Positions 1 through 64,000 of a DNA stretch of 64,000 nucleotides are shown piece after piece; the stretch's first letter is position 1, and every line of letters begins with the position of its first letter. The DNA is from Massilia violaceinigra (lineage in GTDB: Bacteria; Pseudomonadota; Gammaproteobacteria; Burkholderiales; Burkholderiaceae_D), in contig NZ_CP024608.1 of assembly GCF_002752675.1 (NCBI RefSeq), positions 1,922,001-1,986,000 of the forward strand, in the 5' to 3' direction. Position numbers and translations under genes: made by a program. A model generated the notes under the pieces. That model made no database searches. It was given only the letters and a program-made list of their open reading frames with translations, and was not told the DNA's origin.

Positions 1-470
1 GCATCGGCCTGTTCCTGCGACCACGCGGCCCAGCCGGTGCGCTCGCCCGTCACCGGCATCATGCTGATGCAGTCGACCGGGCAGGGCGCCACGCACAGGT
101 CGCAGCCGGTGCACAAACTCGGCAGGATGGTGTGCATCTGCTTGGCCGCGCCCATGATCGCGTCGACCGGGCAGGCCTGGATGCACAGCGTGCAGCCGAT
201 GCACAGCGCTTCATCGATAAACGCCACCGGGCGCGCACGCTCGACGCCATTGGCCGGATTGATCGGAATGACCTTGCGCTTCAACAGCGCGGCCAGGCGC
301 GCCACGCCTTCGATGCCGCCCGGCGGACACTGGTTGATGTCGGCCGTGCCCTCGGCGATGGCCTCGGCGTACGGGCGGCAGGCGGCGTACCCGCATTTGG
401 TGCACTGGGTCTGCGGCAGCAGGTCTTCGATGTGGTCGGCCAGGGTCTTGGTCACGGCGGCGGCGGGCAT
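1..470 (-). CDS. rnfB: RnfB-type electron transport ferredoxin, partial
   Basis: The gene runs off the left edge of the window; 156 codons from an ATG at 470 are visible. The N-terminus carries the Fe-S motif CTKCGYAAC, then PYAEAIAEG and CPPGG, as in the RnfB/RsxB 4Fe-4S domain. It is followed by two ferredoxin-type clusters, [12 protein letters not shown] and [12 protein letters not shown]. RnfB subunits pass electrons between ferredoxin and NADH in the Rnf ion-translocating complex. The usual N-terminal membrane anchor of RnfB is absent, so this is the short soluble form seen in Burkholderiales. No other rnf genes are visible. It lies downstream of phaZ on the same strand but is separated from it by a terminator, so it probably has its own promoter. 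Confidence 0.85.
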
Positions 471-488
471 GCAGGGTGGGAAAGCGAC

Positions 489-494
489 ATTATA
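489..494 (-). promoter_or_regulatory. Possible -10 box for rnfB
   Basis: On the minus strand this reads TATAAT, an exact sigma-70 -10 hexamer about 20 bases before the rnfB ATG. No good -35 is visible at the right spacing, so the assignment is weak. Confidence 0.3.
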
Positions 495-550
495 GTCGCC
501 GCCCGGCTTCCTCACCGGCGCTGCGGGCGCGCGGCGAAGCGCGACGCGCG

Positions 551-594
551 AAAAAAATGCCGCGCGTGGGAACTAGTCCCATGCGCGGCATTTT
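551..594 (-). terminator. Rho-independent terminator of phaZ
   Basis: Long inverted repeat: AAATGCCGCGC and GCGCGGCATTT flank an inner GTGGGA/TCCCAT stem. On the minus strand it ends in a run of seven T. It starts about 29 bases after the phaZ stop codon and separates phaZ from rnfB. Confidence 0.85.
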
Positions 595-622
595 CAGGAG
601 AGAACGGGAATCAGCCGTGCGA

Positions 623-1858
623 TCAGCCGTGCTTCTGGATGAACTCGCCGATCTTCGGGCAAATCACTTCGCGCCAGCGACGGCCCGAGAAAATGCCGTA
701 GTGGCCGCATTTCGGCGCCACGAAATCCTGCTGCATCTCGGCCGGAATGCCGCTGCACAGGTCATGCGCGGCCTGGGTCTGGCCGGCGCCGGAGATGTCG
801 TCCAGTTCGCCTTCGACCGTGAACAGCGCCACCGTGGTGATGTCTTGCGGACGCACCAGGTTGCCGCCGACAGTCCACGTGCCCTTCGGCAGGCGGTGTT
901 CCTGGAACACGGTCTTGATGGTGTCCAGATAGTATTCGGCCGGCATGTCGAGCACGGCGTTGTACTCGTTGTAGAACTGGCGATGGCCTTCGGCCGGTTC
1001 ATCGTCGCCGGCCACCAAGTGGTTGTAGAACTCGCGGTGGCTCTGCGCGTGGCGGCCCGGATTCATGGCGATGAAGCCGGCGTGCTGCAGGAAGCCCGGA
1101 TACACCTTGCGTCCGAAGCCAGGATAGTTGGCCGGCACCGCGTAGATCACCGTGTTCTCGAACCACGAAAACGGCTTTTCGATGGCCAGGTCGTTGACCG
1201 CGGTGGGCGACTTGCGCGGATCGATCGGGCCGCCCATCATGGTCATGGTTTTCGGCAGCTTCGGATCCTTGGCGGTGGCCATCAGCGAGATCGCGGCCAG
1301 CACCGGCACGGTCGGCTGGCATACCGAAATGACATGCAGATCGGGTGCGAGCAGGCGGATAAAATCCTGCACGTAGAAGATATAGTCGTCCAGGTGGAAT
1401 GCGCCCTCCGACTGCGGGACCATGCGCGCATCGGTCCAGTCGGTGATGTACACGTCGTGGCCGGTGAGCAGCCCGCGCACGGTATCGCGCAACAGGGTTG
1501 AGTGGTGGCCGGACAGCGGCGCGACCAGCAGCACCTTCGGCTGCTCGAGTTTTTCGATGGCCTTGTCGTTCAGGTCTTTCTTGAAATGCAGCAGGCGGCA
1601 GAATGGGCGGGTGACCACCACCTGCTCGATGATGCCGATAGTTTCACCGCCGATGACGGTCGATGTGATGTCGAAAGGCGGTTTTTCGTAATCCTTGCCG
1701 AGTCGGTACATCAGCTCGTAGCCAGCGGCGATACGCTGCGCAAACGGCGTGTGCGCGAACGGGGACACTGGATTGGAAAAGAGTTTGGAGGACGCGTCGG
1801 CCCACTGCATCAGTGGCGTCAGGAACGAGCGTTGCATCTCGTGCAATTGGTAAAGCAT
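623..1858 (-). CDS. phaZ: Intracellular polyhydroxyalkanoate depolymerase
   Basis: A 411-residue protein with the sequence features of intracellular PHB depolymerases (PhaZ1 type, PHB_depo_C domain). These enzymes hydrolyse stored amorphous poly-3-hydroxybutyrate granules in the cytoplasm. The lipase-box-like segment VISVCQPTV puts the nucleophilic cysteine near residue 180, close to the position in the Cupriavidus enzyme, and there is no signal peptide. I chose the ATG at 1858 because AAGGAA lies just upstream and the family starts with MLYQLHE-like sequence; a longer reading frame to 2029 has no support. PHA-related neighbours (a granule protein at 5374, an acyl-CoA-binding protein at 5688) fit a carbon-storage role. 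Confidence 0.93.
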   Translation of the reverse strand: MLYQLHEMQRSFLTPLMQWADASSKLFSNPVSPFAHTPFAQRIAAGYELMYRLGKDYEKPPFDITSTVIGGETIGIIEQVVVTRPFCRLLHFKKDLNDKAIEKLEQPKVLLVAPLSGHHSTLLRDTVRGLLTGHDVYITDWTDARMVPQSEGAFHLDDYIFYVQDFIRLLAPDLHVISVCQPTVPVLAAISLMATAKDPKLPKTMTMMGGPIDPRKSPTAVNDLAIEKPFSWFENTVIYAVPANYPGFGRKVYPGFLQHAGFIAMNPGRHAQSHREFYNHLVAGDDEPAEGHRQFYNEYNAVLDMPAEYYLDTIKTVFQEHRLPKGTWTVGGNLVRPQDITTVALFTVEGELDDISGAGQTQAAHDLCSGIPAEMQQDFVAPKCGHYGIFSGRRWREVICPKIGEFIQKHG

Positions 1859-1916
1859 ACATATTCCTTCGTTGTAATCGTTGCCTTGCAATCGTTTGCG
1901 TAAGGTGTGCTGATTA

Positions 1917-1947
1917 ATTATAGGCCATTTGAAAGGCGTGACTGCAA
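1917..1947 (-). promoter_or_regulatory. Candidate phaZ promoter
   Basis: The minus strand has an exact -10 TATAAT (1922-1917) about 60 bases before the phaZ start. A TTGCAG -35-like hexamer lies 19 bases further upstream, a slightly long spacing. Confidence 0.4.
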
Positions 1948-2068
1948 TTTGGCATTCTTGTTGGAAATTCAGCGTGGCTGTCAGTTTCAGGCAAGCCAAG
2001 CGTGTTGGATACACCGTTTTAACACACAACGGTGCGCTTCGTTTATGAGCTACCTAACGCAGCATGAA

Positions 2069-2094
2069 AAATGCCCCGGCTGAGCGGGGCATTT
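2069..2094 (-). terminator. Rho-independent terminator of the ferredoxin reductase gene
   Basis: AAATGCCCCG and CGGGGCATTT form the stem around a short loop. On the minus strand it is followed by T residues. It lies about 45 bases after the stop codon of the reductase at 2141. Confidence 0.8.
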
Positions 2095-2140
2095 GTTGTG
2101 GCGGTAAGACTTATCCGGCCGAGCTTGCCGTAACCGACTC

Positions 2141-3238
2141 TTAGTCGAAGGTCGGCGTCTCGACACCGAGGATCTTGTGCAGTTTGGGCGATGTCGTCGT
2201 GTACTGCATGTGAATCTTCTTGTCCGGGAAGATGTAAGGCGCCGCGCCGAAGGCAGCCAGCGCCGCTTCGTGGAAGCCCGACAGGATCAGCTTCTTCTTG
2301 CCCGGATAGGTGTTGATGTCGCCCACGGCGAAGATGCCCGGCACGTTGGTTTCGAACTTCTCGGTGTTCTGCACCTTGAGCTGGCGGCGCTCGATGTCCA
2401 GGCCCCATTCGGCGATCGGGCCGAGCTTTGGCGACAGGCCGAAAAACACCAGCAGCATGTCGAGCGGTACGCGGCGGGTGACGCCGTCGGCGCCGGTCAC
2501 TTTGACTTCGCTCAGCTTGCCGTCTTTTTCATCGAAGCCGGTGACCTGGCCGATGATCAGCTGCATTTCGTACGCTTCGCACAGCGCCTTCATCTTGGCG
2601 ACCGATGCCGGCGCGGCGCGGAAGTCTTCGCGGCGGTGCAGCAGCACGACCGATTCGGCCTTGCCCACAAAGTTCAGGGCCCAGTCCAGCGCGGAGTCGC
2701 CGCCGCCGCAGATGACCAGGTTCTTGCCTTCGAACTGGCTTGGATCCTTGACGCGGTAGTGCACCTGGGTGCCGTCGAACGCTTCGATGCCGTCGACCTT
2801 GATGGTGCGCGCCTGGAACGAACCGACGCCGGCCGCGATGAAGATGGTCTTGGTGATGAACTGGGTGCCGGTCGAGGTTTCGACGTTGAAGCGGCCGTCT
2901 TCACGGCGCTGCACCACGGTCACTTCCTGGTTCAGGTGGAAGGTCGGCTCGAACGGCTCGATCTGCTTGAGCAGGTTGTCGGTCAGTTCCTGGCCGGTGC
3001 ACACCGGCACGGCCGGAATGTCGTAGATCGGCTTGTCGGGATACAGTTCGACGCACTGACCGCCCACGGCCGGCAGCGAATCGATCACATGGGCTTTAAT
3101 TTCCAGTAAGCCTAGCTCGAACACCTGGAACAATCCGACCGGGCCTGCGCCGATGATCACGGCATCGGACTCGATGGCGCCGGCAAAGGAACTATTGGCA
3201 GCCAGGCTGCCTGCTTCATGGTTGGCGATGATAGTCAT
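2141..3238 (-). CDS. Ferredoxin--NADP(+) reductase, thioredoxin-reductase-like
   Basis: A 365-residue flavoprotein of the YumC-like, thioredoxin-reductase-fold ferredoxin-NADP reductase family. The FAD-binding motif VIIGAGPVG is near residue 25, the NAD(P)-binding motif [11 protein letters not shown] in the middle, and the C-terminal FAD motif [13 protein letters not shown] near the end. The CxxC pair of true thioredoxin reductases is missing, which favours ferredoxin reductase. The ATG at 3238 is preceded by AGGAAG; the 17 extra residues of the longest frame look non-native. A ferredoxin gene lies 160 bases upstream on the same strand and is a plausible electron partner. Confidence 0.9.
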
Positions 3239-3397
3239 GCGCTTACTTCCTGTTGATTTTGGGGTGGGGTGCAGCTTGCAGCAGTGCATGGAGCGTTGCT
3301 GCGAATGGCCGACAGTGTGCCACGATGAAGACGATCTTGCTGGCGCGAACCTGAAATGCCGGGCCGCGAGGGCGGTCCGGCAGGGCTGCTGGCTGGC

Positions 3398-3721
3398 TTA
3401 ACGGATCAGCTGATCGATCTTGTCCTTGACGTCTTTCCACTGCTCCGCTTCGGGCAGCGCCGGTTTGGTCTTGGTGATGGAGGGCCAGGCGCGCGCCAGT
3501 TCAACGTTGATCTTGATGAACTGCTGCTGATCGGCCGGCACATCTTCTTCCGCGTAGATGGCGTTGACGGGACATTCGGCCACGCAGACGGCGCAATCGA
3601 TGCATTCGTCCGGATCGATCGTCAGAAAATTCGGGCCTTCCCGGAAACAATCTACCGGGCATACATCGACGCAATCGGTGTAACGACAGCTGATGCACGA
3701 TTCGGTGACAACGTGGGTCAT
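3398..3721 (-). CDS. fdxA: 7Fe-type ferredoxin (FdxA family)
   Basis: A 107-residue ferredoxin. It starts MTHVVTESC and carries the clusters [17 protein letters not shown] and [12 protein letters not shown], the [3Fe-4S]/[4Fe-4S] pattern of FdxA proteins. It carries low-potential electrons in the cytoplasm. The start at 3721 is set by AGGA upstream and by family length; the 20-residue upstream extension is rejected. The gene is followed by the ferredoxin reductase on the same strand, so the two may work together. Confidence 0.92.
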
Positions 3722-3794
3722 AACAGTCCTATCAGTGAAAAGGGTGCTGCGGGCCGGTGGCGAGGGGCTTACGCCGACCATAGCAAAGCACTGT

Positions 3795-3823
3795 ATTTTA
3801 AGGCAATTCGCTTATTCCCACAA
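3795..3823 (-). promoter_or_regulatory. Candidate fdxA promoter
   Basis: On the minus strand TTGTGG, 17 bases, then TAAAAT, ending about 75 bases before the fdxA ATG. The -10 matches 5 of 6 and the -35 is poor. Confidence 0.35.
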
Positions 3824-3997
3824 TTCAGGCTTATACACAATCCACATAAGCAAATGCGTCGTTGCGCCCGCGCACACGGGCTTTTTTGCTCAAAAACCAA
3901 GACTTGTTTTCCTGCCATCCAAGCGAGCTGAACAGAAATGGTCGCCCTGATAACGGCGCGCGGGTTTGATGCAGCGCAAGCCGCGCACCAAAATGGG

Positions 3998-5242
3998 CTA
4001 CAGCAGAAACATGATCATTGCCACGATGGTCGGCGGCAGCGCACCCGCCAGCAGTCCGCCGACGCCGATCGATTCGTCCTCGAAGCCGTCGCGCACCAGG
4101 GCCGCGCCGGCCGGATTGGGGGCATTGGCGATGATGGTCAGGCCGCCGCCGGCCACCGCGCCGGCCACCAGCATGTATTTGGCCTGGTCGGACAAGCCCA
4201 CGATCAGCGAGCCGAGGTATGTAAGGGCGGCGTTGTCGGTGATCGCGGTCAAGGCGGTGGCGCCGAAAAACAGCGCGGTCGGTCCCAGGCTGGAGACGAT
4301 CGGCTGCAGCCACCACTGCTGCATGCCGCCCAGCACCACCAGTCCGGCCAGGAAGAAGCCGACCATCAAGCCTTCCTTGAGGATCAGGGGATTCTGGTAT
4401 TTGTCGTAGGCGTGGGTGAAGCCGATGAAAAACAGGAACAGGCCGATGAAGATCACCGGATGGTGGGCAAAAGCGACCACCGCCGCCAGGAAGGCCAGGT
4501 GGATTGCGCTCACCAGCGGCGGCACCCCGACCGCGCCCGGCGCCGGCGCGGGAGCGTCGACGATGTGCCGGCGCAGCATGGCGGTGACCACGGTGGCGTT
4601 GATGGTCACCGCCACGGCGGCGCGCCAGCCGAAGGTGGAAGCCATGAACGCGCTATCCCAGTGCCAGGTGGAGGCCACCATCAGCACAGGCGGGGCGGCG
4701 AACGAAGTCAGGGTGCCGCCGATCGAGACATTGACGAACAGCACGCCGAGAGCGGCGTACTTGAGCCACTCCGGCATGTCCTTGCGAAAAATCTGGGGGG
4801 CCAGCATGAGCGCGGCCAGGGTCATGGCGGCCGGTTCCGTGATGAGCGAGCCGAACAGCGGCACCAGCGCCAGGCACAGCCACACATTGACCACCGGCGT
4901 GCGCAGCGGCACCAGGCGCGCCAGGGTGGCGATGACGGCCCGGATCGCTTCGAGCACCGGGCGCGACGCGGCCACCACCATGATCACGAACACGAACAGC
5001 GGCTCGGTGTAGGTGCGCGATTCGGCGTAGCTGATCGCCTCGCTGCCGCCCACGACGATGGTCATGGCCAGGATCAGCACCAGCGCCCACAGGCCGAACA
5101 CGACCTCGACTTCGCCGAAGAAGTGGAACAGGCCGGCATGGCGCGGATAGCGGTCGGCCAGGCGCTCGAAACTCTTGGCGGCGAAGGTGTGCGCCAGGGC
5201 GAGTCCGAACAGGATCGCGGCGATGAGGTGCATGTCGCTCAT
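3998..5242 (-). CDS. Putative Na+/H+ antiporter, ion-transporter superfamily
   Basis: A 414-residue, very hydrophobic inner-membrane protein with about ten or more predicted helices spread over its whole length. Segments such as LFGSLITEPAAMTLAAL, GGTLTSFAAPPVL and LTAITDNAALTYLG resemble the paired, helix-breaking motifs of NhaD/ArsB-type carriers, and the protein fits the family annotated as putative Na+/H+ antiporter (DUF1504). The substrate is inferred from the family only. The ATG at 5242 has GGAA upstream; an internal ATG three codons later is also possible. The gene stands alone and is divergent from the PHA granule gene. Confidence 0.75.
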   Translation of the reverse strand: MSDMHLIAAILFGLALAHTFAAKSFERLADRYPRHAGLFHFFGEVEVVFGLWALVLILAMTIVVGGSEAISYAESRTYTEPLFVFVIMVVAASRPVLEAIRAVIATLARLVPLRTPVVNVWLCLALVPLFGSLITEPAAMTLAALMLAPQIFRKDMPEWLKYAALGVLFVNVSIGGTLTSFAAPPVLMVASTWHWDSAFMASTFGWRAAVAVTINATVVTAMLRRHIVDAPAPAPGAVGVPPLVSAIHLAFLAAVVAFAHHPVIFIGLFLFFIGFTHAYDKYQNPLILKEGLMVGFFLAGLVVLGGMQQWWLQPIVSSLGPTALFFGATALTAITDNAALTYLGSLIVGLSDQAKYMLVAGAVAGGGLTIIANAPNPAGAALVRDGFEDESIGVGGLLAGALPPTIVAMIMFLL

Positions 5243-5373
5243 GGGATTCCGATAAAAAGTAGCCGAAAAGCATTATAGAGCGAGTATCGAGGGTGATGCG
5301 GGTGGCGGAGCCGAACTAGGCGTGCCGAGCTCAACAAGGTATCATGTGCGCGAAAAACACAACAAGGAAAGTC

Positions 5374-5655
5374 ATGGCTGACATCAGCATCGTTCAGGAA
5401 CACTGCCTGACACCGAACAAGGCGCGCGAAGCGGCCCAGAAAGTGGCCGACAAGATCGCCGCCGAATATGGCCTGGAATGTGCGTGGCAGGGCGACGTGC
5501 TGCATTTCGAGCGCAGCGGCGTGCACGGATCGCTGGCGGTGGAAGCGCAGCAGGTCGAGATGAATATCAGGCTGGGGTTCTTGATGAGCGCGTTCGCGCC
5601 GGCAATCGAAGCGAAGGTGACGGAAAAGATGAAGGCGGTATTTGGCGCAGCCTGA
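5374..5655 (+). CDS. Polyhydroxyalkanoic acid system family protein
   Basis: A 93-residue protein starting MADISIVQEH, matching the small PHA granule-region family (TIGR02610/PHA_gran_rgn). Visible features are an N-terminal helix with KAREAAQKVADKIAAEYGL and an alternating beta-like stretch (VLHFERSGVHGSLAV). Members are found with PHA synthesis genes and are thought to act at granules, but the molecular role is not established. The start is fixed by AAGGAAAG before the ATG at 5374. It is convergent with the acyl-CoA-binding protein gene. Confidence 0.8.
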   Translation: MADISIVQEHCLTPNKAREAAQKVADKIAAEYGLECAWQGDVLHFERSGVHGSLAVEAQQVEMNIRLGFLMSAFAPAIEAKVTEKMKAVFGAA

Positions 5656-5687
5656 AGCGGCCGCGCCGTGGTGTTACAGAGGCTCGA

Positions 5688-5942
5688 TCAGCCCTTCAAT
5701 TCTTCGATCAGGTCGACGTACTGCTGCATGGCGTCGTCCTTGGACGTGCCCTTGAAACCATCCCACGCATCGTACTTGGCGCGCCCGACCATGTCGGTGA
5801 AGCCTGGACGGTTACCGTCGGTATCGCCCACGGCAGCCTGCTTGTACAGGGCGTAGATCTTCAGCAGCGTCATGTTATCGGGCCGTTCCGGCAGATTTTT
5901 GGAATCGGCCAAGGCCTGGTCAAACTGTTCCTGCAAGCTCAT
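5688..5942 (-). CDS. Acyl-CoA-binding protein
   Basis: An 84-residue protein matching the four-helix ACBP family over its full length. Diagnostic parts are LKIYALYKQA, GDTDGNRPG, and AKYDAWDGFKG near the C-terminal half. ACBP binds medium and long acyl-CoA esters in the cytosol and buffers or delivers them to lipid enzymes. A strong Shine-Dalgarno AGGAGA precedes the ATG. Its place near PHA genes fits acyl-CoA handling, but no operon link is visible. Confidence 0.92.
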   Translation of the reverse strand: MSLQEQFDQALADSKNLPERPDNMTLLKIYALYKQAAVGDTDGNRPGFTDMVGRAKYDAWDGFKGTSKDDAMQQYVDLIEELKG

Positions 5943-6056
5943 CGTATCTCCTGGGGTGGCTGAAATTAGTGACGAGGATCTTAGCGCAAGTTACACGCCA
6001 TCAGCCGGAAAAGCGCAAGAGATTAGAGGGGATGCTCGGATGCGGCCGATGTACGG

Positions 6057-6296
6057 CTAATCCTTCCCCTCTGCCTCAGCCTTCGCCTTTTCCGCCTTTT
6101 CCTCGTCGCTATCGCGAAACGGGTAAGTCGCCACCTTGACGGCGCCCTTGGTCACCGCAACCCCGGTACTGACCGCCGCCGAGCCGACCGCCACGCCGGC
6201 GCTAACCACCGCGCCGGTCACCGCCACGACCGCGCAGCCGCTCGACAGGGCAACGGCCAGCAAGGCCAGTGCGCAGCGCAGGGCGCCCATCGACAT
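6057..6296 (-). CDS. Small lipoprotein, downstream of FKBP
   Basis: A 79-residue protein with a lipoprotein signal: a hydrophobic N-terminus ending in the lipobox LSSGC, so Cys21 would be lipidated. The mature part is rich in Ala, Val and Gly with alternating repeats (VTGAVVSAGVAVGSAAVSTG), then a charged tail rich in Lys, Glu and Ala. It resembles small Burkholderiales lipoproteins of unknown function. Its start lies two bases after the FKBP stop codon, so the two are co-transcribed and probably translationally coupled. Confidence 0.75.
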   Translation of the reverse strand: MSMGALRCALALLAVALSSGCAVVAVTGAVVSAGVAVGSAAVSTGVAVTKGAVKVATYPFRDSDEEKAEKAKAEAEGKD

Positions 6297-6298
6297 GC

Positions 6299-6655
6299 TT
6301 AAACCTTGAGCAGTTCGACGTCGAAAATCAGCGTGGCGTTCGGCGGAATCACGCCGCCCGCGCCGCGCGCGCCGTAACCGAGGCTCGCCGGGATCGTCAG
6401 GCGACGCGCGCCGCCGACCTTCATGCCCTGCACGCCTTCATCCCAGCCCTTGATAACCTGGCCGGCGCCCAGCGAAAACTGGAACGGGTCGTTGCGGTCC
6501 TTGCTGGAGTCGAACTTGGCGCCGGCGGTGCCGTCGTCGTTGCGCAGCCAGCCGGTGTAATGCACGGTGACGTGCTGGCCGGCTTGCGCTTCGGCGCCTT
6601 CGCCAACGGTGGTGTCTTCGTACTGGAGGCCGGAATCGGTAGTGATAGTGGACAT
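6299..6655 (-). CDS. FKBP-type peptidyl-prolyl cis-trans isomerase
   Basis: A 118-residue single-domain FKBP. The family core is visible: VTVHYTGWL, KFDSSKDRNDPFQF, GAGQVIKGWDEGVQGMKVGG, RRLTIPASLGYGARG and the end IFDVELLKV. It catalyses proline isomerisation during folding. There is no signal peptide, so it is probably cytoplasmic. AAGGAAAACC lies just before the ATG. The lipoprotein gene follows two bases after its stop. Confidence 0.95.
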   Translation of the reverse strand: MSTITTDSGLQYEDTTVGEGAEAQAGQHVTVHYTGWLRNDDGTAGAKFDSSKDRNDPFQFSLGAGQVIKGWDEGVQGMKVGGARRLTIPASLGYGARGAGGVIPPNATLIFDVELLKV

Positions 6656-6788
6656 GGTTTTCCTTGATAAATCGGTGTGATTGGCGATTGTAGTGCATGA
6701 CGTGTCAAAGCGCTATTGAGGCCACCCCCGCACGCGTGCAAAGCGCGCTACACTGCGTGGACTTTTTGACTACATCCGGCCGCTTTCC

Positions 6789-7646
6789 ATGACCAAGACC
6801 CCCTGGCGCCCCGTCGCCACCGCCTACCGCCGCGCCCTCATCTCGCAGGCCAATCCGAGGATGCTGTTGCTGACGGTGATTCCCTTCGTGCTGTCGGTGG
6901 TGCTGTGGGCCGTGCTGCTGGCCTTCGGCTTCCAGCCGCTGCTCGATTACGTCCAGACCCTGTTCCAGGATAACGACTGGTTCAAGACCAGCAGCGGCAT
7001 GCTCGGTTCCTTCGGCATGAGCGCGCTCAAAACCATGATCGTGCCGCTGATCGCCATGCTCCTGCTGCTGCCGCTGATGATCCTGACCGCGATCGTCTTC
7101 ATGGGCGTGGCCGCCATGCCGCCCATCACGCGGCACGTCGCCGCGCGCCACTTCAGCACCCTCGAAGCGAAACACGGCGGCAGCTTCATGGCCAGCATCG
7201 CCATCAACGTCAGCAGCGCCGTGCTGTTCCTGGTGGTCTGGATACTGACCCTGCCGCTGTACGTCTTCCCGCCGCTGGCGGTGCTGGTGCAGGTGGTGCT
7301 GTGGGGCTGGCTGACCTCGCGCGTGATGGTCTACGATGCGCTGGAAGACTACGCCAGCGCCGAGGAGCTCAAGGAACTGCGGCGGCGCCACCGCCCGCAG
7401 CTGGCCTTCATCGGCATGGTCTCGGGCTTCATCGGCGCCTTGCCGGGCATCGTCTGGATCGGCGGGGCGCTCATGTCGGTGCTGCTGTTCCCCTTCCTGG
7501 CGGCGATTTCGATCTGGCTGTATGTGCTCATCTTCGTATTTACCGCGCTGTGGTTTCAGTACTACTGCATGCAGGCGCTGGCCGGCCTGCGCGCCGGGCA
7601 GGAGGCGCCGGTGGCCGTCGCCCCCGAGGCGGCGCCCCCTGCCTGA
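6789..7646 (+). CDS. EI24/CysZ-family membrane protein
   Basis: A 285-residue inner-membrane protein of the EI24 domain family (to which the sulfate transporter CysZ belongs). About six hydrophobic segments are visible: residues roughly 25-50, 75-105, 140-185, 210-240 and 240-265, with the typical short segment LTSRVMVYDALEDYAS between them. The C-terminal tail is Ala/Pro-rich. The substrate is unknown; many relatives of this length in Burkholderiales are annotated only by domain. It precedes the CinA-like gene by 47 bases and may share its transcript. Confidence 0.8.
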   Translation: MTKTPWRPVATAYRRALISQANPRMLLLTVIPFVLSVVLWAVLLAFGFQPLLDYVQTLFQDNDWFKTSSGMLGSFGMSALKTMIVPLIAMLLLLPLMILTAIVFMGVAAMPPITRHVAARHFSTLEAKHGGSFMASIAINVSSAVLFLVVWILTLPLYVFPPLAVLVQVVLWGWLTSRVMVYDALEDYASAEELKELRRRHRPQLAFIGMVSGFIGALPGIVWIGGALMSVLLFPFLAAISIWLYVLIFVFTALWFQYYCMQALAGLRAGQEAPVAVAPEAAPPA

Positions 7647-7693
7647 CGCGCTTTCATGGCACACTGATCACTTTTGCAACAACGGAGAAACAC

Positions 7694-8491
7694 ATGGCCA
7701 TCGGTTTGATCATCATCGGCGATGAAATTTTGTCGGGCAAGCGGCGCGACCAGCACTTTCCCAAGGTGCTCGAGCTGCTCGCCGAGCGCGGCCTGAAGCT
7801 GGACTGGGCCGAGTACCTGGGCGATGATCCGGCGCGCATCGTCGTCACCCTGAAACGCACCATCGCCAGCGGCGACATCGTGTTTTCGTGCGGTGGCATC
7901 GGCGCCACGCCGGACGACCACACGCGCCAGTGCGCCGCCACGGCGCTCGGCGTGCCGCTGGTGCTGCATGCGCAGGGACGGGCCAACATCGAAGAGCGCA
8001 TCGGCGACATGGCGCGCGAGGCCGGCACCACGGCCGACCTCAATTCCCCGGAAAACCTGCACCGCCTCAAAATGGCCGAGTTCCCGCAAGGGGCGTCGCT
8101 GATCCCCAACGCCTACAACAAGATCGCCGGTTTCACGGTCGGCACCCATCACTTCGTGCCCGGCTTTCCGGTCATGGCCTGGCCGATGATCGCCTGGGTG
8201 CTCGACAACTGCTACAGCCACCTGTTCAACCGCCAGCCGCACAGCGAACAGTCGGTGCTGGTGTACGGCTCGATGGAGTCGACCCTCAATCCGCTGATGG
8301 AAGCGCTCGAAGCCCAATACGCCCCGGTCAAGGTGTTCAGCCTGCCGAGCGTGGGAGACGCGGTTACGCGCGGCCACATCGAACTGGGCGTCAAGGGCGA
8401 GCCTGCCCTGACCGCGTCGGCCTTCGCCGACATGTGCGCGCAGCTGACCCGCATGCGGATCGAATTCGCCCCGTGCGACGCGCCCGTGTGA
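7694..8491 (+). CDS. CinA-like molybdopterin-binding domain protein
   Basis: A 265-residue protein matching the N-terminal MoCF-like domain of CinA (competence/damage-inducible protein A), without the C-terminal amidohydrolase domain. Motifs: IGLIIIGDEILSGKRRD at the start, FSCGGIGATPDDHTRQ around residues 65-80, and HHFVPGFPVMAWPM in the middle. In full CinA this part is linked to ADP-ribose or NMN salvage, but the stand-alone form is not well characterised. GGAG precedes the ATG at 7694; a longer frame from 7301 overlaps the EI24 gene and is rejected. Confidence 0.85.
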   Translation: MAIGLIIIGDEILSGKRRDQHFPKVLELLAERGLKLDWAEYLGDDPARIVVTLKRTIASGDIVFSCGGIGATPDDHTRQCAATALGVPLVLHAQGRANIEERIGDMAREAGTTADLNSPENLHRLKMAEFPQGASLIPNAYNKIAGFTVGTHHFVPGFPVMAWPMIAWVLDNCYSHLFNRQPHSEQSVLVYGSMESTLNPLMEALEAQYAPVKVFSLPSVGDAVTRGHIELGVKGEPALTASAFADMCAQLTRMRIEFAPCDAPV

Positions 8492-8797
8492 CCGGCGTGT
8501 GACGCCTTTTGTGGCAGTGCTTTTGCACGGCGCGCTGAGCCGTTGTTTTTTTGCGAAAAACAAACGGCCAGATCAAGTTTTCTTGAACATGCCTTCGCCA
8601 CGGTCACCCGATGTGGTGGAATGGTGACCGTGCACCACTGCGATCTCGCGTGAGATTTGAGTGAGAATTTAACGAGTGAGTTTTTAACACCACAGCAATG
8701 CGATTGACCACCCGATCACACGAAGCGACCCGTTGCACGATGGCGAAGGTTGATGCGGTGATTGCAGGGACGATTGATTTGAACCGGTTGAGCCATC
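8492..8797. other. Intergenic region upstream of the penicillin-binding protein
   Basis: About 300 bases without a supported gene. An imperfect inverted repeat at 8540-8567 (CCGTTGTTTTTTT paired with AAAAACAAACGG) may end transcription of the CinA-like gene. No clear promoter could be assigned. Confidence 0.4.
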
Positions 8798-11700
8798 ATG
8801 GAAAGTAATCGTCGTTTTCGACGGCCCCGCATCGTCGCCAGCGCGGTGCGCAAATTGCGCGCCCGCGCAGCGTTGAGCCAACTCGGCCAGGTGCCGCCGG
8901 AGCCGGATGACGGCACGGCGGCGCAGCCTCCCCACCTTTCCCTCGTTCACGACGGCGCCGCCGGCGCATCCGACACGTACACCGACACCGATACTGACAC
9001 CGATACCTTGCCCAATTCCGACACTGAAACCGACACCGAGCCGCAAGGCACCCCGCCACGCCGCCGCAGCCGCATCAAACTGGTCCTGTGGCTGCTGATA
9101 TTGGTCTTGCTGGGCGCTGGCGTCTGGTGGGTGCTCGACGAAGTGCGCACCTCGTCGATGCAGGCCAAGTATTTTGCCGGCATCGCCAAAAAGATCAGCT
9201 ACAAGGTCGAGAAGGGCCCGAGCACCAACATCCGCTTCCCGCACGACAGCCCGTACGACGAGCGGCTCGGCTATGCCAACATGCCCGAATACCTGACCAA
9301 GCTCAAGTCGCGCGACTTCATGATCGATTCGCAGGCGCGCCTGTCGCCCAAGATGGTGGAGCTGGCCGACCAGGGCCTGTTCGCGACCTACCGCGAAAAG
9401 ACCAAGGTCGGCCTCGAAATCCTCGACTGCCGCAGCGAACCGCTGTTTTTGGCGCGCTACCCGGAGCGTTTCTACGAAAAGTTCGACGATGCGCCGTCCT
9501 CGCTCGTCAAGAGCCTGCTGTTCATCGAAAACCGCGAACTGCTCGACCCGACCTACCCGAAACGCAATCCCGCCGTCGAGTGGGACCGCTTCAGCAAGGC
9601 CGTCTTCGACAAGTCGCTGCACGTGTTCAGCGGCGGCGACAAGCGCTCGGCCGGCGGCAGCACGCTGGCCACCCAGATCGAAAAATACCGCCATTCGCCG
9701 GACGGACGCACCAACTCGCTGTCGGAAAAGGCGCGCCAGATGGTCTCGGCCACACTGCGCGCCTACCAGTACGGCGAAGACACCACGCGCGCCCGGCGCC
9801 AGATCGTCATCGACTACCTCAACACGGTGCCGCTGTCGGCCAAGCTAGGCTACGGTGAAGTGAACGGCATCGGCGACGGCATGTGGGTCTGGTACGGACG
9901 CGATTTCGCGGCCATGAACAAGGTACTGAAAGAAGATCCGCAGTCGCCTGAAGCGGTGCTGGTGTACAAACAGGCGCTGTCGCTGATGATCGCCCAGCGC
10001 CGTCCGGCCCACTACCTGGGCGCCGGCGCCAACGACCTCGAAAACCTGACCAACACCCACTTGCGCGTGCTGGCCCAGGCCGGCGTGATCACGCCGCAGC
10101 TGCGCGACGCCGCGCTGGCGGTTAAGCTCGAACCTGCCAAGGGTTCCGGCGTGGCGCCGCCGGCGGCCAATGCCTTCGTCTCGCGCAAGGCCTCGAATGC
10201 GGTGCGTACCCACCTGGCCGGATTGCTGGGCGACTCGCGCCTGTACAACCTGGACCGGCTCGACCTGTCGGTAGTCAGCACGCTCGACTCCGAAGCGCAG
10301 AAAGCCGTCACCGCCATGCTGCGCAAGCTGCGCGACGCCGCATCGGCCCAGGAGGCCGGCCTGACCGGCAAGGGCATGCTGGGCAATGGCGACCCGGCCA
10401 ACGTGGTCTACAGCTTCACGCTCATGGAACGCGGCGAACGAGCCAACTACCTGCGCGTGCAGACCGATAACTACGACCAGCCGCTCGACATCAACGAAGG
10501 CGCCAAGCTCGATCTGGGTTCCACCGCCAAGCTGCGCACCCTGGTGACCTACATGGACATCGTCGATCAGCTGTACCAGCGCTTCAACGGCATGAGCGCC
10601 GAGGAACTGCGCAAGACGGTGGTCGATCCCAAGGACCGGCTGTCGCAGTGGGCGATCGAATACTTTTTGACCTTGCCGTCGGGCGCCGCGCGCGACCTGC
10701 CGGCCATGCTGGAAGCGGCGATCGAACGCAAGTACTCGGGCAGCCCGGCCGAAGGCTTCTTCACCGGCGGCGGCATGCACACCTTCGGCAACTTCAGCAA
10801 GCTCGATAACTCGCGCATCCTGAGCGTGCGCGAAGCGCTGCGCAGCTCGACCAACCTGGTCTTCGTGCGCCTGATGCGCGACGTGGTGCGCTACTACATG
10901 TTCCAGCTGCCTGGTTCCTCGGCGGCGCTGCTGGCCGATTCCGACGATCCGCGCCGCGCCGAATACCTGGCCCGCTTCGCCGACCGCGAAGGTCGCGAGT
11001 TCCTCGGCCGCTTCTATAACAAGTACAAGGGCAAGAACGCGGCCGACGCCGAAAAAGTGCTGCTGGCGAGCTTCCGTCCGACCCCGACCCGGCTGGCCAA
11101 CGTGCACCGCACGATCGGCCCGAACGCCACGCTGGCCCAGTTCACGGCCTTCGTGAAGGACAACCTGGTATCGGCCAACGAAGTGCCGGACGAGCGCATC
11201 GCGCGCATGTACGACCAGTATGCGCCGGCCAACATGTCGCTGGCCGACCGCGGCTACCTGGCCACCATCCACCCGCTCGAATTGTGGCTGGTCGGTTACT
11301 TCCGCGCCAATCCGAACGCCACGTACTCCGACATGGTGGCGGCCAGCGCCAAACAGCGCCAGGAAGTCTATGCGTGGCTGTTCAACACGCACCGCAAGCA
11401 TGCGCAGGACCGCCGCATTGCCGGGCTGCTGGAAGTCGAAGCGTTCCTGAAGATCCATGCGCAGTGGAAGAAGATGGGGTATCCGTTCGACTCGCTGGTG
11501 CCGTCGTACGCGACCACCTTGGGTGCGTCGGCCGACCGTCCGGCGTCGCTGGCCGAGATGATGGGCATTATCGTCAACAAGGGCGTGCGCAAACCGGTGC
11601 AGCGCATCGACTCGCTGCACTTTGCCGCCGATACGCCGTACGAAACGCTGGTCAAGCAGGCCAAGAGCGCGCCGGGCGAGCAGATTCTGGCGCCGGAAGT

Positions 11701-12079
11701 GGCGCGCGCGGTGGCCGATGCGATTCGCGGCGTGGTGTCGGACGGTACCGCCAAGCGCGTCAAGACCGCCTTCAAGATGGCTGACGGCAGCATCATCGCC
11801 GTGGGTGGCAAGACCGGTACGGGCGACCAGCGCTTCGAGGTGTATGGCGGCGGTGGACGGCTGATCGAATCGCGTTACGTGAACCGCTCGGCGACGTTTG
11901 TCTTCAACATCGGCGAGCGCTTTTTTGGGAGCATGACGGCGTATGTGCACGGACCGTCGTCGGCCGACTACGACTTCACCAGCGCCTTGCCGGTGCAGTT
12001 GCTGACGGTGCTGGCGCCCGCTCTGATGCCCATGATCGAGCCGCCGGCTGACAGCACGGCCAAGCAGTGCGTGCGTTGA
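8798..12079 (+). CDS. Bifunctional penicillin-binding protein, GT51 plus transpeptidase
   Basis: A 1093-residue class A-like penicillin-binding protein that would polymerise and cross-link peptidoglycan in the periplasm. After a basic, Thr-Asp-repetitive cytoplasmic N-terminus (about 90 residues) comes one membrane helix (residues about 93-113). The GT51 region follows, with FIENREL (Glu244) and GGSTLATQIEK. The transpeptidase domain has S575-TAK578, the S684-T-N686 motif and K1005-TG. GT51 normally reads E-D-R after the catalytic Glu; here it is E-N-R. The protein is much longer than E. coli PBP1A/1B, with an extra region between about residues 700 and 950. The ATG at 8798 has no strong Shine-Dalgarno. 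Confidence 0.85.
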   Translation: MESNRRFRRPRIVASAVRKLRARAALSQLGQVPPEPDDGTAAQPPHLSLVHDGAAGASDTYTDTDTDTDTLPNSDTETDTEPQGTPPRRRSRIKLVLWLLILVLLGAGVWWVLDEVRTSSMQAKYFAGIAKKISYKVEKGPSTNIRFPHDSPYDERLGYANMPEYLTKLKSRDFMIDSQARLSPKMVELADQGLFATYREKTKVGLEILDCRSEPLFLARYPERFYEKFDDAPSSLVKSLLFIENRELLDPTYPKRNPAVEWDRFSKAVFDKSLHVFSGGDKRSAGGSTLATQIEKYRHSPDGRTNSLSEKARQMVSATLRAYQYGEDTTRARRQIVIDYLNTVPLSAKLGYGEVNGIGDGMWVWYGRDFAAMNKVLKEDPQSPEAVLVYKQALSLMIAQRRPAHYLGAGANDLENLTNTHLRVLAQAGVITPQLRDAALAVKLEPAKGSGVAPPAANAFVSRKASNAVRTHLAGLLGDSRLYNLDRLDLSVVSTLDSEAQKAVTAMLRKLRDAASAQEAGLTGKGMLGNGDPANVVYSFTLMERGERANYLRVQTDNYDQPLDINEGAKLDLGSTAKLRTLVTYMDIVDQLYQRFNGMSAEELRKTVVDPKDRLSQWAIEYFLTLPSGAARDLPAMLEAAIERKYSGSPAEGFFTGGGMHTFGNFSKLDNSRILSVREALRSSTNLVFVRLMRDVVRYYMFQLPGSSAALLADSDDPRRAEYLARFADREGREFLGRFYNKYKGKNAADAEKVLLASFRPTPTRLANVHRTIGPNATLAQFTAFVKDNLVSANEVPDERIARMYDQYAPANMSLADRGYLATIHPLELWLVGYFRANPNATYSDMVAASAKQRQEVYAWLFNTHRKHAQDRRIAGLLEVEAFLKIHAQWKKMGYPFDSLVPSYATTLGASADRPASLAEMMGIIVNKGVRKPVQRIDSLHFAADTPYETLVKQAKSAPGEQILAPEVARAVADAIRGVVSDGTAKRVKTAFKMADGSIIAVGGKTGTGDQRFEVYGGGGRLIESRYVNRSATFVFNIGERFFGSMTAYVHGPSSADYDFTSALPVQLLTVLAPALMPMIEPPADSTAKQCVR
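8969..9045 (+). repeat. Thr-Asp codon repeat in the PBP N-terminus
   Basis: Short degenerate tandem units based on ACCGAC/ACCGATACTGAC encode TYTDTDTDTDT and, a few residues later, TETDTE. They lie in the cytoplasmic tail before the membrane helix. The length could vary by slippage in multiples of six bases without breaking the frame. Confidence 0.7.
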
Positions 12080-12156
12080 TGGCGGCTGCGCTATTAAATA
12101 ATTGAAGCTGGTTCCGAAATGGTAGTACCGGACCGTGTGTTAGTACCGCCAAACTG

Positions 12157-12255
12157 AAAACCGTCTTTCCTGCGCAGGCGGGAATCCAATTTTGTCGAGC
12201 CGCCTTTGGCTGCGGCACGAACCTGGATTTCCGCCTGCGCGGGAAAGACGGTTTT
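12157..12255. repeat. Large palindromic REP-like element
   Basis: Two 32-base arms (12157-12188 and 12224-12255) are inverted copies with about three mismatches; the outer ends read AAAACCGTCTTTCC and GGGAAAGACGGTTTT. The inner 35 bases contain a further small GCCGC/GCGGC stem. This is the general look of dispersed palindromes of Burkholderiales (GCGCAGGCGGGAATCCA core). It lies between the PBP and TAXI genes and could also act as a terminator for the PBP gene. Confidence 0.75.
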
Positions 12256-12340
12256 TAGGTTAACGGTAGATGCAGCAAGCCGGTCCCCCCGGATTGATTG
12301 CCCTTGCATGTTTGTGCGAATGTTGGCATCGTACCGAACC

Positions 12341-13681
12341 ATGAAACCTTTGCAACGTGCGATGTCCAAAATCCGGAAGTTTACCCAGTTCTCGTTTCGC
12401 GACCTGGTTGCCACCGCCGGCCCCACCGTCCTCACCATCGTCGCGCTGTGCGCGCTCGCCTACTTCCTCGTCGATCCCTCGCCGCCGCGCAGCGTCACGC
12501 TCGGCACCGGCCAGGAAAACAGCGCCTATGAGGAATTCGGCAAAAAATACGCGGCCAGGCTGGGTAAGCATGGCATCCAGGTCACCTTGCAGCGCTCCCT
12601 CGGTTCGCAGGACAACCTGCAGCACCTCAACGAAGGCAAGGTCGATATCGCTTTTGTGCAGAGCGGGTCGACCGAGCAGGCTGAAGCCCAGCGCAAGGGA
12701 CTGGTTTCGATCGGCAGCCTGTTCACCGAACCGGTCTGGCTGTTCCTGCGCGAGGACGCCAAGGTTACCCAGATCTCGCAGCTCAAGGGCTTGAAAATCA
12801 ACCTCGGACCGGAAGGTAGCGGCGTACCCAAGCTGTTTCGCCAGGTGCTGGCGCTGAACGGCATCGAGCCGGGCGACCTGACCATCGGCGCGCTGGAAAA
12901 CACGCCGGGCACGGTGGAGCTGCTCGAAGGGCGCATCGATGGCCTCGTGTTCAGCTCCGGGCCGGATGCGCCGCTGGTGCAGATGCTGCTGCAAACGCCG
13001 GGCTTCAAACTGTTCGATTTCACGCAGGCCGAGGCGTATTCGCGGCGTTTGCCGTTCGTCTCGCACGTGGTGCTGCCGCGCGGGATTGTCGACGTCGGGC
13101 GCGACTTGCCGGCCCAGGACTATCACCTGATCGCCCCCACCGCGACCCTGGTGGCGCGCGAGGATTTACATCCGGCGCTGATCGACCTGTACGTGCAGGC
13201 AGCGAGCGAAATTCATGGCGGGACTGGCTGGTTCCAGCAGCAGGGACAGTTCCCGTCGGCGCGCTATACCGAAATTCCCGTGGCGCGCGAAGCGGCCAAG
13301 TTCTACAAGGATGGCGCACCGCTGCTGCAGCGCTACATGAGCTTCTGGCTGGCCAATTTCTTCGACCGGATGTGGGTCGTGGTGGTGGCGCTGGCGGCGC
13401 TCGTGCTGCCGCTGTCGAAGGTGGTGCCGCCCTTGTACGTGTGGCGGATTCGCTCGCGCGTGTACCGCTGGTACGGGCAGCTGCGCACGGTGGAGCAGGA
13501 ACTGGAGGCGGCGCAGGGACCGCAGCGCGCGCAAGTGTGCGCCGGGCTGTTGAAACGCCTGGATGAAATCGAGGAAATGGTGAACCAGATTTCGATTCCG
13601 CTGGCGTTTGCCGATGGCTTGTATGGCCTGCGCAGCCATATCAATTTTGTGCGGCAGCGGGTGAAAAACGCCTTGGCGTAG
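12341..13681 (+). CDS. TAXI-family TRAP transporter solute-binding protein
   Basis: A 446-residue protein with an N-terminal signal anchor (residues about 25-50) and a TAXI-type periplasmic binding domain: SVTLGTGQENSAYEEFG, KVDIAFVQSGSTEQ, KGLKINLGPEGSGVPKLFRQVL. A second hydrophobic helix (about residues 345-365, MWVVVVALAALVLPLSKVV) and a C-terminal cytoplasmic-looking helical tail are extra to the classic binding protein. No TRAP membrane subunits are next to it, so transport or another sensing role is open. Upstream in-frame ATGs exist, but the longest frame begins inside the palindromic repeat; I chose 12341, with 12362 as an alternative. Confidence 0.8.
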   Translation: MKPLQRAMSKIRKFTQFSFRDLVATAGPTVLTIVALCALAYFLVDPSPPRSVTLGTGQENSAYEEFGKKYAARLGKHGIQVTLQRSLGSQDNLQHLNEGKVDIAFVQSGSTEQAEAQRKGLVSIGSLFTEPVWLFLREDAKVTQISQLKGLKINLGPEGSGVPKLFRQVLALNGIEPGDLTIGALENTPGTVELLEGRIDGLVFSSGPDAPLVQMLLQTPGFKLFDFTQAEAYSRRLPFVSHVVLPRGIVDVGRDLPAQDYHLIAPTATLVAREDLHPALIDLYVQAASEIHGGTGWFQQQGQFPSARYTEIPVAREAAKFYKDGAPLLQRYMSFWLANFFDRMWVVVVALAALVLPLSKVVPPLYVWRIRSRVYRWYGQLRTVEQELEAAQGPQRAQVCAGLLKRLDEIEEMVNQISIPLAFADGLYGLRSHINFVRQRVKNALA

Positions 13682-13719
13682 CCCCGTCGTTTCCGTCGAA
13701 GGAGGAACGGCGTTAGCGT

Positions 13720-13740
13720 GTATAGGCTATGAACCTATAC
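13720..13740. other. Small hairpin between convergent genes
   Basis: GTATAGG and CCTATAC form a perfect 7-base stem with a 7-base loop between the ends of the TAXI gene and the rhodanese gene. There is no T-run, so a terminator role is uncertain. Confidence 0.4.
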
Positions 13741-13745
13741 GGGCT

Positions 13746-14204
13746 TCAGGCTCCCATCCACGGCAAGCCCGCCTTGCACCATCCACCGACCGTCTTGCGG
13801 TGACCATCGGCATCCTTGTCGCCCTCGAAGCCTTCCAGGATATCGAACGACTGCGCATAACCATTTTCCGTCGCCACGCGCGCGGCGTGACGCGACCTGA
13901 CGCCCGAGCGGCACAAGAACAGCAGCACTTCGTCTTTCTGCGCCACCGCTTCCAACTGCTGCACGAAATCGGGATTGGGCGCGCCATCGGGCCAGGTACT
14001 CCACTGCACCGCGCAGTGCTGCTGCGCCGGAATGGCAACCTTGCCCACCCACGCGCGCTCGGCATCGGTGCGCACGTCGACCAGGCGCACGCGCGCCTCG
14101 CTTTGCAGCAGTTCCCACGCTTCCTGCGGCGTCACCGCTCCCGCATACGGTTGGCCAGGCGCGCGGGTGCGGGCGGCGGCAAGCAGGGTGTCAGCGTTAC
14201 TCAT
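13746..14204 (-). CDS. Rhodanese-like domain protein
   Basis: A 152-residue single rhodanese domain. The segment VRLVDVRTDAERAWVG is the first half of the fold, and LFLCRSGVRSRHAA contains the active-site loop with Cys98, so sulfurtransferase activity is plausible. There is no signal peptide. GAGGAATACGCC precedes the ATG at 14204. It is divergent from glnA and shares with it a 310-base intergenic region containing the NtrC sites; whether it responds to nitrogen is not known. Confidence 0.88.
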   Translation of the reverse strand: MSNADTLLAAARTRAPGQPYAGAVTPQEAWELLQSEARVRLVDVRTDAERAWVGKVAIPAQQHCAVQWSTWPDGAPNPDFVQQLEAVAQKDEVLLFLCRSGVRSRHAARVATENGYAQSFDILEGFEGDKDADGHRKTVGGWCKAGLPWMGA

Positions 14205-14284
14205 GGCGTATTCCTCGGTCAAGTTTGCGATTATTATATGAGCGGCGCACCACGGCGCGGCATATTTACCTTTTCGGTGCATGA

Positions 14285-14301
14285 TGCATCAACTTGGTGC
14301 A
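14285..14301 (+). promoter_or_regulatory. NtrC-binding site 1 (distal)
   Basis: TGCATC-AACTT-GGTGCA matches the NtrC consensus TGCACC-N5-GGTGCA in 11 of 12 positions. Its centre is about 170 bases upstream of the predicted glnA start of transcription. Confidence 0.8.
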
Positions 14302-14311
14302 GTCGGCGAGA

Positions 14312-14332
14312 TTCGCACCACGGTGGTGCGAA
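14312..14332 (+). promoter_or_regulatory. NtrC-binding site 2 (proximal)
   Basis: A palindrome with GCACC-ACGGT-GGTGC at its core, an exact match to the NtrC inner consensus. It lies 29 bases (about three helical turns) from site 1, so NtrC dimers would sit on the same face, as at enteric glnA enhancers. Confidence 0.85.
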
Positions 14333-14436
14333 CCCGGTCAGGCGCCCGGCGCCGCGCCGCAGCAGGGACTCCGGAGTTTAGTGATATTTGGCAGCATTTT
14401 CAACGCTGCTGTGCCATTCGGTCCGCATGGTCTGGC

Positions 14437-14452
14437 TGGCACGCTTTCTGCT
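14437..14452 (+). promoter_or_regulatory. Sigma-54 promoter of glnA
   Basis: TGGCACGCTTTCTGCT: GG at 14438-14439 and GC at 14450-14451 are exactly ten bases apart, the -24/-12 signature. Transcription would start near 14463, about 52 bases before the glnA ATG, activated by NtrC from the two upstream sites. Confidence 0.85.
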
Positions 14453-14514
14453 ATGATCCCTGTGAGTTTTGCCGCCGAGGTGGCAACCCCCCATTTATAT
14501 TAGGAGAGATACGC

Positions 14515-15930
14515 ATGGCAATGACGGCCGCAGAAGTCTTGGAAATGGTTAAAGAGAAGCACGTTCGCTTTGTGGACTTTCGCTTCGCCGACACGCGTGG
14601 CAAAGAGCAGCACGTAACGGTTCCGGTATCGCACTTCGATCTCGACAAATTTGAATCGGGCCACGCTTTCGACGGCTCGTCGATCGCCGGCTGGAAGGGC
14701 ATCGAAGCGTCCGACATGCTGCTCATGCCAGACCCGAACACGGCCAACATCGATCCGTTCATGGAAGAAGTCACGCTGTTCATGCAGTGCGACGTCATCG
14801 AGCCAGCCGATGGCAAGGGCTACGACCGCGACCCGCGTTCGATCGCCAAGCGCGCCGAAGCCTACCTCAAGTCGACCGGCATCGGCGACACCGCCTACTT
14901 CGGCCCTGAGCCGGAATTCTTCATCTTCGACAGCGTGCGCTGGAAGATCGACATGTCGGGCTGCTTCGTCAAGATCGATTCGGATGAATCGTCGTGGGCG
15001 ACCGATGCCAAGACCGAAGGCGGCAACAGCGGCCACCGTCCAACCGTCAAGGGCGGCTACTTCCCGGTGCCACCAGTCGATTCGTTCCAGGACATGCGCT
15101 CGGAAATGTGCCTGATCCTCGAAGAACTGGGCATCCCGGTCGAAGTGCACCACCACGAAGTGGCCGGCGCCGGCCAGAATGAAATCGGCACCAGGTTCTC
15201 GACCCTGGTCGAGCGCGCCGACTGGACCCAGAACCTGAAATACGTGGTCTGGAACGTGGCCCACAGCTATGGCAAGACCGCCACCTTCATGCCGAAACCG
15301 ATCGTTGGCGACAACGGCTCGGGCATGCACGTGCACCAGTCGATCTGGAAAGACGGCAAAAACCTGTTCGCCGGCGACGGCTATGCCGGCCTGTCGGAAG
15401 ATGCGCTGTTCTACATCGGCGGCATCATCAAGCACGCCAAGGCACTGAACGCGATCACCAACCCGGGCACCAACTCGTACAAGCGTCTCGTGCCAGGCTA
15501 CGAAGCGCCGGTCAAGCTGGCTTACTCGGCCAAGAACCGTTCGGCATCGATCCGCATCCCGCACGTGGCGAACCCGAAAGGCCGCCGCATCGAGACCCGC
15601 TTCCCGGATCCGCTGGCCAACGTGTACCTGTGCTTCGCCGCGCTGCTGATGGCTGGCCTGGACGGTATCGCCAACAAGATCCACCCGGGCGAAGCAGCGT
15701 CGAAAGACCTGTACCACCTGCCGCCGGAAGAAGACGCGCTGATCCCGACCGTGTGCGCCTCGCTCGAAGAAGCGCTCGACAACCTGAACAAGGACCGCGA
15801 GTTCCTGACGCGCGGTGGTGTTTTCAGCAACAGCATGATCGATGCCTACATCGAACTGAAAATGCAGGACGTGCAGCGCATGCGCATGACCACGCACCCG
15901 GCCGAGTTCGACATGTACTACTCGCTGTAA
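14515..15930 (+). CDS. glnA: Glutamine synthetase, type I
   Basis: A 471-residue GSI-beta enzyme that makes glutamine from glutamate, ammonia and ATP in the cytoplasm. Motifs: [11 protein letters not shown], the metal/substrate regions EPEFFIFD and [13 protein letters not shown], the ATP site [13 protein letters not shown], and the adenylylation loop [10 protein letters not shown] with Tyr400 (equivalent of E. coli Tyr397). AGGAGAG precedes the ATG at 14515. Control is expected at three levels visible in this window: sigma-54/NtrC transcription, the NtrB/NtrC genes downstream, and the GlnE adenylyltransferase at 43476. Confidence 0.97.
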
Positions 15931-15939
15931 TTGTTTTTG

Positions 15940-15957
15940 GTTGGCAATCATTGCCAA
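15940..15957 (+). other. Perfect short palindrome after glnA
   Basis: GTTGGCAAT and ATTGCCAAC share a central base overlap and can form a hairpin ten bases after the glnA stop. It may stabilise the mRNA end; there is no T-run. Confidence 0.4.
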
Positions 15958-16006
15958 CTTGCAGCATCTATGGCCGGGGAGACATCAAAACGTATCTCTC
16001 CGGTAC

Positions 16007-16044
16007 AAAAACGCGAGGAAGGCCAAGGCTTTCCTCGCGTTTTT
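16007..16044 (+). terminator. Terminator between glnA and the DUF4124 gene
   Basis: AAAACGCGAGGAA and TTCCTCGCGTTTT form a strong stem, ending in a T-run. It should lower read-through from glnA into the DUF4124-ntrB-ntrC genes, as in enteric glnALG. Confidence 0.9.
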
Positions 16045-16106
16045 CATTGGATGTTGTATATTCGGTTGAATCTAATTACTCCACGGAATTCCGTGAAACA
16101 ACGCTG

Positions 16107-16625
16107 ATGCTTATGATAACGAGGATGTCCCGAATTCGCCCGCACCGACCGCTGCGTATGCCTTTGCTGGCGCTGGTGCTGTTCGCCGGCCTCGGCGCGC
16201 AGCTGCCGGCCCGGGCCGACATCTATTTATGCGTCGATGCCAGCGGGCGCAAGGAGTTGACCGACAACCCCAAGCCGGGCTGCAAGCAGCTCGATGTGCC
16301 GAACAATATCCCCGCTCCGTCGGCGCGCAAGAGCAGCGGTCCGGCCAAGCCGGTGACCACGCCGACCGATTTCCCCAAGGTGGGCGACAGCGAGCAGCGC
16401 GCGCGCGACTCCGACCGGCGCCAGATTCTCAACGACGAATTGCGCGCCGAAGAGAAGAAGCTGGCCGAACTCAAACGCGAATACAACAAGGGCGAGCCTG
16501 AACGCCAGGGCAACGAGAAGAACTACGCCAAGTACGAAGAGCGGGTCAAGTCGATGGCCGAGAACATCGCGCGCGCCGAGAAGAACATCGAAGCGCTGCG
16601 GCGCGAAATTTCAAACATTAAATGA
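16107..16625 (+). CDS. DUF4124 domain periplasmic protein
   Basis: About 172 residues: a signal peptide with a basic start and hydrophobic core (LLALVLFAGLGAQLPARA), then the short DUF4124 domain IYLCVDASGRKELTDNP, a Pro/Ser linker and a long Lys/Glu-rich coiled-coil-like tail. The function is unknown. Three candidate ATGs exist at 16107, 16113 and 16125; none has a good Shine-Dalgarno. Its stop overlaps the ntrB start (ATGA), so it is translationally coupled to ntrB, a conserved-looking but unexplained arrangement. Confidence 0.8.
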   Translation: MLMITRMSRIRPHRPLRMPLLALVLFAGLGAQLPARADIYLCVDASGRKELTDNPKPGCKQLDVPNNIPAPSARKSSGPAKPVTTPTDFPKVGDSEQRARDSDRRQILNDELRAEEKKLAELKREYNKGEPERQGNEKNYAKYEERVKSMAENIARAEKNIEALRREISNIK

Positions 16626-17731
16626 CCCCGGTCTTGACCCCGGCCTTGCCCCCGGCCGCGCCTGGCGTCGCACGGCGCGAGGCCCTGGCCGGCCTCGATT
16701 TGCTGGCGTCGGCCGTGCTGCTGGTCGACGCCGACGGCACCATCACCTTCGCCAACGCGGCCGCCGAGAATCTGCTGGAAAGCTCGCTCAGGGCCCTGCA
16801 ACGCCAGCAGCTCCATACCCTGTTCCTCAACGCCGAGGAATTACTCAATCTGTGCGCGCAGGCGCTGGCCCATAAATACTCCGACCTGCGCCAGGACCTG
16901 ACCCTGGAGCGCAGCGGGCGCGACCCGCTGCACGTGCACAGTATCGTCAGCGAGGCCGGCGAATCGGGCATCGTGATCGAACTGCGCGAGAACGTCCAGC
17001 AGTTGAAACTCGACCGCGAAGAGCGCATCCTCGACCAGAGCCAGGTCAACAAGGAACTGGTGCGCAACCTGGCGCACGAGATCAAAAATCCCCTGGGCGG
17101 CATCCGCGGCGCGGCGCAGCTGCTCGAACTCGAACTGCCGGCGCGCCATCTGACCCAGCTGCGCGAATACACGCAGGTGATCATCAAGGAAGCGGACCGC
17201 CTGCAAACCCTGGTCGACCGCCTGCTGGCGCCGCACCGGCGTCCGCATATCGTCGGCGACGTCAACATCCATGAAGTGTGCGAGCGCGTGCGCAGCCTGA
17301 TCCTGGCCGAGTTCCCGCTTGGGCTCTCCATCCGGCGCGATTACGATGCGTCGATTCCCGAGTTCAGGGGCGACAAGGAACAGCTGATCCAGACCGTGCT
17401 CAATATCGCGCACAATGCCGCGCAGGCCCTGTCCGAGCGCATCGTGGCGGGCGACGCCGAGCTGGTTTTCAAGACCCGCGTGGCGCGCCAGGTGACCCTG
17501 GCCAAGGTACGCTACGGGCTGGCATTAGACTTGCATATCATCGACAATGGACCGGGCATCCCGCCGCAGATCCGCGACCGCATTTTCTATCCCCTGGTAT
17601 CGGGACGGGAGGGCGGCAGCGGCCTGGGGCTGACACTGGCGCAGACCTTCGTGCAGCAGCACATGGGTGTGATCGAGTGCGAGAGCCGGCCTGGATTTAC
17701 GGATTTCAGGATCCTGTTGCCGCTGCCATAA
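16622..17731 (+). CDS. ntrB: Nitrogen regulation sensor kinase NtrB (NRII)
   Basis: A 369-residue soluble histidine kinase. An N-terminal PAS domain (about 25-120) is followed by the H-box NLAHEIKNPLGGIRG with the phosphorylated His, and by the ATP-binding N-box (NIAHNAAQAL), G1 (DNGPGIPP) and G2 (GGSGLGLTLAQ) motifs. It has no membrane segment, as expected for NtrB. NtrB phosphorylates NtrC under nitrogen limitation and, with PII, dephosphorylates it in excess. The ATG overlaps the previous stop codon. ntrC follows 68 bases downstream. Confidence 0.95.
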   Translation: MTPVLTPALPPAAPGVARREALAGLDLLASAVLLVDADGTITFANAAAENLLESSLRALQRQQLHTLFLNAEELLNLCAQALAHKYSDLRQDLTLERSGRDPLHVHSIVSEAGESGIVIELRENVQQLKLDREERILDQSQVNKELVRNLAHEIKNPLGGIRGAAQLLELELPARHLTQLREYTQVIIKEADRLQTLVDRLLAPHRRPHIVGDVNIHEVCERVRSLILAEFPLGLSIRRDYDASIPEFRGDKEQLIQTVLNIAHNAAQALSERIVAGDAELVFKTRVARQVTLAKVRYGLALDLHIIDNGPGIPPQIRDRIFYPLVSGREGGSGLGLTLAQTFVQQHMGVIECESRPGFTDFRILLPLP

Positions 17732-17799
17732 GCCGCGCCTCAGCCCCGGATTCCGGGTCCCATCAATTGAAGATCCATATTGCGGGGAAGCGCGAACAC

Positions 17800-19287
<1,488 letters not shown>

Positions 19288-19368
19288 GGCGGCGGCTGGG
19301 AGCGGGGCGTGCCCCCGTCCGGCCGCGCCATGGTGTAAGCTTCTGTCCAATTTATTGTTGGAACCACC

Positions 19369-20334
19369 ATGCTGATCAACTGCGTCGCCTACCAGGAAGG
19401 CAAAAAGCTGTCCGACATTTCCGTCGAAGCCATCAGCGACTATATTCAAAAACCCGACTGCTTCGTGTGGGTGGCCCTGAAGGACGCCCAGCCGGATGAA
19501 CTGGCCATCATGCAGCACGAATTCGGCCTGCACGAACTGGCGGTGGAAGACGCGCTGCGCGGCCACCAGCGGCCCAAGATCGAGGAGTACGGCGATTCGC
19601 TGTTCGTGGTCGTGCAAACGGTCGAGATGGATGGCGATGAGATGAGCGTGGGCCAGGTGGCCATGTTCGTCGGCGACAATTACGTGCTCTCGGTGCGCAA
19701 CAATGTGATGCGCGGTTTTCTCGGCGTGCGCGCGCGTGCCGAACGCGAACCGCACCTGCTGGCCAAGGGCTCGTCGTTCGTGCTCTATGCGCTGATGGAT
19801 GCGGTGGTCGACCGCTATTTTCCGGTGGTCGATGCGCTCGAAACGGAACTCGAAACGATCGAAGACCGGATTTTTATCCGCGGCTCGCAGCGCACCAATA
19901 TCGAACGCCTGTATGAACTCAAGCGCAAGGTGCTGATGCTGCGCCACGCGGTCACGCCGCTGCTCGACGCCATCGGCAAGCTGCATGGCGGACGGGTGCC
20001 GGCGTTCTGTCTCGACACCCAGGAATACTTCCGCGATGTGCACGATCACCTGCAAAGGATCAACGGCGCGCTCGATACCATCCGCGATACGATCGGCACG
20101 GCGATCCAGGTCAACCTGTCAATGGTGGCCATCGACGATGGCGAAGTCAATAAACGGCTGGCCGCCTGGGCTGCGATCTTCGCGGTGTTTACCGCGTTCG
20201 CCGGGGTGTGGGGGATGAACTTCGACTTCATGCCGGAGCTGAAATGGAAGTACGGCTACGCCGTTGCGATCAGCGCGATGATCAGCGTGTGCGTCTACCT
20301 GTACTACCGGTTCAGGAAATCGGGCTGGTTGTAG
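19369..20334 (+). CDS. corA: CorA-family magnesium/divalent cation transporter
   Basis: A 321-residue CorA protein. The long cytoplasmic N-terminus is followed by two C-terminal membrane helices. The signature G282-M-N284 lies at the end of the first helix (FAGVWGMNFDFMPE), and the protein ends with the usual basic tail. CorA pentamers carry Mg2+ (or Co2+/Ni2+) across the inner membrane. It has its own small upstream region after ntrC and looks monocistronic. It marks the left border of the AT-rich island. Confidence 0.93.
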   Translation: MLINCVAYQEGKKLSDISVEAISDYIQKPDCFVWVALKDAQPDELAIMQHEFGLHELAVEDALRGHQRPKIEEYGDSLFVVVQTVEMDGDEMSVGQVAMFVGDNYVLSVRNNVMRGFLGVRARAEREPHLLAKGSSFVLYALMDAVVDRYFPVVDALETELETIEDRIFIRGSQRTNIERLYELKRKVLMLRHAVTPLLDAIGKLHGGRVPAFCLDTQEYFRDVHDHLQRINGALDTIRDTIGTAIQVNLSMVAIDDGEVNKRLAAWAAIFAVFTAFAGVWGMNFDFMPELKWKYGYAVAISAMISVCVYLYYRFRKSGWL

Positions 20335-20348
20335 CGTGCCGAATTTCG

Positions 20349-20620
20349 TTATACACAAGGTGAAAGCAGCTGCATTTCACGATGAGCCTGCGCACAAGCT
20401 CGCACGTCACGCAGCCCTTCCAGTTCGTCCTGGCGCCTGGCGCGTCATCACTTTTTCGAGCAATTAGGCCGCCGACTGGTGCAATCAACCGTGCCATGTC
20501 CTGTACCGATCGATCAGCGCGGCTTACCGCTGCCGCGTTGGTCGCGACACGGTTGGTCGACAATACGTCGAAAAGGCCGAGCGGTTCACGCGCTGTCGCT
20601 ACTGTATGCTTCGGATGCAC
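20349..20620 (-). pseudogene. Decayed IS4-family transposase C-terminus
   Basis: On the minus strand a frame reads VGGLIARKSDDAPGARTNW. This matches the C-terminal signature of IS4-type transposases (G-G-x-x-x-R-K-x-D-x-x-P-G-x-x-x-x-W). The sequence then continues in another frame as EGLRDVRACAQAHREMQLL to a stop at 20349, again transposase-like, so one base has been lost or gained near the W codon. The upstream part is not recognisable. It is a relic at the left edge of the island. Confidence 0.6.
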
Positions 20621-21113
20621 GTACATGCGCCTTGCACCCTTAGCTCAGCGGACCGTGCCTTTGCGCCTGTTGGCCGTTGAGGTCCAGTTCAGTTCTGCAG
20701 ACACAATATCTCTGGATGCCCCGCTATCCTTTACTCAGTCTGCTGCCATAATTTCCATCAATGTCCTTGCTCGCCGCTTCCCACCTGCATCGAGTTGCTA
20801 GAATTCCGTTTCCGTTCATGCCATCGATCGGTTGGACAATTGCGCGACGCAAAAGTCATGAGGAAACGCCATGTCCTTGCTGTTTAAAAATGCAGCGCCA
20901 AGTCATTGATTGTAAACACCGTTTGAAACCTCAGATGGTGACAGCTGAGTTGTGTATAACAAGGTGCCTACGCGTATCGCCAGCCATGCGGGTTTGTTGT
21001 TAATGTGGTTTGCATATATTGGTCGCGACGCATGCAAAGACGCGCCGCCAGCCATAATACCGCCTGCCGGTTTAATGCGCAGTCTCATCTTTGCAACCAG
21101 AACTGCCTACCTA
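20621..21113. other. Intergenic region without a supported gene
   Basis: About 490 bases of mixed composition. Short frames on both strands have no recognisable motifs. A stretch at 20634-20651 resembles the first 18 bases of a tRNA but cannot complete the acceptor stem. Confidence 0.4.
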
Positions 21114-21267
21114 AAATATAGGTAACTGTTCAGCCCGTATGACAGCTAGTAAAAAGCGTGCATTTTTGCTGGAAAATTGGGCAAGCTGGAATTTTATGCC
21201 GCCTTTTTAAGCAAAAATCGACGCTTTTCGATAGCTCTTCATAGGGGCTAGACAGTTATAAATATAG
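21114..21267. mobile_element. IS66-like MITE with 8-bp target duplication
   Basis: A 138-base element (21122-21259) with about 49-base imperfect inverted ends. The left end starts GTAACTGTTCAGCCC and the right end, read inward, starts ATAACTGTCTAGCCC; both arms end in ATTTTTGCT. It is flanked by perfect 8-base direct repeats AAATATAG at 21114-21121 and 21260-21267. GTAA-type ends and 8-base duplications are characteristic of the IS66 family. There is no coding capacity, so it would be moved in trans. Confidence 0.8.
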
Positions 21268-21359
21268 CTTCACGTCGCTTCCAGATGTGCTGTCCGGTTT
21301 CATCCATTTTCGCTCGATGATATTTTCTTTTGCGTTGCCAAATTTAACTCATAAATATA

Positions 21360-21388
21360 CTGACGAAAAATTAATTTTGATTTAAAAT
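21360..21388 (+). promoter_or_regulatory. Candidate promoter of the bacteriocin gene
   Basis: CTGACG, a 17-base AT-rich spacer, then TAAAAT. The -10 matches 5 of 6 and the -35 core TGAC is present. Transcription would begin near 21395, giving an untranslated leader of about 85 bases. Confidence 0.5.
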
Positions 21389-21393
21389 TACGG

Positions 21394-21431
21394 CACAGGC
21401 AGTTCGGAAAATAGGTTGCAAACTGCCTGTG
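21394..21431 (+). promoter_or_regulatory. Hairpin or operator in the bacteriocin 5' leader
   Basis: CACAGGCAGTT and AACTGCCTGTG form a perfect 11-base inverted repeat with a 16-base centre, immediately after the predicted transcription start. It could be an RNA hairpin at the 5' end or a DNA operator for a dimeric regulator. Confidence 0.6.
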
Positions 21432-21479
21432 ATCTAGCCCTGCGTGGCAGATTTTAAAACTAAAAAAGGAAAAAAATAG

Positions 21480-21821
21480 ATGCGTGCATTAAATATGAGC
21501 GAGTTGGACTATGTTTCTGGTGGCGCGGTAGACGACACCAGTGGTGCACTGAACCTGACAATTGATGGAAATGGCGTACAGTGCATGCCAGAAATTACGA
21601 CCACTGCGCCGATGCAATATCAATCAATCGCCTCGATCGGAAACGATTACACCGAAATGGGTGTCGGCTTTGCTGGTTGGGGCCTTGCTGGCGGGCTCGC
21701 CATTGCCGCAGGCAGCGTCGCCGCAGCGCCTGCGTTGGTTGTAACTGCCGTGGTAGTATTGGCATATTGGTCGAGTGTACTCGTGGTTGATTCCTTCGGT
21801 AATACCCAGCACCCGCAATAA
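21480..21821 (+). CDS. Class II microcin/bacteriocin precursor, double-glycine leader
   Basis: A 113-residue precursor. The first 15 residues, MRALNMSELDYVSGG, form a double-glycine leader nearly the same as that of microcin V (pattern MR-x-L-x-x-x-ELD-x-VSGG). Cleavage after GG by the C39 peptidase at 22942 would give a 98-residue mature peptide. The mature part begins with a polar segment containing a single Cys (NGVQCMPE) and ends with a long Gly/Ala/Val-rich hydrophobic stretch (about residues 60-105), typical of membrane-targeting bacteriocins. The mature sequence is not one I recognise. AAAGGAAAAAAATAG precedes the ATG. A terminator follows eleven bases after the stop. Confidence 0.85.
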   Translation: MRALNMSELDYVSGGAVDDTSGALNLTIDGNGVQCMPEITTTAPMQYQSIASIGNDYTEMGVGFAGWGLAGGLAIAAGSVAAAPALVVTAVVVLAYWSSVLVVDSFGNTQHPQ

Positions 21822-21831
21822 CATCCCGGAG

Positions 21832-21865
21832 CCTGAATGGTGTGATTCTCGCCGTTCAGGTTTTT
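21832..21865 (+). terminator. Terminator of the bacteriocin gene
   Basis: CCTGAATGG and CCGTTCAGG pair (one mismatch) around an 11-base loop, followed by TTTTT. It begins 11 bases after the stop codon, so the precursor is transcribed alone. Confidence 0.8.
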
Positions 21866-22125
21866 GGAAAAGAAATACATAAATGTAAGAGAAAAGGTGC
21901 TTCAGTAGCCGAGTATGGAAAGAATTACCTGGAGCCGGCCTCATAGGCAGCATTTCTTGGCGTTAAGGATGGCCCGCACACATTAATAAGACCATCTAAA
22001 ATAATTGTCGAGCGCTTGCGCGGTTCCCCTCAGTGTTAGGTTGAAAAAATCAATGACTTTGTAGATCGGACATTGAAATATCGTACATGCTGTAGCGTCC
22101 ATTTCCCATCTGTGAAAAAAACAAA
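21866..22125. other. Intergenic region in the island
   Basis: About 260 AT-rich bases between the bacteriocin terminator and the next small ORF. No motif or frame longer than about 23 codons with a start is convincing. Confidence 0.4.
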
Positions 22126-22308
22126 TTGAGCTATCATATTTTAATTGTCTTGGCAATCCTGGTGTCTAGCCTGATTGCGTTGAAAATGAAAAAAATAACA
22201 TTTCCTGTTCCGGAAAAAAAATCCCGTAATGCTGCGATTTTTCTTTTAAGTATTGCCGTGATGAGTGCCGCACCAGCGTTTCTGAAGTGGATCAATGCGG
22301 CGACATGA
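22126..22308 (+). CDS. Small two-helix membrane protein, candidate immunity protein
   Basis: A 60-residue frame from a TTG codon, with no strong Shine-Dalgarno (GTGAAAAAAAC upstream). It encodes two hydrophobic helices, ILIVLAILVSSLIAL and IFLLSIAVMSAAPAFL, separated by a basic loop with KMKK and PEKKSR. Small basic membrane proteins next to a microcin precursor are often its immunity protein, so that role is suggested by position and topology only. Codon and base use match the AT-rich island. It may instead be a gene fragment. Confidence 0.4.
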   Translation: MSYHILIVLAILVSSLIALKMKKITFPVPEKKSRNAAIFLLSIAVMSAAPAFLKWINAAT

Positions 22309-22579
22309 TTTGACGCTGCAGTCTTACCGTAAGTCTGTCCGCAGTTCATGCTAGTGCCATAAAAATTGCCCTCGGCTGCTCCCCTCCACAGATATGTTTG
22401 TCGCTTTGTCCCGTCGGATGCCTGAATTCGTTGATCTTCTATTTTGAAGCAAGGAATCGACAACGCAATACCGCACCCGCCCTGTGCGCAACGATAACTG
22501 CGCCTCATTCCCGCACCCCACTTGTCGACGGTCTGCTCCTGTAAGAGTTTTGTTCTGGCCGGCGCATACGCTATTGCCG
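22309..22579. other. Intergenic region in the island
   Basis: About 270 bases. Minus-strand frames of 78-124 codons cross it but show no motifs and no Shine-Dalgarno; I see no supported gene. Confidence 0.4.
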
Positions 22580-22929
22580 CTACTCAAGCGTCAGATTAGC
22601 TTTGTCTCCCGTCGCTAGGGCGCGCCGCCCGTTGCTGGCGCTGCTGCGCGCCGTCACATACGCCGTGCAGCGCCCGGGCGTGTTGGCCAAAAGGCAGCCG
22701 CCAATCTGGGTTACGTTGAGCGGCGACATTTTTCGCACAGTTGTTCTATCGCCTCAACCTCGAGTTCAAAGCGGATGATCGTTGCGTCGCAATACGAGTA
22801 ATTCGGTGCCAGCCAAACCACGTCGGGATGAGTCGTTCTGACGCCCTGCCACCGGTCGAACTGGCCGATTTGATGGTGACGGATCGTCAGGAATATTCTG
22901 CAACCCGCCTCAATTGATGGCCGCTGCAA
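22580..22929 (-). pseudogene. Two short overlapping frames downstream of the exporter, possible broken gene
   Basis: Directly after the exporter stop, in the same frame, a 72-codon reading frame (22929-22711, TTG start) encodes a segment with FLTIRHHQIGQFDRWQGV and AIEQLCEKC. A second frame (22729-22580, ATG start, 49 codons, high GC with strongly coding-like codon choice) overlaps its end. Together they look like one decayed gene with a frameshift, but I recognise neither part. They could also be two tiny genes co-transcribed with the exporter. Confidence 0.3.
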
Positions 22930-22941
22930 ACGGCAGCGCGC

Positions 22942-25089
22942 TCATGTGTTAGTGACGGCAACCTCTGGCTGTGGGGATTTTTCAATCATCTCAGCGTTGT
23001 TATCCTTATCAAGGTTGCGCAATTCTACGACTTGGCCCCCGCGCAATTCAACGACTCTCTGCGCCGATGCGATTGTTTCCGGCCGATGGGCTACCATGAT
23101 GCAAGTCAGGTTAAGCTGCTTGATAGCGGCATTTACCCTCTTTTCATTATGGATGTCCAGGTGGCTGGTGGCTTCATCCAGTGCTAGCACGATTGGTGAC
23201 TTATATAAGGCACGAGCCAATAAAATGCGCTGTTTCTGCCCGCCGGAAAGACTGCTTCCCATATCCCCCACCAGAGTTTGATATCCCATCGGCATCGCTG
23301 CTATTTCAGCATGCACGGATGCCATTAATGCACAGTGCTCGACTTTCGCACTATCGGTGCTCTCGTTGAAAAAATTAATGTTATCGAGAATCGAGCCGGC
23401 TAAGAGAACGTCGTCCTGCATGACAGTTCCGACCAGTTTCCGATAAGTGCGAAGACCAAGTTGGCGAATCGGGATATCATCGATCAGGACATCGCCTTCA
23501 GTCGGTTCCAGCAAGCCAAGAATAATTTTGCACATCGTCGTTTTTCCACATCCACTTGGACCCACCAAAGCAATGCTTTGACCGGCCGGAATATGCAGGC
23601 TGACGTTGTCGAGCACCCAAGGCTCTCCTTCGGCGTATCGAAATTTCACGTTTCTCAAGGTTATGGCGGGACGAATTCTGCTCGTCTCCGTTTCCACAAT
23701 TAAGTCGGTTTCGGCTTCTTCCAGCACGATGTCGGCCAGCCTTTCGGCGTGCATGCCGAGCATCTTAACGTTAATGTATAAATCGATGAGACTGACGATC
23801 CTGCCCGAGAAAGTACCGGCGTAACTCATAAAGGCCATGAGCATGCCGATGGTCAAGGCATTTTCCATGACCAAGCCGGCACCCAGATAGAAGAGCGCGA
23901 GGCCTTGGGCTCCCGTGATCGCGGTGCTGGAAACTTTGAAGGTAATACCAATTTTTTGCGTTTTGATATCGCGATTGATAACGTCCTGTCTCAAGTTTTG
24001 CCACCTGGCGGCGCGTTCGGCTTCGCGGCCAAACAACTTCAGAGGGACGATTGCGCGGATCGTCTCAAGAAAATTTGAACTTTCCTTGGCCGACAATATC
24101 AGGCGTTCGCTCGACGCTTCCCGCAAGGGATGAAAGAACGCCCAGCGTAATAAAGCATAAAAGGAAACGGCGATGATGACGATCAAGCATAATTTCGGAC
24201 TGTATAGAAGCATCATGCCCAACGCCATGAGCGCCATTACACCGTCCAAAACGCTCTCTACGCACAAACTCGTGAGGGTCCCTTGGATCGCCCCGATACT
24301 CCCGAAACGCGAAACAATATCGCCCAAATGGCGCTTTTCAAAATACGATACCGGCAAGCGCATCATGTGGGTAAATACCCGGGTGGTCCACTGAAATCCA
24401 ATGTCTATACTCCATCGCATCAAGAACCAGCTACGAGCCAATCCGATTGCCGTTTGGGTTATCAAAAGCAGGGCAAACCCGAAAACCAGCACTTTCAGCA
24501 GCTCCCGATCGCCGCTGATGATTACCTCATCGACCACGAATTGGTTGAATAATGGCGTTACAATCGCGAAGATTTCCAGTGCCAGGGCAAGCATAATTAC
24601 CTGGACGAGCGCACGCCGCAATCCAATTATCTTGCCGGCAAGTTCCCTGATGGATATTTTTTTGGTTCGATCTTCTTTCTTGAATGCCGCGGTCGGGCAC
24701 AGTTCCAAGGCGACCCCGGTGAAGTGGTGGGATACCTCTTCAAGCGTCATGCGGCGCTCGCCTACCGCAGGGTCTAGCAGAACGACGGTGATTTTTCCCC
24801 GAAGGCCTCTTGAGATTCTTTTGAGAACGACAAAGTGGTTGAGGTCCCAATGCAGGATGCACGGCACTTGAAGTTCCTGCAATTCGTCAAGTTCGAGGCG
24901 GAGAGGGCGGGCCGCAAGATTCATGGCTGCAGCGTGGCGCATGAGTTGATTAAGCGTCGCGCCCTTCAAGCTAATGGCGAATTGCCTGCGTAATTCGCTC
25001 AGGTCGGAGTTAAAGCCGAAGTGGCTGGCGACTATGGCAAGGCACGCAAGCCCGCATTCGCTTGACTCATTTTGCAGAATAGACTTCAT
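22942..25089 (-). CDS. Peptidase C39 ABC transporter (CvaB/PCAT type), bacteriocin maturation and export
   Basis: A 715-residue fusion. The N-terminal C39 peptidase has Q6, catalytic C12 (SSECGLAC), H85 (HWDLNHFVVL) and D106-P107. Six membrane helices span about 160-430. The C-terminal ATPase has Walker A GPSGCGKTT (about 508-516), signature LSGGQKQR and Walker B IVLALDEATSHLD. It cuts double-glycine leaders and pumps the peptide through the inner membrane; all catalytic residues are intact. Its substrate is most likely the precursor at 21480. The ATG at 25089 lacks a Shine-Dalgarno, and it follows the HlyD gene by 98 bases on the same strand. Confidence 0.95.
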   Translation of the reverse strand: MKSILQNESSECGLACLAIVASHFGFNSDLSELRRQFAISLKGATLNQLMRHAAAMNLAARPLRLELDELQELQVPCILHWDLNHFVVLKRISRGLRGKITVVLLDPAVGERRMTLEEVSHHFTGVALELCPTAAFKKEDRTKKISIRELAGKIIGLRRALVQVIMLALALEIFAIVTPLFNQFVVDEVIISGDRELLKVLVFGFALLLITQTAIGLARSWFLMRWSIDIGFQWTTRVFTHMMRLPVSYFEKRHLGDIVSRFGSIGAIQGTLTSLCVESVLDGVMALMALGMMLLYSPKLCLIVIIAVSFYALLRWAFFHPLREASSERLILSAKESSNFLETIRAIVPLKLFGREAERAARWQNLRQDVINRDIKTQKIGITFKVSSTAITGAQGLALFYLGAGLVMENALTIGMLMAFMSYAGTFSGRIVSLIDLYINVKMLGMHAERLADIVLEEAETDLIVETETSRIRPAITLRNVKFRYAEGEPWVLDNVSLHIPAGQSIALVGPSGCGKTTMCKIILGLLEPTEGDVLIDDIPIRQLGLRTYRKLVGTVMQDDVLLAGSILDNINFFNESTDSAKVEHCALMASVHAEIAAMPMGYQTLVGDMGSSLSGGQKQRILLARALYKSPIVLALDEATSHLDIHNEKRVNAAIKQLNLTCIMVAHRPETIASAQRVVELRGGQVVELRNLDKDNNAEMIEKSPQPEVAVTNT

Positions 25090-25187
25090 AGGAGGATATA
25101 CAGGAAAAATTTAATGAATCAACCGCACGGCAATTTTGGAGAAAGAGCGGCGGAAATGGTCGTACTTGAGGTCGATGAAGACCGGTT

Positions 25188-26540
25188 TCAGCGTCGTGTG
25201 ACGGCGAGCAAAGGTTCCGCGATCCACTCCCAAATCTTCCGGCTGTCCTGCTGTACGTCGGCGTCGAGTGTCATGCCCGGCTTAAGAGCCTGTTTTGTGC
25301 CATAGGTATCGATGGTCTGCTTGTCCAATTTCACTTTTATCCGATAGACACCTTCGTTGGGATTGACCCCTATCGTATTTTGTTGAGCATTGCTGAGAAT
25401 GGTACTCGCGACGTTTGAAGGAAGCTCATTGGGCGCGAATGGCGTCTTGCTGACATCAATGATAGTCCCCCGTTGCAAGCCAAATTTTTGATAGGGGTAA
25501 GCCTGGTATCGTATAAGCACAGATTGTCCAGGCGCAATAAATCCCGCGGTTCTGCTGTGGGCATAAAGATGTACTTGTAATTCATTGCTGGCGGAGCTTG
25601 CGCTATTCTTGGGAATGAGGGTTGCCAGCACCTGCGCTGCATTTACGAATTGTCCAGGCTGATACGTTACCGTGGTAACAATTCCGTCTTGCTGAGCGAC
25701 AACCAAACTTGTTTTTCGATTTTGGTTTTCCGCGACCTCTTGATCCAAGGAGGCGACTGCCCGTCGAAGTTGCGCCATGATTGAACTATGATTTGCCGCC
25801 ACGTCAATCTTTTCCGACTCTAAACTCATTTGGTTGGACTTCAGCTGTACTTTTGACCGTTTCAGCGTGCTTATGCGGGAAGTCAGGTCTAATACATCTT
25901 CCAATTTCTGTTGCGACTGCACAGATGAAACGAATCCGCTGGTTTGCAAAGTGTCGAATTTATCCCGGTTTTTTTCCGCGAGGCTCAGACGGCGTTCAGC
26001 CAAAGCCAGTTCCTGATCGATCTGTTCCGCTTCCATAAGGAGGTTGGCCATGCGCGCGTTAATGCTTCGGTTTTTTTCGCTGTCTTGCGCGACCCGTGTG
26101 GCGCGTTCGCCTTCGAGGGTTTGCTTCCGAATGCCCAGCTGCTGGCCGATCAGCTCAGTTATCTCCCCGTTATTCCCCTGGCGTTCAGTGGAAAGCTCGA
26201 ACAAAATTTGACCGGCCTTGACCTGCTGACCTTCAACCACATGATTTTGCACCAATACGCCTGCATTGAGGGAGCTGATGGTAAGACTCCCACTGATTGG
26301 CGTTGTAATCCCCGAAATGCGCGCCTTTTTTGTTACGCTTCCGAACGCCATAAACATGATTAAACATGATGCAATTGCCAGTGAGCAGAAAGCAATGACG
26401 CTTCTTGAAATTGGCTGAGCCAAGCGAATCGCGCCGATCCATTGCGCGCTTTTTGACGCGAGAACTTCGCTGCGAAACAGTGGCGGTGGATGCGCTTCAC
26501 CGCTTGGGGTATGTCTGGGTTGTTTTTCGGGATTCAGCAT
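25188..26540 (-). CDS. HlyD-family periplasmic adaptor for bacteriocin export
   Basis: A 450-residue membrane fusion protein of the CvaA/RaxA type. One membrane helix lies at residues about 42-64 (VIAFCSLAIASCLIMFMAF), followed by the first lipoyl/barrel part (SLNAGVLVQNHVVEGQQVKAGQILFEL), a long coiled coil (about 130-290) and the second barrel half (GIVTTVTYQPGQFVNAAQVLATLIP). It links the ABC exporter at 22942 to an outer-membrane TolC-type channel, which is not in this window. It is the first gene of the exporter operon. No good Shine-Dalgarno is visible. Confidence 0.93.
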   Translation of the reverse strand: MLNPEKQPRHTPSGEAHPPPLFRSEVLASKSAQWIGAIRLAQPISRSVIAFCSLAIASCLIMFMAFGSVTKKARISGITTPISGSLTISSLNAGVLVQNHVVEGQQVKAGQILFELSTERQGNNGEITELIGQQLGIRKQTLEGERATRVAQDSEKNRSINARMANLLMEAEQIDQELALAERRLSLAEKNRDKFDTLQTSGFVSSVQSQQKLEDVLDLTSRISTLKRSKVQLKSNQMSLESEKIDVAANHSSIMAQLRRAVASLDQEVAENQNRKTSLVVAQQDGIVTTVTYQPGQFVNAAQVLATLIPKNSASSASNELQVHLYAHSRTAGFIAPGQSVLIRYQAYPYQKFGLQRGTIIDVSKTPFAPNELPSNVASTILSNAQQNTIGVNPNEGVYRIKVKLDKQTIDTYGTKQALKPGMTLDADVQQDSRKIWEWIAEPLLAVTRR

Positions 26541-27317
26541 GAATAGTAAGTTAGTTCGCAGAAACGCGTATCGGCACTCAGTAAGACGAGTTTCTGATAT
26601 TGCAGATTAGGATAGAAAAGCGATGCGGGGATGCGGCGAGGAAAACAGATTTAAATAGTCAAAATTTATTTCTCAGATATTAACTATTTAAAGTTGTGAT
26701 TTATTGGTTTTGCGAGGAGTAAGTAAGCAAGAAAATTTTGACAAATATAGCCGGCATGTCTCGAAATTGCGGATGAATTTTTCCGTTCCGTGCGCTGCTT
26801 TTCATCGTGCGGAAAAGTGGGATTATAAGCCATCTTTCCAAAATATCAAAAAAATTAATGCACGCAGAACGAGAATCCGATGCTTCGGCTGGTGATGTTT
26901 TGGGAAGGTAGGTAAACAACGTATGTCCAGCGGTAGCAAGCTGGTGCGGGCCGCCGCGAGTGAGCCAGGCCTGCTCTGTTTGTACGGGGCGCGTGAACGT
27001 CGCGGAGCGGTAGCCTGTCTGGACTTCGCAAATTCAGGAATGCAATCATTTAAAACGGCCGTGCCCGGTACGCGTCCGGGAATATGTTCCCGTGATCTAT
27101 GCAATGCGGCTACCGGCAGAGCCGAAAGACGCCTTATGCGCGTTACCGTTGCAATGTCTTTTTGGTAGCCGAGATGTCCTGGCAGTGAGTTGAATAAAAC
27201 GTGGCGAAATCCCTGCGGGCGCCGACGTCGCGCAAAACGTCGTTAACCATGGACGCGTCGTCGCGCGCCAGGACATTTTATTTCCCGGCGTACGCTATTA
27301 CCTTACCGCGAGGCGGT
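26541..27317. other. Gene-poor region upstream of the exporter operon
   Basis: About 780 bases; the first 350 are AT-rich and must contain the exporter promoter (minus strand). Apart from the inverted repeat at 26650-26692, no motif is clear. Frames of 60-93 codons on both strands overlap each other and have no recognisable sequence. Confidence 0.5.
26650..26692. promoter_or_regulatory. Inverted repeat upstream of the exporter operon
   Basis: TTTAAATAGTCAA and TTAACTATTTAAA are 13-base arms with one mismatch, separated by 17 bases, about 110-150 bases before the HlyD start. The spacing and AT-rich palindrome could be an operator; a hairpin is also possible. Confidence 0.4.
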
Positions 27318-28955
27318 TTACGCCGCTGCCATCGACAGCGCCACCGCCTCCGCCACCTTGATGCCGTCGACCGCCGCCGACAAAATCCCGCCCGCGTAGC
27401 CGGCGCCTTCGCCGGCCGGGAACAGGCCGCGCGTGTTCAGGCTTTGCAGGTTGTCGTCGCGGCGCTTGATGCGGATCGGCGACGAGGTGCGCGTTTCCAC
27501 GCCGGTCAGCACCGCGTCTTCCTGGTAGTAGCCGCGAATCTGCTTGTCGAACGCCGGGAAGGCTTCGCGCATGGCGATGATGGCGTAGTCGGGCAGGGCG
27601 GTGGCCAGGTCGGTCAGGTGCACCGCCGGCTTGAACGACGGGACCACCGAGCCGAAGGCGGTCGAGGCGCGCCCCTTGACGAAGTCGCCCATCAGCTGCC
27701 CCGGCGCGTCGTAGGTGCCGCCGCCCAGCGCGAACGCGCCTTCTTCCAGCCGGCGCTGGAGCGCGATGCCGGCCAGCGGGTGGCCCGGGTTGTCGATATA
27801 GTCGGCCGGCGTAATGCCCACCACGATGGCGCTGTTGGCATTGCGCTCGTTGCGCGAATACTGGCTCATGCCGTTGGTGACCACGCGCCCCGGTTCGGAG
27901 GCGGCGGCGACCACCGTGCCGCCCGGGCACATGCAGAAGCTGTACACCGAGCGGCCGTTGGCGGCGTGGTGCACCAGTTTATAGTCGGCCGCGCCCAGGA
28001 TCTTGTTGCCGGCGTTCGGACCGAAGCGGCAGGCGTCGATCAGCGACTGCGGGTGCTCGACCCGGAAACCGACCGAAAACGGCTTCGCTTCAATATAGAC
28101 GCCGCGCTCGTACAGCATTTCGAAGGTGTCGCGCGCGCTGTGGCCGATGGCCAGCACCACGTGGCGCGTGGGGATATGTTCGCCGCTGGCCAGGGTGATG
28201 CCGCGGATCTGGCGCGCGTCGCCGTCTCCTTCCACCTCGATATCGGTGACCTTGCTTTCGAAACGGTATTCGCCGCCCAGCGCGATGATGTTCTCGCGCA
28301 TCTGTTCGACCATCTTGACCAGGCGGAAGGTGCCGATGTGCGGTTTGCTCACGTACATGATCTCGTCCGGCGCGCCGGCCTTGACGAACTCGGTCAGCAC
28401 CTTGCGGCCGTAGTGCTTGGGATCCTTGATCTGGCTGTACAGCTTGCCGTCGGAAAAGGTGCCGGCCCCGCCTTCGCCGTACTGGACGTTCGATTCCGGG
28501 TTCAGCTCGCGCTTGCGCCAGAAGCCGAAGGTGTCGACGGTGCGCTCGCGCACTACCTTGCCGCGTTCGAGGATCAGCGGTCGCAGGCCCATCTGGGCCA
28601 GGATCAGCGCCGCGAACAGCCCGCACGGGCCGGTGCCGATGACGACCGGGCGCTCGTTGCGGTCGTGGCCCTGCAGCTGCTCGCCGCCGGCGACGAAGGT
28701 GTAGCCGGTGTCGGGCGCGGGCAGGACATGAGCGTCGTGCTGCAGGCGCGCCAGCACTCCCGCTTCGTCGCGCAGTTCGGCATCGATGGCATAGATCAGC
28801 ACGATGGCGCTGCGCTTTCTCGCGTCGTAGCTGCGCTTGAACACACTGAACCCGAGCAGGTCGGCGCCGGCAATGCCCAGGCGCGCCAGGATCGCCTCGC
28901 GCAGGTCGGCGTCGGCATGGTCGAGCGGGAGTTTGAGTTCGTTAATTCGCAGCAT
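27318..28955 (-). CDS. FAD-dependent oxidoreductase of the COG2509 family
   Basis: A 545-residue flavoprotein. A small N-terminal domain (about 1-95) with FKRSYDARKRS is followed by the FAD-binding motif PVVIGTGPCGLFAALILAQMG, the segment NVQYGEGGAGTFSDGKL, and the C-terminal NLQSLNTRGLFPAGEGAGYAGGI. This is the pattern of the uncharacterised FAD-dependent dehydrogenase family; the substrate is unknown. No Shine-Dalgarno stands out before the ATG at 28955. GC content returns to the chromosomal level here, marking the right border of the island. Confidence 0.85.
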   Translation of the reverse strand: MLRINELKLPLDHADADLREAILARLGIAGADLLGFSVFKRSYDARKRSAIVLIYAIDAELRDEAGVLARLQHDAHVLPAPDTGYTFVAGGEQLQGHDRNERPVVIGTGPCGLFAALILAQMGLRPLILERGKVVRERTVDTFGFWRKRELNPESNVQYGEGGAGTFSDGKLYSQIKDPKHYGRKVLTEFVKAGAPDEIMYVSKPHIGTFRLVKMVEQMRENIIALGGEYRFESKVTDIEVEGDGDARQIRGITLASGEHIPTRHVVLAIGHSARDTFEMLYERGVYIEAKPFSVGFRVEHPQSLIDACRFGPNAGNKILGAADYKLVHHAANGRSVYSFCMCPGGTVVAAASEPGRVVTNGMSQYSRNERNANSAIVVGITPADYIDNPGHPLAGIALQRRLEEGAFALGGGTYDAPGQLMGDFVKGRASTAFGSVVPSFKPAVHLTDLATALPDYAIIAMREAFPAFDKQIRGYYQEDAVLTGVETRTSSPIRIKRRDDNLQSLNTRGLFPAGEGAGYAGGILSAAVDGIKVAEAVALSMAAA

Positions 28956-29400
28956 AGGAGTCGTTCGTGGTTCAGGGTGGGGAAAGCAAGGCAGGGCGCT
29001 ATTTTACCGGGTGCATCGCCGGATGGGCGAATCGGGGTGCCTGGGCACGGTATTTTCGACCTCAAGGTGTTGCTGCGCGACTAGTAATGTGTAGTTGAGA
29101 AAATTTGTTGCAAAACAGACTCATTCATTATTCTAATTTTGCGGCAGCGCACCATATTTCATTCGGCATATTTACGTAAAGAAAGAATTTTCGCTGTAGT
29201 CGCTGCGAAAAGTGCAAATCGGCTGGTTTTGGCCGCCATTTTTTTGTCGCTGACCCGATAATGCCCGTTGCAGAAAATGATGCGACGCCTCTGCGCGCGC
29301 CGCTGCCGGGTGATGTTGAACCCGGTAACGCGCCAGCGCCGTGGAGGTGCAAGCAAGCTGCTGTAGTGTCGTTATCCCCATCCTAAACGGAGTTCTAAAA
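28956..29400. other. Intergenic region before the first TonB receptor
   Basis: About 445 bases between divergent genes. Short overlapping frames on the minus strand are not convincing. No riboswitch or clear promoter was recognised. Confidence 0.4.
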
Positions 29401-32163
29401 ATGATGTTTCAAGAGAAGATTGGCGTACGTTCCGTTCGCCTCGCCCTCGGCCTGTTAGCAGGATTCGTCGCCGGTCACGCCCTGGCTCAGGATGCTCCTA
29501 TGCAGCGAGTTGAGATCACCGGTTCGAGCATCAAGCGAATCGTGAAAGAAGGCGCGTTGCCAGTCCAGGTGGTCTCCAAGGAAGTGATCGCCCGTTCCGG
29601 CGCGACCACCGTTGCCGACCTGATTCAGAAACTGCCAGCGATGCAGGGTTTCACGATTGAAGCGATCGCCGCCGGCACCAACTCGGGTGGCCGCTCTACC
29701 GCGTCGATCCACGGCCTGGGCGGCACCTACACCCTGGTCTTGCTGAACGGCCGCCGCATGGCGCCTTTCCAGGACAGCGGCAGCTCGGTCAATCTGAACT
29801 CGATTCCAATGAGCGCGGTTGAGCGCGTCGAAGTGCTGAGCGACGGCGCGTCCGCCCTGTACGGCGCCGACGCCATTGCCGGTGTCATCAACTTCATCCT
29901 CAAGAAGAACTACCGCGGCCTGACCCTGGACGCGGGCGTATCGGTACCGACCAACCCGGGCGGCAAGAGCGCCAACGCTGGCTTCACCTGGGGCTTCGGC
30001 GACCTGGAAACGAACCGCGTCAACCTGTTGATGACCTACCGTCACGACGAGCAGAAGAAGGTCAAGGCGACCGAGCGCGAGTTCAGCAAAACGTCGTACA
30101 TTCCACTGGGCCACGACGGCCAGAGCTACATCTACGACCGCACCTCGACATCGGGCACCGCAGCGAACGTGAACGTCGCGTTCAAGAATCCGAAAGCTGA
30201 CCAGATCGGCTTTAACCCGTACAAGAAAGTCAACGGCGCATGCCCGACCGGCTTCTTCGACTACCTGTCGAACACCGCCACCACCGAGTACTGCGCAGTC
30301 GACAGCGCCTCGACCGTGGAAACCGTGCCAGAATCGAAGCGCGACACCCTGTTCACCTCGGCCCGCATCAAGTTCAGCGACAACCTGACCGGCTTTGCCG
30401 ACCTGGCACTGGGCCGCTTCGACCTGACGGCGCGTATCGCCGCCAACCCGGTCAGCGTGGCCGTGCCGATCGGTTCGCCAGTCTACAACCAGTACGTCGC
30501 TCCGTACCTGAGCGCCGATCAGCGCGCCGACGTCAAGACCGCCACCGCGACCTACCGCGCGACCGAATTCGGCACCCGCAACAGCCGCACCATCACCGAC
30601 GTCGGCCACTTGGTCGTTGGCCTGGAAGCGAATGCCTTAGGCTGGGACATGAACACGGGCGCGACGTACTCGAAGTACCAGCTCGACGAGCGTTATACCG
30701 GCGGCTACCTGTTGAACAAGGAATTCCGCAGCCTGATCGGCGGCGCCACCTTCAATCCATTCCTGCCGGCCGGCTCGCCATCGTCGCCGACGGCTGAACA
30801 GATCAACGGTTCGGTCTTCCACGGTTCGATCCGTGAAGCGTATTCGGTCCTGCGCGGCGTCGACCTGCGCGCATCGCGCGAACTGTTCACCCTGCCAGGC
30901 GGCGCCAGCAGCATCGGCCTGGGCGGCGACTACCGCGAACTGCACCAGGTGCAGACCGCCTCGGCCGCAGCCAAGAATGGCACGATCTACAGTTTCACTA
31001 CCCCGAATCAATTCGACTACACCCGCGACTCCGCCGGTGCCTTCGCCGAATTGGCGCTGCCGCTGATGAAGAACCTGGAAGTGACGACCGCCATCCGCTA
31101 CGACCGTTATTCGGGTGTGGAAGACAAGAACGCCAAGCGCACCAAGGGTGAAACCCAGAGCGCCAGCACCTACAAGATCAGCGCACGCTACACCCCGACC
31201 ACGGCCCTGCTGCTGCGCGGTTCGTACGGTACCGGTTTCCGCGTCGCCGACCAGAACGACATCGCCAACACCCTGGTGGCCAACGGCGTCACGGCCGCAC
31301 CGTATGCTTGCCCGGCAGATCTGGTGGCGATCGACGCGACCCTGTGCCGTCCGGGCGTGAACCAGTACAACTCGTACCTCGGTGGTAACGAAAAACTGCG
31401 TCCGGAAGAATCGAAGCAGTTCACCCTGGGCTTCCGCCTCGAGCCATCGTCGAGCGTGACGTTCGGCGCCGACCTGTGGGACGTCAAGATGACCAACCAG
31501 GTGTCGAACGTCGGCGAAATCCAGGCGTTTGCCAATCCAGCCAAGTACCGCCAGCTGTTTACCGAGTTCGCCGATCCAGCGACCGGTATCAAGACCTGGG
31601 CCTTCATCCGCGCTCCGATCAACATCGGCAAGGCGCACAACCGCGGTATCGACTGGGATCTGACCGTCGGCGAGAAGTATTCGTTCGGCAAAATGACCCT
31701 GAACGTCAATGGTACCCACATGCTCAAGGCCAGCTACACCATTCCGGGTTCGGACACCGAGTGGACCGACAGCATGGATAAATACGGCATCGACAATCAG
31801 GTCACCTTCCGCGATATCGTCAAGTTCGGCGCTACCCTGGAAACGGGTCCGATGACCAATGCGCTGACGTTGAACTACCGCAATGGTTACACCGACCAGG
31901 CCGCCAGCTTGTACAACGTGGCGACCAAGGCCGCAGCCGTCAGCCAGATCCGTCTGCAAGTGCCTTCGTACAGCACCGTCGACTACCAGGGTAAGTTTGC
32001 GATCAGCAAAATGTGGGAAGTTCGCGGCGGTATCAAGAACCTGATGGACAAAGAACCGCCACTGACCCTGCGTACGTCGCAGGGCCACCAGGTTGGTTAC
32101 GATGCGCGTTACGCGGACACGATGGGTCGTACCATCTACCTCAACACCAGCTACAAGTTCTAA
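29401..32163 (+). CDS. TonB-dependent outer-membrane receptor 1
   Basis: 920 residues: signal peptide ending GHALAQ, the plug start VEITGSSIKRI, the plug core LLNGRRMAPF and ERVEVLSDGASALYGADAIAGVINFIL, then a large beta-barrel ending in NTSYKF with the terminal Phe of outer-membrane proteins. It would import a ligand using TonB energy; the ligand is unknown and no partner transport or enzyme genes are adjacent. The start at 29401 has GGAG upstream; a 20-residue extension lacks support. A strong terminator follows. Confidence 0.93.
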   Translation: MMFQEKIGVRSVRLALGLLAGFVAGHALAQDAPMQRVEITGSSIKRIVKEGALPVQVVSKEVIARSGATTVADLIQKLPAMQGFTIEAIAAGTNSGGRSTASIHGLGGTYTLVLLNGRRMAPFQDSGSSVNLNSIPMSAVERVEVLSDGASALYGADAIAGVINFILKKNYRGLTLDAGVSVPTNPGGKSANAGFTWGFGDLETNRVNLLMTYRHDEQKKVKATEREFSKTSYIPLGHDGQSYIYDRTSTSGTAANVNVAFKNPKADQIGFNPYKKVNGACPTGFFDYLSNTATTEYCAVDSASTVETVPESKRDTLFTSARIKFSDNLTGFADLALGRFDLTARIAANPVSVAVPIGSPVYNQYVAPYLSADQRADVKTATATYRATEFGTRNSRTITDVGHLVVGLEANALGWDMNTGATYSKYQLDERYTGGYLLNKEFRSLIGGATFNPFLPAGSPSSPTAEQINGSVFHGSIREAYSVLRGVDLRASRELFTLPGGASSIGLGGDYRELHQVQTASAAAKNGTIYSFTTPNQFDYTRDSAGAFAELALPLMKNLEVTTAIRYDRYSGVEDKNAKRTKGETQSASTYKISARYTPTTALLLRGSYGTGFRVADQNDIANTLVANGVTAAPYACPADLVAIDATLCRPGVNQYNSYLGGNEKLRPEESKQFTLGFRLEPSSSVTFGADLWDVKMTNQVSNVGEIQAFANPAKYRQLFTEFADPATGIKTWAFIRAPINIGKAHNRGIDWDLTVGEKYSFGKMTLNVNGTHMLKASYTIPGSDTEWTDSMDKYGIDNQVTFRDIVKFGATLETGPMTNALTLNYRNGYTDQAASLYNVATKAAAVSQIRLQVPSYSTVDYQGKFAISKMWEVRGGIKNLMDKEPPLTLRTSQGHQVGYDARYADTMGRTIYLNTSYKF

Positions 32164-32194
32164 GCAGCTGATACGACGTAAGTCATCATGAAAG

Positions 32195-32223
32195 GCGCGT
32201 TGCTTCGGCAACGCGCTTTTTTT
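32195..32223 (+). terminator. Terminator of TonB receptor 1
   Basis: GCGCGTTGC and GCAACGCGC form a 9-base stem closed by a TTCG loop, followed by seven T. Confidence 0.92.
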
Positions 32224-32341
32224 CGTCTGGACGGGGAGGGGGAAGAACCTGGATAGCCGCGTGCAGCCCTGGCGCGCGAAGTCGCTTCCGGCCATGCCGG
32301 CAACGACGGCTGTCGTTGCCGGCGTCAGCGGCGAAGGAAAG

Positions 32342-33067
32342 TTACAGGCCGCCCCAGAGGGCGTTCAGGGCGGCGACGGCGGCGATGCCGGCCGTCTCGG
32401 TGCGCAGGATGCGCGGGCCCATCGACAGCGCCAGGGCGCCGCGCGCCATCGCGCTATCTTCTTCCTGCACGCTGAAGCCGCCTTCCGGGCCGATCATCAG
32501 CGACAGCGCCTGGGGCGGCTGGTGCCTGGCCCAGCCGGCCAGCGACTGGCCGCCGCGCGGGCTGAGCAGGATGCGCTTGTGCATGTCCTGCTGGGCCATC
32601 CAGTGATGCAGATCGTCCACCGGGGCCAGCCGCGCCAGCCGGTTGCGCCCGCTCTGTTCGGACGCGGATACGATCACGCCCTGCCAGTGCGCCTGTTTTT
32701 TCTCGGCGCGTTCGCCCGACAGGCGCACCACGCAGCGCTGCGCGGCCAGCGGCTGGATCGCCGCCACCCCCATCTCGACCGCTTTTTCGATGATCCAGTC
32801 CATCTTGGACGCTTCCGGCAGGGCCTGGGCCAGGGTAATTTCGTAGGGCAGTTCGACGTCGCGCGCGACAAAGGCCTTGATCGTCACGCTGGCGCGGCGC
32901 TTCTCGACGCTGGCCAGGTGGGCGATGTATTCGCCGCCATCGCCGTTGAACAGGCACAGTTCGGCGCCGATCTGCAGCCGCAGCACATGGACGTGGTGGG
33001 CCACCGTGTCGGGGAGGTCGAGCGTGGCGCCGATCGCCAGCGGCTGGGAGCAATAGAAACGGGGCAT
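32342..33067 (-). CDS. rsmE: 16S rRNA (uracil-1498-N3)-methyltransferase
   Basis: A 241-residue SPOUT-family RNA methyltransferase. It starts MPRFYC, with the N-terminal PUA-like domain (HHVHVLRLQIG). The methyltransferase half has ASKMDWIIEKAVEMGV, SASEQSGRN and the SAM-binding knot LSLMIGPEGGFS and GPRILRTETAGIAA. It methylates U1498 of 16S rRNA in the 30S subunit. The start at 33067 is preceded by CAGGAT; the 60-residue upstream frame is not native. It is divergent from transketolase. Confidence 0.95.
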   Translation of the reverse strand: MPRFYCSQPLAIGATLDLPDTVAHHVHVLRLQIGAELCLFNGDGGEYIAHLASVEKRRASVTIKAFVARDVELPYEITLAQALPEASKMDWIIEKAVEMGVAAIQPLAAQRCVVRLSGERAEKKQAHWQGVIVSASEQSGRNRLARLAPVDDLHHWMAQQDMHKRILLSPRGGQSLAGWARHQPPQALSLMIGPEGGFSVQEEDSAMARGALALSMGPRILRTETAGIAAVAALNALWGGL

Positions 33068-33212
33068 GACATCCTGATAAATAGTGGGAGCCGGCAGGGG
33101 CGCAAAGTGCTTCATTTTAATTCGGCACCCTCTGGTCTGGTAAAATACTTGGCTCGGTACTCCATGCAGCGCCACCCGCATTCCCAATCCTACGACCTCA
33201 CAGATTCGACCC

Positions 33213-35210
33213 ATGAAAACGACGCTCCCTACCACTTTGATGGCCAACGCGATCCGCGCGCTGGCAATGGATGCAGTTCAACAGGCCAATTCCGGCCATC
33301 CGGGCATGCCGATGGGCATGGCGGAAATCGCCGTGGCGCTGTGGGCCGGCCACTACAAGCACAATCCGTCGAACCCGAAGTGGCTCAACCGCGACCGCTT
33401 CCTGCTCTCGAACGGACACGGCTCGATGCTGCACTATGCGCTGCTGCACCTGTCGGGCTACGACCTGACCATGGCCGATCTGAAAAACTTCCGCCAGATG
33501 CACTCGAAGACCCCGGGCCATCCGGAAGTGGACATCACCCCGGGCGTGGAAACGACCACCGGCCCGCTCGGCCAGGGCATTGCCAACGCGGTCGGCATGG
33601 CGCTCTCCGAATACCTGCTGGCGGCTGAATTCAACAAGCCCGGCTTCAACGTGGTCGACCACTACACCTACGCATTCCTGGGCGACGGTTGCCTGATGGA
33701 AGGCATCTCGCACGAAGTGTGCGCGCTGGCCGGCACCCTGGGCCTGAACCGCCTGATCGCCCTGTACGACGACAACGGCATTTCGATCGACGGCAAGGTC
33801 GAAGGCTGGTTCACCGACGACACCCCGAAACGTTTCGAGTCCTACGGCTGGAACGTGATCGCCGCCGTCGACGGCCACAGCGTGGCAGCGGTCGATGCCG
33901 CGATTGCCGAAGCGAAGCTGTCGTCCAAGCCGACCCTGATCTGCTGCAAGACCATCATCGGCAAGGGTTCGCCGAATCTGCAGGGCGGCGACAAGGTGCA
34001 CGGCGCCGCGCTGGGCGACAAGGAAGTCGCCGCCGTGCGCGAGCACCTGCTGTGGACCTCGGTCCCGTTCGAGATCCCGGCCGAGGTGTACAGCGCCTGG
34101 GATGCGAAAGAGCAGGGCGCGGCCATGGAAGCCGAGTGGAACACCACATTCGCCGCCTACCGCGCGCAATACCCTGAGCTGGCCGCCGAATTCGAGCGCC
34201 GCATGAAGGGCGAACTGCCGGCCGACTTCAACGCGACCCTGGATGCCGCGATTGCCGCCTGCGTCGAGAAGAAAGAAAACATCGCGACCCGCAAGGCCAG
34301 CCAGAACGCAATCCAGGCGCTGGCGCCGACCCTGCCGGAATTTTTGGGCGGCTCGGCCGACCTGACCGGTTCCAACCTGACCAACTGGAAAGAGTGCATC
34401 GCACTACGTTCCGGCAAGCCGGGCAACCACATCAACTACGGCGTGCGCGAGTTCGGCATGAGCGCCATCATGAACGGTATCGCCCTGCACGGCGGCTACA
34501 TCCCGTTCGGCGCCACCTTCCTCACCTTCTCCGACTACAGCCGCAACGCACTGCGCATGGCCGCGCTGATGAAGCTGCGCTCGATCTTCGTGTTCACCCA
34601 CGATTCGATCGGCCTGGGCGAAGACGGCCCAACCCACCAGTCGGTCGAGCACGTTTCTTCCCTGCGCCTGATTCCGAACCTGGACAACTGGCGTCCGTGC
34701 GACACCGTCGAGTCCGCCGCGGCCTGGGGCGCTGCCGTCCAGCGCAAGGATGGCCCGTCGACCCTGATCTTCTCGCGCCAGAACCTGCCGTTCCAGGAAC
34801 GCACGCCGGCCCAGATCGCCGATATCGCGCGCGGCGGCTACGTGCTGCAGGACGTGGCTGCGCCCAAGGCGATCCTGATCGCCACCGGTTCCGAAATCGA
34901 ACTGGCCACCAAGGCTGCCGCGGCGCTGGCCGCCGAAGGCATCCTGGTGCGCGTGGTGTCGATGCCGTCGACCGATGTGTATGACCGCCAGGATGCCGCC
35001 TACAAGGCCAGCGTCTTGACGCGCGGCGTGCCGCGGGTGGCGATCGAAGCGGGCGTGACCGACTTTTGGTATAAATACGTTGGCCTGGAAGGCGCCGTGG
35101 TCGGCATCGACACCTTCGGCGAATCGGCGCCGGCGCCGGTGCTGTTCAAGCACTTCGGCTTCACGGTCGAGAACGTGGTTGCCAAGGTCAAGTCGGTACT
35201 GACGAACTAA
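33213..35210 (+). CDS. tkt: Transketolase
   Basis: A 665-residue thiamine-diphosphate enzyme of the pentose phosphate and Calvin pathways, moving two-carbon units between sugar phosphates. The N-terminal part has [14 protein letters not shown], the TPP/Mg site [12 protein letters not shown] (from about residue 157) and DDNGISIDG. The middle pyrimidine domain has [18 protein letters not shown]. The length matches bacterial TktA. It is followed 74 bases later by the GAPDH gene on the same strand, so a shared sugar-phosphate operon is likely. Confidence 0.97.
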
Positions 35211-35284
35211 GCCAAGCGCGGGCGCGCGCTGCCGCACGGCGCGGGCGTCCGTCCTCCCCATTTTTATCACTCAGGAGCAAAGTA

Positions 35285-36295
<1,011 letters not shown>

Positions 36296-36315
36296 TACCT
36301 GGCAGCATCGCCAAC

Positions 36316-36339
36316 AACGCCCTCCGGGGCGTTTTTTTT
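36316..36339 (+). terminator. Terminator of the tkt-gap genes
   Basis: AACGCC and GGCGTT stem with a short loop followed by eight T, about 20 bases after the gap stop. Confidence 0.9.
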
Positions 36340-36401
36340 CGCCCGCGTGTTCGCCACCAAAAGTTTGCACAACCGGGCTCACAAGGCGACGCCCCACACA
36401 C

Positions 36402-36560
36402 ACCGGGGTCAGAGCTCTGACTAGCAACGATTTCACCAAATATCGGAACCATGCCGGGTAAGGGCCGCATGCTTGCCCCTGCGTGCCGGGCACCGACCCG
36501 AACGAGAGCCAGTTTCAGTGCGGTTCAGCAAAAATTTCTAATTAGAGCTCTGACCCCGGT
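36402..36560. mobile_element. Non-coding repeat with perfect terminal inverted ends
   Basis: A 159-base segment whose ends are inverted copies: ACCGGGGTCAGAGCTCTGA at the left and its near-complement TTAGAGCTCTGACCCCGGT at the right, 18 of 19 positions identical. I recall this end sequence around REP-associated transposase genes in many proteobacteria. The 120-base inside has no gene, so this is a non-autonomous or deleted copy. Confidence 0.7.
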
Positions 36561-36616
36561 TGTAGGTGGTCGCCCCGAACAGGTTTAGGAGGTGGCGTCG
36601 TACTCGCAGGATTCGC

Positions 36617-37078
36617 TTATTTGTAGATGCCGGACCCGACCATCATGTCGTCGACCCGCTCGACATAGCCCGCCTTGTTCTCGACCGCCTTGGTCACCGG
36701 ATTGGGCCATTTGAAGTCGACCCAGCCATTGCCCGCGGGCGACTTGGCGAGATCGGCCATCTCCTTGATCATCAGCTTGCCGTTGCTGTCGGCCAGCGCC
36801 ATCAGGTTCTTGCCCACGATCTTGGGATTGTTGCCGTGTGCCAGGGCGACGCCGTTCAGGTCGTACACATACACATACAGATCCCGGTCGTGAAACTCTT
36901 TGTTGGCCGTGTCGGAAATCGCCGCGAATGCCTTGGCCTTGTCGGTCTTGATCAGCGCGATCGCTTTCTTGACCATGGCCACCGCTTCGCCGGCACTGCC
37001 CTTGTCGACCGACCATGCCACCCCCGGCAGGGCCAGCAGGGCGACGCTGAGCAAACTTGTGGAAAACAATGTTTTCAT
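36617..37078 (-). CDS. Periplasmic single-Cache domain protein
   Basis: A 153-residue protein with a signal peptide (cleavage near PGVAWS). One Cache domain follows: AMVKKAIALIKTDKAKAFAAISD, then DRDLYVYVYDLNGVALAHGNNPKIVGKNL and NGWVDFKWPNP. Such proteins bind small ligands, often carboxylates, in the periplasm and may feed a sensor. No kinase or chemoreceptor gene is adjacent. The ATG at 37078 is preferred over the TTG codon just before it; GGGAG lies upstream. Confidence 0.85.
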   Translation of the reverse strand: MKTLFSTSLLSVALLALPGVAWSVDKGSAGEAVAMVKKAIALIKTDKAKAFAAISDTANKEFHDRDLYVYVYDLNGVALAHGNNPKIVGKNLMALADSNGKLMIKEMADLAKSPAGNGWVDFKWPNPVTKAVENKAGYVERVDDMMVGSGIYK

Positions 37079-37428
37079 CAATACACTCCCATCCGATCAA
37101 TGGCGCGTTGTTGCGTGAGACCATTATGCCGATGTTCGCCTGCTCTTAGGCAGGTCGCCTGAAAATCTTCTGAAACCGCACGAATACATGCGCAAATACC
37201 ACAGTCAGCCGAACTGAACTACATATGCCTCGGAAGGCCGAAACGCCGGGTTTTATATATGTACAATCGTGAAAAAACAACAAATACGATGGCAAAATTG
37301 GCGTAAACGCATAAGGCATTTGATTCCTGTCATCGTTCGTGCGAGATTCTATTTACCCATACATATAAATGGGTTTCAAAACAAACAAGAGTCAATTTTC
37401 TACAAAGAATTTCTCACCTGGAGTCATC
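37079..37428. other. Regulatory region before TonB receptor 2
   Basis: 350 bases, AT-rich over the last 200. It includes the Cache gene promoter and that of the receptor. TACAAT at 37262 is a possible -10 without a good -35. No other structure was recognised. Confidence 0.35.
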
Positions 37429-40320
37429 TTGAAAAAGCACTTTGTATTGAAACAGAGCGTCATCGCCGTCGCTTTAACGCTGGGTACTTCCCATGTCGCC
37501 CTGGCCCAAGAGGCTGCAGCGGCGCCCGCCGCCACCGTGTACATCACCGGCTCGAACCTGAAGCGCACCGAAAAAGAGGGCACCCAGCCGATCCAGGTGA
37601 TCACCAGCAAGGATATCCGCGACAGCGGCGCCGCCACGGTCACTGAACTGATGCGCAAAGTGCCCTCCATGGGCAGCGACATCAACCTCGACACCAACGA
37701 TGGCGGCTTCTCGCGCGGCGTCTCGACCGCTTCGCTGCGCGGCCTGTCCTCGACCTCGACCCTGATCCTGCTCAACGGCCGCCGCATGACGCCGGCCGCT
37801 TACGCCGATCCGAACAACGGCAATTCGACCCTGTACGATCTGAATGCGATTCCGTTGTCGGCCCTGGAACGGGTCGAGATCCTCAAGGATGGCGCCTCGG
37901 CTGTGTACGGCTCCGACGCCATTGGCGGCGTGATCAACTTCATCACCAAGACCAACTACCAGGGCACCGAAGTGTCGGCCCGCGCCAGCGCCAACGACGA
38001 TGGCAACTTTGCCCGCAAAGGCGCCAACTTCTTCTTCGGCAAGGGCGACGTCGAGAGCGACGGCTACAACGTCTTCATCACCGCCGACGTGTCCCAGCGC
38101 GACCGCGTCCTGCGCAAGGATGTCAAGGACATCGAGTTCGAAACCTACCAGTTGCTCAACGGGCGCTTCGCCACGCCGTACGGCAGCACCACCTCCGGTT
38201 CGCCATCGTTTTACCGCGAAAGCGGACCGGGCAGCCGCAATTTCGCGGTGAACCGCAGCAACATGGGCCAGCGCATGATCACGCGCACCAATTGCGAACC
38301 GTCCCAGCAGCTGGTGGGTTCGACCGCGATGGGCTTGCCGGCGACCAGCGTGTTCATCGGACGCACTTTCTGTAACTTCGACGCGAGCCGTTTCTCCGAA
38401 GGCATCGGCGACGGCAAGGATGCCAGCGTGATGACGCGCGGCGTGTTCAAGCTGGGCCAGAACACCAAGGCCTTCGCCGAAGCGGGCTACGCGCGCACCA
38501 AGCGCTCTTATACCAGCAATCCGAGCACCATCGGTACCTCCACCATCACCAACTTCACCAGCGCCGCGGTGGGCGATCCATTCCAGGCCATCCTGGGCAT
38601 CGGCCACCCGGACAATCCTTTCCCGGACGCCCGCTCCTCGGTCACTTACCGTTTCGAGAACTTGCGCGGCGGCACCGAGACCATCAATGACAATACGCGC
38701 GTGGTGGCCGGCCTGCAGGGCAATGTGGGCAACTGGGACTGGGAAAGCGCCGTGCTGTACAACAAGGCGACCCAGGAAGATACCTATTTCGGCATGCTCT
38801 ACCTGCCGACCCTGCGCAAGCTCAATGCCGGCACCTCGCTGGCGGCGCTGTCGGCCGATCCGACCCTGGCGCGCGATGTGACGAGCAACAACATGGCCTC
38901 GATCCTGCAATGGGATGCCAAAGTGTCGACCCAGTTCGGCCAGCTTGGCGGCGGCGCCATGGGCCTGGCGGTGGGCGCCGAAGTACGGCGCGAGAAAATC
39001 AAGATGACGCCCGATGCCGCTCTGGCGCGCGGCGACATTTACGGCCTGGCCAACACCATCATCGACGGCGAACGCGACGTCAAATCGGGCTTCGTCGAGC
39101 TGCGCACGCCATTCCTGAAAAACTTCGAGATGGATTTCGCCGGCCGCGTCGACAAGTATCCTGGCATCAAAACCAACTTCGTGCCCAAAGTCGGCGCCAA
39201 GTGGACCGTCTCCGACGGCATCGCCCTGCGCGGCACCTATGGCCGCGGCTTCCGCGCGCCAGCGCTGGTGCAGGTGACCCCGGGCGGGGCCCAGTTCTTC
39301 CTGAGGGACCTGTACGATCCGCGCCGCTGCGAAGCCGACCGCGAGACCCCGCGCGAAGGCGCGACCGAAGTCGATTGCGCCAAGAGCGCGGCCGGTACCG
39401 GCGGCGCCAATCCCGACCTGGTGCCGGAAAAATCGAAGAGCATTTCCTTCGGTGTATTGTTCTCGCCGACCAGTACCTTCGACATCGGCCTGGACTTCTA
39501 CAAGATCCGCAAGGAAGGCGAAGTCGCCCTCGGTTCCGAGGAAGATGCGTTGCGCGACGAAGACCGCACTCCGGGCAACGTGGTGCGCGATCCGAACCCG
39601 GCCAACTGGGTGCGCGATGCCAACGGCAATGTGGTCCAGAACAGCGGCCCGCTGCTGATGGTCAAGCTGCCGTGGAAGAACCAGGGCTCGATCGAAGTGC
39701 GCGGCGTCGATATCGATATGGCGTACCGCAAGAACCTGGGCGAGTGGGGTTCGCTGAACTCGAAACTGACGTCGAGCTACTCGGACTATTACTCGCTGGC
39801 CGCGAACGCGGGCGATCCTGAGCGCAACCTGGCCGGCACCAATATCGGCTATGCCGATTACAGCCTGCCGACCAGCTACCAGCCGCGCTGGAAGAGCACC
39901 CTGTCGTCGTCGTGGACCCTGGGCACGCATGCGTTCAACGCCAGCATCGACTACACCGGGCGCGTTTCGCTGCTGCGCCGCTACAACCGCGAGGTGACCT
40001 ACGACCAGCCGTTCTGCCAGTACGGCGCGCGCAAGGACAGCGACGCCGAGAAGGATCGCGACACCAGCGTGCCGCTGTATGAAGCGTATTTCCCGGAATG
40101 CTCGATCAACAGCTGGACCCGTCTGGGCGTGGGTTATACCTACACCGGGATCAAGAACCTGACCCTGAACCTGAACATCCAGAACGTGCTCGATACCAAG
40201 GCGCCTTACGACCCGGCCTTCGGCACCAACAGCAGCGTCCAGCCGCTGGCCGGCTACAACGAGGGTTTGCACAATCCTTACGGCCGCTACTTCCAGCTGA
40301 CGGCGCGTTACGCGTTCTAA
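37429..40320 (+). CDS. TonB-dependent outer-membrane receptor 2, TTG start
   Basis: 963 residues from a TTG start: CTGGAG lies six bases upstream and the product then begins MKKHFVLKQSVIAVALTLG with a signal peptide ending ALAQ. The plug has VYITGSNLKRTEKEG, LLNGRRMTP and ERVEILKDGASAVYGSDAIGGVINFI; the barrel ends in LTARYAF. The start is chosen because the next receptor gene has the same arrangement and because a signal peptide would otherwise be preceded by an unlikely 20-residue tail. The ligand is unknown. A terminator separates it from receptor 3. Confidence 0.92.
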   Translation: MKKHFVLKQSVIAVALTLGTSHVALAQEAAAAPAATVYITGSNLKRTEKEGTQPIQVITSKDIRDSGAATVTELMRKVPSMGSDINLDTNDGGFSRGVSTASLRGLSSTSTLILLNGRRMTPAAYADPNNGNSTLYDLNAIPLSALERVEILKDGASAVYGSDAIGGVINFITKTNYQGTEVSARASANDDGNFARKGANFFFGKGDVESDGYNVFITADVSQRDRVLRKDVKDIEFETYQLLNGRFATPYGSTTSGSPSFYRESGPGSRNFAVNRSNMGQRMITRTNCEPSQQLVGSTAMGLPATSVFIGRTFCNFDASRFSEGIGDGKDASVMTRGVFKLGQNTKAFAEAGYARTKRSYTSNPSTIGTSTITNFTSAAVGDPFQAILGIGHPDNPFPDARSSVTYRFENLRGGTETINDNTRVVAGLQGNVGNWDWESAVLYNKATQEDTYFGMLYLPTLRKLNAGTSLAALSADPTLARDVTSNNMASILQWDAKVSTQFGQLGGGAMGLAVGAEVRREKIKMTPDAALARGDIYGLANTIIDGERDVKSGFVELRTPFLKNFEMDFAGRVDKYPGIKTNFVPKVGAKWTVSDGIALRGTYGRGFRAPALVQVTPGGAQFFLRDLYDPRRCEADRETPREGATEVDCAKSAAGTGGANPDLVPEKSKSISFGVLFSPTSTFDIGLDFYKIRKEGEVALGSEEDALRDEDRTPGNVVRDPNPANWVRDANGNVVQNSGPLLMVKLPWKNQGSIEVRGVDIDMAYRKNLGEWGSLNSKLTSSYSDYYSLAANAGDPERNLAGTNIGYADYSLPTSYQPRWKSTLSSSWTLGTHAFNASIDYTGRVSLLRRYNREVTYDQPFCQYGARKDSDAEKDRDTSVPLYEAYFPECSINSWTRLGVGYTYTGIKNLTLNLNIQNVLDTKAPYDPAFGTNSSVQPLAGYNEGLHNPYGRYFQLTARYAF

Positions 40321-40341
40321 GCCGCTCTTGCGGCGCCTGAA

Positions 40342-40370
40342 AAACCCGGCCCTGGCGCCGGGTTTTTTTT
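40342..40370 (+). terminator. Terminator of TonB receptor 2
   Basis: AAACCCGGC and GCCGGGTTT stem followed by a run of eight T, about 20 bases after the stop. Confidence 0.9.
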
Positions 40371-40576
40371 CGCCTGCGCACCCGCGGCGGCGTTGCCTGT
40401 AGCGCGGAAAACACGAAAAAGCGGGGATATGCGCTTTTTTGTGAAATCTGCTTGGCGTTCAATCCACCTTTGTGCGAAATTCATGGCCCTCGCCACGCGC
40501 GGGCCTGCGGGCGCGCACGCGACGGGAAACGGAAACCACGATCTACCCATACTTATAAAGCAATCCTGGAGCTCAA

Positions 40577-43372
40577 TTGAACAAGAAACTCGCATTGAAA
40601 CGCAGCGTCGTCGCCGTCGCCCTGACCCTGGGCGCCTCCCAGGCCGCCCTGGCGCAAGCGCAAGCGGCCCAACCGATCCAGAAGGTCATCGTCACCGGTT
40701 CGAACATCAAGCGCGCGGTCGATACCGAAACCTCGTCGACGGTGCAGGTGGTCGGCAAGGCCGAGATCGCCGCCATCGGCGCCAGTACCGTCAAGGACGT
40801 GCTTGACACGCTGACCTCGAGCGGCACCACGACCCTGTCCGACAAGAGCGGTGGTAATTCCTTCGCCGGCGGCGCCTCGGGCGTATCGCTGCGCAACCTC
40901 GGCAAGAATTCCACGCTGACCCTGCTCAACGGACGGCGCGTGGCCAACTACGGCCTGGCCGACGGCGGCCAGCAAACCTTCGTCAACATCGACGCCATGC
41001 CGTCCGAAGCGATCGAACGCATCGAGATCCTGCTCGACGGCGCCTCCGCCGTGTACGGCTCGGACGCGGTCGCCGGCGTCATCAACATCATCACCAAGCG
41101 CGATTTCCAGGGCGTGCTGGCCAAGGGCGGGATGCGCCAATCCCTGCTTAACAGCAAGCTGGACAAGAGCAAGACCGCTTCCCTGACCATGGGCATGGGC
41201 GACTTCGAGGGCGATGGCTACAATGTGTTCGGCCACTTCGAGGCTTACCACCGCGAACCCTACTCGAACCGCGACATCATCAATACCGTGCCGGCCTTCT
41301 GGGGCCAGTATGTCAATCCGAGCTTCGGCGTGCAGTCGACCTACGCGTATCCGGGCAACTTCGTGGACCGCTATCCCAACCCGTATCCGGCCAATCCCGC
41401 GCTGGCCGGCAAGAGCTTCAGCACCCCGCGCGCCGGATGCGAGAACGTGGTCGGCGGCACCTGCCGCTACGACCAGTGGGCCGGCGTGGGCCGCAGCCCG
41501 GAAGCGAAGCGCTACAATTTCTTCGGTACCGGACGCATGAAGCTGGGCGGCAACCGGGTCGGCTTCTCCGAACTGACCCTGGGCCAGACCAATACCACCT
41601 ACTACAACGCGGCGCCGATCCTGCAATACACCGGTACCCCCTCGACCTGGTATAACAGCAAGGAACGCAAGTTAAGCTCGTACACCGAGCCGAAACTGCC
41701 GGTCGGCCATCCGGACAATCCTTACGATTTCCCGGTCGCCCTGCGTTACCGCTACGCCGACGATGCGCTCACGTCCAAGAAAGATGCGAAAGCGAAGCAA
41801 TACCGGGTGCTGGCCGGAATCGAAGGCAGCGACTTCGGCTGGGACTGGTCGACGGCGGTCGGCACGATGGGCTCGAAAGTCAACAACGTCGACCGCGGCC
41901 GCCGCAACGCGGCCGTCTACGACGCCGCGATCAAGAGCGGCGAATACCGCTTCGGCGGTGTCAACAGCCCGGACCTGCTGCTGCGCATGTTCCCGACCTA
42001 CGTATTCGGCGGCGAGTCGAAGCAGAGCTTCATCGATGCCAAGGCCACGCGCGAGCTGATGCAGCTTGACGGCGGCCCGCTCAGCCTGGCGATCGGCGCC
42101 GACTTCCGGCGCGATTCCTTCAAGGCTTTTGTGAGCGACAACGTCTCCAGTGGCCAGATCGTCGGCCTGGGCTCGATCAACGTCGAGGGCGCGCGCAATA
42201 TCAGCGCCGCTTTTGCCGAAGTCAATGCGCCGCTGACCAAAGCGCTTGAAGTGAACGCGGCGGTGCGTGCCGACAAGGTGGGCAACACCGACCTGTCGCT
42301 GGTGCCGAAAGTGGGCATGCGCTACGAAGTGAACAAGCGCTTCATGGTGCGCGCCACCGTGGCCAACGGCTTTCGCGCACCGAACCTGGCGGAAACGGGC
42401 AAAGTCGAGCTGTCGGCCTTCCGCAACAGCATCGTCGATCCGAAGCGTTGCGCCACCGCCAACCAGCTGTACGCGGCGCTCAAGACCGGCAACACGATCG
42501 ACCAGGCCGACGCGCTGCGCGCGCGCGAAATCGGTTGCAGCGTCAGCTTCGCCTCCTCCACCCAGGGCAACTCCGACCTGGAACCGGAAAAATCGCGCAG
42601 CTTCAACTTGGGCTTCGTGGTCGAACCGCTGGCCAACCTGAGCATGACGCTCGACTACTACCATATCGAGCGCCGCAACGAAATCGATACCAAGGGCACG
42701 TCCCAGCTGCTGGCCGATGAAGACCGCCGTCCGGGCTCGGTCAACCGCCAGGGCGTGACAGCCGACGACCAGCGCCTGTCGGCGCGCGCCAAGGAACTGA
42801 CCGGCAAGGACATCGTGTTCCCGGTCGGTCCGATCGCGTCGATCTCCAGCCGTTATGAAAACATGAACCGCACCCGCGTTGCCGGTCTGGACATGGAACT
42901 GAACCACCGCTGGAACATGGGTTCGGCCGGCAAGCTGGTGAGCAATCTGAAAGCCAACTACCAGCTCGATTACCGCAGCTGGGATACGGTGACCGATACC
43001 TTCACCGAAAACCTGGCGGGCAACTACGAGAACCCACGCTACCGCGTGCGGGCATCGACGGCATGGTCGCGCGGCGCCTGGAACGTGGGCGGCGCGCTGA
43101 CCTACATCCCGGGCACGCGTCTGTACGAGAACAAGTACGACGACAACTACATGGCCGCCGGTTGCGAAGGGCAGGGTTTTACGCCGGAATACTGCCAGAT
43201 CAAGCGTGATGTGGTCACCGACATGCACCTGACCTACACCGGCTTTGCCAAGACCACCTTGTACCTGAACCTGTACAACGTGTTCGACCGCGCGCCGGTG
43301 GCGGACGTGCGTGCCACCGATGTGCCATCGCGCGGCCGTTCGGTCCGCATCGCGGCGCAGTATCAGTTCTGA
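40577..43372 (+). CDS. TonB-dependent outer-membrane receptor 3, TTG start
   Basis: 931 residues from TTG with CTGGAG six bases upstream. The signal peptide MNKKLALKRSVVAVALTLG is nearly the same as in receptor 2. The plug has VIVTGSNIKRAVD, LLNGRRVANYG and ERIEILLDGASAVYGSDAVAGVINII; the barrel ends RIAAQYQF. Receptors 2 and 3 probably arose by duplication and then diverged in the barrel loops. No enzyme or periplasmic partner is adjacent. A terminator follows. Confidence 0.92.
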   Translation: MNKKLALKRSVVAVALTLGASQAALAQAQAAQPIQKVIVTGSNIKRAVDTETSSTVQVVGKAEIAAIGASTVKDVLDTLTSSGTTTLSDKSGGNSFAGGASGVSLRNLGKNSTLTLLNGRRVANYGLADGGQQTFVNIDAMPSEAIERIEILLDGASAVYGSDAVAGVINIITKRDFQGVLAKGGMRQSLLNSKLDKSKTASLTMGMGDFEGDGYNVFGHFEAYHREPYSNRDIINTVPAFWGQYVNPSFGVQSTYAYPGNFVDRYPNPYPANPALAGKSFSTPRAGCENVVGGTCRYDQWAGVGRSPEAKRYNFFGTGRMKLGGNRVGFSELTLGQTNTTYYNAAPILQYTGTPSTWYNSKERKLSSYTEPKLPVGHPDNPYDFPVALRYRYADDALTSKKDAKAKQYRVLAGIEGSDFGWDWSTAVGTMGSKVNNVDRGRRNAAVYDAAIKSGEYRFGGVNSPDLLLRMFPTYVFGGESKQSFIDAKATRELMQLDGGPLSLAIGADFRRDSFKAFVSDNVSSGQIVGLGSINVEGARNISAAFAEVNAPLTKALEVNAAVRADKVGNTDLSLVPKVGMRYEVNKRFMVRATVANGFRAPNLAETGKVELSAFRNSIVDPKRCATANQLYAALKTGNTIDQADALRAREIGCSVSFASSTQGNSDLEPEKSRSFNLGFVVEPLANLSMTLDYYHIERRNEIDTKGTSQLLADEDRRPGSVNRQGVTADDQRLSARAKELTGKDIVFPVGPIASISSRYENMNRTRVAGLDMELNHRWNMGSAGKLVSNLKANYQLDYRSWDTVTDTFTENLAGNYENPRYRVRASTAWSRGAWNVGGALTYIPGTRLYENKYDDNYMAAGCEGQGFTPEYCQIKRDVVTDMHLTYTGFAKTTLYLNLYNVFDRAPVADVRATDVPSRGRSVRIAAQYQF

Positions 43373-43411
43373 TGCTGTGACGCAGGGCGCCGCGGGGCGG
43401 CGTCAATCAAA

Positions 43412-43439
43412 AAACCCGGCCTTGCGCCGGGTTTTTTTT
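43412..43439 (+). terminator. Terminator of TonB receptor 3
   Basis: AAACCCGGC and GCGCCGGGTTT stem with eight T, almost a copy of the terminator after receptor 2. Confidence 0.9.
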
Positions 43440-43475
43440 CGGGCGCCGGGCAGCGCCGGCGCGCGCTGCCTGCTG

Positions 43476-46235
43476 TCAGCCAGGCGCCGGCGCATCGAGC
43501 CCGAACACCGCCGCCCACAGGCGCCGCACCGCCGCGCTGTGGCGTGCCACCAGCGCCGGATCGATGCGCGCGCTATCCTTGCCCTGCAGGCGCAACTGGT
43601 GCTGCAGCTTGCGCATGGCGCGGTAGGCGTCGCCCACCGCCAGCGCCAGGTCGGCATCGATCAGGCCGAGGTCGGCGAACATGCGCAGCAGCCCGATGTT
43701 GCCCAGATTAACCGTCAGCTGCGGGTACTGGGCGGCATGGCGCAGCACCAGGTATTGCGACATGAATTCGACATCGATCATGCCGCCTTCATCCTGCTTG
43801 AGCTCGAACTGTCCCGGACGGCTCGGATAAGCGTCGTGCATCTTCTTGCGCATCTTGAGCACTTCGTCGCGCAGCTCGCCGGCGCGCGCCGTGCGGTCCA
43901 GCCGCAGCACGCCTTCGCGCACGGCTTCGAAGCGCTCGCCGATGGCCGTGTCGCCGGCGCAAAAGCGCGCCCGGGTGAGCGCCTGGTGTTCCCAGATCCA
44001 GGCCGAATTTTCCTGGTAGCGCTCGAACGCCGCCACGCTCGATACCAGCATGCCGCTGGCGCCGTCCGGGCGCAGCGCGGTATCGATGTCGAACAGGATG
44101 CCGGCCGAGGTATGCGCCGTCATCCAGGTAATGAAGCGCTGGGCCAGCTTGGCGTAGTTGCCGGGCGCTTCCTGGTCGTCGTCGTCGAACAGGAAAATCA
44201 CGTCCAGGTCCGACACGTAACCGAGTTCCTTGCCGCCCAGCTTGCCGTAGGCGATGACGGCGAAGCGCGGCACCTCGCGGTGGCGCGTGGCGATCGCCTG
44301 CCAGGCGGCGTCGATGGTGGCCGCGACGATGGTGTCGGCCAGCGCCGACAGATAGTCGGCCAGCTTTTCCACGGTCAGCTCACCCGCCAGGTCTTGCGCC
44401 AGCAGGCGGAACAGTTGCGCGTGGTGGGCTTCGCGCAGGATATCCATCTGGCGTTCGGTGTCGCCGGCGGCCGCGCCCAGTTGTTCCTTCAGTTCGGCGG
44501 CCAGGGCGGCGCAGTCGGGCACGGCGCTGCGCACCCGTTCGTCGAGCAGCTCGTCGAGCACGATCGGGTGCTGGGTCAGGAAGGTCGCCGCCCAGCCGCT
44601 GGCGTACATCATGCGGATCACGCGTTCCAGGGTGTGCGGGTATTCGGTCAGCAGCGACAGGTAGGCCGAGCGGCGCGCGATGGCTTCGAAAAACGCCAGC
44701 AGGCGGGTCAGGGTCGAACTGGCGCTGCCGGAACCGGCTTCCTGCGCCGTCTTGGCGATCAGGGGCAGGGCGGCGTTGACCAGCGCCAGCAGCCGGGTGC
44801 GGCTCGCTTCGGGCAGGGCTTGCACCTTGCCGGACTGCCAGGTGCTCATCAGGCGCTGGGCGGCGCCGCCGGCATCGTCGAAGCTGAGCGCGCGCAGGTG
44901 CGCTTCGATCGCTTCGCGGTTGTCGAGGTCGGCCCCGGCCCAGCTGCTGGCCGCCGGGTCGACCGTGTCGCCGCTCTGTTCGGATTTGTCGCTGAAAATG
45001 GCGTCGAACTGGGCGGCGACGAAATGGCGGTGCTGTTCCAGCTGCGCCAGCAGGGTGGCCACGTCCGGCAGGCGCATCATTTGCGCGATGACGGCGCGGT
45101 CGGCCTCGCTGGCGGGCAGGGTGTGGGTCTGGGCGTCGTCCAGGTATTGCAGGCGATGCTCCAGGTTGCGCAGGAAGCTGTAGGAGTCGAGCAGCTGGCC
45201 GACCGTGTCCGGAGTCAGCAATTCCTTGTCGGCCAGCACGCGCAGGGTGGCGCGGGTGGAACGGTCGCGCAGGGCGGCATCGCGCCCGCCGCGGATCAGC
45301 TGGAACACCTGGGCCAGGAATTCGATTTCGCGGATCCCGCCGCGCCCCAGCTTGACGTTGTTGCTGCGGTCCGGATGCAGCCGTTCCTGGCGGTCGACCT
45401 CGGCGCGGATCTGGGCGTGCATGGTGCGGATCGCATCGATCACGCCGAAATCGAGGTAGCGCCGGTACACGAAGGGATGGACGATGGCTTCCAGCGCGGC
45501 GATATCGACCTCGGTGCCGGTGACCGCGCGCGCCTTGACCCAGGCGTAGCGCTCCCATTCGCGGCCCTGGACGATCAGGTATTCCTCCACCATGTTCAGG
45601 CTGGCAACGAGGGGGCCGGAGTTGCCGTTCGGGCGCAGCGCCATGTCGACCCGGAACGTGAAGCCATCTTCGGTGATTTCGGACAGGGCGGCGATCAGCT
45701 TCTTGCCCAGGCGCGCGAAAAATTCGTGGTTCGACAAGGGGCGCTGGCCCGGACCGGCGGCGGTGTCGCCATCTTCCGGGTAGACGAAGATCAGGTCGAT
45801 GTCGGACGAGACATTCAGTTCGCCGCCGCCTTGCTTGCCCATTGCCAACACAATCATTTCCTGCGGCAAGCCCGATTCGTAGCCGACAGGCATGCCGTGA
45901 CTGGCCACCTGTTCGGCCATCAGGGCCGCCAGATGGGTGCGGATGGCGAAATCGGCGAAGCTGGTCATGCTGGCGACCACTTCGGCCAGGTCGGCCCGGC
46001 CGTCGAGGTCGCGTTCGATCAGGCCGGCCACCAGCAGGTTGCGCAGGCGGCGCATGGCGCGCACGGGCGGCAGCGCGGCGCCGTCGGGACCGCGCTGGCT
46101 GGCCAGCGCTTGCGCCAGGTCAAGCTGGTCGAGGGCGCTCGCGCCGAGGGCGGCGACGGCGCCGGCGCGGCTGGAATCGGCCGCCAGCCAGCGTTGGTAA
46201 AAGCGCGACAGCGTTGTCAGGGAAGCTTGGTTCAT
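43476..46235 (-). CDS. glnE: Glutamine synthetase adenylyltransferase/adenylyl-removing enzyme
   Basis: A 919-residue bifunctional enzyme that adds AMP to, or removes it from, the regulatory tyrosine of GlnA, under PII control. Two nucleotidyltransferase domains are visible: GKQGGGELNVSSDIDLIF near residue 132 (the removing half) and GKLGGKELGYVSDLDVIF near residue 661 (the adenylylating half). Both keep their metal-binding Asp pairs. It acts on the glnA product at 14515. It is divergent from yhdP; a very long antisense frame opposite it is only a high-GC shadow. Confidence 0.96.
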   Translation of the reverse strand: MNQASLTTLSRFYQRWLAADSSRAGAVAALGASALDQLDLAQALASQRGPDGAALPPVRAMRRLRNLLVAGLIERDLDGRADLAEVVASMTSFADFAIRTHLAALMAEQVASHGMPVGYESGLPQEMIVLAMGKQGGGELNVSSDIDLIFVYPEDGDTAAGPGQRPLSNHEFFARLGKKLIAALSEITEDGFTFRVDMALRPNGNSGPLVASLNMVEEYLIVQGREWERYAWVKARAVTGTEVDIAALEAIVHPFVYRRYLDFGVIDAIRTMHAQIRAEVDRQERLHPDRSNNVKLGRGGIREIEFLAQVFQLIRGGRDAALRDRSTRATLRVLADKELLTPDTVGQLLDSYSFLRNLEHRLQYLDDAQTHTLPASEADRAVIAQMMRLPDVATLLAQLEQHRHFVAAQFDAIFSDKSEQSGDTVDPAASSWAGADLDNREAIEAHLRALSFDDAGGAAQRLMSTWQSGKVQALPEASRTRLLALVNAALPLIAKTAQEAGSGSASSTLTRLLAFFEAIARRSAYLSLLTEYPHTLERVIRMMYASGWAATFLTQHPIVLDELLDERVRSAVPDCAALAAELKEQLGAAAGDTERQMDILREAHHAQLFRLLAQDLAGELTVEKLADYLSALADTIVAATIDAAWQAIATRHREVPRFAVIAYGKLGGKELGYVSDLDVIFLFDDDDQEAPGNYAKLAQRFITWMTAHTSAGILFDIDTALRPDGASGMLVSSVAAFERYQENSAWIWEHQALTRARFCAGDTAIGERFEAVREGVLRLDRTARAGELRDEVLKMRKKMHDAYPSRPGQFELKQDEGGMIDVEFMSQYLVLRHAAQYPQLTVNLGNIGLLRMFADLGLIDADLALAVGDAYRAMRKLQHQLRLQGKDSARIDPALVARHSAAVRRLWAAVFGLDAPAPG

Positions 46236-46420
46236 GGGTTGGCGTCGGGTCAGGGTGAGTGAAAGTCGGGTTCAGCGACGCGGTATAAGGTAGAATTGGC
46301 CCGCGTCGCGATAGGCCGCCGCAGTGCGGATCAGGACGATGGTAAGGGAGTGGGCGGCTCTGACGCAAGCGCTCTCTTGCTGCAATACATTTACACGGCG
46401 GACCCTTTATCAGTTTATTG

Positions 46421-49400
46421 ATGCACACACCGGAAGCACCGACGCCCGCCGAGCACCTGCCCATCGCAGAGCGCTGGCGGCGGCTGCGTTCCGCCTATCG
46501 GGTGTGCAACCGCGCCACCCACCATGTGCTGGGCTTTACGATCAAGCTGGCGCTGCTGGTGTATTTCATCTTCACCATCGTGTTTCTGGTGCTGCGCTAC
46601 GTGATTTTGCCGAATATTGACTATTACAAGGGCAATATCGAGCGCATCGCCAGCCGCGCGCTGGGCAGCGAGGTGACCATCACCCGCATCTACGCCTCCT
46701 GGCGCGGCCTGCGCCCGAACCTGTTCCTGGGCGACGTGATCGTACGCGATCCCGGCGGGCGCCAGGTGCTGAGCCTGCCGAGCGTGTCGGCCACCCTGTC
46801 GTGGTGGAGCGTGCCGACCCTGGAACCGCGCTTTTACTCCCTGGAAATCATTCGTCCCGACCTCGACATCCGGCGCGACGCCGCCGGCCAGCTGTTCGTG
46901 GCCGGCATGCTGATCAAGCGCCATGCCGATGGCGACGGCAGTGGCGCCGACTGGGCTTTCAAGCAGCGCCAGATCGTGATCCGCGAAGGCCGGGTGCAGT
47001 GGACCGACCAGTTGCGCGGCGCCCCGCTGCTGGCGCTGGAGAACGTCGACATGGTGCTGAAGAACCGCTGGCAGCACCACCGCTTCGGCTTGCGCGCCAC
47101 GCCCCCGGCCAGTCTGGCCGGGCCGCTCGACGTGCGCGCCGACTTTGTTCATCCGCGCTTCGCCAAGCGCATGGCCGACGTGCGCCAGTGGAAGGGCGAG
47201 CTGTACGCCGACCTGCCCGATACCGACCTGTCCGCCTGGACGCCGTACCTCGATTATCCGGTCAAGGTGAGCCAGGGCCAGGGATCGGTGCGCGCCTGGC
47301 TGAGCCTGGACCGGGCCAAGCTGGCCGGCTTCACCGCCGACGTCGTGCTGGCCGGGGTGTCGGCGCGCCTCGGACGCGACTTGCCGGCGCTGGAACTGGC
47401 GCGCGTGCGCGGCCGCCTGTCGGCGCGCGAAACCTTCGCCAGCGGCAGCAACCGCGGCGCCCCGGCCTTCGGCGCGCACGGCCACGAAGTGAGCCTCACC
47501 GATTTTTCCCTGCTCACCGCCGACGGCCTGAGCCTGGCGCCGACCACCTTGTCCGAGTCCTACGTGCCGGCGCGCGGCAGGACGCCCGAGCAGGTGACGG
47601 TGAGCGCGCGCCAGCTCGACCTGGAAACGCTGGCCAAGCTGGCCGCCCAGCTGCCGCTCACGCCGGGGCAGCGCCAGATGCTGACCGAGGCCGGCCTGCG
47701 CGGGCGGGTGAGCGACTTTTCGGCGCAGTGGCAGGGCAGGTTCCCGGACATTGCCAGCTACCGCGTGCGCGGCAAGCTCGACGGCCTAAGCATGCGCGCC
47801 CAGCCGGCGCGGCTGGCCGTGGCCAAGAGCGCGAACACGCCGGCGCGCGCGGCCGTGCCGCCGATTCCCGGCATCGAAAACCTGTCCGGCATGCTCGACG
47901 CGAGCGAGCAGGGCGGCGCGATCAGCCTCGATTCGCAGCAACTGGTGCTGCAATTGCCGGCCTGGTTCGCCGACCCGGCCATGCCGTTCGACCAGTTCGC
48001 CGCGCGCGCGCGCTGGCGCTTTGCGACCGGCAATAAATTGATGGTGGACCTGGACAGCCTGAACTTTGTCCAGGGCGCGCTGAGCGGTTCGCTGTCCGGC
48101 ACGCACCAGATGACCCTCGGGTCGCAGCCGGGCAAGCCGGCCGCGATCGTCGACGTCAGCGGCACGCTCAGCGGGTTTGCCCTGAACACCATCGGGCGCT
48201 ACCTGCCCCTGGCCACCCCGGAACACCTGCGTGGCTGGCTGACCGGCGCGCTGGAAGACGGCGTGGCCCAGGACGCCACCTTCCGCCTGCGCGGCGATCT
48301 GGCCCATTTCCCCTTCCGTAGCAATACGCCGGGCGAGCGCAAGGGCGAGTTCCGGGTCGGCGGACGCCTGGAAAACGCGCGCCTGAACTACGCGCCCGGC
48401 CATTTCGCCCCCGACGGCGTGGCACCGGTATGGCCCCAGGCCGAGCAGATCAACGGCACGTTTCTGTTCGAGCGCGCGCGCATGGAAATCAAGGGCGACA
48501 CGGGGCGCACCCGCGGCGTGGCATTGAGCGCCGTCACGGCTGTGATCGCCGACCTGGCCGATCCGGACAAGGTGCTGGAAATCGACGGCAACGCGGCCGC
48601 GCCCATGCAGGATTTCCTCGGCTATGTGGAAGCGAGCCCGGTGCTGAACTGGATCGGGCGCTTTACCGAACATACGCGCGCGACCGGCAACGCCAAGCTG
48701 GCGCTCAAGCTGCAGTTGCCGCTGAACCATCTGATCGAATCGAAGGTGCAGGGCACCTTGCAACTGATGGGCAACGACGTGGTGCTGTTCGACCCCTTGC
48801 CGCCGCTGCAGGCGGCCATCGGCAAGCTCGAATTCAACGAACGCGGCATCAACCTGAACGGCGTCGGCGCCAGCTTCCTGGGCGGGCCGCTGGCCCTGAC
48901 CGGCGGGAGCGGCCGCGACAATGCCATCGTGATCAAGCTCAGCGGCGTGGCCACGGCCGACGGCATCCGCAAGACCTATCCCGCGCCCGCCCTGCGCCAT
49001 GTGCTGGGGCTGGTCTCGGGCGGCACCCGCTACACCGGCTCGGTGGTGGTCAAGGATCACCAGGCGCTGGTGACGGTCGACTCGACCCTGGCGGGCCTGG
49101 GCGTTGACTTGCCGGCGCCTCTGAACAAGGCGGCGGCCGACACCCTGCCTCTGCACTTCACCCTGGGCGGCCTGCCAAGCGCCGACCCTGGCGTGGCGCG
49201 CGATGAGATCCGGCTGGCGCTGGGCGCCAACATGGGCGCGCGCTACCAGAGGATCAAGCACGGCAAGGGTCCATGGCGGGTCGAGAGCGGCGGCATCGGC
49301 GTGAACGTGCCGGCCCCGGCCCCGGACAGCGGCGTGATGGTCAATGTCGACATGAAGTCGCTCAACGTCGATCAGTGGATCGCGATCGCCGCCTCGGTGG

Positions 49401-50641
49401 CGCATGCCGCGCCCGAGCCCGCGGCCGGCATCCCTGCGGCCGCCGGAGCGGCGGCCGGCGTACCGGTCGATGGCGGCATGGACCTGGCGCAGTACGTGGT
49501 GGCCGATGTGCTGGCCGCGCGCGCGGGCGAACTGATCATCAGCGAGCGCAAGCTCGACAACGTGGTGGTGGGCGCCTCGCACGTGAAGGATACCTGGCAG
49601 GCGAATATCGATGCGCGCCAGGTGGCCGGCCACATCACCTGGGTCGAGGGCGCCGGCGGCCAGGGCTTGGGCAAGGTCACGGCGCGCCTGGCCTCGCTGA
49701 TCATTCCCGAGTCGGCCGCGGCCGGCGTGAAGGACTTGCTCGAAGGCGGCAAGAGCGCCGCGGCCACCATCCCGGCGCTCGATATCGTGGCCGAGCACTT
49801 CGAACTGTTCAACAAGAAACTGGGCCGGCTGGAACTAGTCGCCAGCAATGCCCAGGTTGCGAGCGGGCGCGAGTGGCAGATCAACAGCCTGCTGCTGGCC
49901 AATCCGGACGGCGTGCTGCGCAGTACCGGCAAATGGGTGACGCGGGAAGGGCAGAGCAATACCAGCCTGAATTTCTCCATGGAGATCGAGGATGCGGGCA
50001 AGCTGCTCGACCGTTTCGGTTTCCCGGAAACGCTGCGCCGCGGCAAGGGCAAGATGTCGGGCGACATCGCCTGGAACGGCTTGCCGTATTCGCTCGATAT
50101 CCCCAGCCTGTCGGGCAAGATCGACATGCGCGTGGCGTCCGGCCAGTTCCTCAAGCAAGACCCGGGCGCGGCCAAGCTGCTGGGCGTGCTGAGCCTGCAA
50201 ATGCTGCCGCGCCTGCTCAAACTCGATTTCCACGATGTGTTTTCGGAAGGCCTGGCGTTCGACGGCATCAGCGCCAACGCCAGCATCACGCGCGGCGTGG
50301 TGCGCACCGACAACCTCAAGATGCATGGCGTGGCCGCCACCGTGCTCATGGCAGGCACGGCCGACATTGCAAACGAGTCGACCAACCTCCATGTGGTGGT
50401 GATCCCCGAATTTAACCTGGGCACCGGCCCGCTGGTGTACGCACTGGCGGTCAATCCGGTGGTCGGGCTGGGCAGCTTCCTCGCGCAACTGTTCCTGCGC
50501 GCCCCCGTGATGCGTGCGCTGACCTATGAAATGCAGATCACCGGCCCATGGAAGGCGCCGGTCATCACCAAGCTGGGTTCGCCCAAGGGGCCGCCACCGC
50601 TGGCCGTGCCGGCAAGCAACGTCAAGCCGGGGACCAACTGA
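46421..50641 (+). CDS. yhdP: YhdP-family AsmA-like envelope protein
   Basis: A 1406-residue giant protein with one N-terminal membrane helix (residues about 40-60) and a long periplasmic part rich in beta repeats. DUF3971 features follow the helix, and the AsmA-like C-terminal region includes GRLELVASN and MLPRLLKLDFHDVFSEGLAFDGI. In E. coli, YhdP, TamB and YdbH form bridges carrying phospholipids to the outer membrane. I chose the ATG at 46421; a TTG codon lies just before it. It is followed by the nitrilase and tldD genes in the same direction, a common arrangement. Confidence 0.93.
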   Translation: MHTPEAPTPAEHLPIAERWRRLRSAYRVCNRATHHVLGFTIKLALLVYFIFTIVFLVLRYVILPNIDYYKGNIERIASRALGSEVTITRIYASWRGLRPNLFLGDVIVRDPGGRQVLSLPSVSATLSWWSVPTLEPRFYSLEIIRPDLDIRRDAAGQLFVAGMLIKRHADGDGSGADWAFKQRQIVIREGRVQWTDQLRGAPLLALENVDMVLKNRWQHHRFGLRATPPASLAGPLDVRADFVHPRFAKRMADVRQWKGELYADLPDTDLSAWTPYLDYPVKVSQGQGSVRAWLSLDRAKLAGFTADVVLAGVSARLGRDLPALELARVRGRLSARETFASGSNRGAPAFGAHGHEVSLTDFSLLTADGLSLAPTTLSESYVPARGRTPEQVTVSARQLDLETLAKLAAQLPLTPGQRQMLTEAGLRGRVSDFSAQWQGRFPDIASYRVRGKLDGLSMRAQPARLAVAKSANTPARAAVPPIPGIENLSGMLDASEQGGAISLDSQQLVLQLPAWFADPAMPFDQFAARARWRFATGNKLMVDLDSLNFVQGALSGSLSGTHQMTLGSQPGKPAAIVDVSGTLSGFALNTIGRYLPLATPEHLRGWLTGALEDGVAQDATFRLRGDLAHFPFRSNTPGERKGEFRVGGRLENARLNYAPGHFAPDGVAPVWPQAEQINGTFLFERARMEIKGDTGRTRGVALSAVTAVIADLADPDKVLEIDGNAAAPMQDFLGYVEASPVLNWIGRFTEHTRATGNAKLALKLQLPLNHLIESKVQGTLQLMGNDVVLFDPLPPLQAAIGKLEFNERGINLNGVGASFLGGPLALTGGSGRDNAIVIKLSGVATADGIRKTYPAPALRHVLGLVSGGTRYTGSVVVKDHQALVTVDSTLAGLGVDLPAPLNKAAADTLPLHFTLGGLPSADPGVARDEIRLALGANMGARYQRIKHGKGPWRVESGGIGVNVPAPAPDSGVMVNVDMKSLNVDQWIAIAASVAHAAPEPAAGIPAAAGAAAGVPVDGGMDLAQYVVADVLAARAGELIISERKLDNVVVGASHVKDTWQANIDARQVAGHITWVEGAGGQGLGKVTARLASLIIPESAAAGVKDLLEGGKSAAATIPALDIVAEHFELFNKKLGRLELVASNAQVASGREWQINSLLLANPDGVLRSTGKWVTREGQSNTSLNFSMEIEDAGKLLDRFGFPETLRRGKGKMSGDIAWNGLPYSLDIPSLSGKIDMRVASGQFLKQDPGAAKLLGVLSLQMLPRLLKLDFHDVFSEGLAFDGISANASITRGVVRTDNLKMHGVAATVLMAGTADIANESTNLHVVVIPEFNLGTGPLVYALAVNPVVGLGSFLAQLFLRAPVMRALTYEMQITGPWKAPVITKLGSPKGPPPLAVPASNVKPGTN

Positions 50642-50677
50642 AGCGAACGACCGCAACGACTGACTGGAGAGAATGAT

Positions 50678-51475
50678 ATGAGCACCGTGGCCGCAGTACA
50701 AATGATCAGCACCCCTGATGTCGCCGAGAACATCGCCACCGCCCGCCGGCTGGTGCGCGATGCGGCTGCGCGCGGCGCCACCCTGGTGACCTTGCCGGAA
50801 TACTGGCCCATCATGGGCATGAGCGACACCGACAAGGTGGCCCATGCCGAGGCGCCCGGGCAGGGCCCGATCCAGGAGTGCATGGCGCAGGCCGCGCGCG
50901 AGCACGGCATCTGGCTGATCGGCGGCACCTTGCCGCTGGTGTCCCCCGACGCCGGGCGCGTAATGAACACCACCCTGGTGTACGACCCGCAGGGCCGCCC
51001 TGTGCACCGCTACGACAAGATCCACCTGTTCGGCTTTACCCGCGGCGCCGAAAGCTACGACGAGGCGCGCACCATCGTGCCGGGCGAGGCCGTGGTGACG
51101 TTCGAGGCGCCGTTCGGGCGGGTTGGCTTGTCGGTCTGCTACGACCTGCGTTTTCCCGAGCTGTACCGGGCCATGGGCGAGTGCGCGCTGATGGTCGTCA
51201 CCGCCGCCTTTACCCACACCACGGGTCTTGCGCACTGGGAAGTGCTGCTGCGCGCGCGCGCCATCGAAAACCAGTGCTATGTGCTCGCTTCGGCCCAGGG
51301 CGGCACCCACCAGAACGGACGCCGCACCTTCGGCCACAGCATGCTGATCGACCCCTGGGGCGAGGTCAAGGCCGTGCTGGAAGAGGGCGAGGGCATCGTC
51401 AGCGGCGCGCTCGACCCTGCCTTCCTGGCGGAGGTGCGCGAAAGCTTGCCTGCGCTCAAGCACCGCAAACTGTGA
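50678..51475 (+). CDS. Carbon-nitrogen hydrolase, Nit/deaminated glutathione amidase type
   Basis: A 265-residue nitrilase-superfamily amidase. The Glu-Lys-Cys triad is visible: E41 in TLPEYWP, K114 in YDKIHLFGF, and C154 in SVCYDLRFPELYR. The short C-terminal part (GGTHQNGRRTFGHSMLIDPWG) matches Nit1-type enzymes that repair deaminated glutathione. The exact substrate is inferred. GGAGAGAATGAT precedes the ATG. It lies between yhdP and tldD and is probably co-transcribed with them. Confidence 0.9.
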   Translation: MSTVAAVQMISTPDVAENIATARRLVRDAAARGATLVTLPEYWPIMGMSDTDKVAHAEAPGQGPIQECMAQAAREHGIWLIGGTLPLVSPDAGRVMNTTLVYDPQGRPVHRYDKIHLFGFTRGAESYDEARTIVPGEAVVTFEAPFGRVGLSVCYDLRFPELYRAMGECALMVVTAAFTHTTGLAHWEVLLRARAIENQCYVLASAQGGTHQNGRRTFGHSMLIDPWGEVKAVLEEGEGIVSGALDPAFLAEVRESLPALKHRKL

Positions 51476-51533
51476 GCTACCGCAATAAGCCGACTATGGC
51501 ACAATGGCTGATCCACATTGAAAGACCCGCAAA

Positions 51534-52994
51534 ATGACCCCGTTCGAACCGAATCTCTCCTCCCTGGCTGTCGCGCGCGATGTGCTGCTGACGCCATTTG
51601 GCCTCGATGAAGGCAAGCTCCTCTCCACCCTGGGTACGATGTTCACCCACAAGGTCGATTACGCCGATCTGTATTTCCAGTTCACCAAGAGTGAAGGCTG
51701 GAGCCTGGAAGAGGGCATCGTCAAGACCGGCAGTTTCTCGATCGACCAGGGCGTCGGCGTGCGCGCCGTGTCGGGCGACAAGACCGCTTTCTCTTACTCC
51801 GATGAAATCTCGGAACGTGCCCTGCTCGACGCGGCCGCGGCCACGCGCACCATTGCGCGCGCCGGCGCCGGCAAGATCAAGGTGGCGTCCTCGATGACGC
51901 CGGTGGGCGGACGCTCGCTGTACCTGCCCAACGATCCGCTGGCCTCGCTCGACGCGACGGCCAAGGTCAAGCTGCTTGAGCGCGTGGAAAAAATGGCGCG
52001 CGCGAAAGATCCGCGCGTGGTGCAGGTGATGGCGGGCCTGGCCGGCGAATACGATGTGGTGCTGGTGGTGCGCAGCGATGGCGTGCTGGCGGCCGATATC
52101 CGGCCGCTGGTGCGGGTCTCGGTGACGGTCATTGTCGAGCAGAACGGGCGCCGTGAAATGGGCTCGTCCGGCGGTGGCGGGCGCTACAACTACGGCTATT
52201 TCGACGACGTGGTGCTGGAGCGCTACGCGGAGGAGGCGGTCAAGGCGGCCGTGGTCAATCTCGATGCGCGTCCGGCCCCGGCCGGGCCGATGACCATCGT
52301 GCTCGGACCGGGCTGGCCCGGCGTGCTGCTGCACGAAGCGATCGGACACGGGCTCGAAGGCGACTTCAACCGCAAGGGTTCGTCGGCGTTTTCGGGCCGT
52401 ATCGGCGAGCGCGTTGCCGCCAAGGGCGTGACCGTGGTTGACGACGGCACCCTGGCCGACCGCCGCGGTTCGCTCAACATGGATGACGAAGGCAATCCAA
52501 CCCAGTGCACGACGCTGATCGAAGATGGCATCCTGAAGGGCTACATCCAGGACACGATGAATGCGCGCCTGATGAAGATGCCGGTGACGGGCAATGCGCG
52601 GCGCGAATCGTTCGCGCACCTGCCGATGCCGCGCATGACCAACACCTATATGCTGGGCGGCGACAAGGACCCGGAAGAAATCCTGGCTTCGGTCAAGAAC
52701 GGCTTGTACGCGGTCAATTTCGGCGGCGGCCAGGTCGATATCACCAACGGCAAGTTCGTGTTCTCGGCCAGCGAAGCGTACATGATCGAAAACGGCAAGG
52801 TCACCTATCCGGTCAAGGGTGCCACCCTGATCGGTAACGGTCCGGACGTGCTCAACCGCGTATCGATGATCGGCAACGACATGCGCCTCGATTCCGGTGT
52901 AGGCGTGTGCGGCAAGGAAGGCCAGAGCGTGCCGGTCGGCGTGGGCCAGCCGACCTTGCGCATCGAAGAGGTGACGGTGGGCGGCACGGCGTAA
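51534..52994 (+). CDS. tldD: Metalloprotease TldD
   Basis: A 486-residue TldD. The zinc motif [11 protein letters not shown] has H267, E268 and H272, and the family sequence [13 protein letters not shown] follows. TldD works with TldE/PmbA as a heterodimeric protease that degrades unfolded peptides and matures some microcins and lasso-like products in E. coli. TldE is not in this window. It ends the yhdP-nit-tldD run. A microcin-type precursor lies 30 kb away, but it has a double-glycine leader, so a link to TldD is not indicated. Confidence 0.95.
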
Positions 52995-53055
52995 GTTTTC
53001 CAGGGCCGGCGACTTTTCAGCAGCGTCAGGCAGCGTCATTGCCGGCGCTGTTACG

Positions 53056-53084
53056 CAAAGGGTGCACTTGCGGTGCGCCCTTTG
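53056..53084. terminator. Hairpin between convergent tldD and TonB receptor 4
   Basis: CAAAGGGTGCAC and GTGCGCCCTTTG pair with one mismatch around a short loop. T residues follow on the plus strand only partly; it may act in both directions. Confidence 0.6.
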
Positions 53085-53130
53085 TGCTTTCTGGCCGGCG
53101 TTTCCGCTGGCGGCACCCGGAACTTCGTAC

Positions 53131-55803
53131 TCAGAACTTGTACGTGGCCCTCACGTAAAACGTCCGTCCGAGCGGGTCCGTGTAGCGCGGATCGTAGCCC
53201 TGCTGGAAGGTCGTACTCTGGACCGTGAAGGGCGGGTCGTCGTCGAGCAGGTTCTTGACGCCGGCGGTCACGCTGACCTTCTGGTTGGCCGTGTAGGTGC
53301 CCGCCAGGCTCCAGGTCGAGTAATGTCCCACTCGGCCGGGCACGACCCCGTGTTCATCGGGCTGGTCGTCGTAGCCGGACAGATAGCGGTTGGACAGGGT
53401 CATGTTCACGGGACCGCGGGTCCATCCCAGACTGGCGTTGTGACGCCAGCGGAATACCGGACTGGCATCGGCATAGCGCCCCACGTTGACGGTGAACGGT
53501 CCGTTGCGCTCGTTCTGATAGTCGTAGCGGTCCACCCAGGTGCCATCGACCCCCAGGGTAAAGTCGCCCCACTGGCCGCGCTGGAGACGCCACAGCAGTC
53601 CCAGGTCGACGCCGCGGGTCTTGACCTCGCCCAGGTTCTGGGTGATCGTCAGCACGTAGTCGAGCCGGGTGCGGGCGGCATTGTAGAAATACAGGTTCTG
53701 GTATTTCTGGTAGTTGCCGAAGATTGATTCCTCCGCCAGCGCGCTGATCTGGTCCTTGAGGCGGATATCCCAGTAGTCGAGCGACAAGGTCAGGTCGCGC
53801 GTCGGTTCGAGCACGATCCCGGCGCTGTAGGTGCGCGAGCGTTCCGGCTTGACGTCGGGGTTGCCGCCCTGGCGCTGGTTTTGTTGCTGGTCGCAGGCGA
53901 GATTGGGATTGGCGCCGGGAGCCGCCGTACCGCCCGGACACAGCACCGGATCGTCCCAGGGGCTGCTGGTGTTGGTGGTGGTCTGCGGCCCGTGCAGATC
54001 GTACAGGGTGGGCGCGCGGAAGCCCTTGTTGAACGAGCCGCGCAGCAGCACCTGCTTGCTCGGCTGCCAGCGCAGCGCCACCTTGGGGTTGAAGCTGTGG
54101 CCGAAGTCGGTGTAATCGTCGTAGCGCGCGGCCAGGTTGACTTCGAGGTCCTTGATGACCGGGATGTTGAACTCGGTGAACACGGCGCCGATGTTGCGGC
54201 TGCCGCTCTGGTCCTGGGCGTCGGCGTAGCCGGAACTGGACGCCTGGCTGGCCAGCGCGCGGTTGACGCGGTAGTCGGCTTCGTCGCGCCGGAATTCGCC
54301 GCCCAGCGCGAAGCCGAGCGGGCCGGCGGGCAGGTTCATCAGCTCGCGGCTGGCCTTGAAGTCGATGGCGCCGCTCTTGATCTTGGCGCGCAAGTATTCG
54401 CCCAGGAGCAGCGACTGGCGCAGGTAGTCGTTGCCGGCCGGGGTCTGCTCGCCGAACGGGTTGAGCAAGCCGTTACCCACGCCCTCGATCATGCGCGCAT
54501 CGATCACGTAGCCGTTGGTAAACGCGCTGCGCGCCCGCCCCACCGCGTACGACAGGCCGGCGCTGTAATCCCAGCCGCCGACCGTGCCTTCCATGCTGGC
54601 CAGCAGCCGGTCCGACAGGCTCACGTCGAGGCCTTCGCGCTTGCCGGTCACCAGGGGCCGCCAGCTGACGTCGAGCGGCTCGCCGGTCAGGCCGGCCACG
54701 GCCGGGGTGATGCCGGCGCCCGGATAGAAGGGGCTGGTATTGCTCATGGTCAGGCCGATGCCGGCCAGCGGCGGCGGCGCCACGCGCGCTTCGTTGGTGC
54801 TGCGGCTGCGCAGGTATTCCAGGGTGGCGGTATGGTCGGCCCCGAGCTTTTTGCTGAAGCGGCCGAGGAAGGTTTCCTGCTTGGTCAGCGGAATCAGGTC
54901 GACGAACTGGGTGTAGTCGAAGCGGCAAGTCGGCGCGCCGCTGCGGTTGGGGATCGAGTAGGGCGGGCGGCAACCGCTGGCAAAGCTGGGATTGCCCGAG
55001 ATGTCGTTCTCCGAATAGAAATTGGCGGGGAAGGTGGTGCCGCTGGTCTGGTCCATGCCGCGCTCGGGGCGCACGCCGGTGCGCGCGAAGTCGCGGTCGG
55101 TGGCCGTCAGCGCGGACTGGCGGTGAAAGTCGACAATGCCGAGCACGTTGTAACCGTCGGTGGCCAGGTCGCCCCAGCCGCCGATGACGTTGACGCGCTG
55201 CTCGTCGCCGCCGCCCGAGCCGGCCGGCTCGTACGCTTCCACGCTCACTTCCAGGCCGCGGTAGGAGCGCTTGGTGACGAAGTTGATCACGCCGCCGATG
55301 GCGTCGCTGCCGTAGATGGCCGAGGCGCCATCGCGCAGCACCTCGACCCGGTCGAGCGCGGCGACGGGAATGATGTTCAGGTCGACCGTGTCGGCAAAGA
55401 AGGGGTGGTTGGCCAGGCGCCGGCCGTTGAGCAGTACCAGGGTCTTGTCCCCGCCCAGGCCGCGCAGATTGGCTGTGGCGCGCCCGCCGGTGCCGGAGCC
55501 GACCGACTGGCTGGCGCCGGTCGAGGTCTGGTTCATCGGGATCGTGGCCAGCACTTCCTGCGCGGTGGAAAGGCCCTGCTTGGCGAAGTCTTCGGCGCGC
55601 AGCGAGGTGATCGGCAACGCGGTTTGCGCCTCGAGGCGCCGCCTGATCGAGGTGCCGACGATTTCGACTTTTTGCATCGTCTGGGAAGTGTCGGCGGGCG
55701 TCTGGGCCTGGGCCTGTGCGGGCAGGGCCAGCACGCCGGCGCCGAGCAGGGCGCCGCCGGCGCACAGGCCGCGGATGGCGGCGGATAAGGCTTTTTCAAT
55801 CAT
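53131..55803 (-). CDS. TonB-dependent outer-membrane receptor 4
   Basis: 890 residues with a signal peptide ending PAQAQAQ. The plug has VEIVGTSIRRRLEAQ, LLNGRRLANHP and DRVEVLRDGASAIYGSDAIGGVINFV; the barrel ends VRATYKF. GGAG lies before the ATG at 55803. It follows receptor 5 by 52 bases on the same strand, so the two are probably one transcript. The plug consensus differs from receptors 1, 3 and 6 (GTSIRR instead of GSxIKR). The ligand is unknown. Confidence 0.92.
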   Translation of the reverse strand: MIEKALSAAIRGLCAGGALLGAGVLALPAQAQAQTPADTSQTMQKVEIVGTSIRRRLEAQTALPITSLRAEDFAKQGLSTAQEVLATIPMNQTSTGASQSVGSGTGGRATANLRGLGGDKTLVLLNGRRLANHPFFADTVDLNIIPVAALDRVEVLRDGASAIYGSDAIGGVINFVTKRSYRGLEVSVEAYEPAGSGGGDEQRVNVIGGWGDLATDGYNVLGIVDFHRQSALTATDRDFARTGVRPERGMDQTSGTTFPANFYSENDISGNPSFASGCRPPYSIPNRSGAPTCRFDYTQFVDLIPLTKQETFLGRFSKKLGADHTATLEYLRSRSTNEARVAPPPLAGIGLTMSNTSPFYPGAGITPAVAGLTGEPLDVSWRPLVTGKREGLDVSLSDRLLASMEGTVGGWDYSAGLSYAVGRARSAFTNGYVIDARMIEGVGNGLLNPFGEQTPAGNDYLRQSLLLGEYLRAKIKSGAIDFKASRELMNLPAGPLGFALGGEFRRDEADYRVNRALASQASSSGYADAQDQSGSRNIGAVFTEFNIPVIKDLEVNLAARYDDYTDFGHSFNPKVALRWQPSKQVLLRGSFNKGFRAPTLYDLHGPQTTTNTSSPWDDPVLCPGGTAAPGANPNLACDQQQNQRQGGNPDVKPERSRTYSAGIVLEPTRDLTLSLDYWDIRLKDQISALAEESIFGNYQKYQNLYFYNAARTRLDYVLTITQNLGEVKTRGVDLGLLWRLQRGQWGDFTLGVDGTWVDRYDYQNERNGPFTVNVGRYADASPVFRWRHNASLGWTRGPVNMTLSNRYLSGYDDQPDEHGVVPGRVGHYSTWSLAGTYTANQKVSVTAGVKNLLDDDPPFTVQSTTFQQGYDPRYTDPLGRTFYVRATYKF

Positions 55804-55855
55804 GGATTGCTCCGGTGGTTAAACGGTTGGTGAAAGAGTGCTGCTGAAAGGTGCG

Positions 55856-58705
55856 CTAAAAGGTGTAACGCACGCCTGCCGTGAAAAAACGTCCCACGGC
55901 GCCGGCATAGTCGAGCGGGTTATAGGCAGTGGCGCCGTAGGTCAGCGGGTCGAGCGGGGCGGTCTGGTCGAAGATGTTTTGCGCCGTTCCGAACACGTCG
56001 ATGCGCGGCGTCGGCTTCCAGCGCACGGTCAGATCGACCGTGGTGAAGGATGGCAGTTCGCAGTTGGCCGGGGCCGGGTCGCCGTTGGCGAAGTGGCTGG
56101 CGCAACCAGCGGGGTCGTTCTTGAACAGGGTGTTCTTGAGGTCGCCGCGGTAGTTCACGTTGGCCGACACGCGCCAGGCCGCGCGCTCCCATGACAGCCT
56201 GAAATTGACCCGGTCGTCGGGCGTGCCGATGCAGTTGGTGACGTCGCAGTTGCCGTGCGTGCCGGCGTAGTCGCGCGTGCTGCCGTCCTGCTCGGTACGC
56301 TGCCACTTGAACAGGTGAGTCCACTTGACATCCATGCTCGCTTCGCCGGTGCCCGGCCCGAAGTCGAAGCGCTGGCGCAGGTCGAGGTCGGCGCCACGCA
56401 CCTGGGTCCGCGCCGAATTGACGTAGCTGGCCAGCACCGCCGTGATCGGGCCGGGGTCGCCCGGAAGGGCGGCGCTGCTCGGATCGCGCGCGATGCGGCC
56501 CGCCGCGATGGCGGCATCGCTCTGCTCCTGGTTGATGTCGTTCTTGCGCTTGATTTCCCACAGGTCGAGCGCGATATTGGTGCGCCGGTAAGGGTCCCAC
56601 ACCATGCCGACATTGATGCTGCGCGATCTTTCGGGCGACAGCGCCGGGTTGGGCGAGGTGATGATCGCCACCGACGCCGGGCTGCAGGCGGTCTCGATGC
56701 CCAGGGCGCAGCGCAGCGGGTCGGCCGCGGTGGAGTAGGCGGCCAGGCCGCCGACCCCGTTTTCGGCCGTGCTCGGTGCGCGAAAGCCGCGCGCATACGT
56801 GCCGCGCAAGGCAAACTGGCGCAGCGGCGTCCATTTGACGCCGAACTTCGGTGTGTAGGAGTCGCCGGCGTCGGTGTAGTGGTCGGCCCTCAGCGCACCG
56901 GACAGTTCCAGGGTGCGGTGCACCGGCGCGAGCACCTCGCCGTACAGCGCTGCCACGTTGCGCCCGCCCTTGTGGGCCGAATAGCCCTGGCCAATGATAT
57001 TGCCGCGCCCGGTGCCGGGGACGGCTTCCAGATCGGCCGTTTCGCGCCGGAATTCACCGCCGAACGCGATGCCGAGATTCCCGCCGGGGAGCCCGGTCAG
57101 CTGGCGCGACGCGCGCAGGTCGATCTGGGCGATGCGGCTCTTGGCATCGTTGTTAAGCGTCGGCGCCAGCGCCGCGTACAGGGCCGGCGCATTGAGCCCG
57201 GCGTTTTCAGCGATGCGCCAGACGGTACCGGGGGGCAGCGCGGCATAGGCCGGATTGGCGCGGGCCGCCGCCACATTCTCCGGGCTCGGATTGAGCAGCG
57301 CGAACAGGACGTCGCGCTGCGGATAACGGCTGCGTTCGCTACTGACCTGGTTTTGCGAGAACAGCAGGGCGGTGTCCAGCTCCCACGGGCCCATGCTGCC
57401 CTTGGCGCCGAGCAGGAAGCGCACGAAGTCCGAGTCGATCGCGCTCGTGCGTGGGCCGAGGTCGGCCGCCATGTAGCGCAGCCGCGCCGGCCTGCCGAAA
57501 TACGGATTGTCGGGATGGGCCGCGCCCAGCGCCACGGCGGCGCTGTTGACCGGCCCGGCGGGCGAGCCGACCGCGCCGCTGACCGCCGACGGCGTGGAAG
57601 ACGATGCCGATTCGCTGCGGTACAGGTTCAGTTCGGCGTAGGTCTGCAGCGCCGGCGTGGCCTGGAACGTGGCGCGGCCGAAAAAGTTGATCCGTTCCTG
57701 GCGGGGCTGGATCTGGCCGTACAGTTGCGCCGCGTCGACCAGGCAGCCGCCGCCCGGATCGCCCTGCGGATGGCGCGTGAAATTGGCGCAGGCCGCGCCC
57801 GGAAAGGTGCGCGTGAAGCCGGCCCCGCCCAGGTTGCCGCGGTTGACGTAGTCGAGCGTATCGGGGTTGCGTACATTGCCATTGATGGCGCTGCCGGCGG
57901 CATTGTTGATGGTGATGGCGCCGGTGCCGCCGAGCGACTCCTGGGCGCTGAAACCCCAGGGGCGCAGGTCGCCGCGCCCGATGTGGCCGCGCCCGGCGCG
58001 GTCGCGGTTCCAGATGGCGCCGCGCCGCCCGTACTCGAGGCTGGCCAGGACGTTGTAGCGGTCGGCGTCCAGGTCGCCGCTGCCCCAGGTCACGGCGGCG
58101 ACGCCATCGTTGCCGTCGCGTTCGCGCGACTGGCCGAAGCTGGCGCGCAGCGCCGTGCCGTGAAAGTCGCGCCGCAGGATCACGTTGACCACGCCGGCGA
58201 TCGCGTCCGAACCGTAGATGGCCGAGGCGCCATCCTTGAGCACTTCGATCCGCTCGACCGCGTCGGCCGGGATGATGTTCAGGTCGGAAAACATTTTCTG
58301 GCCATCGTCGGCCAGGCCGTAGGGCGCCACCCTGCGCCCGTTGAGCAGGACCAGGGTGGAGGCGGCGCCCAGGCCGCGCAGCGAGAGGCCGGAGGCGCCG
58401 CTGGCGAAGCCGCTGCCGAAACTGGACGGCACCGACCCTTGGTTATCGACGGCCAGGGTTTGCAGCAGTTCGGCCACCGTGGTTTTGCCGGAACGCTCGA
58501 TATCGTTGCGGTTCAGGGTGATGACGGCGGCCGCGGTCTCGGTCGTGGCGCGCGGGATGTGGGTGCCGGTGATTTCCACCCGCGGCATGGGGCCGGGCGG
58601 CGCCGGGGTTTGGGCCTGGACGGCCAGCGAGAGCAGGGCCAGGCTGGCGCCGCCGCCGCCGGCGGACAGGCGTCTTAGCGAACAGGAAATGACGGATTCT
58701 TTCAT
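55856..58705 (-). CDS. TonB-dependent outer-membrane receptor 5
   Basis: 949 residues from the ATG at 58705, with GGAG upstream. The signal peptide ends SLAVQAQ. The plug has VEITGTHIPRATTE, LLNGRRVAPYG and ERIEVLKDGASAIYGSDAIAGVVNVIL; the barrel ends TAGVRYTF. A 22-residue upstream extension is rejected. It is the first gene of the receptor 5-4 pair and has FNR-like boxes 71 and about 181 bases upstream. The ligand is unknown. Confidence 0.92.
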   Translation of the reverse strand: MKESVISCSLRRLSAGGGGASLALLSLAVQAQTPAPPGPMPRVEITGTHIPRATTETAAAVITLNRNDIERSGKTTVAELLQTLAVDNQGSVPSSFGSGFASGASGLSLRGLGAASTLVLLNGRRVAPYGLADDGQKMFSDLNIIPADAVERIEVLKDGASAIYGSDAIAGVVNVILRRDFHGTALRASFGQSRERDGNDGVAAVTWGSGDLDADRYNVLASLEYGRRGAIWNRDRAGRGHIGRGDLRPWGFSAQESLGGTGAITINNAAGSAINGNVRNPDTLDYVNRGNLGGAGFTRTFPGAACANFTRHPQGDPGGGCLVDAAQLYGQIQPRQERINFFGRATFQATPALQTYAELNLYRSESASSSTPSAVSGAVGSPAGPVNSAAVALGAAHPDNPYFGRPARLRYMAADLGPRTSAIDSDFVRFLLGAKGSMGPWELDTALLFSQNQVSSERSRYPQRDVLFALLNPSPENVAAARANPAYAALPPGTVWRIAENAGLNAPALYAALAPTLNNDAKSRIAQIDLRASRQLTGLPGGNLGIAFGGEFRRETADLEAVPGTGRGNIIGQGYSAHKGGRNVAALYGEVLAPVHRTLELSGALRADHYTDAGDSYTPKFGVKWTPLRQFALRGTYARGFRAPSTAENGVGGLAAYSTAADPLRCALGIETACSPASVAIITSPNPALSPERSRSINVGMVWDPYRRTNIALDLWEIKRKNDINQEQSDAAIAAGRIARDPSSAALPGDPGPITAVLASYVNSARTQVRGADLDLRQRFDFGPGTGEASMDVKWTHLFKWQRTEQDGSTRDYAGTHGNCDVTNCIGTPDDRVNFRLSWERAAWRVSANVNYRGDLKNTLFKNDPAGCASHFANGDPAPANCELPSFTTVDLTVRWKPTPRIDVFGTAQNIFDQTAPLDPLTYGATAYNPLDYAGAVGRFFTAGVRYTF

Positions 58706-58769
58706 TGCGGACTCCGGAAAACGATTGTCTGCCGATTGACTGCCCCGCCCGCTTCGCCCGGGGATGACC

Positions 58770-58783
58770 ATGATTTAGGTCAA
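58770..58783 (-). promoter_or_regulatory. FNR/Anr-like box upstream of TonB receptor 5
   Basis: On the minus strand TTGAC-CTAA-ATCAT matches the FNR consensus TTGAT-N4-ATCAA in 8 of 10 positions, centred about 71 bases before the start codon of receptor 5. This suggests control by oxygen. Confidence 0.45.
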
Positions 58784-58879
58784 TCTATCTATTTGGAAAA
58801 GTTGATCGGGGTTTGATCTGGCGCAAGGTTCGGCTGGGGACTGGATGGACCGAGTTTTGCACCGGGCGCGCCGGCACAA

Positions 58880-58893
58880 CTGATCTGGATCAA
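58880..58893. promoter_or_regulatory. Second FNR/Anr-like box
   Basis: CTGAT-CTGG-ATCAA matches TTGAT-N4-ATCAA in 9 of 10 positions. It lies about 181 bases before receptor 5 and about 127 bases before the predicted DAHP synthase transcription start, so either could be the target; the spacing suits neither well. Confidence 0.5.
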
Positions 58894-58976
58894 ACGTGAC
58901 AGGCATCGGCGCCCCCGTTGTGGGGAAGGCGCAACCGCTTGTGGCGTATCGCCTTGACGGAAGCCGATAAAACAGC

Positions 58977-59006
58977 TTGCCAAATTGCAGGAATCGTTGT
59001 TATAGT
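58977..59006 (+). promoter_or_regulatory. Promoter of the DAHP synthase leader
   Basis: TTGCCA, an 18-base spacer, then TATAGT preceded by an extended-minus-10 TG. Transcription would start near 59013, about 20 bases before the leader peptide ATG. Confidence 0.6.
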
Positions 59007-59032
59007 CGTTGCACCACTTTTGGATTCTTGCC

Positions 59033-59101
59033 ATGCACAACGTCTTTTTCTTTACCTGCTACTTTTACTTTAGCAATTCCAACCCTAAGGCGGTGGAGTA
59101 G
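59033..59101 (+). CDS. Phe/Tyr-rich leader peptide of the DAHP synthase attenuator
   Basis: A 22-residue frame from ATG to TAG. It begins M-H-N and contains VFFFTCYFYF, i.e. five Phe and two Tyr codons within nine residues (5-13), then a polar tail. This is the hallmark of a ribosome-mediated attenuator that senses charged tRNA-Phe and tRNA-Tyr, like PheL before E. coli pheA. It lies between a promoter and a rho-independent terminator that precede the DAHP synthase gene, so shortage of Phe/Tyr would stall the ribosome and allow read-through. The Shine-Dalgarno is weak (TTGGAT). It is too short for standard gene calling. Confidence 0.82.
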   Translation: MHNVFFFTCYFYFSNSNPKAVE

Positions 59102-59143
59102 CGGCAGGTTCACGTAGCAACAACGAGATCTTGCAATATCCAG

Positions 59144-59173
59144 AAAAACCGCCAGCCATGGCGGTTTTTTTTT
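59144..59173 (+). terminator. Attenuator terminator before the DAHP synthase gene
   Basis: AAAACCGCC and GGCGGTTTT stem with a 6-base loop, followed by a T-run, 42 bases after the leader stop and 40 before the synthase ATG. GGCGGT at 59089-59094, inside the end of the leader frame, can pair with the 5' arm (ACCGCC, 59148-59153), giving a candidate antiterminator that a stalled ribosome would leave free. Confidence 0.85.
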
Positions 59174-59212
59174 AGCCCATCCATTTTGAATGACCCAGCC
59201 ACGGAGAACAGC

Positions 59213-60274
59213 ATGCCCCGCACCGACGATCTACGCATCCGCGAAATGAAGGAATTGACGCCGCCCTCCCACCTGATCCGCGAGTTTGCCTGCGGCGAGC
59301 GGGCCGAGCAGACCACCAGCGCGTCGCGCGTGGCGCTGCACCGCATCCTGCACGGCCAGGACGACCGCCTGATGGTGGTGATCGGCCCGTGCTCGATCCA
59401 CGATACCAAGGCGGCCATGGAATATGCGCGCCGCCTGATCGGCGAACGCGACCGTTTCAAGGACGAGCTGGAAATCGTCATGCGCGTGTACTTCGAGAAG
59501 CCGCGCACCACGGTCGGCTGGAAGGGCTTGATCAACGATCCGTACATGGACAACAGCTTCCGCATCAACGACGGGCTGCGCATGGCGCGCGAGCTGCTGC
59601 GCGACATCAATGAACTGGGCTTGCCGGCCGGTACCGAGTACCTGGACGTGATCAGCCCGCAGTACATCGCCGACCTGATCAGCTGGGGCGCGATCGGCGC
59701 GCGCACCACCGAGTCGCAGGTGCACCGCGAACTGGCGTCCGGGCTGTCCTGTCCGGTGGGCTTCAAGAACGGGACCGACGGCAACATCAAGATCGCGGTC
59801 GAAGCGATCAAGGCGGCCTCGCACCCGCACCATTTCCTGTCGGTGACCAAGGGCGGGCATTCGGCGATCGTCTCGACCAACGGCAATGAGGATTGCCACG
59901 TCATCCTGCGCGGCGGCAAGACACCCAACTATGACGCGGCCAGCGTGGAACTGGCCTGCCAGCAAATCGCGGCACTCGGCCTGGCGGCGCGCCTAATGAT
60001 CGACGCCTCGCATGCCAACAGTTCCAAGAAGCCGGAAAACCAGGTGCCGGTGTGCGCCGACATCGCGGCCCAGGTGGCCGGCGGCGACGAGCGCATCGTC
60101 GGCGTGATGGTGGAGTCGCATCTGGTGGGCGGGCGCCAGGATCTGGTGCCGGGCAAGGAACTGGTCTACGGCCAGTCGATCACCGATGGCTGCATCGACT
60201 GGGACAGCAGCGTGGCCGTGCTCGAAGGCTTGGCCGCGGCCGTGCGCCAGCGCCGCTTGCGTCAGGACCTCTGA
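59213..60274 (+). CDS. 3-deoxy-7-phosphoheptulonate (DAHP) synthase, class I
   Basis: A 353-residue AroF/G/H-type enzyme that joins phosphoenolpyruvate and erythrose-4-phosphate, the first step of the shikimate pathway. Motifs: MVVIGPCSIHD near residue 55, RVYFEKPRTTVGWKG, SGLSCPVGFKNGT, and RLMIDASHANSSKKPENQ. The ATG at 59213 has GGAGAACAGC upstream and gives the normal family length; the longer frame from a TTG at 59186 has no Shine-Dalgarno. Expression is expected to be set by the upstream Phe/Tyr leader and attenuator. A terminator follows at 60305. Confidence 0.96.
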   Translation: MPRTDDLRIREMKELTPPSHLIREFACGERAEQTTSASRVALHRILHGQDDRLMVVIGPCSIHDTKAAMEYARRLIGERDRFKDELEIVMRVYFEKPRTTVGWKGLINDPYMDNSFRINDGLRMARELLRDINELGLPAGTEYLDVISPQYIADLISWGAIGARTTESQVHRELASGLSCPVGFKNGTDGNIKIAVEAIKAASHPHHFLSVTKGGHSAIVSTNGNEDCHVILRGGKTPNYDAASVELACQQIAALGLAARLMIDASHANSSKKPENQVPVCADIAAQVAGGDERIVGVMVESHLVGGRQDLVPGKELVYGQSITDGCIDWDSSVAVLEGLAAAVRQRRLRQDL

Positions 60275-60844
60275 GCGTTAACTGAGTGTTGCGCTGACTG
60301 TTACGCGGGGCTGCGCCAGCACCCCGCTGTTTTCCCGAAGCGCCGGCGGCGGTGCCGGCGCGCGCGGGCAGGCGTATCGAACGGCGCCAGCGTCCGCAAG
60401 GCGCGCTTCAAACGTGCCGAATTTGCCTCCGCGACGAGCGAGCACGGCTTCGCATTGCAAACCACGGCAATCAATTACCTTTATTCAATCACAATTTCCC
60501 GGCTTGCACGTAAAAAAATACCGCGGAAACGTATGCACGACACCAACCCTGTTGTTTATATACATATTCCGTATTTACCGTTGACATCAATTATTCCCGT
60601 ATGTTTCTATCTTGGGCTTGATTGGCAAAAAGGCATAGCCGAACGCCAATTGACAAGTCGCTCTATGCGAAGTGAAGAAGTTCAGCCGACGGAGACAGCG
60701 CTACCAAGAACTCGGCTGGTTGTACCTTGCAACGGAAGACTCCGCGATCCGGAGCCGGCCACCGCAAGGTTCGCTACTTAAATTGATGCACCCTCCAAAA
60801 GATGGTGTTAATACTAATATTTTATAAATCAAGGGATTTCACAC
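60275..60844. other. Intergenic region before TonB receptor 6
   Basis: About 570 bases, GC-rich at first and AT-rich from 60460 on. Apart from the terminator at 60305-60333 nothing was recognised; a 108-codon frame from 60455 has no motifs and no Shine-Dalgarno. Confidence 0.45.
60305..60333 (+). terminator. Terminator of the DAHP synthase gene
   Basis: GCGGGG and CCCCGC with inner CTG/CAG pairing, followed by TGTTTT, 30 bases after the stop. Confidence 0.7.
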
Positions 60845-63706
60845 ATGATGACAGAAACCGTTTTATCGCGTTCACTGCGCCTGGTTTTCTCGGGCGGTAT
60901 CGCCGTCGGCCTTGGCCTCGCAGCATTGCCTGCCGTGGCGCAGACCGCTTCCCAGGACAATTCGATGCAGCGCGTCGAGATCACCGGCTCCTCGATCAAG
61001 CGCGTCGCCGCTGAAACCGCACTGCCTGTCACCATTCTTCGCCGCGAAGACATCGAGCGCACCGGCGCCACCTCGGCCCAGGATCTGGTCAACCTGATTC
61101 CGGGTAACTTCGGTGGCAACGTGGCCTCCAACAACGTCGGCGCCTCCGGCGTGCCGTCGACCGCCAACCTGCGCGCCCTGGGCGCCCGTTACACGCTGGT
61201 GCTGCTCAACGGCCGCCGCGTGGCCAACTATGCAGTCGGCAACAACCCGGTCGACTTGAATTCGATTCCGCTGTCGGCCATCGAACGCATCGAAGTGCTG
61301 CGCGACGGCGCCTCCGCCGTGTACGGCGCCGATGCGGTGGCGGGCGTGATCAACTTCATCCTCAAAAAAGACTACAAAGGGATGGAAGTATCGGCCTACA
61401 AGACCCACGTGGATCAGGGCGGCGGCAATACCAAGAGCTTTAACCTGACCGGCGGCTTCGGCGACATCGCGACCGACCGCTTCAACGTGCTGTTCAGCGC
61501 CAATCACGAAGAGAACCAGAAACTGCTCGCTTCCGAGCGCAGCTTCTCGACCACCTCCGTGCGTCCCGATCTGGGCCTCAACAAGTCCTCGCCACGTAAC
61601 GGCGTGCCCAACCTGAACTTCACCGATTCGCTCGGCAACAAATACGTTGGCGTGAACCCTTACCGCTACAACGGTTGCAAGAACGACGAATTCAGCTTGG
61701 TGGTCAACAGCGAAAAAGGCTGCGGCACCGACTATGTGAAGTACATCGACCTGGTTCCTGAAGCCAAGCACGACAACATCGTCACGCGCGGCGTGTTCAA
61801 GGTCAACGAAGGCCTGGAACTGTTCGCCGAAGCGGCTTACACCAAGGACAAGATGATCGCGGCTGCGTCGCCAGCGCCGTACACCAAAGCCATGACCTAT
61901 CCGGCCAATGGCCGCTTCTATCCAAAAACGATCAAGCTGCCCAAGGGCCTCAAGCTGCCGGCTGGCTACAAAATGCCGAACGGCAGCGTCACGACGGCGG
62001 AAACCGTTCTCGCGGCCGATATGGATGTGACCCCGACCGGTCCGATGACAGGTACCTGGCGTACCGTCGCCGGCGGCGGCCGTAACGACCTCACCAAGAC
62101 CGAGAACACGCGGGTCGTGGTGGGGGCCAAGGGCATGCTCGCGGGCTGGGATTACGAGACTGCACTGACTTACGGCAAGAATGAAGTCGAGATCCAATTC
62201 GGTCCAGGCAAGTTCAGCTATGCAAGACTGGATCCGCTGGTCAAAAATGGTGAAATTAACGTATTCGGTACGCAAGATGCGGCCAGCCTGGCGGCTTTGC
62301 TGGGTTCGCAACTGAGCGGCTTTGAAAACGGCGGGACCTCGATCTCGAAAGAGTTCGACTTCAAAATGTCCAAAGAACTTTTCAACATGCCTGCTGGCGC
62401 GGTTGGCTTCTCGGTTGGCACCTCGTTCCGCAAGGAAAAGCTGACCCAAGAGTCGTCTGAGGTGCTTAAGAAAGGTGACGAAGTCGGCGGCGCCGGTGAA
62501 ATTCTTGGCGTGACGGGCGACCGCAAGGTCTTCGGCCTGTTCTCGGAAGTGGTTGTGCCGGTCATCAAGAGCCTGGAACTGACCGCTGCCGCGCGCTACG
62601 ACAAGTACAAGAACGGTTTCGGCACCGAATTCGATAACCTGAGCCCGAAACTGGGCTTCACCTTCCGTCCGAGCACGGTAATCATGGCGCGCGGTTCGGT
62701 GGCGCGCGGCTTCCGCGCACCGACCCTGGTCGACAACCTCAGACCGAAGGAACTGAACAACACCTCGTCGAACTTCAGTGATCCGATTCGCTGCCCGAAC
62801 GGCACGCCGATCAACGATTCCGTTGGCGAACTGCAGGATGAGTGCAATGTTCAGTTGGACACGCAAAACAGCGGCAATCCCGACCTCAAACCTGAGAAGT
62901 CGAAGCAGTACACTCTTGGTCTGGTATTCCAGCCGACGTCGACCGTCAGCGGCTCGATCGATTACTGGAACGTGAAAATCGACAAGTCGATTAACGCGAT
63001 GTCGGAAAACACCGTGTTCGGCGACCCGGTTGCCAACATTAACCAGTTCTATCGCTACGATCCTGCCGTTGAAGCAGCTGAGGAAGTGAAGGGTTTCCCG
63101 AAACTGCCAGGGTCGAAGGCCAATCCTTACCGCGCCAGCACTAACAAGGACTTCCCGCTCGCGTACGTCGCCCTGCCACGCGTGAACACCGGCAAGTTCT
63201 ACGCCGCCGGTATCGATTTGAACCTGAACTATCGCCAGAAGATGGGCGATATGGGCACGGTTGGCGCGAACTTCGATTCGACCTACTACAGCAAGCACGG
63301 CTATCAGTACCAAGGTGAGAAGGAAGTCAGCGACCTGGGCAACTTCAAGGATTTCGGCCCAACCCCGCGTTTCCGTCATACCCTGGGCCTGACCTACGGC
63401 ATCGGCCAGTGGAATACCTCGCTGACGCACAACTACACCAAGGGCTATTGGGACTACACCGATCCAGCGTCGATCGGTCCTAACTACCCTGAGCTGCGTA
63501 AAGTTGGCGATTACTCGACCTTCGACGCCACTTTGGGGTGGAAACCGATGAAAAACGTCAGCATGACGTTTGGCGTGAAAAACATTGCGGACGAGGATCC
63601 ACCATCGTCGCGTAACGGACAGAACTTCCAGGTCGGTTACGATCCGACCTTCACCAACCCGCTGGGTCGCACGTTCTACGCACGTCTGAACTACAAGTTC
63701 CTGTAA
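60845..63706 (+). CDS. TonB-dependent outer-membrane receptor 6
   Basis: 953 residues with a signal peptide ending PAVAQT. The plug has VEITGSSIKRVAAE, LLNGRRVANYAVG and ERIEVLRDGASAVYGADAVAGVINFIL. The barrel ends RLNYKFL, so the last residue is Leu instead of the usual aromatic residue. Its plug is close to that of receptor 1. AAGGGATTTCACAC precedes the ATG. The ligand is unknown and no partner genes are adjacent. A long terminator and a group II intron follow directly. Confidence 0.92.
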   Translation: MMTETVLSRSLRLVFSGGIAVGLGLAALPAVAQTASQDNSMQRVEITGSSIKRVAAETALPVTILRREDIERTGATSAQDLVNLIPGNFGGNVASNNVGASGVPSTANLRALGARYTLVLLNGRRVANYAVGNNPVDLNSIPLSAIERIEVLRDGASAVYGADAVAGVINFILKKDYKGMEVSAYKTHVDQGGGNTKSFNLTGGFGDIATDRFNVLFSANHEENQKLLASERSFSTTSVRPDLGLNKSSPRNGVPNLNFTDSLGNKYVGVNPYRYNGCKNDEFSLVVNSEKGCGTDYVKYIDLVPEAKHDNIVTRGVFKVNEGLELFAEAAYTKDKMIAAASPAPYTKAMTYPANGRFYPKTIKLPKGLKLPAGYKMPNGSVTTAETVLAADMDVTPTGPMTGTWRTVAGGGRNDLTKTENTRVVVGAKGMLAGWDYETALTYGKNEVEIQFGPGKFSYARLDPLVKNGEINVFGTQDAASLAALLGSQLSGFENGGTSISKEFDFKMSKELFNMPAGAVGFSVGTSFRKEKLTQESSEVLKKGDEVGGAGEILGVTGDRKVFGLFSEVVVPVIKSLELTAAARYDKYKNGFGTEFDNLSPKLGFTFRPSTVIMARGSVARGFRAPTLVDNLRPKELNNTSSNFSDPIRCPNGTPINDSVGELQDECNVQLDTQNSGNPDLKPEKSKQYTLGLVFQPTSTVSGSIDYWNVKIDKSINAMSENTVFGDPVANINQFYRYDPAVEAAEEVKGFPKLPGSKANPYRASTNKDFPLAYVALPRVNTGKFYAAGIDLNLNYRQKMGDMGTVGANFDSTYYSKHGYQYQGEKEVSDLGNFKDFGPTPRFRHTLGLTYGIGQWNTSLTHNYTKGYWDYTDPASIGPNYPELRKVGDYSTFDATLGWKPMKNVSMTFGVKNIADEDPPSSRNGQNFQVGYDPTFTNPLGRTFYARLNYKFL

Positions 63707-63771
63707 TTGCCGGCGTGCGCGGCGGTTGACAGACAGCCGTCGCGTACTCTTGTAAGAAACTTGTATGACGT

Positions 63772-63810
63772 AAAAAACCCCGCCGGACACTGTGTCCGGC
63801 GGGGTTTTTT
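63772..63810 (+). terminator. Terminator of TonB receptor 6, intron target
   Basis: AAACCCCGCCGGACA and TGTCCGGCGGGGTTT form a 15-base stem with a 3-base loop and a T-run. The group II intron begins four bases after it, as expected for class C introns that insert behind terminator hairpins. Confidence 0.92.
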
Positions 63811-63813
63811 CTT

Positions 63814-64000
63814 GTGCGCCCAGCATGGGCGCACTCCTGCGGGTGCAAGTCCCGCCGCGAGCTGACCACAGCGAGCGAAGTGAAGCGCAACTGCGGAAGA
63901 GTAATCGACCGTGGGAAGGAAGCGCGAATCGTAAATCATGAGCCGAGGTACACGAACTGCATAGAAGGCGCTGCCGAGCAGGGCGAGCGGGCGAGAAACC
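63814..64000 (+). mobile_element. Group II intron, 5' part, class C-like
   Basis: The sequence starts GTGCGCCCAGCATGGGCGCA, the conserved 5' end of bacterial group II introns. It continues with the domain I motif GGGTGCAAGTCCCG, then GAAGGAAGC and ACACGAACTGCATAGAAGGC, all of which match the domain I layout of class C introns such as that of Oceanobacillus. The intron runs off the right edge, so the reverse transcriptase gene is not visible. The four-base gap to the terminator T-run fits class C insertion. Confidence 0.88.

Follow-up and report, generated by a model that had tools for sequence, protein, structure and literature searches.

In Escherichia coli, pheL is a Phe-rich leader with alternative hairpins and a terminator in the aromatic pathway, and the enterobacterial thr and ilv leaders combine codons of more than one amino acid in one leader. 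The leader that we describe here, upstream of the DAHP synthase gene aroG of Massilia violaceinigra, shares each of these elements with pheL, which however controls chorismate mutase/prephenate dehydratase (pheA) and not DAHP synthase; it is like the thr and ilv leaders in its mixed codons and unlike them in pathway. For DAHP synthase itself, passages of a review (PMC11802643, which also names pheL) describe the aroR-aroF attenuator of Corynebacterium glutamicum (Neshat et al. 2014), in which a Phe-Tyr-Phe leader precedes the DAHP synthase operon and Phe limitation raises transcription, with Tyr reported to have no effect. That system belongs to another phylum and, as far as the description in those passages sets it apart, the aromatic runs of the present leaders are longer and, in Burkholderiaceae, include Trp as well. 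In Acholeplasma, the uORFC-13-1 motif upstream of aroF, a prediction from 24 unique sequences of one genus and environmental DNA (passages of PMC8632094), likewise places a predicted upstream frame containing Phe codon(s), and a terminator, ahead of a gene for DAHP synthase; the genus is distant. An attenuator with Tyr-tRNA as signal has also been predicted for Shewanella aroF, after a hypothesis for E. coli aroF-tyrA; this is a gammaproteobacterial gene of the aroF type, and the passages of that paper show no leader peptide (PMC2659441). Among the open-licence matches listed, we found no report of an aroG leader in Betaproteobacteria; most subscription papers lie outside that set, and an earlier report is possible. 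Given the precedents of Corynebacterium aroR and the Acholeplasma motif, the mechanism is classical, and what we report is a new, widespread case.

We analysed a 64,000-nt stretch of M. violaceinigra DNA (the window), in which a first-pass annotation had proposed that a Phe/Tyr leader peptide attenuates transcription of a DAHP synthase gene. The features of the locus are as follows.

55856-58771, minus strand: TonB-dependent receptor gene, divergent from aroG (annotation of the window).
58977-59006, plus strand: sigma-70-like promoter, TTGCCA, 18-nt spacer, TATAGT (promoter scan).
59033-59101, plus strand: leader ORF of 22 codons, MHNVFFFTCYFYFSNSNPKAVE, stop TAG (read in the sequence).
59045-59071, plus strand: regulatory codons Phe-Phe-Phe-Thr-Cys-Tyr-Phe-Tyr-Phe (read in the sequence; folding of stalled states).
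59054-59109, plus strand: tentative outer helix, 59054-59060 with 59103-59109 (partner-shuffle test on 44 of 71 sequences).
59073-59102, plus strand: sequestering hairpin, 59076-59085 with 59090-59099, extended by 59073-59074 with 59101-59102 (folding, alignment).
59089-59094, plus strand: strand 2, GGCGGU, 5' strand of the antiterminator, pairing with 59148-59153.
59142-59172, plus strand: intrinsic terminator, stem 59142-59154 with 59159-59171 and a U run (folding).
59148-59153, plus strand: strand 3, ACCGCC, antiterminator partner and part of the terminator 5' arm (alignment, folding).
59213-60274, plus strand: aroG, AroG-type DAHP synthase of 353 aa (profile and structure matches).
60845-63706, plus strand: second TonB-dependent receptor gene (annotation of the window).

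The gene had been named correctly: its product clears the NCBIfam AroG equivalog cut-off (582.8 versus 568 bits) and is a type I DAHP synthase, with the Phe-regulated enzyme (1gg1, 5cks) among its best known-structure matches. The genome encodes two other DAHP synthases, 51% identical (L002, G000:C1:2861178-2862203, and L003, 6755790-6756785); both are nearest to Tyr-sensitive AroF (6agm, 6agl), and neither shows such a leader within 450 nt upstream. The two TonB-dependent receptor genes that flank aroG are both directed away from it. Since the upstream one is divergent, the plus-strand terminator within the aroG leader ends no other recognised gene, and its being the end of the upstream gene is ruled out. 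At 63895-64000 (plus strand) lies the start of a group II intron, cut by the window end (Rfam group-II-D1D4-3, 51 bits, E 2.5e-07).

Both the proposed promoter and the 22-residue frame with VFFFTCYFYF were recovered, the latter running from the ATG at 59033 to the TAG ending at 59101. A scan of 58800-59300 returned the promoter as its single match, with 10 of 12 consensus positions and a TG ahead of the second hexamer, where shuffled sequences are expected to give 0.2 ± 0.5 matches. Among 122 scored leaders (a set that excludes L104, L047, L181, L184, L110 and any locus whose hairpin was not scored), an ATG was found for 120. A TATA[AGT]T box lay at most 75 nt upstream of it in 51 of these 120 loci versus 1 of 129 control windows, and in 43 of the 51 the distance was 22-27 nt; where the box is found it mostly ends this close to the ATG, so the 5' end of the leader is probably short. 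Shine-Dalgarno-like motifs preceded just 9 of the 120 leader ATGs, and initiation may be independent of Shine-Dalgarno pairing. In a chance test on 80 genome_contigs loci (the best 80 of 590; 1.08 Mb, both strands), 103 windows held at least six aromatic residues in ten codons. The leader pattern accounted for 71 of these, and of the 32 others only three had a terminator behind them, which proved to be the variant leaders L031, L040 and L055.

We folded the leader in successive states of transcription and translation. In the transcript to 59146, the pairs of the sequestering hairpin have probabilities of 0.52-0.99. Stalled states were computed with the terminator 3' arm absent and the ribosome's leading edge assumed 12 nt past the first A-site base (10 and 14 gave similar results). 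For a ribosome stalled at each of the seven Phe/Tyr codons in turn, the lowest probability among the five antiterminator pairs 59089-59093:59149-59153 was 0.92-1.0; the innermost pair, 59094:59148, was weaker (0.54 in the stalled state, versus 1.0 for the other five pairs). Antiterminator probability drops to 0 once the ribosome edge covers 59089. With the edge at +12, the first codon to give 0 is Ser at 59078; with the edge at +10, it is Asn at 59081. In ribosome-free RNA it was 0.36 before the terminator 3' arm was made. At equilibrium the completed terminator prevails although a stalled ribosome masks the 5' part, so the switch must be kinetic. As a whole, the 143-nt leader has a folding energy 3.4 sd lower than that of shuffles; the z score without the terminator is -0.68, and in most of the rows listed single hairpins are no more stable than composition-matched shuffles (z -2.3 to +1.4). 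Although a simple terminator scan did not list 59142-59172, giving instead a 5-bp one at 58976, the predicted rho-independent terminator is borne out by folding and comparison, on which it therefore rests.

An alignment of 71 sequences, made from 78 own-family loci after dropping three off-pattern loci (L047, L104, L106) and four identical duplicates, gave further support. The antiterminator that the first-pass annotation had considered possible, 59089-59094 with 59148-59153, is paired in all 425 scored cells, with one cell gapped, and the seven core pairs of the sequestering hairpin are formed in 97.1% of cells. Because the antiterminator pairs hardly vary, covariation cannot test them. For the outer helix (ACCUGC:GCAGGU), 238 of 264 cells were paired in 44 of the 71 sequences, against a shuffled mean of 218 (0 of 5000 shuffles as good); over all 71 sequences it holds in 68-78% of cells. 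Taken together, outer helix and hairpin beat shuffles on cells paired, doubly changed cells and covariation score (0 of 500 each) but not in the counts of doubly changed pairs (135 of 500) and of pair types (186 of 500); sliding them by one column gave more doubly changed cells (31 versus 27). A tree test of one outer pair yielded just two independent contrasts, of which one was concordant and neither was discordant, and so had no power. The outer helix is missing from the minimum-energy fold, which takes other outer pairs, and its support from own-partner pairing is suggestive at most.

Hairpin halves fit their own partners better than halves exchanged among loci. In 26 of 27 hand-picked loci (L131, lacking the core, was left out), 3 of 20000 permutations were as good as the own halves; for nine group representatives, of which two are Burkholderiaceae-type, the figure was 183 of 20000. 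The open-duplex version of the test showed no such preference: 9362 of 20000 permutations for the 26 loci and 4405 of 20000 for the nine representatives were as good. Across the 71 family loci, the energy of the leader duplex averaged -19.7 kcal/mol with own and -17.0 kcal/mol with permuted partners (0 of 5000), a comparison from which relatedness was not removed.

Far from being absent in relatives, the Phe/Tyr frame is conserved: an aromatic-rich leader precedes aroG in 94 of 95 near loci (own, same-genus and genome_contigs; L001 and L004-L097), which are nearest relatives by choice and include some genome_contigs loci that repeat same-genus genomes. An automatic rule (at least five aromatics in ten codons) identified 92 of these leaders, and two (L011, L017) were recognised by eye; L047 has none, the rule's match there falling in another gene's sequence. 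The terminator is conserved too: of 132 rule-positive loci, 122 have a terminator-like hairpin with a U run. In 124 of 125 loci the distance from the end of the aromatic run to strand 2 is 3-18 nt, and the stop codon lies 7-40 nt behind the run. A covariance model (R1) built from the 71 own-family sequences matched 188 of 195 genomes of the M. violaceinigra family, in 36 of 40 genera, at E <=0.01; these genomes include training members, the E-values are rough, and the position before aroG was checked in the fetched loci. Among the seven family genomes missed by R1, G116 has an aroG (L104) that shows no leader. The M. violaceinigra genome has one match (E 1e-25; next best about 2), which rules out second copies of the element there. 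Four genomes (G350, G391, G411, G424) have two matches each; in G424 the second is a near-identical leader and aroG copy on the same contig, at its opposite end, and is therefore probably an assembly-end duplicate.

Beyond the family, the sample covered 23 Burkholderiales family groups, own family included, and aromatic leaders were seen before aroG in 8 of them (f1, f4, f8, f11, f18, f21, f28, f30), with one of five loci in f28 and three of five in f18, two of the latter by eye; no leader was seen upstream of aroG in the sampled loci of the other 15 groups. This order-wide sample drew on 300 searched genomes and included 60 stretches, spread over families, that were hand-picked among those matches listed for which there was as yet no locus; 100 genomes without a match at 1e-140 were left aside, and some matching family groups were unsampled. 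Of 80 loci outside the own family (L107-L186), 24 satisfied the automatic rule with a hairpin, and L110, L146, L147, L166 and L167 are leader-like by eye. Named leader-bearing loci include Massilia, Janthinobacterium, Duganella, Rugamonas, Collimonas, Herbaspirillum, Herminiimonas, Undibacterium, Paraburkholderia, Caballeronia and Burkholderia. By these comparisons, part of the Burkholderiales commonly carries the element, and in another part it is missing or beyond the rule. Sequences differ in other families, yet the aromatic run, the GGCGG-type strand and the terminator are all kept, and a hairpin analogous to 59073-59102 is present.

Some loci departed from this arrangement. The leaderless aroG of L047, L117, L120, L126, L152 and L182 directly follows a frame ending ...GVGQPTLRI(E/D).(L/I)TVGGT, which we take to be a TldD/PmbA-type protein; in L119 and L121 this gene and a leader occur together. 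In L096, which belongs to a Candidatus Burkholderia symbiont, the part of the frame that follows FYFYF differs from the PLADREG ending of its relatives, perhaps through decay. Copies of aroG on megaplasmids have lower identity.

The locus thus places a short frame rich in product codons before a biosynthetic gene, an intrinsic terminator between frame and gene, and, in the computed folds, a mutually exclusive antiterminator whose strand is masked with the ribosome at the stop codon. We read it as a predicted ribosome-mediated transcription attenuator that turns aroG on when Phe/Tyr run short (probability about 0.9), and the first-pass proposal of attenuation by a Phe/Tyr leader is strongly supported by the conserved frame, the terminator and the exclusive pairings. 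RNA polymerase would start about 20 nt before the leader ATG. When Phe-tRNA, and probably also Tyr-tRNA, is short, the leading ribosome would wait on 59045-59071 and mask or open the hairpin 59073-59102; the freed GGCGGU (59089-59094) would capture ACCGCC (59148-59153) as it emerges, no terminator would form, and aroG would be transcribed. With charged tRNA plentiful, the ribosome would translate the frame to its stop codon (59099-59101) and cover GGCGGU, allowing the terminator (59142-59171) to form and presumably to act efficiently. Without a ribosome, the hairpin would compete for GGCGGU and termination would again be favoured.

Which amino acid such an attenuator would answer to can be approached from its codons. 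Phe occurs in all 122 scored leaders, Tyr in 118 and Trp in 45, and Phe is most likely the main signal. A variant of the attenuator in which Phe-tRNA charging alone controls aroG and the Tyr codons are passengers would also fit the ubiquity of Phe, the Phe-sensitive type of the enzyme together with the leaderless upstream regions of its two AroF-like paralogues, and a relative (L146) whose run has Phe as its sole aromatic residue. It has the precedent of C. glutamicum aroR, reported in passages of PMC11802643 to answer Phe and not Tyr. Against it speaks the Phe-flanked codon next to the hairpin, which in the 71 own-family leaders is Tyr in 62, Trp in 8, Asp in 1 and never Phe, though UAC to UUC is a single change, and which underwent at least five changes among Tyr, Trp and other residues on the gene tree. 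A clade with another stop position has Tyr at this codon in 27 of 27 loci, and in the alignment the codon's middle base is there unpaired in the outer helix. We put control by Phe alone somewhat below even odds.

Retention of Tyr or Trp between Phe codons argues for a second aromatic amino acid. In Burkholderiaceae the leaders read FYFYFFW, with Trp in 20 of 21 distinct leaders. From these patterns we consider it slightly better than an even bet that Tyr, or Trp in Burkholderiaceae and some Massilia-like lineages, would act as a second signal of the attenuator. The combined Phe/Tyr sensor of the first-pass annotation therefore stands in part: all seven Phe/Tyr codons lie where stalling favours the antiterminator, and Tyr or Trp is retained, whereas a response to Tyr is at odds with the aroR precedent as reported in PMC11802643.

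The conserved frame could alternatively encode a trans-acting peptide, with the attenuator a by-product; such a leader peptide, peTrpL, is reported for Sinorhizobium (PMC7298713), and the peptide endings here are conserved within families (SxSxPxAVE, LRPLADREG). Conservation follows the RNA, however. The conserved residues coincide with the pairing strands, where third bases hardly change: in the 71 own-family leaders, the Ala codon GCG and the last Phe codon UUU are fixed (71/71 each), the AGC codon is kept in 70 and ends in C in all 71, and the UCC codon ends in C in 68. Codons between the strands vary, with Tyr, Asn, His, Asp and others at 59075 and Lys, Thr, Gln, Glu, Arg, Met, Leu or Gly at 59087. 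Among 21 distinct Burkholderiaceae leaders (of 34 matches), CUC is kept in 21 and CGA in 20; the CCG, CUG and GCG codons formed the search pattern and are uninformative. Other families have different peptide endings around the shared GGCGG. We reject a trans-acting peptide as the main role on this codon-level evidence and rate it very improbable. A riboswitch or protein-bound leader with an incidental aromatic frame is less probable still and is rejected: the leader can fold ribosome-free, but Rfam 15 matches no family to it in the window at the gathering threshold (Phe_leader RF01859 reaches 24.5 bits against 55 and spans 59111-59174 only, with the leader frame outside), and the placement of the aromatic run before strand 2 recurs though sequences differ between families.

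Phe codons in the leaders are mostly UUU (418 UUU versus 119 UUC in the 122 leaders). Six aroG genes (the window's and those of five loci) have 2 UUU versus 36 UUC, with 1 and 5, respectively, in the window's aroG. The preference in leaders might reflect slow decoding or a requirement for weak RNA structure.

Passages of PMC5343134 describe gammaproteobacterial regulons of TrpR in eight lineages and of TyrR in six. The TyrR (TIGR04381) and TrpR (TIGR01321) profiles each matched 0 of 20 genomes of the M. violaceinigra family, own included, with E. coli controls positive, which fits the contrast that had been drawn with TyrR/TrpR repression in E. coli. The aroG leader might then be an adjustable multi-aromatic sensor, reading Phe and Tyr, with Trp in some lineages, so that any shortage opens the entry gene, retuned by exchange of one codon and standing in for TyrR/TrpR; we offer this reading tentatively, with the odds against it. 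An interchangeable second amino acid in the leader is possibly a new twist on attenuation, and the natural Tyr-to-Trp swaps in similar leaders provide a direct test of whether a mixed leader senses each amino acid. The work also defines an RNA element unmatched by Rfam 15 at the gathering threshold, and gives a concrete answer to how a family in which neither TyrR nor TrpR was detected (20 genomes) may regulate entry into its aromatic pathway.
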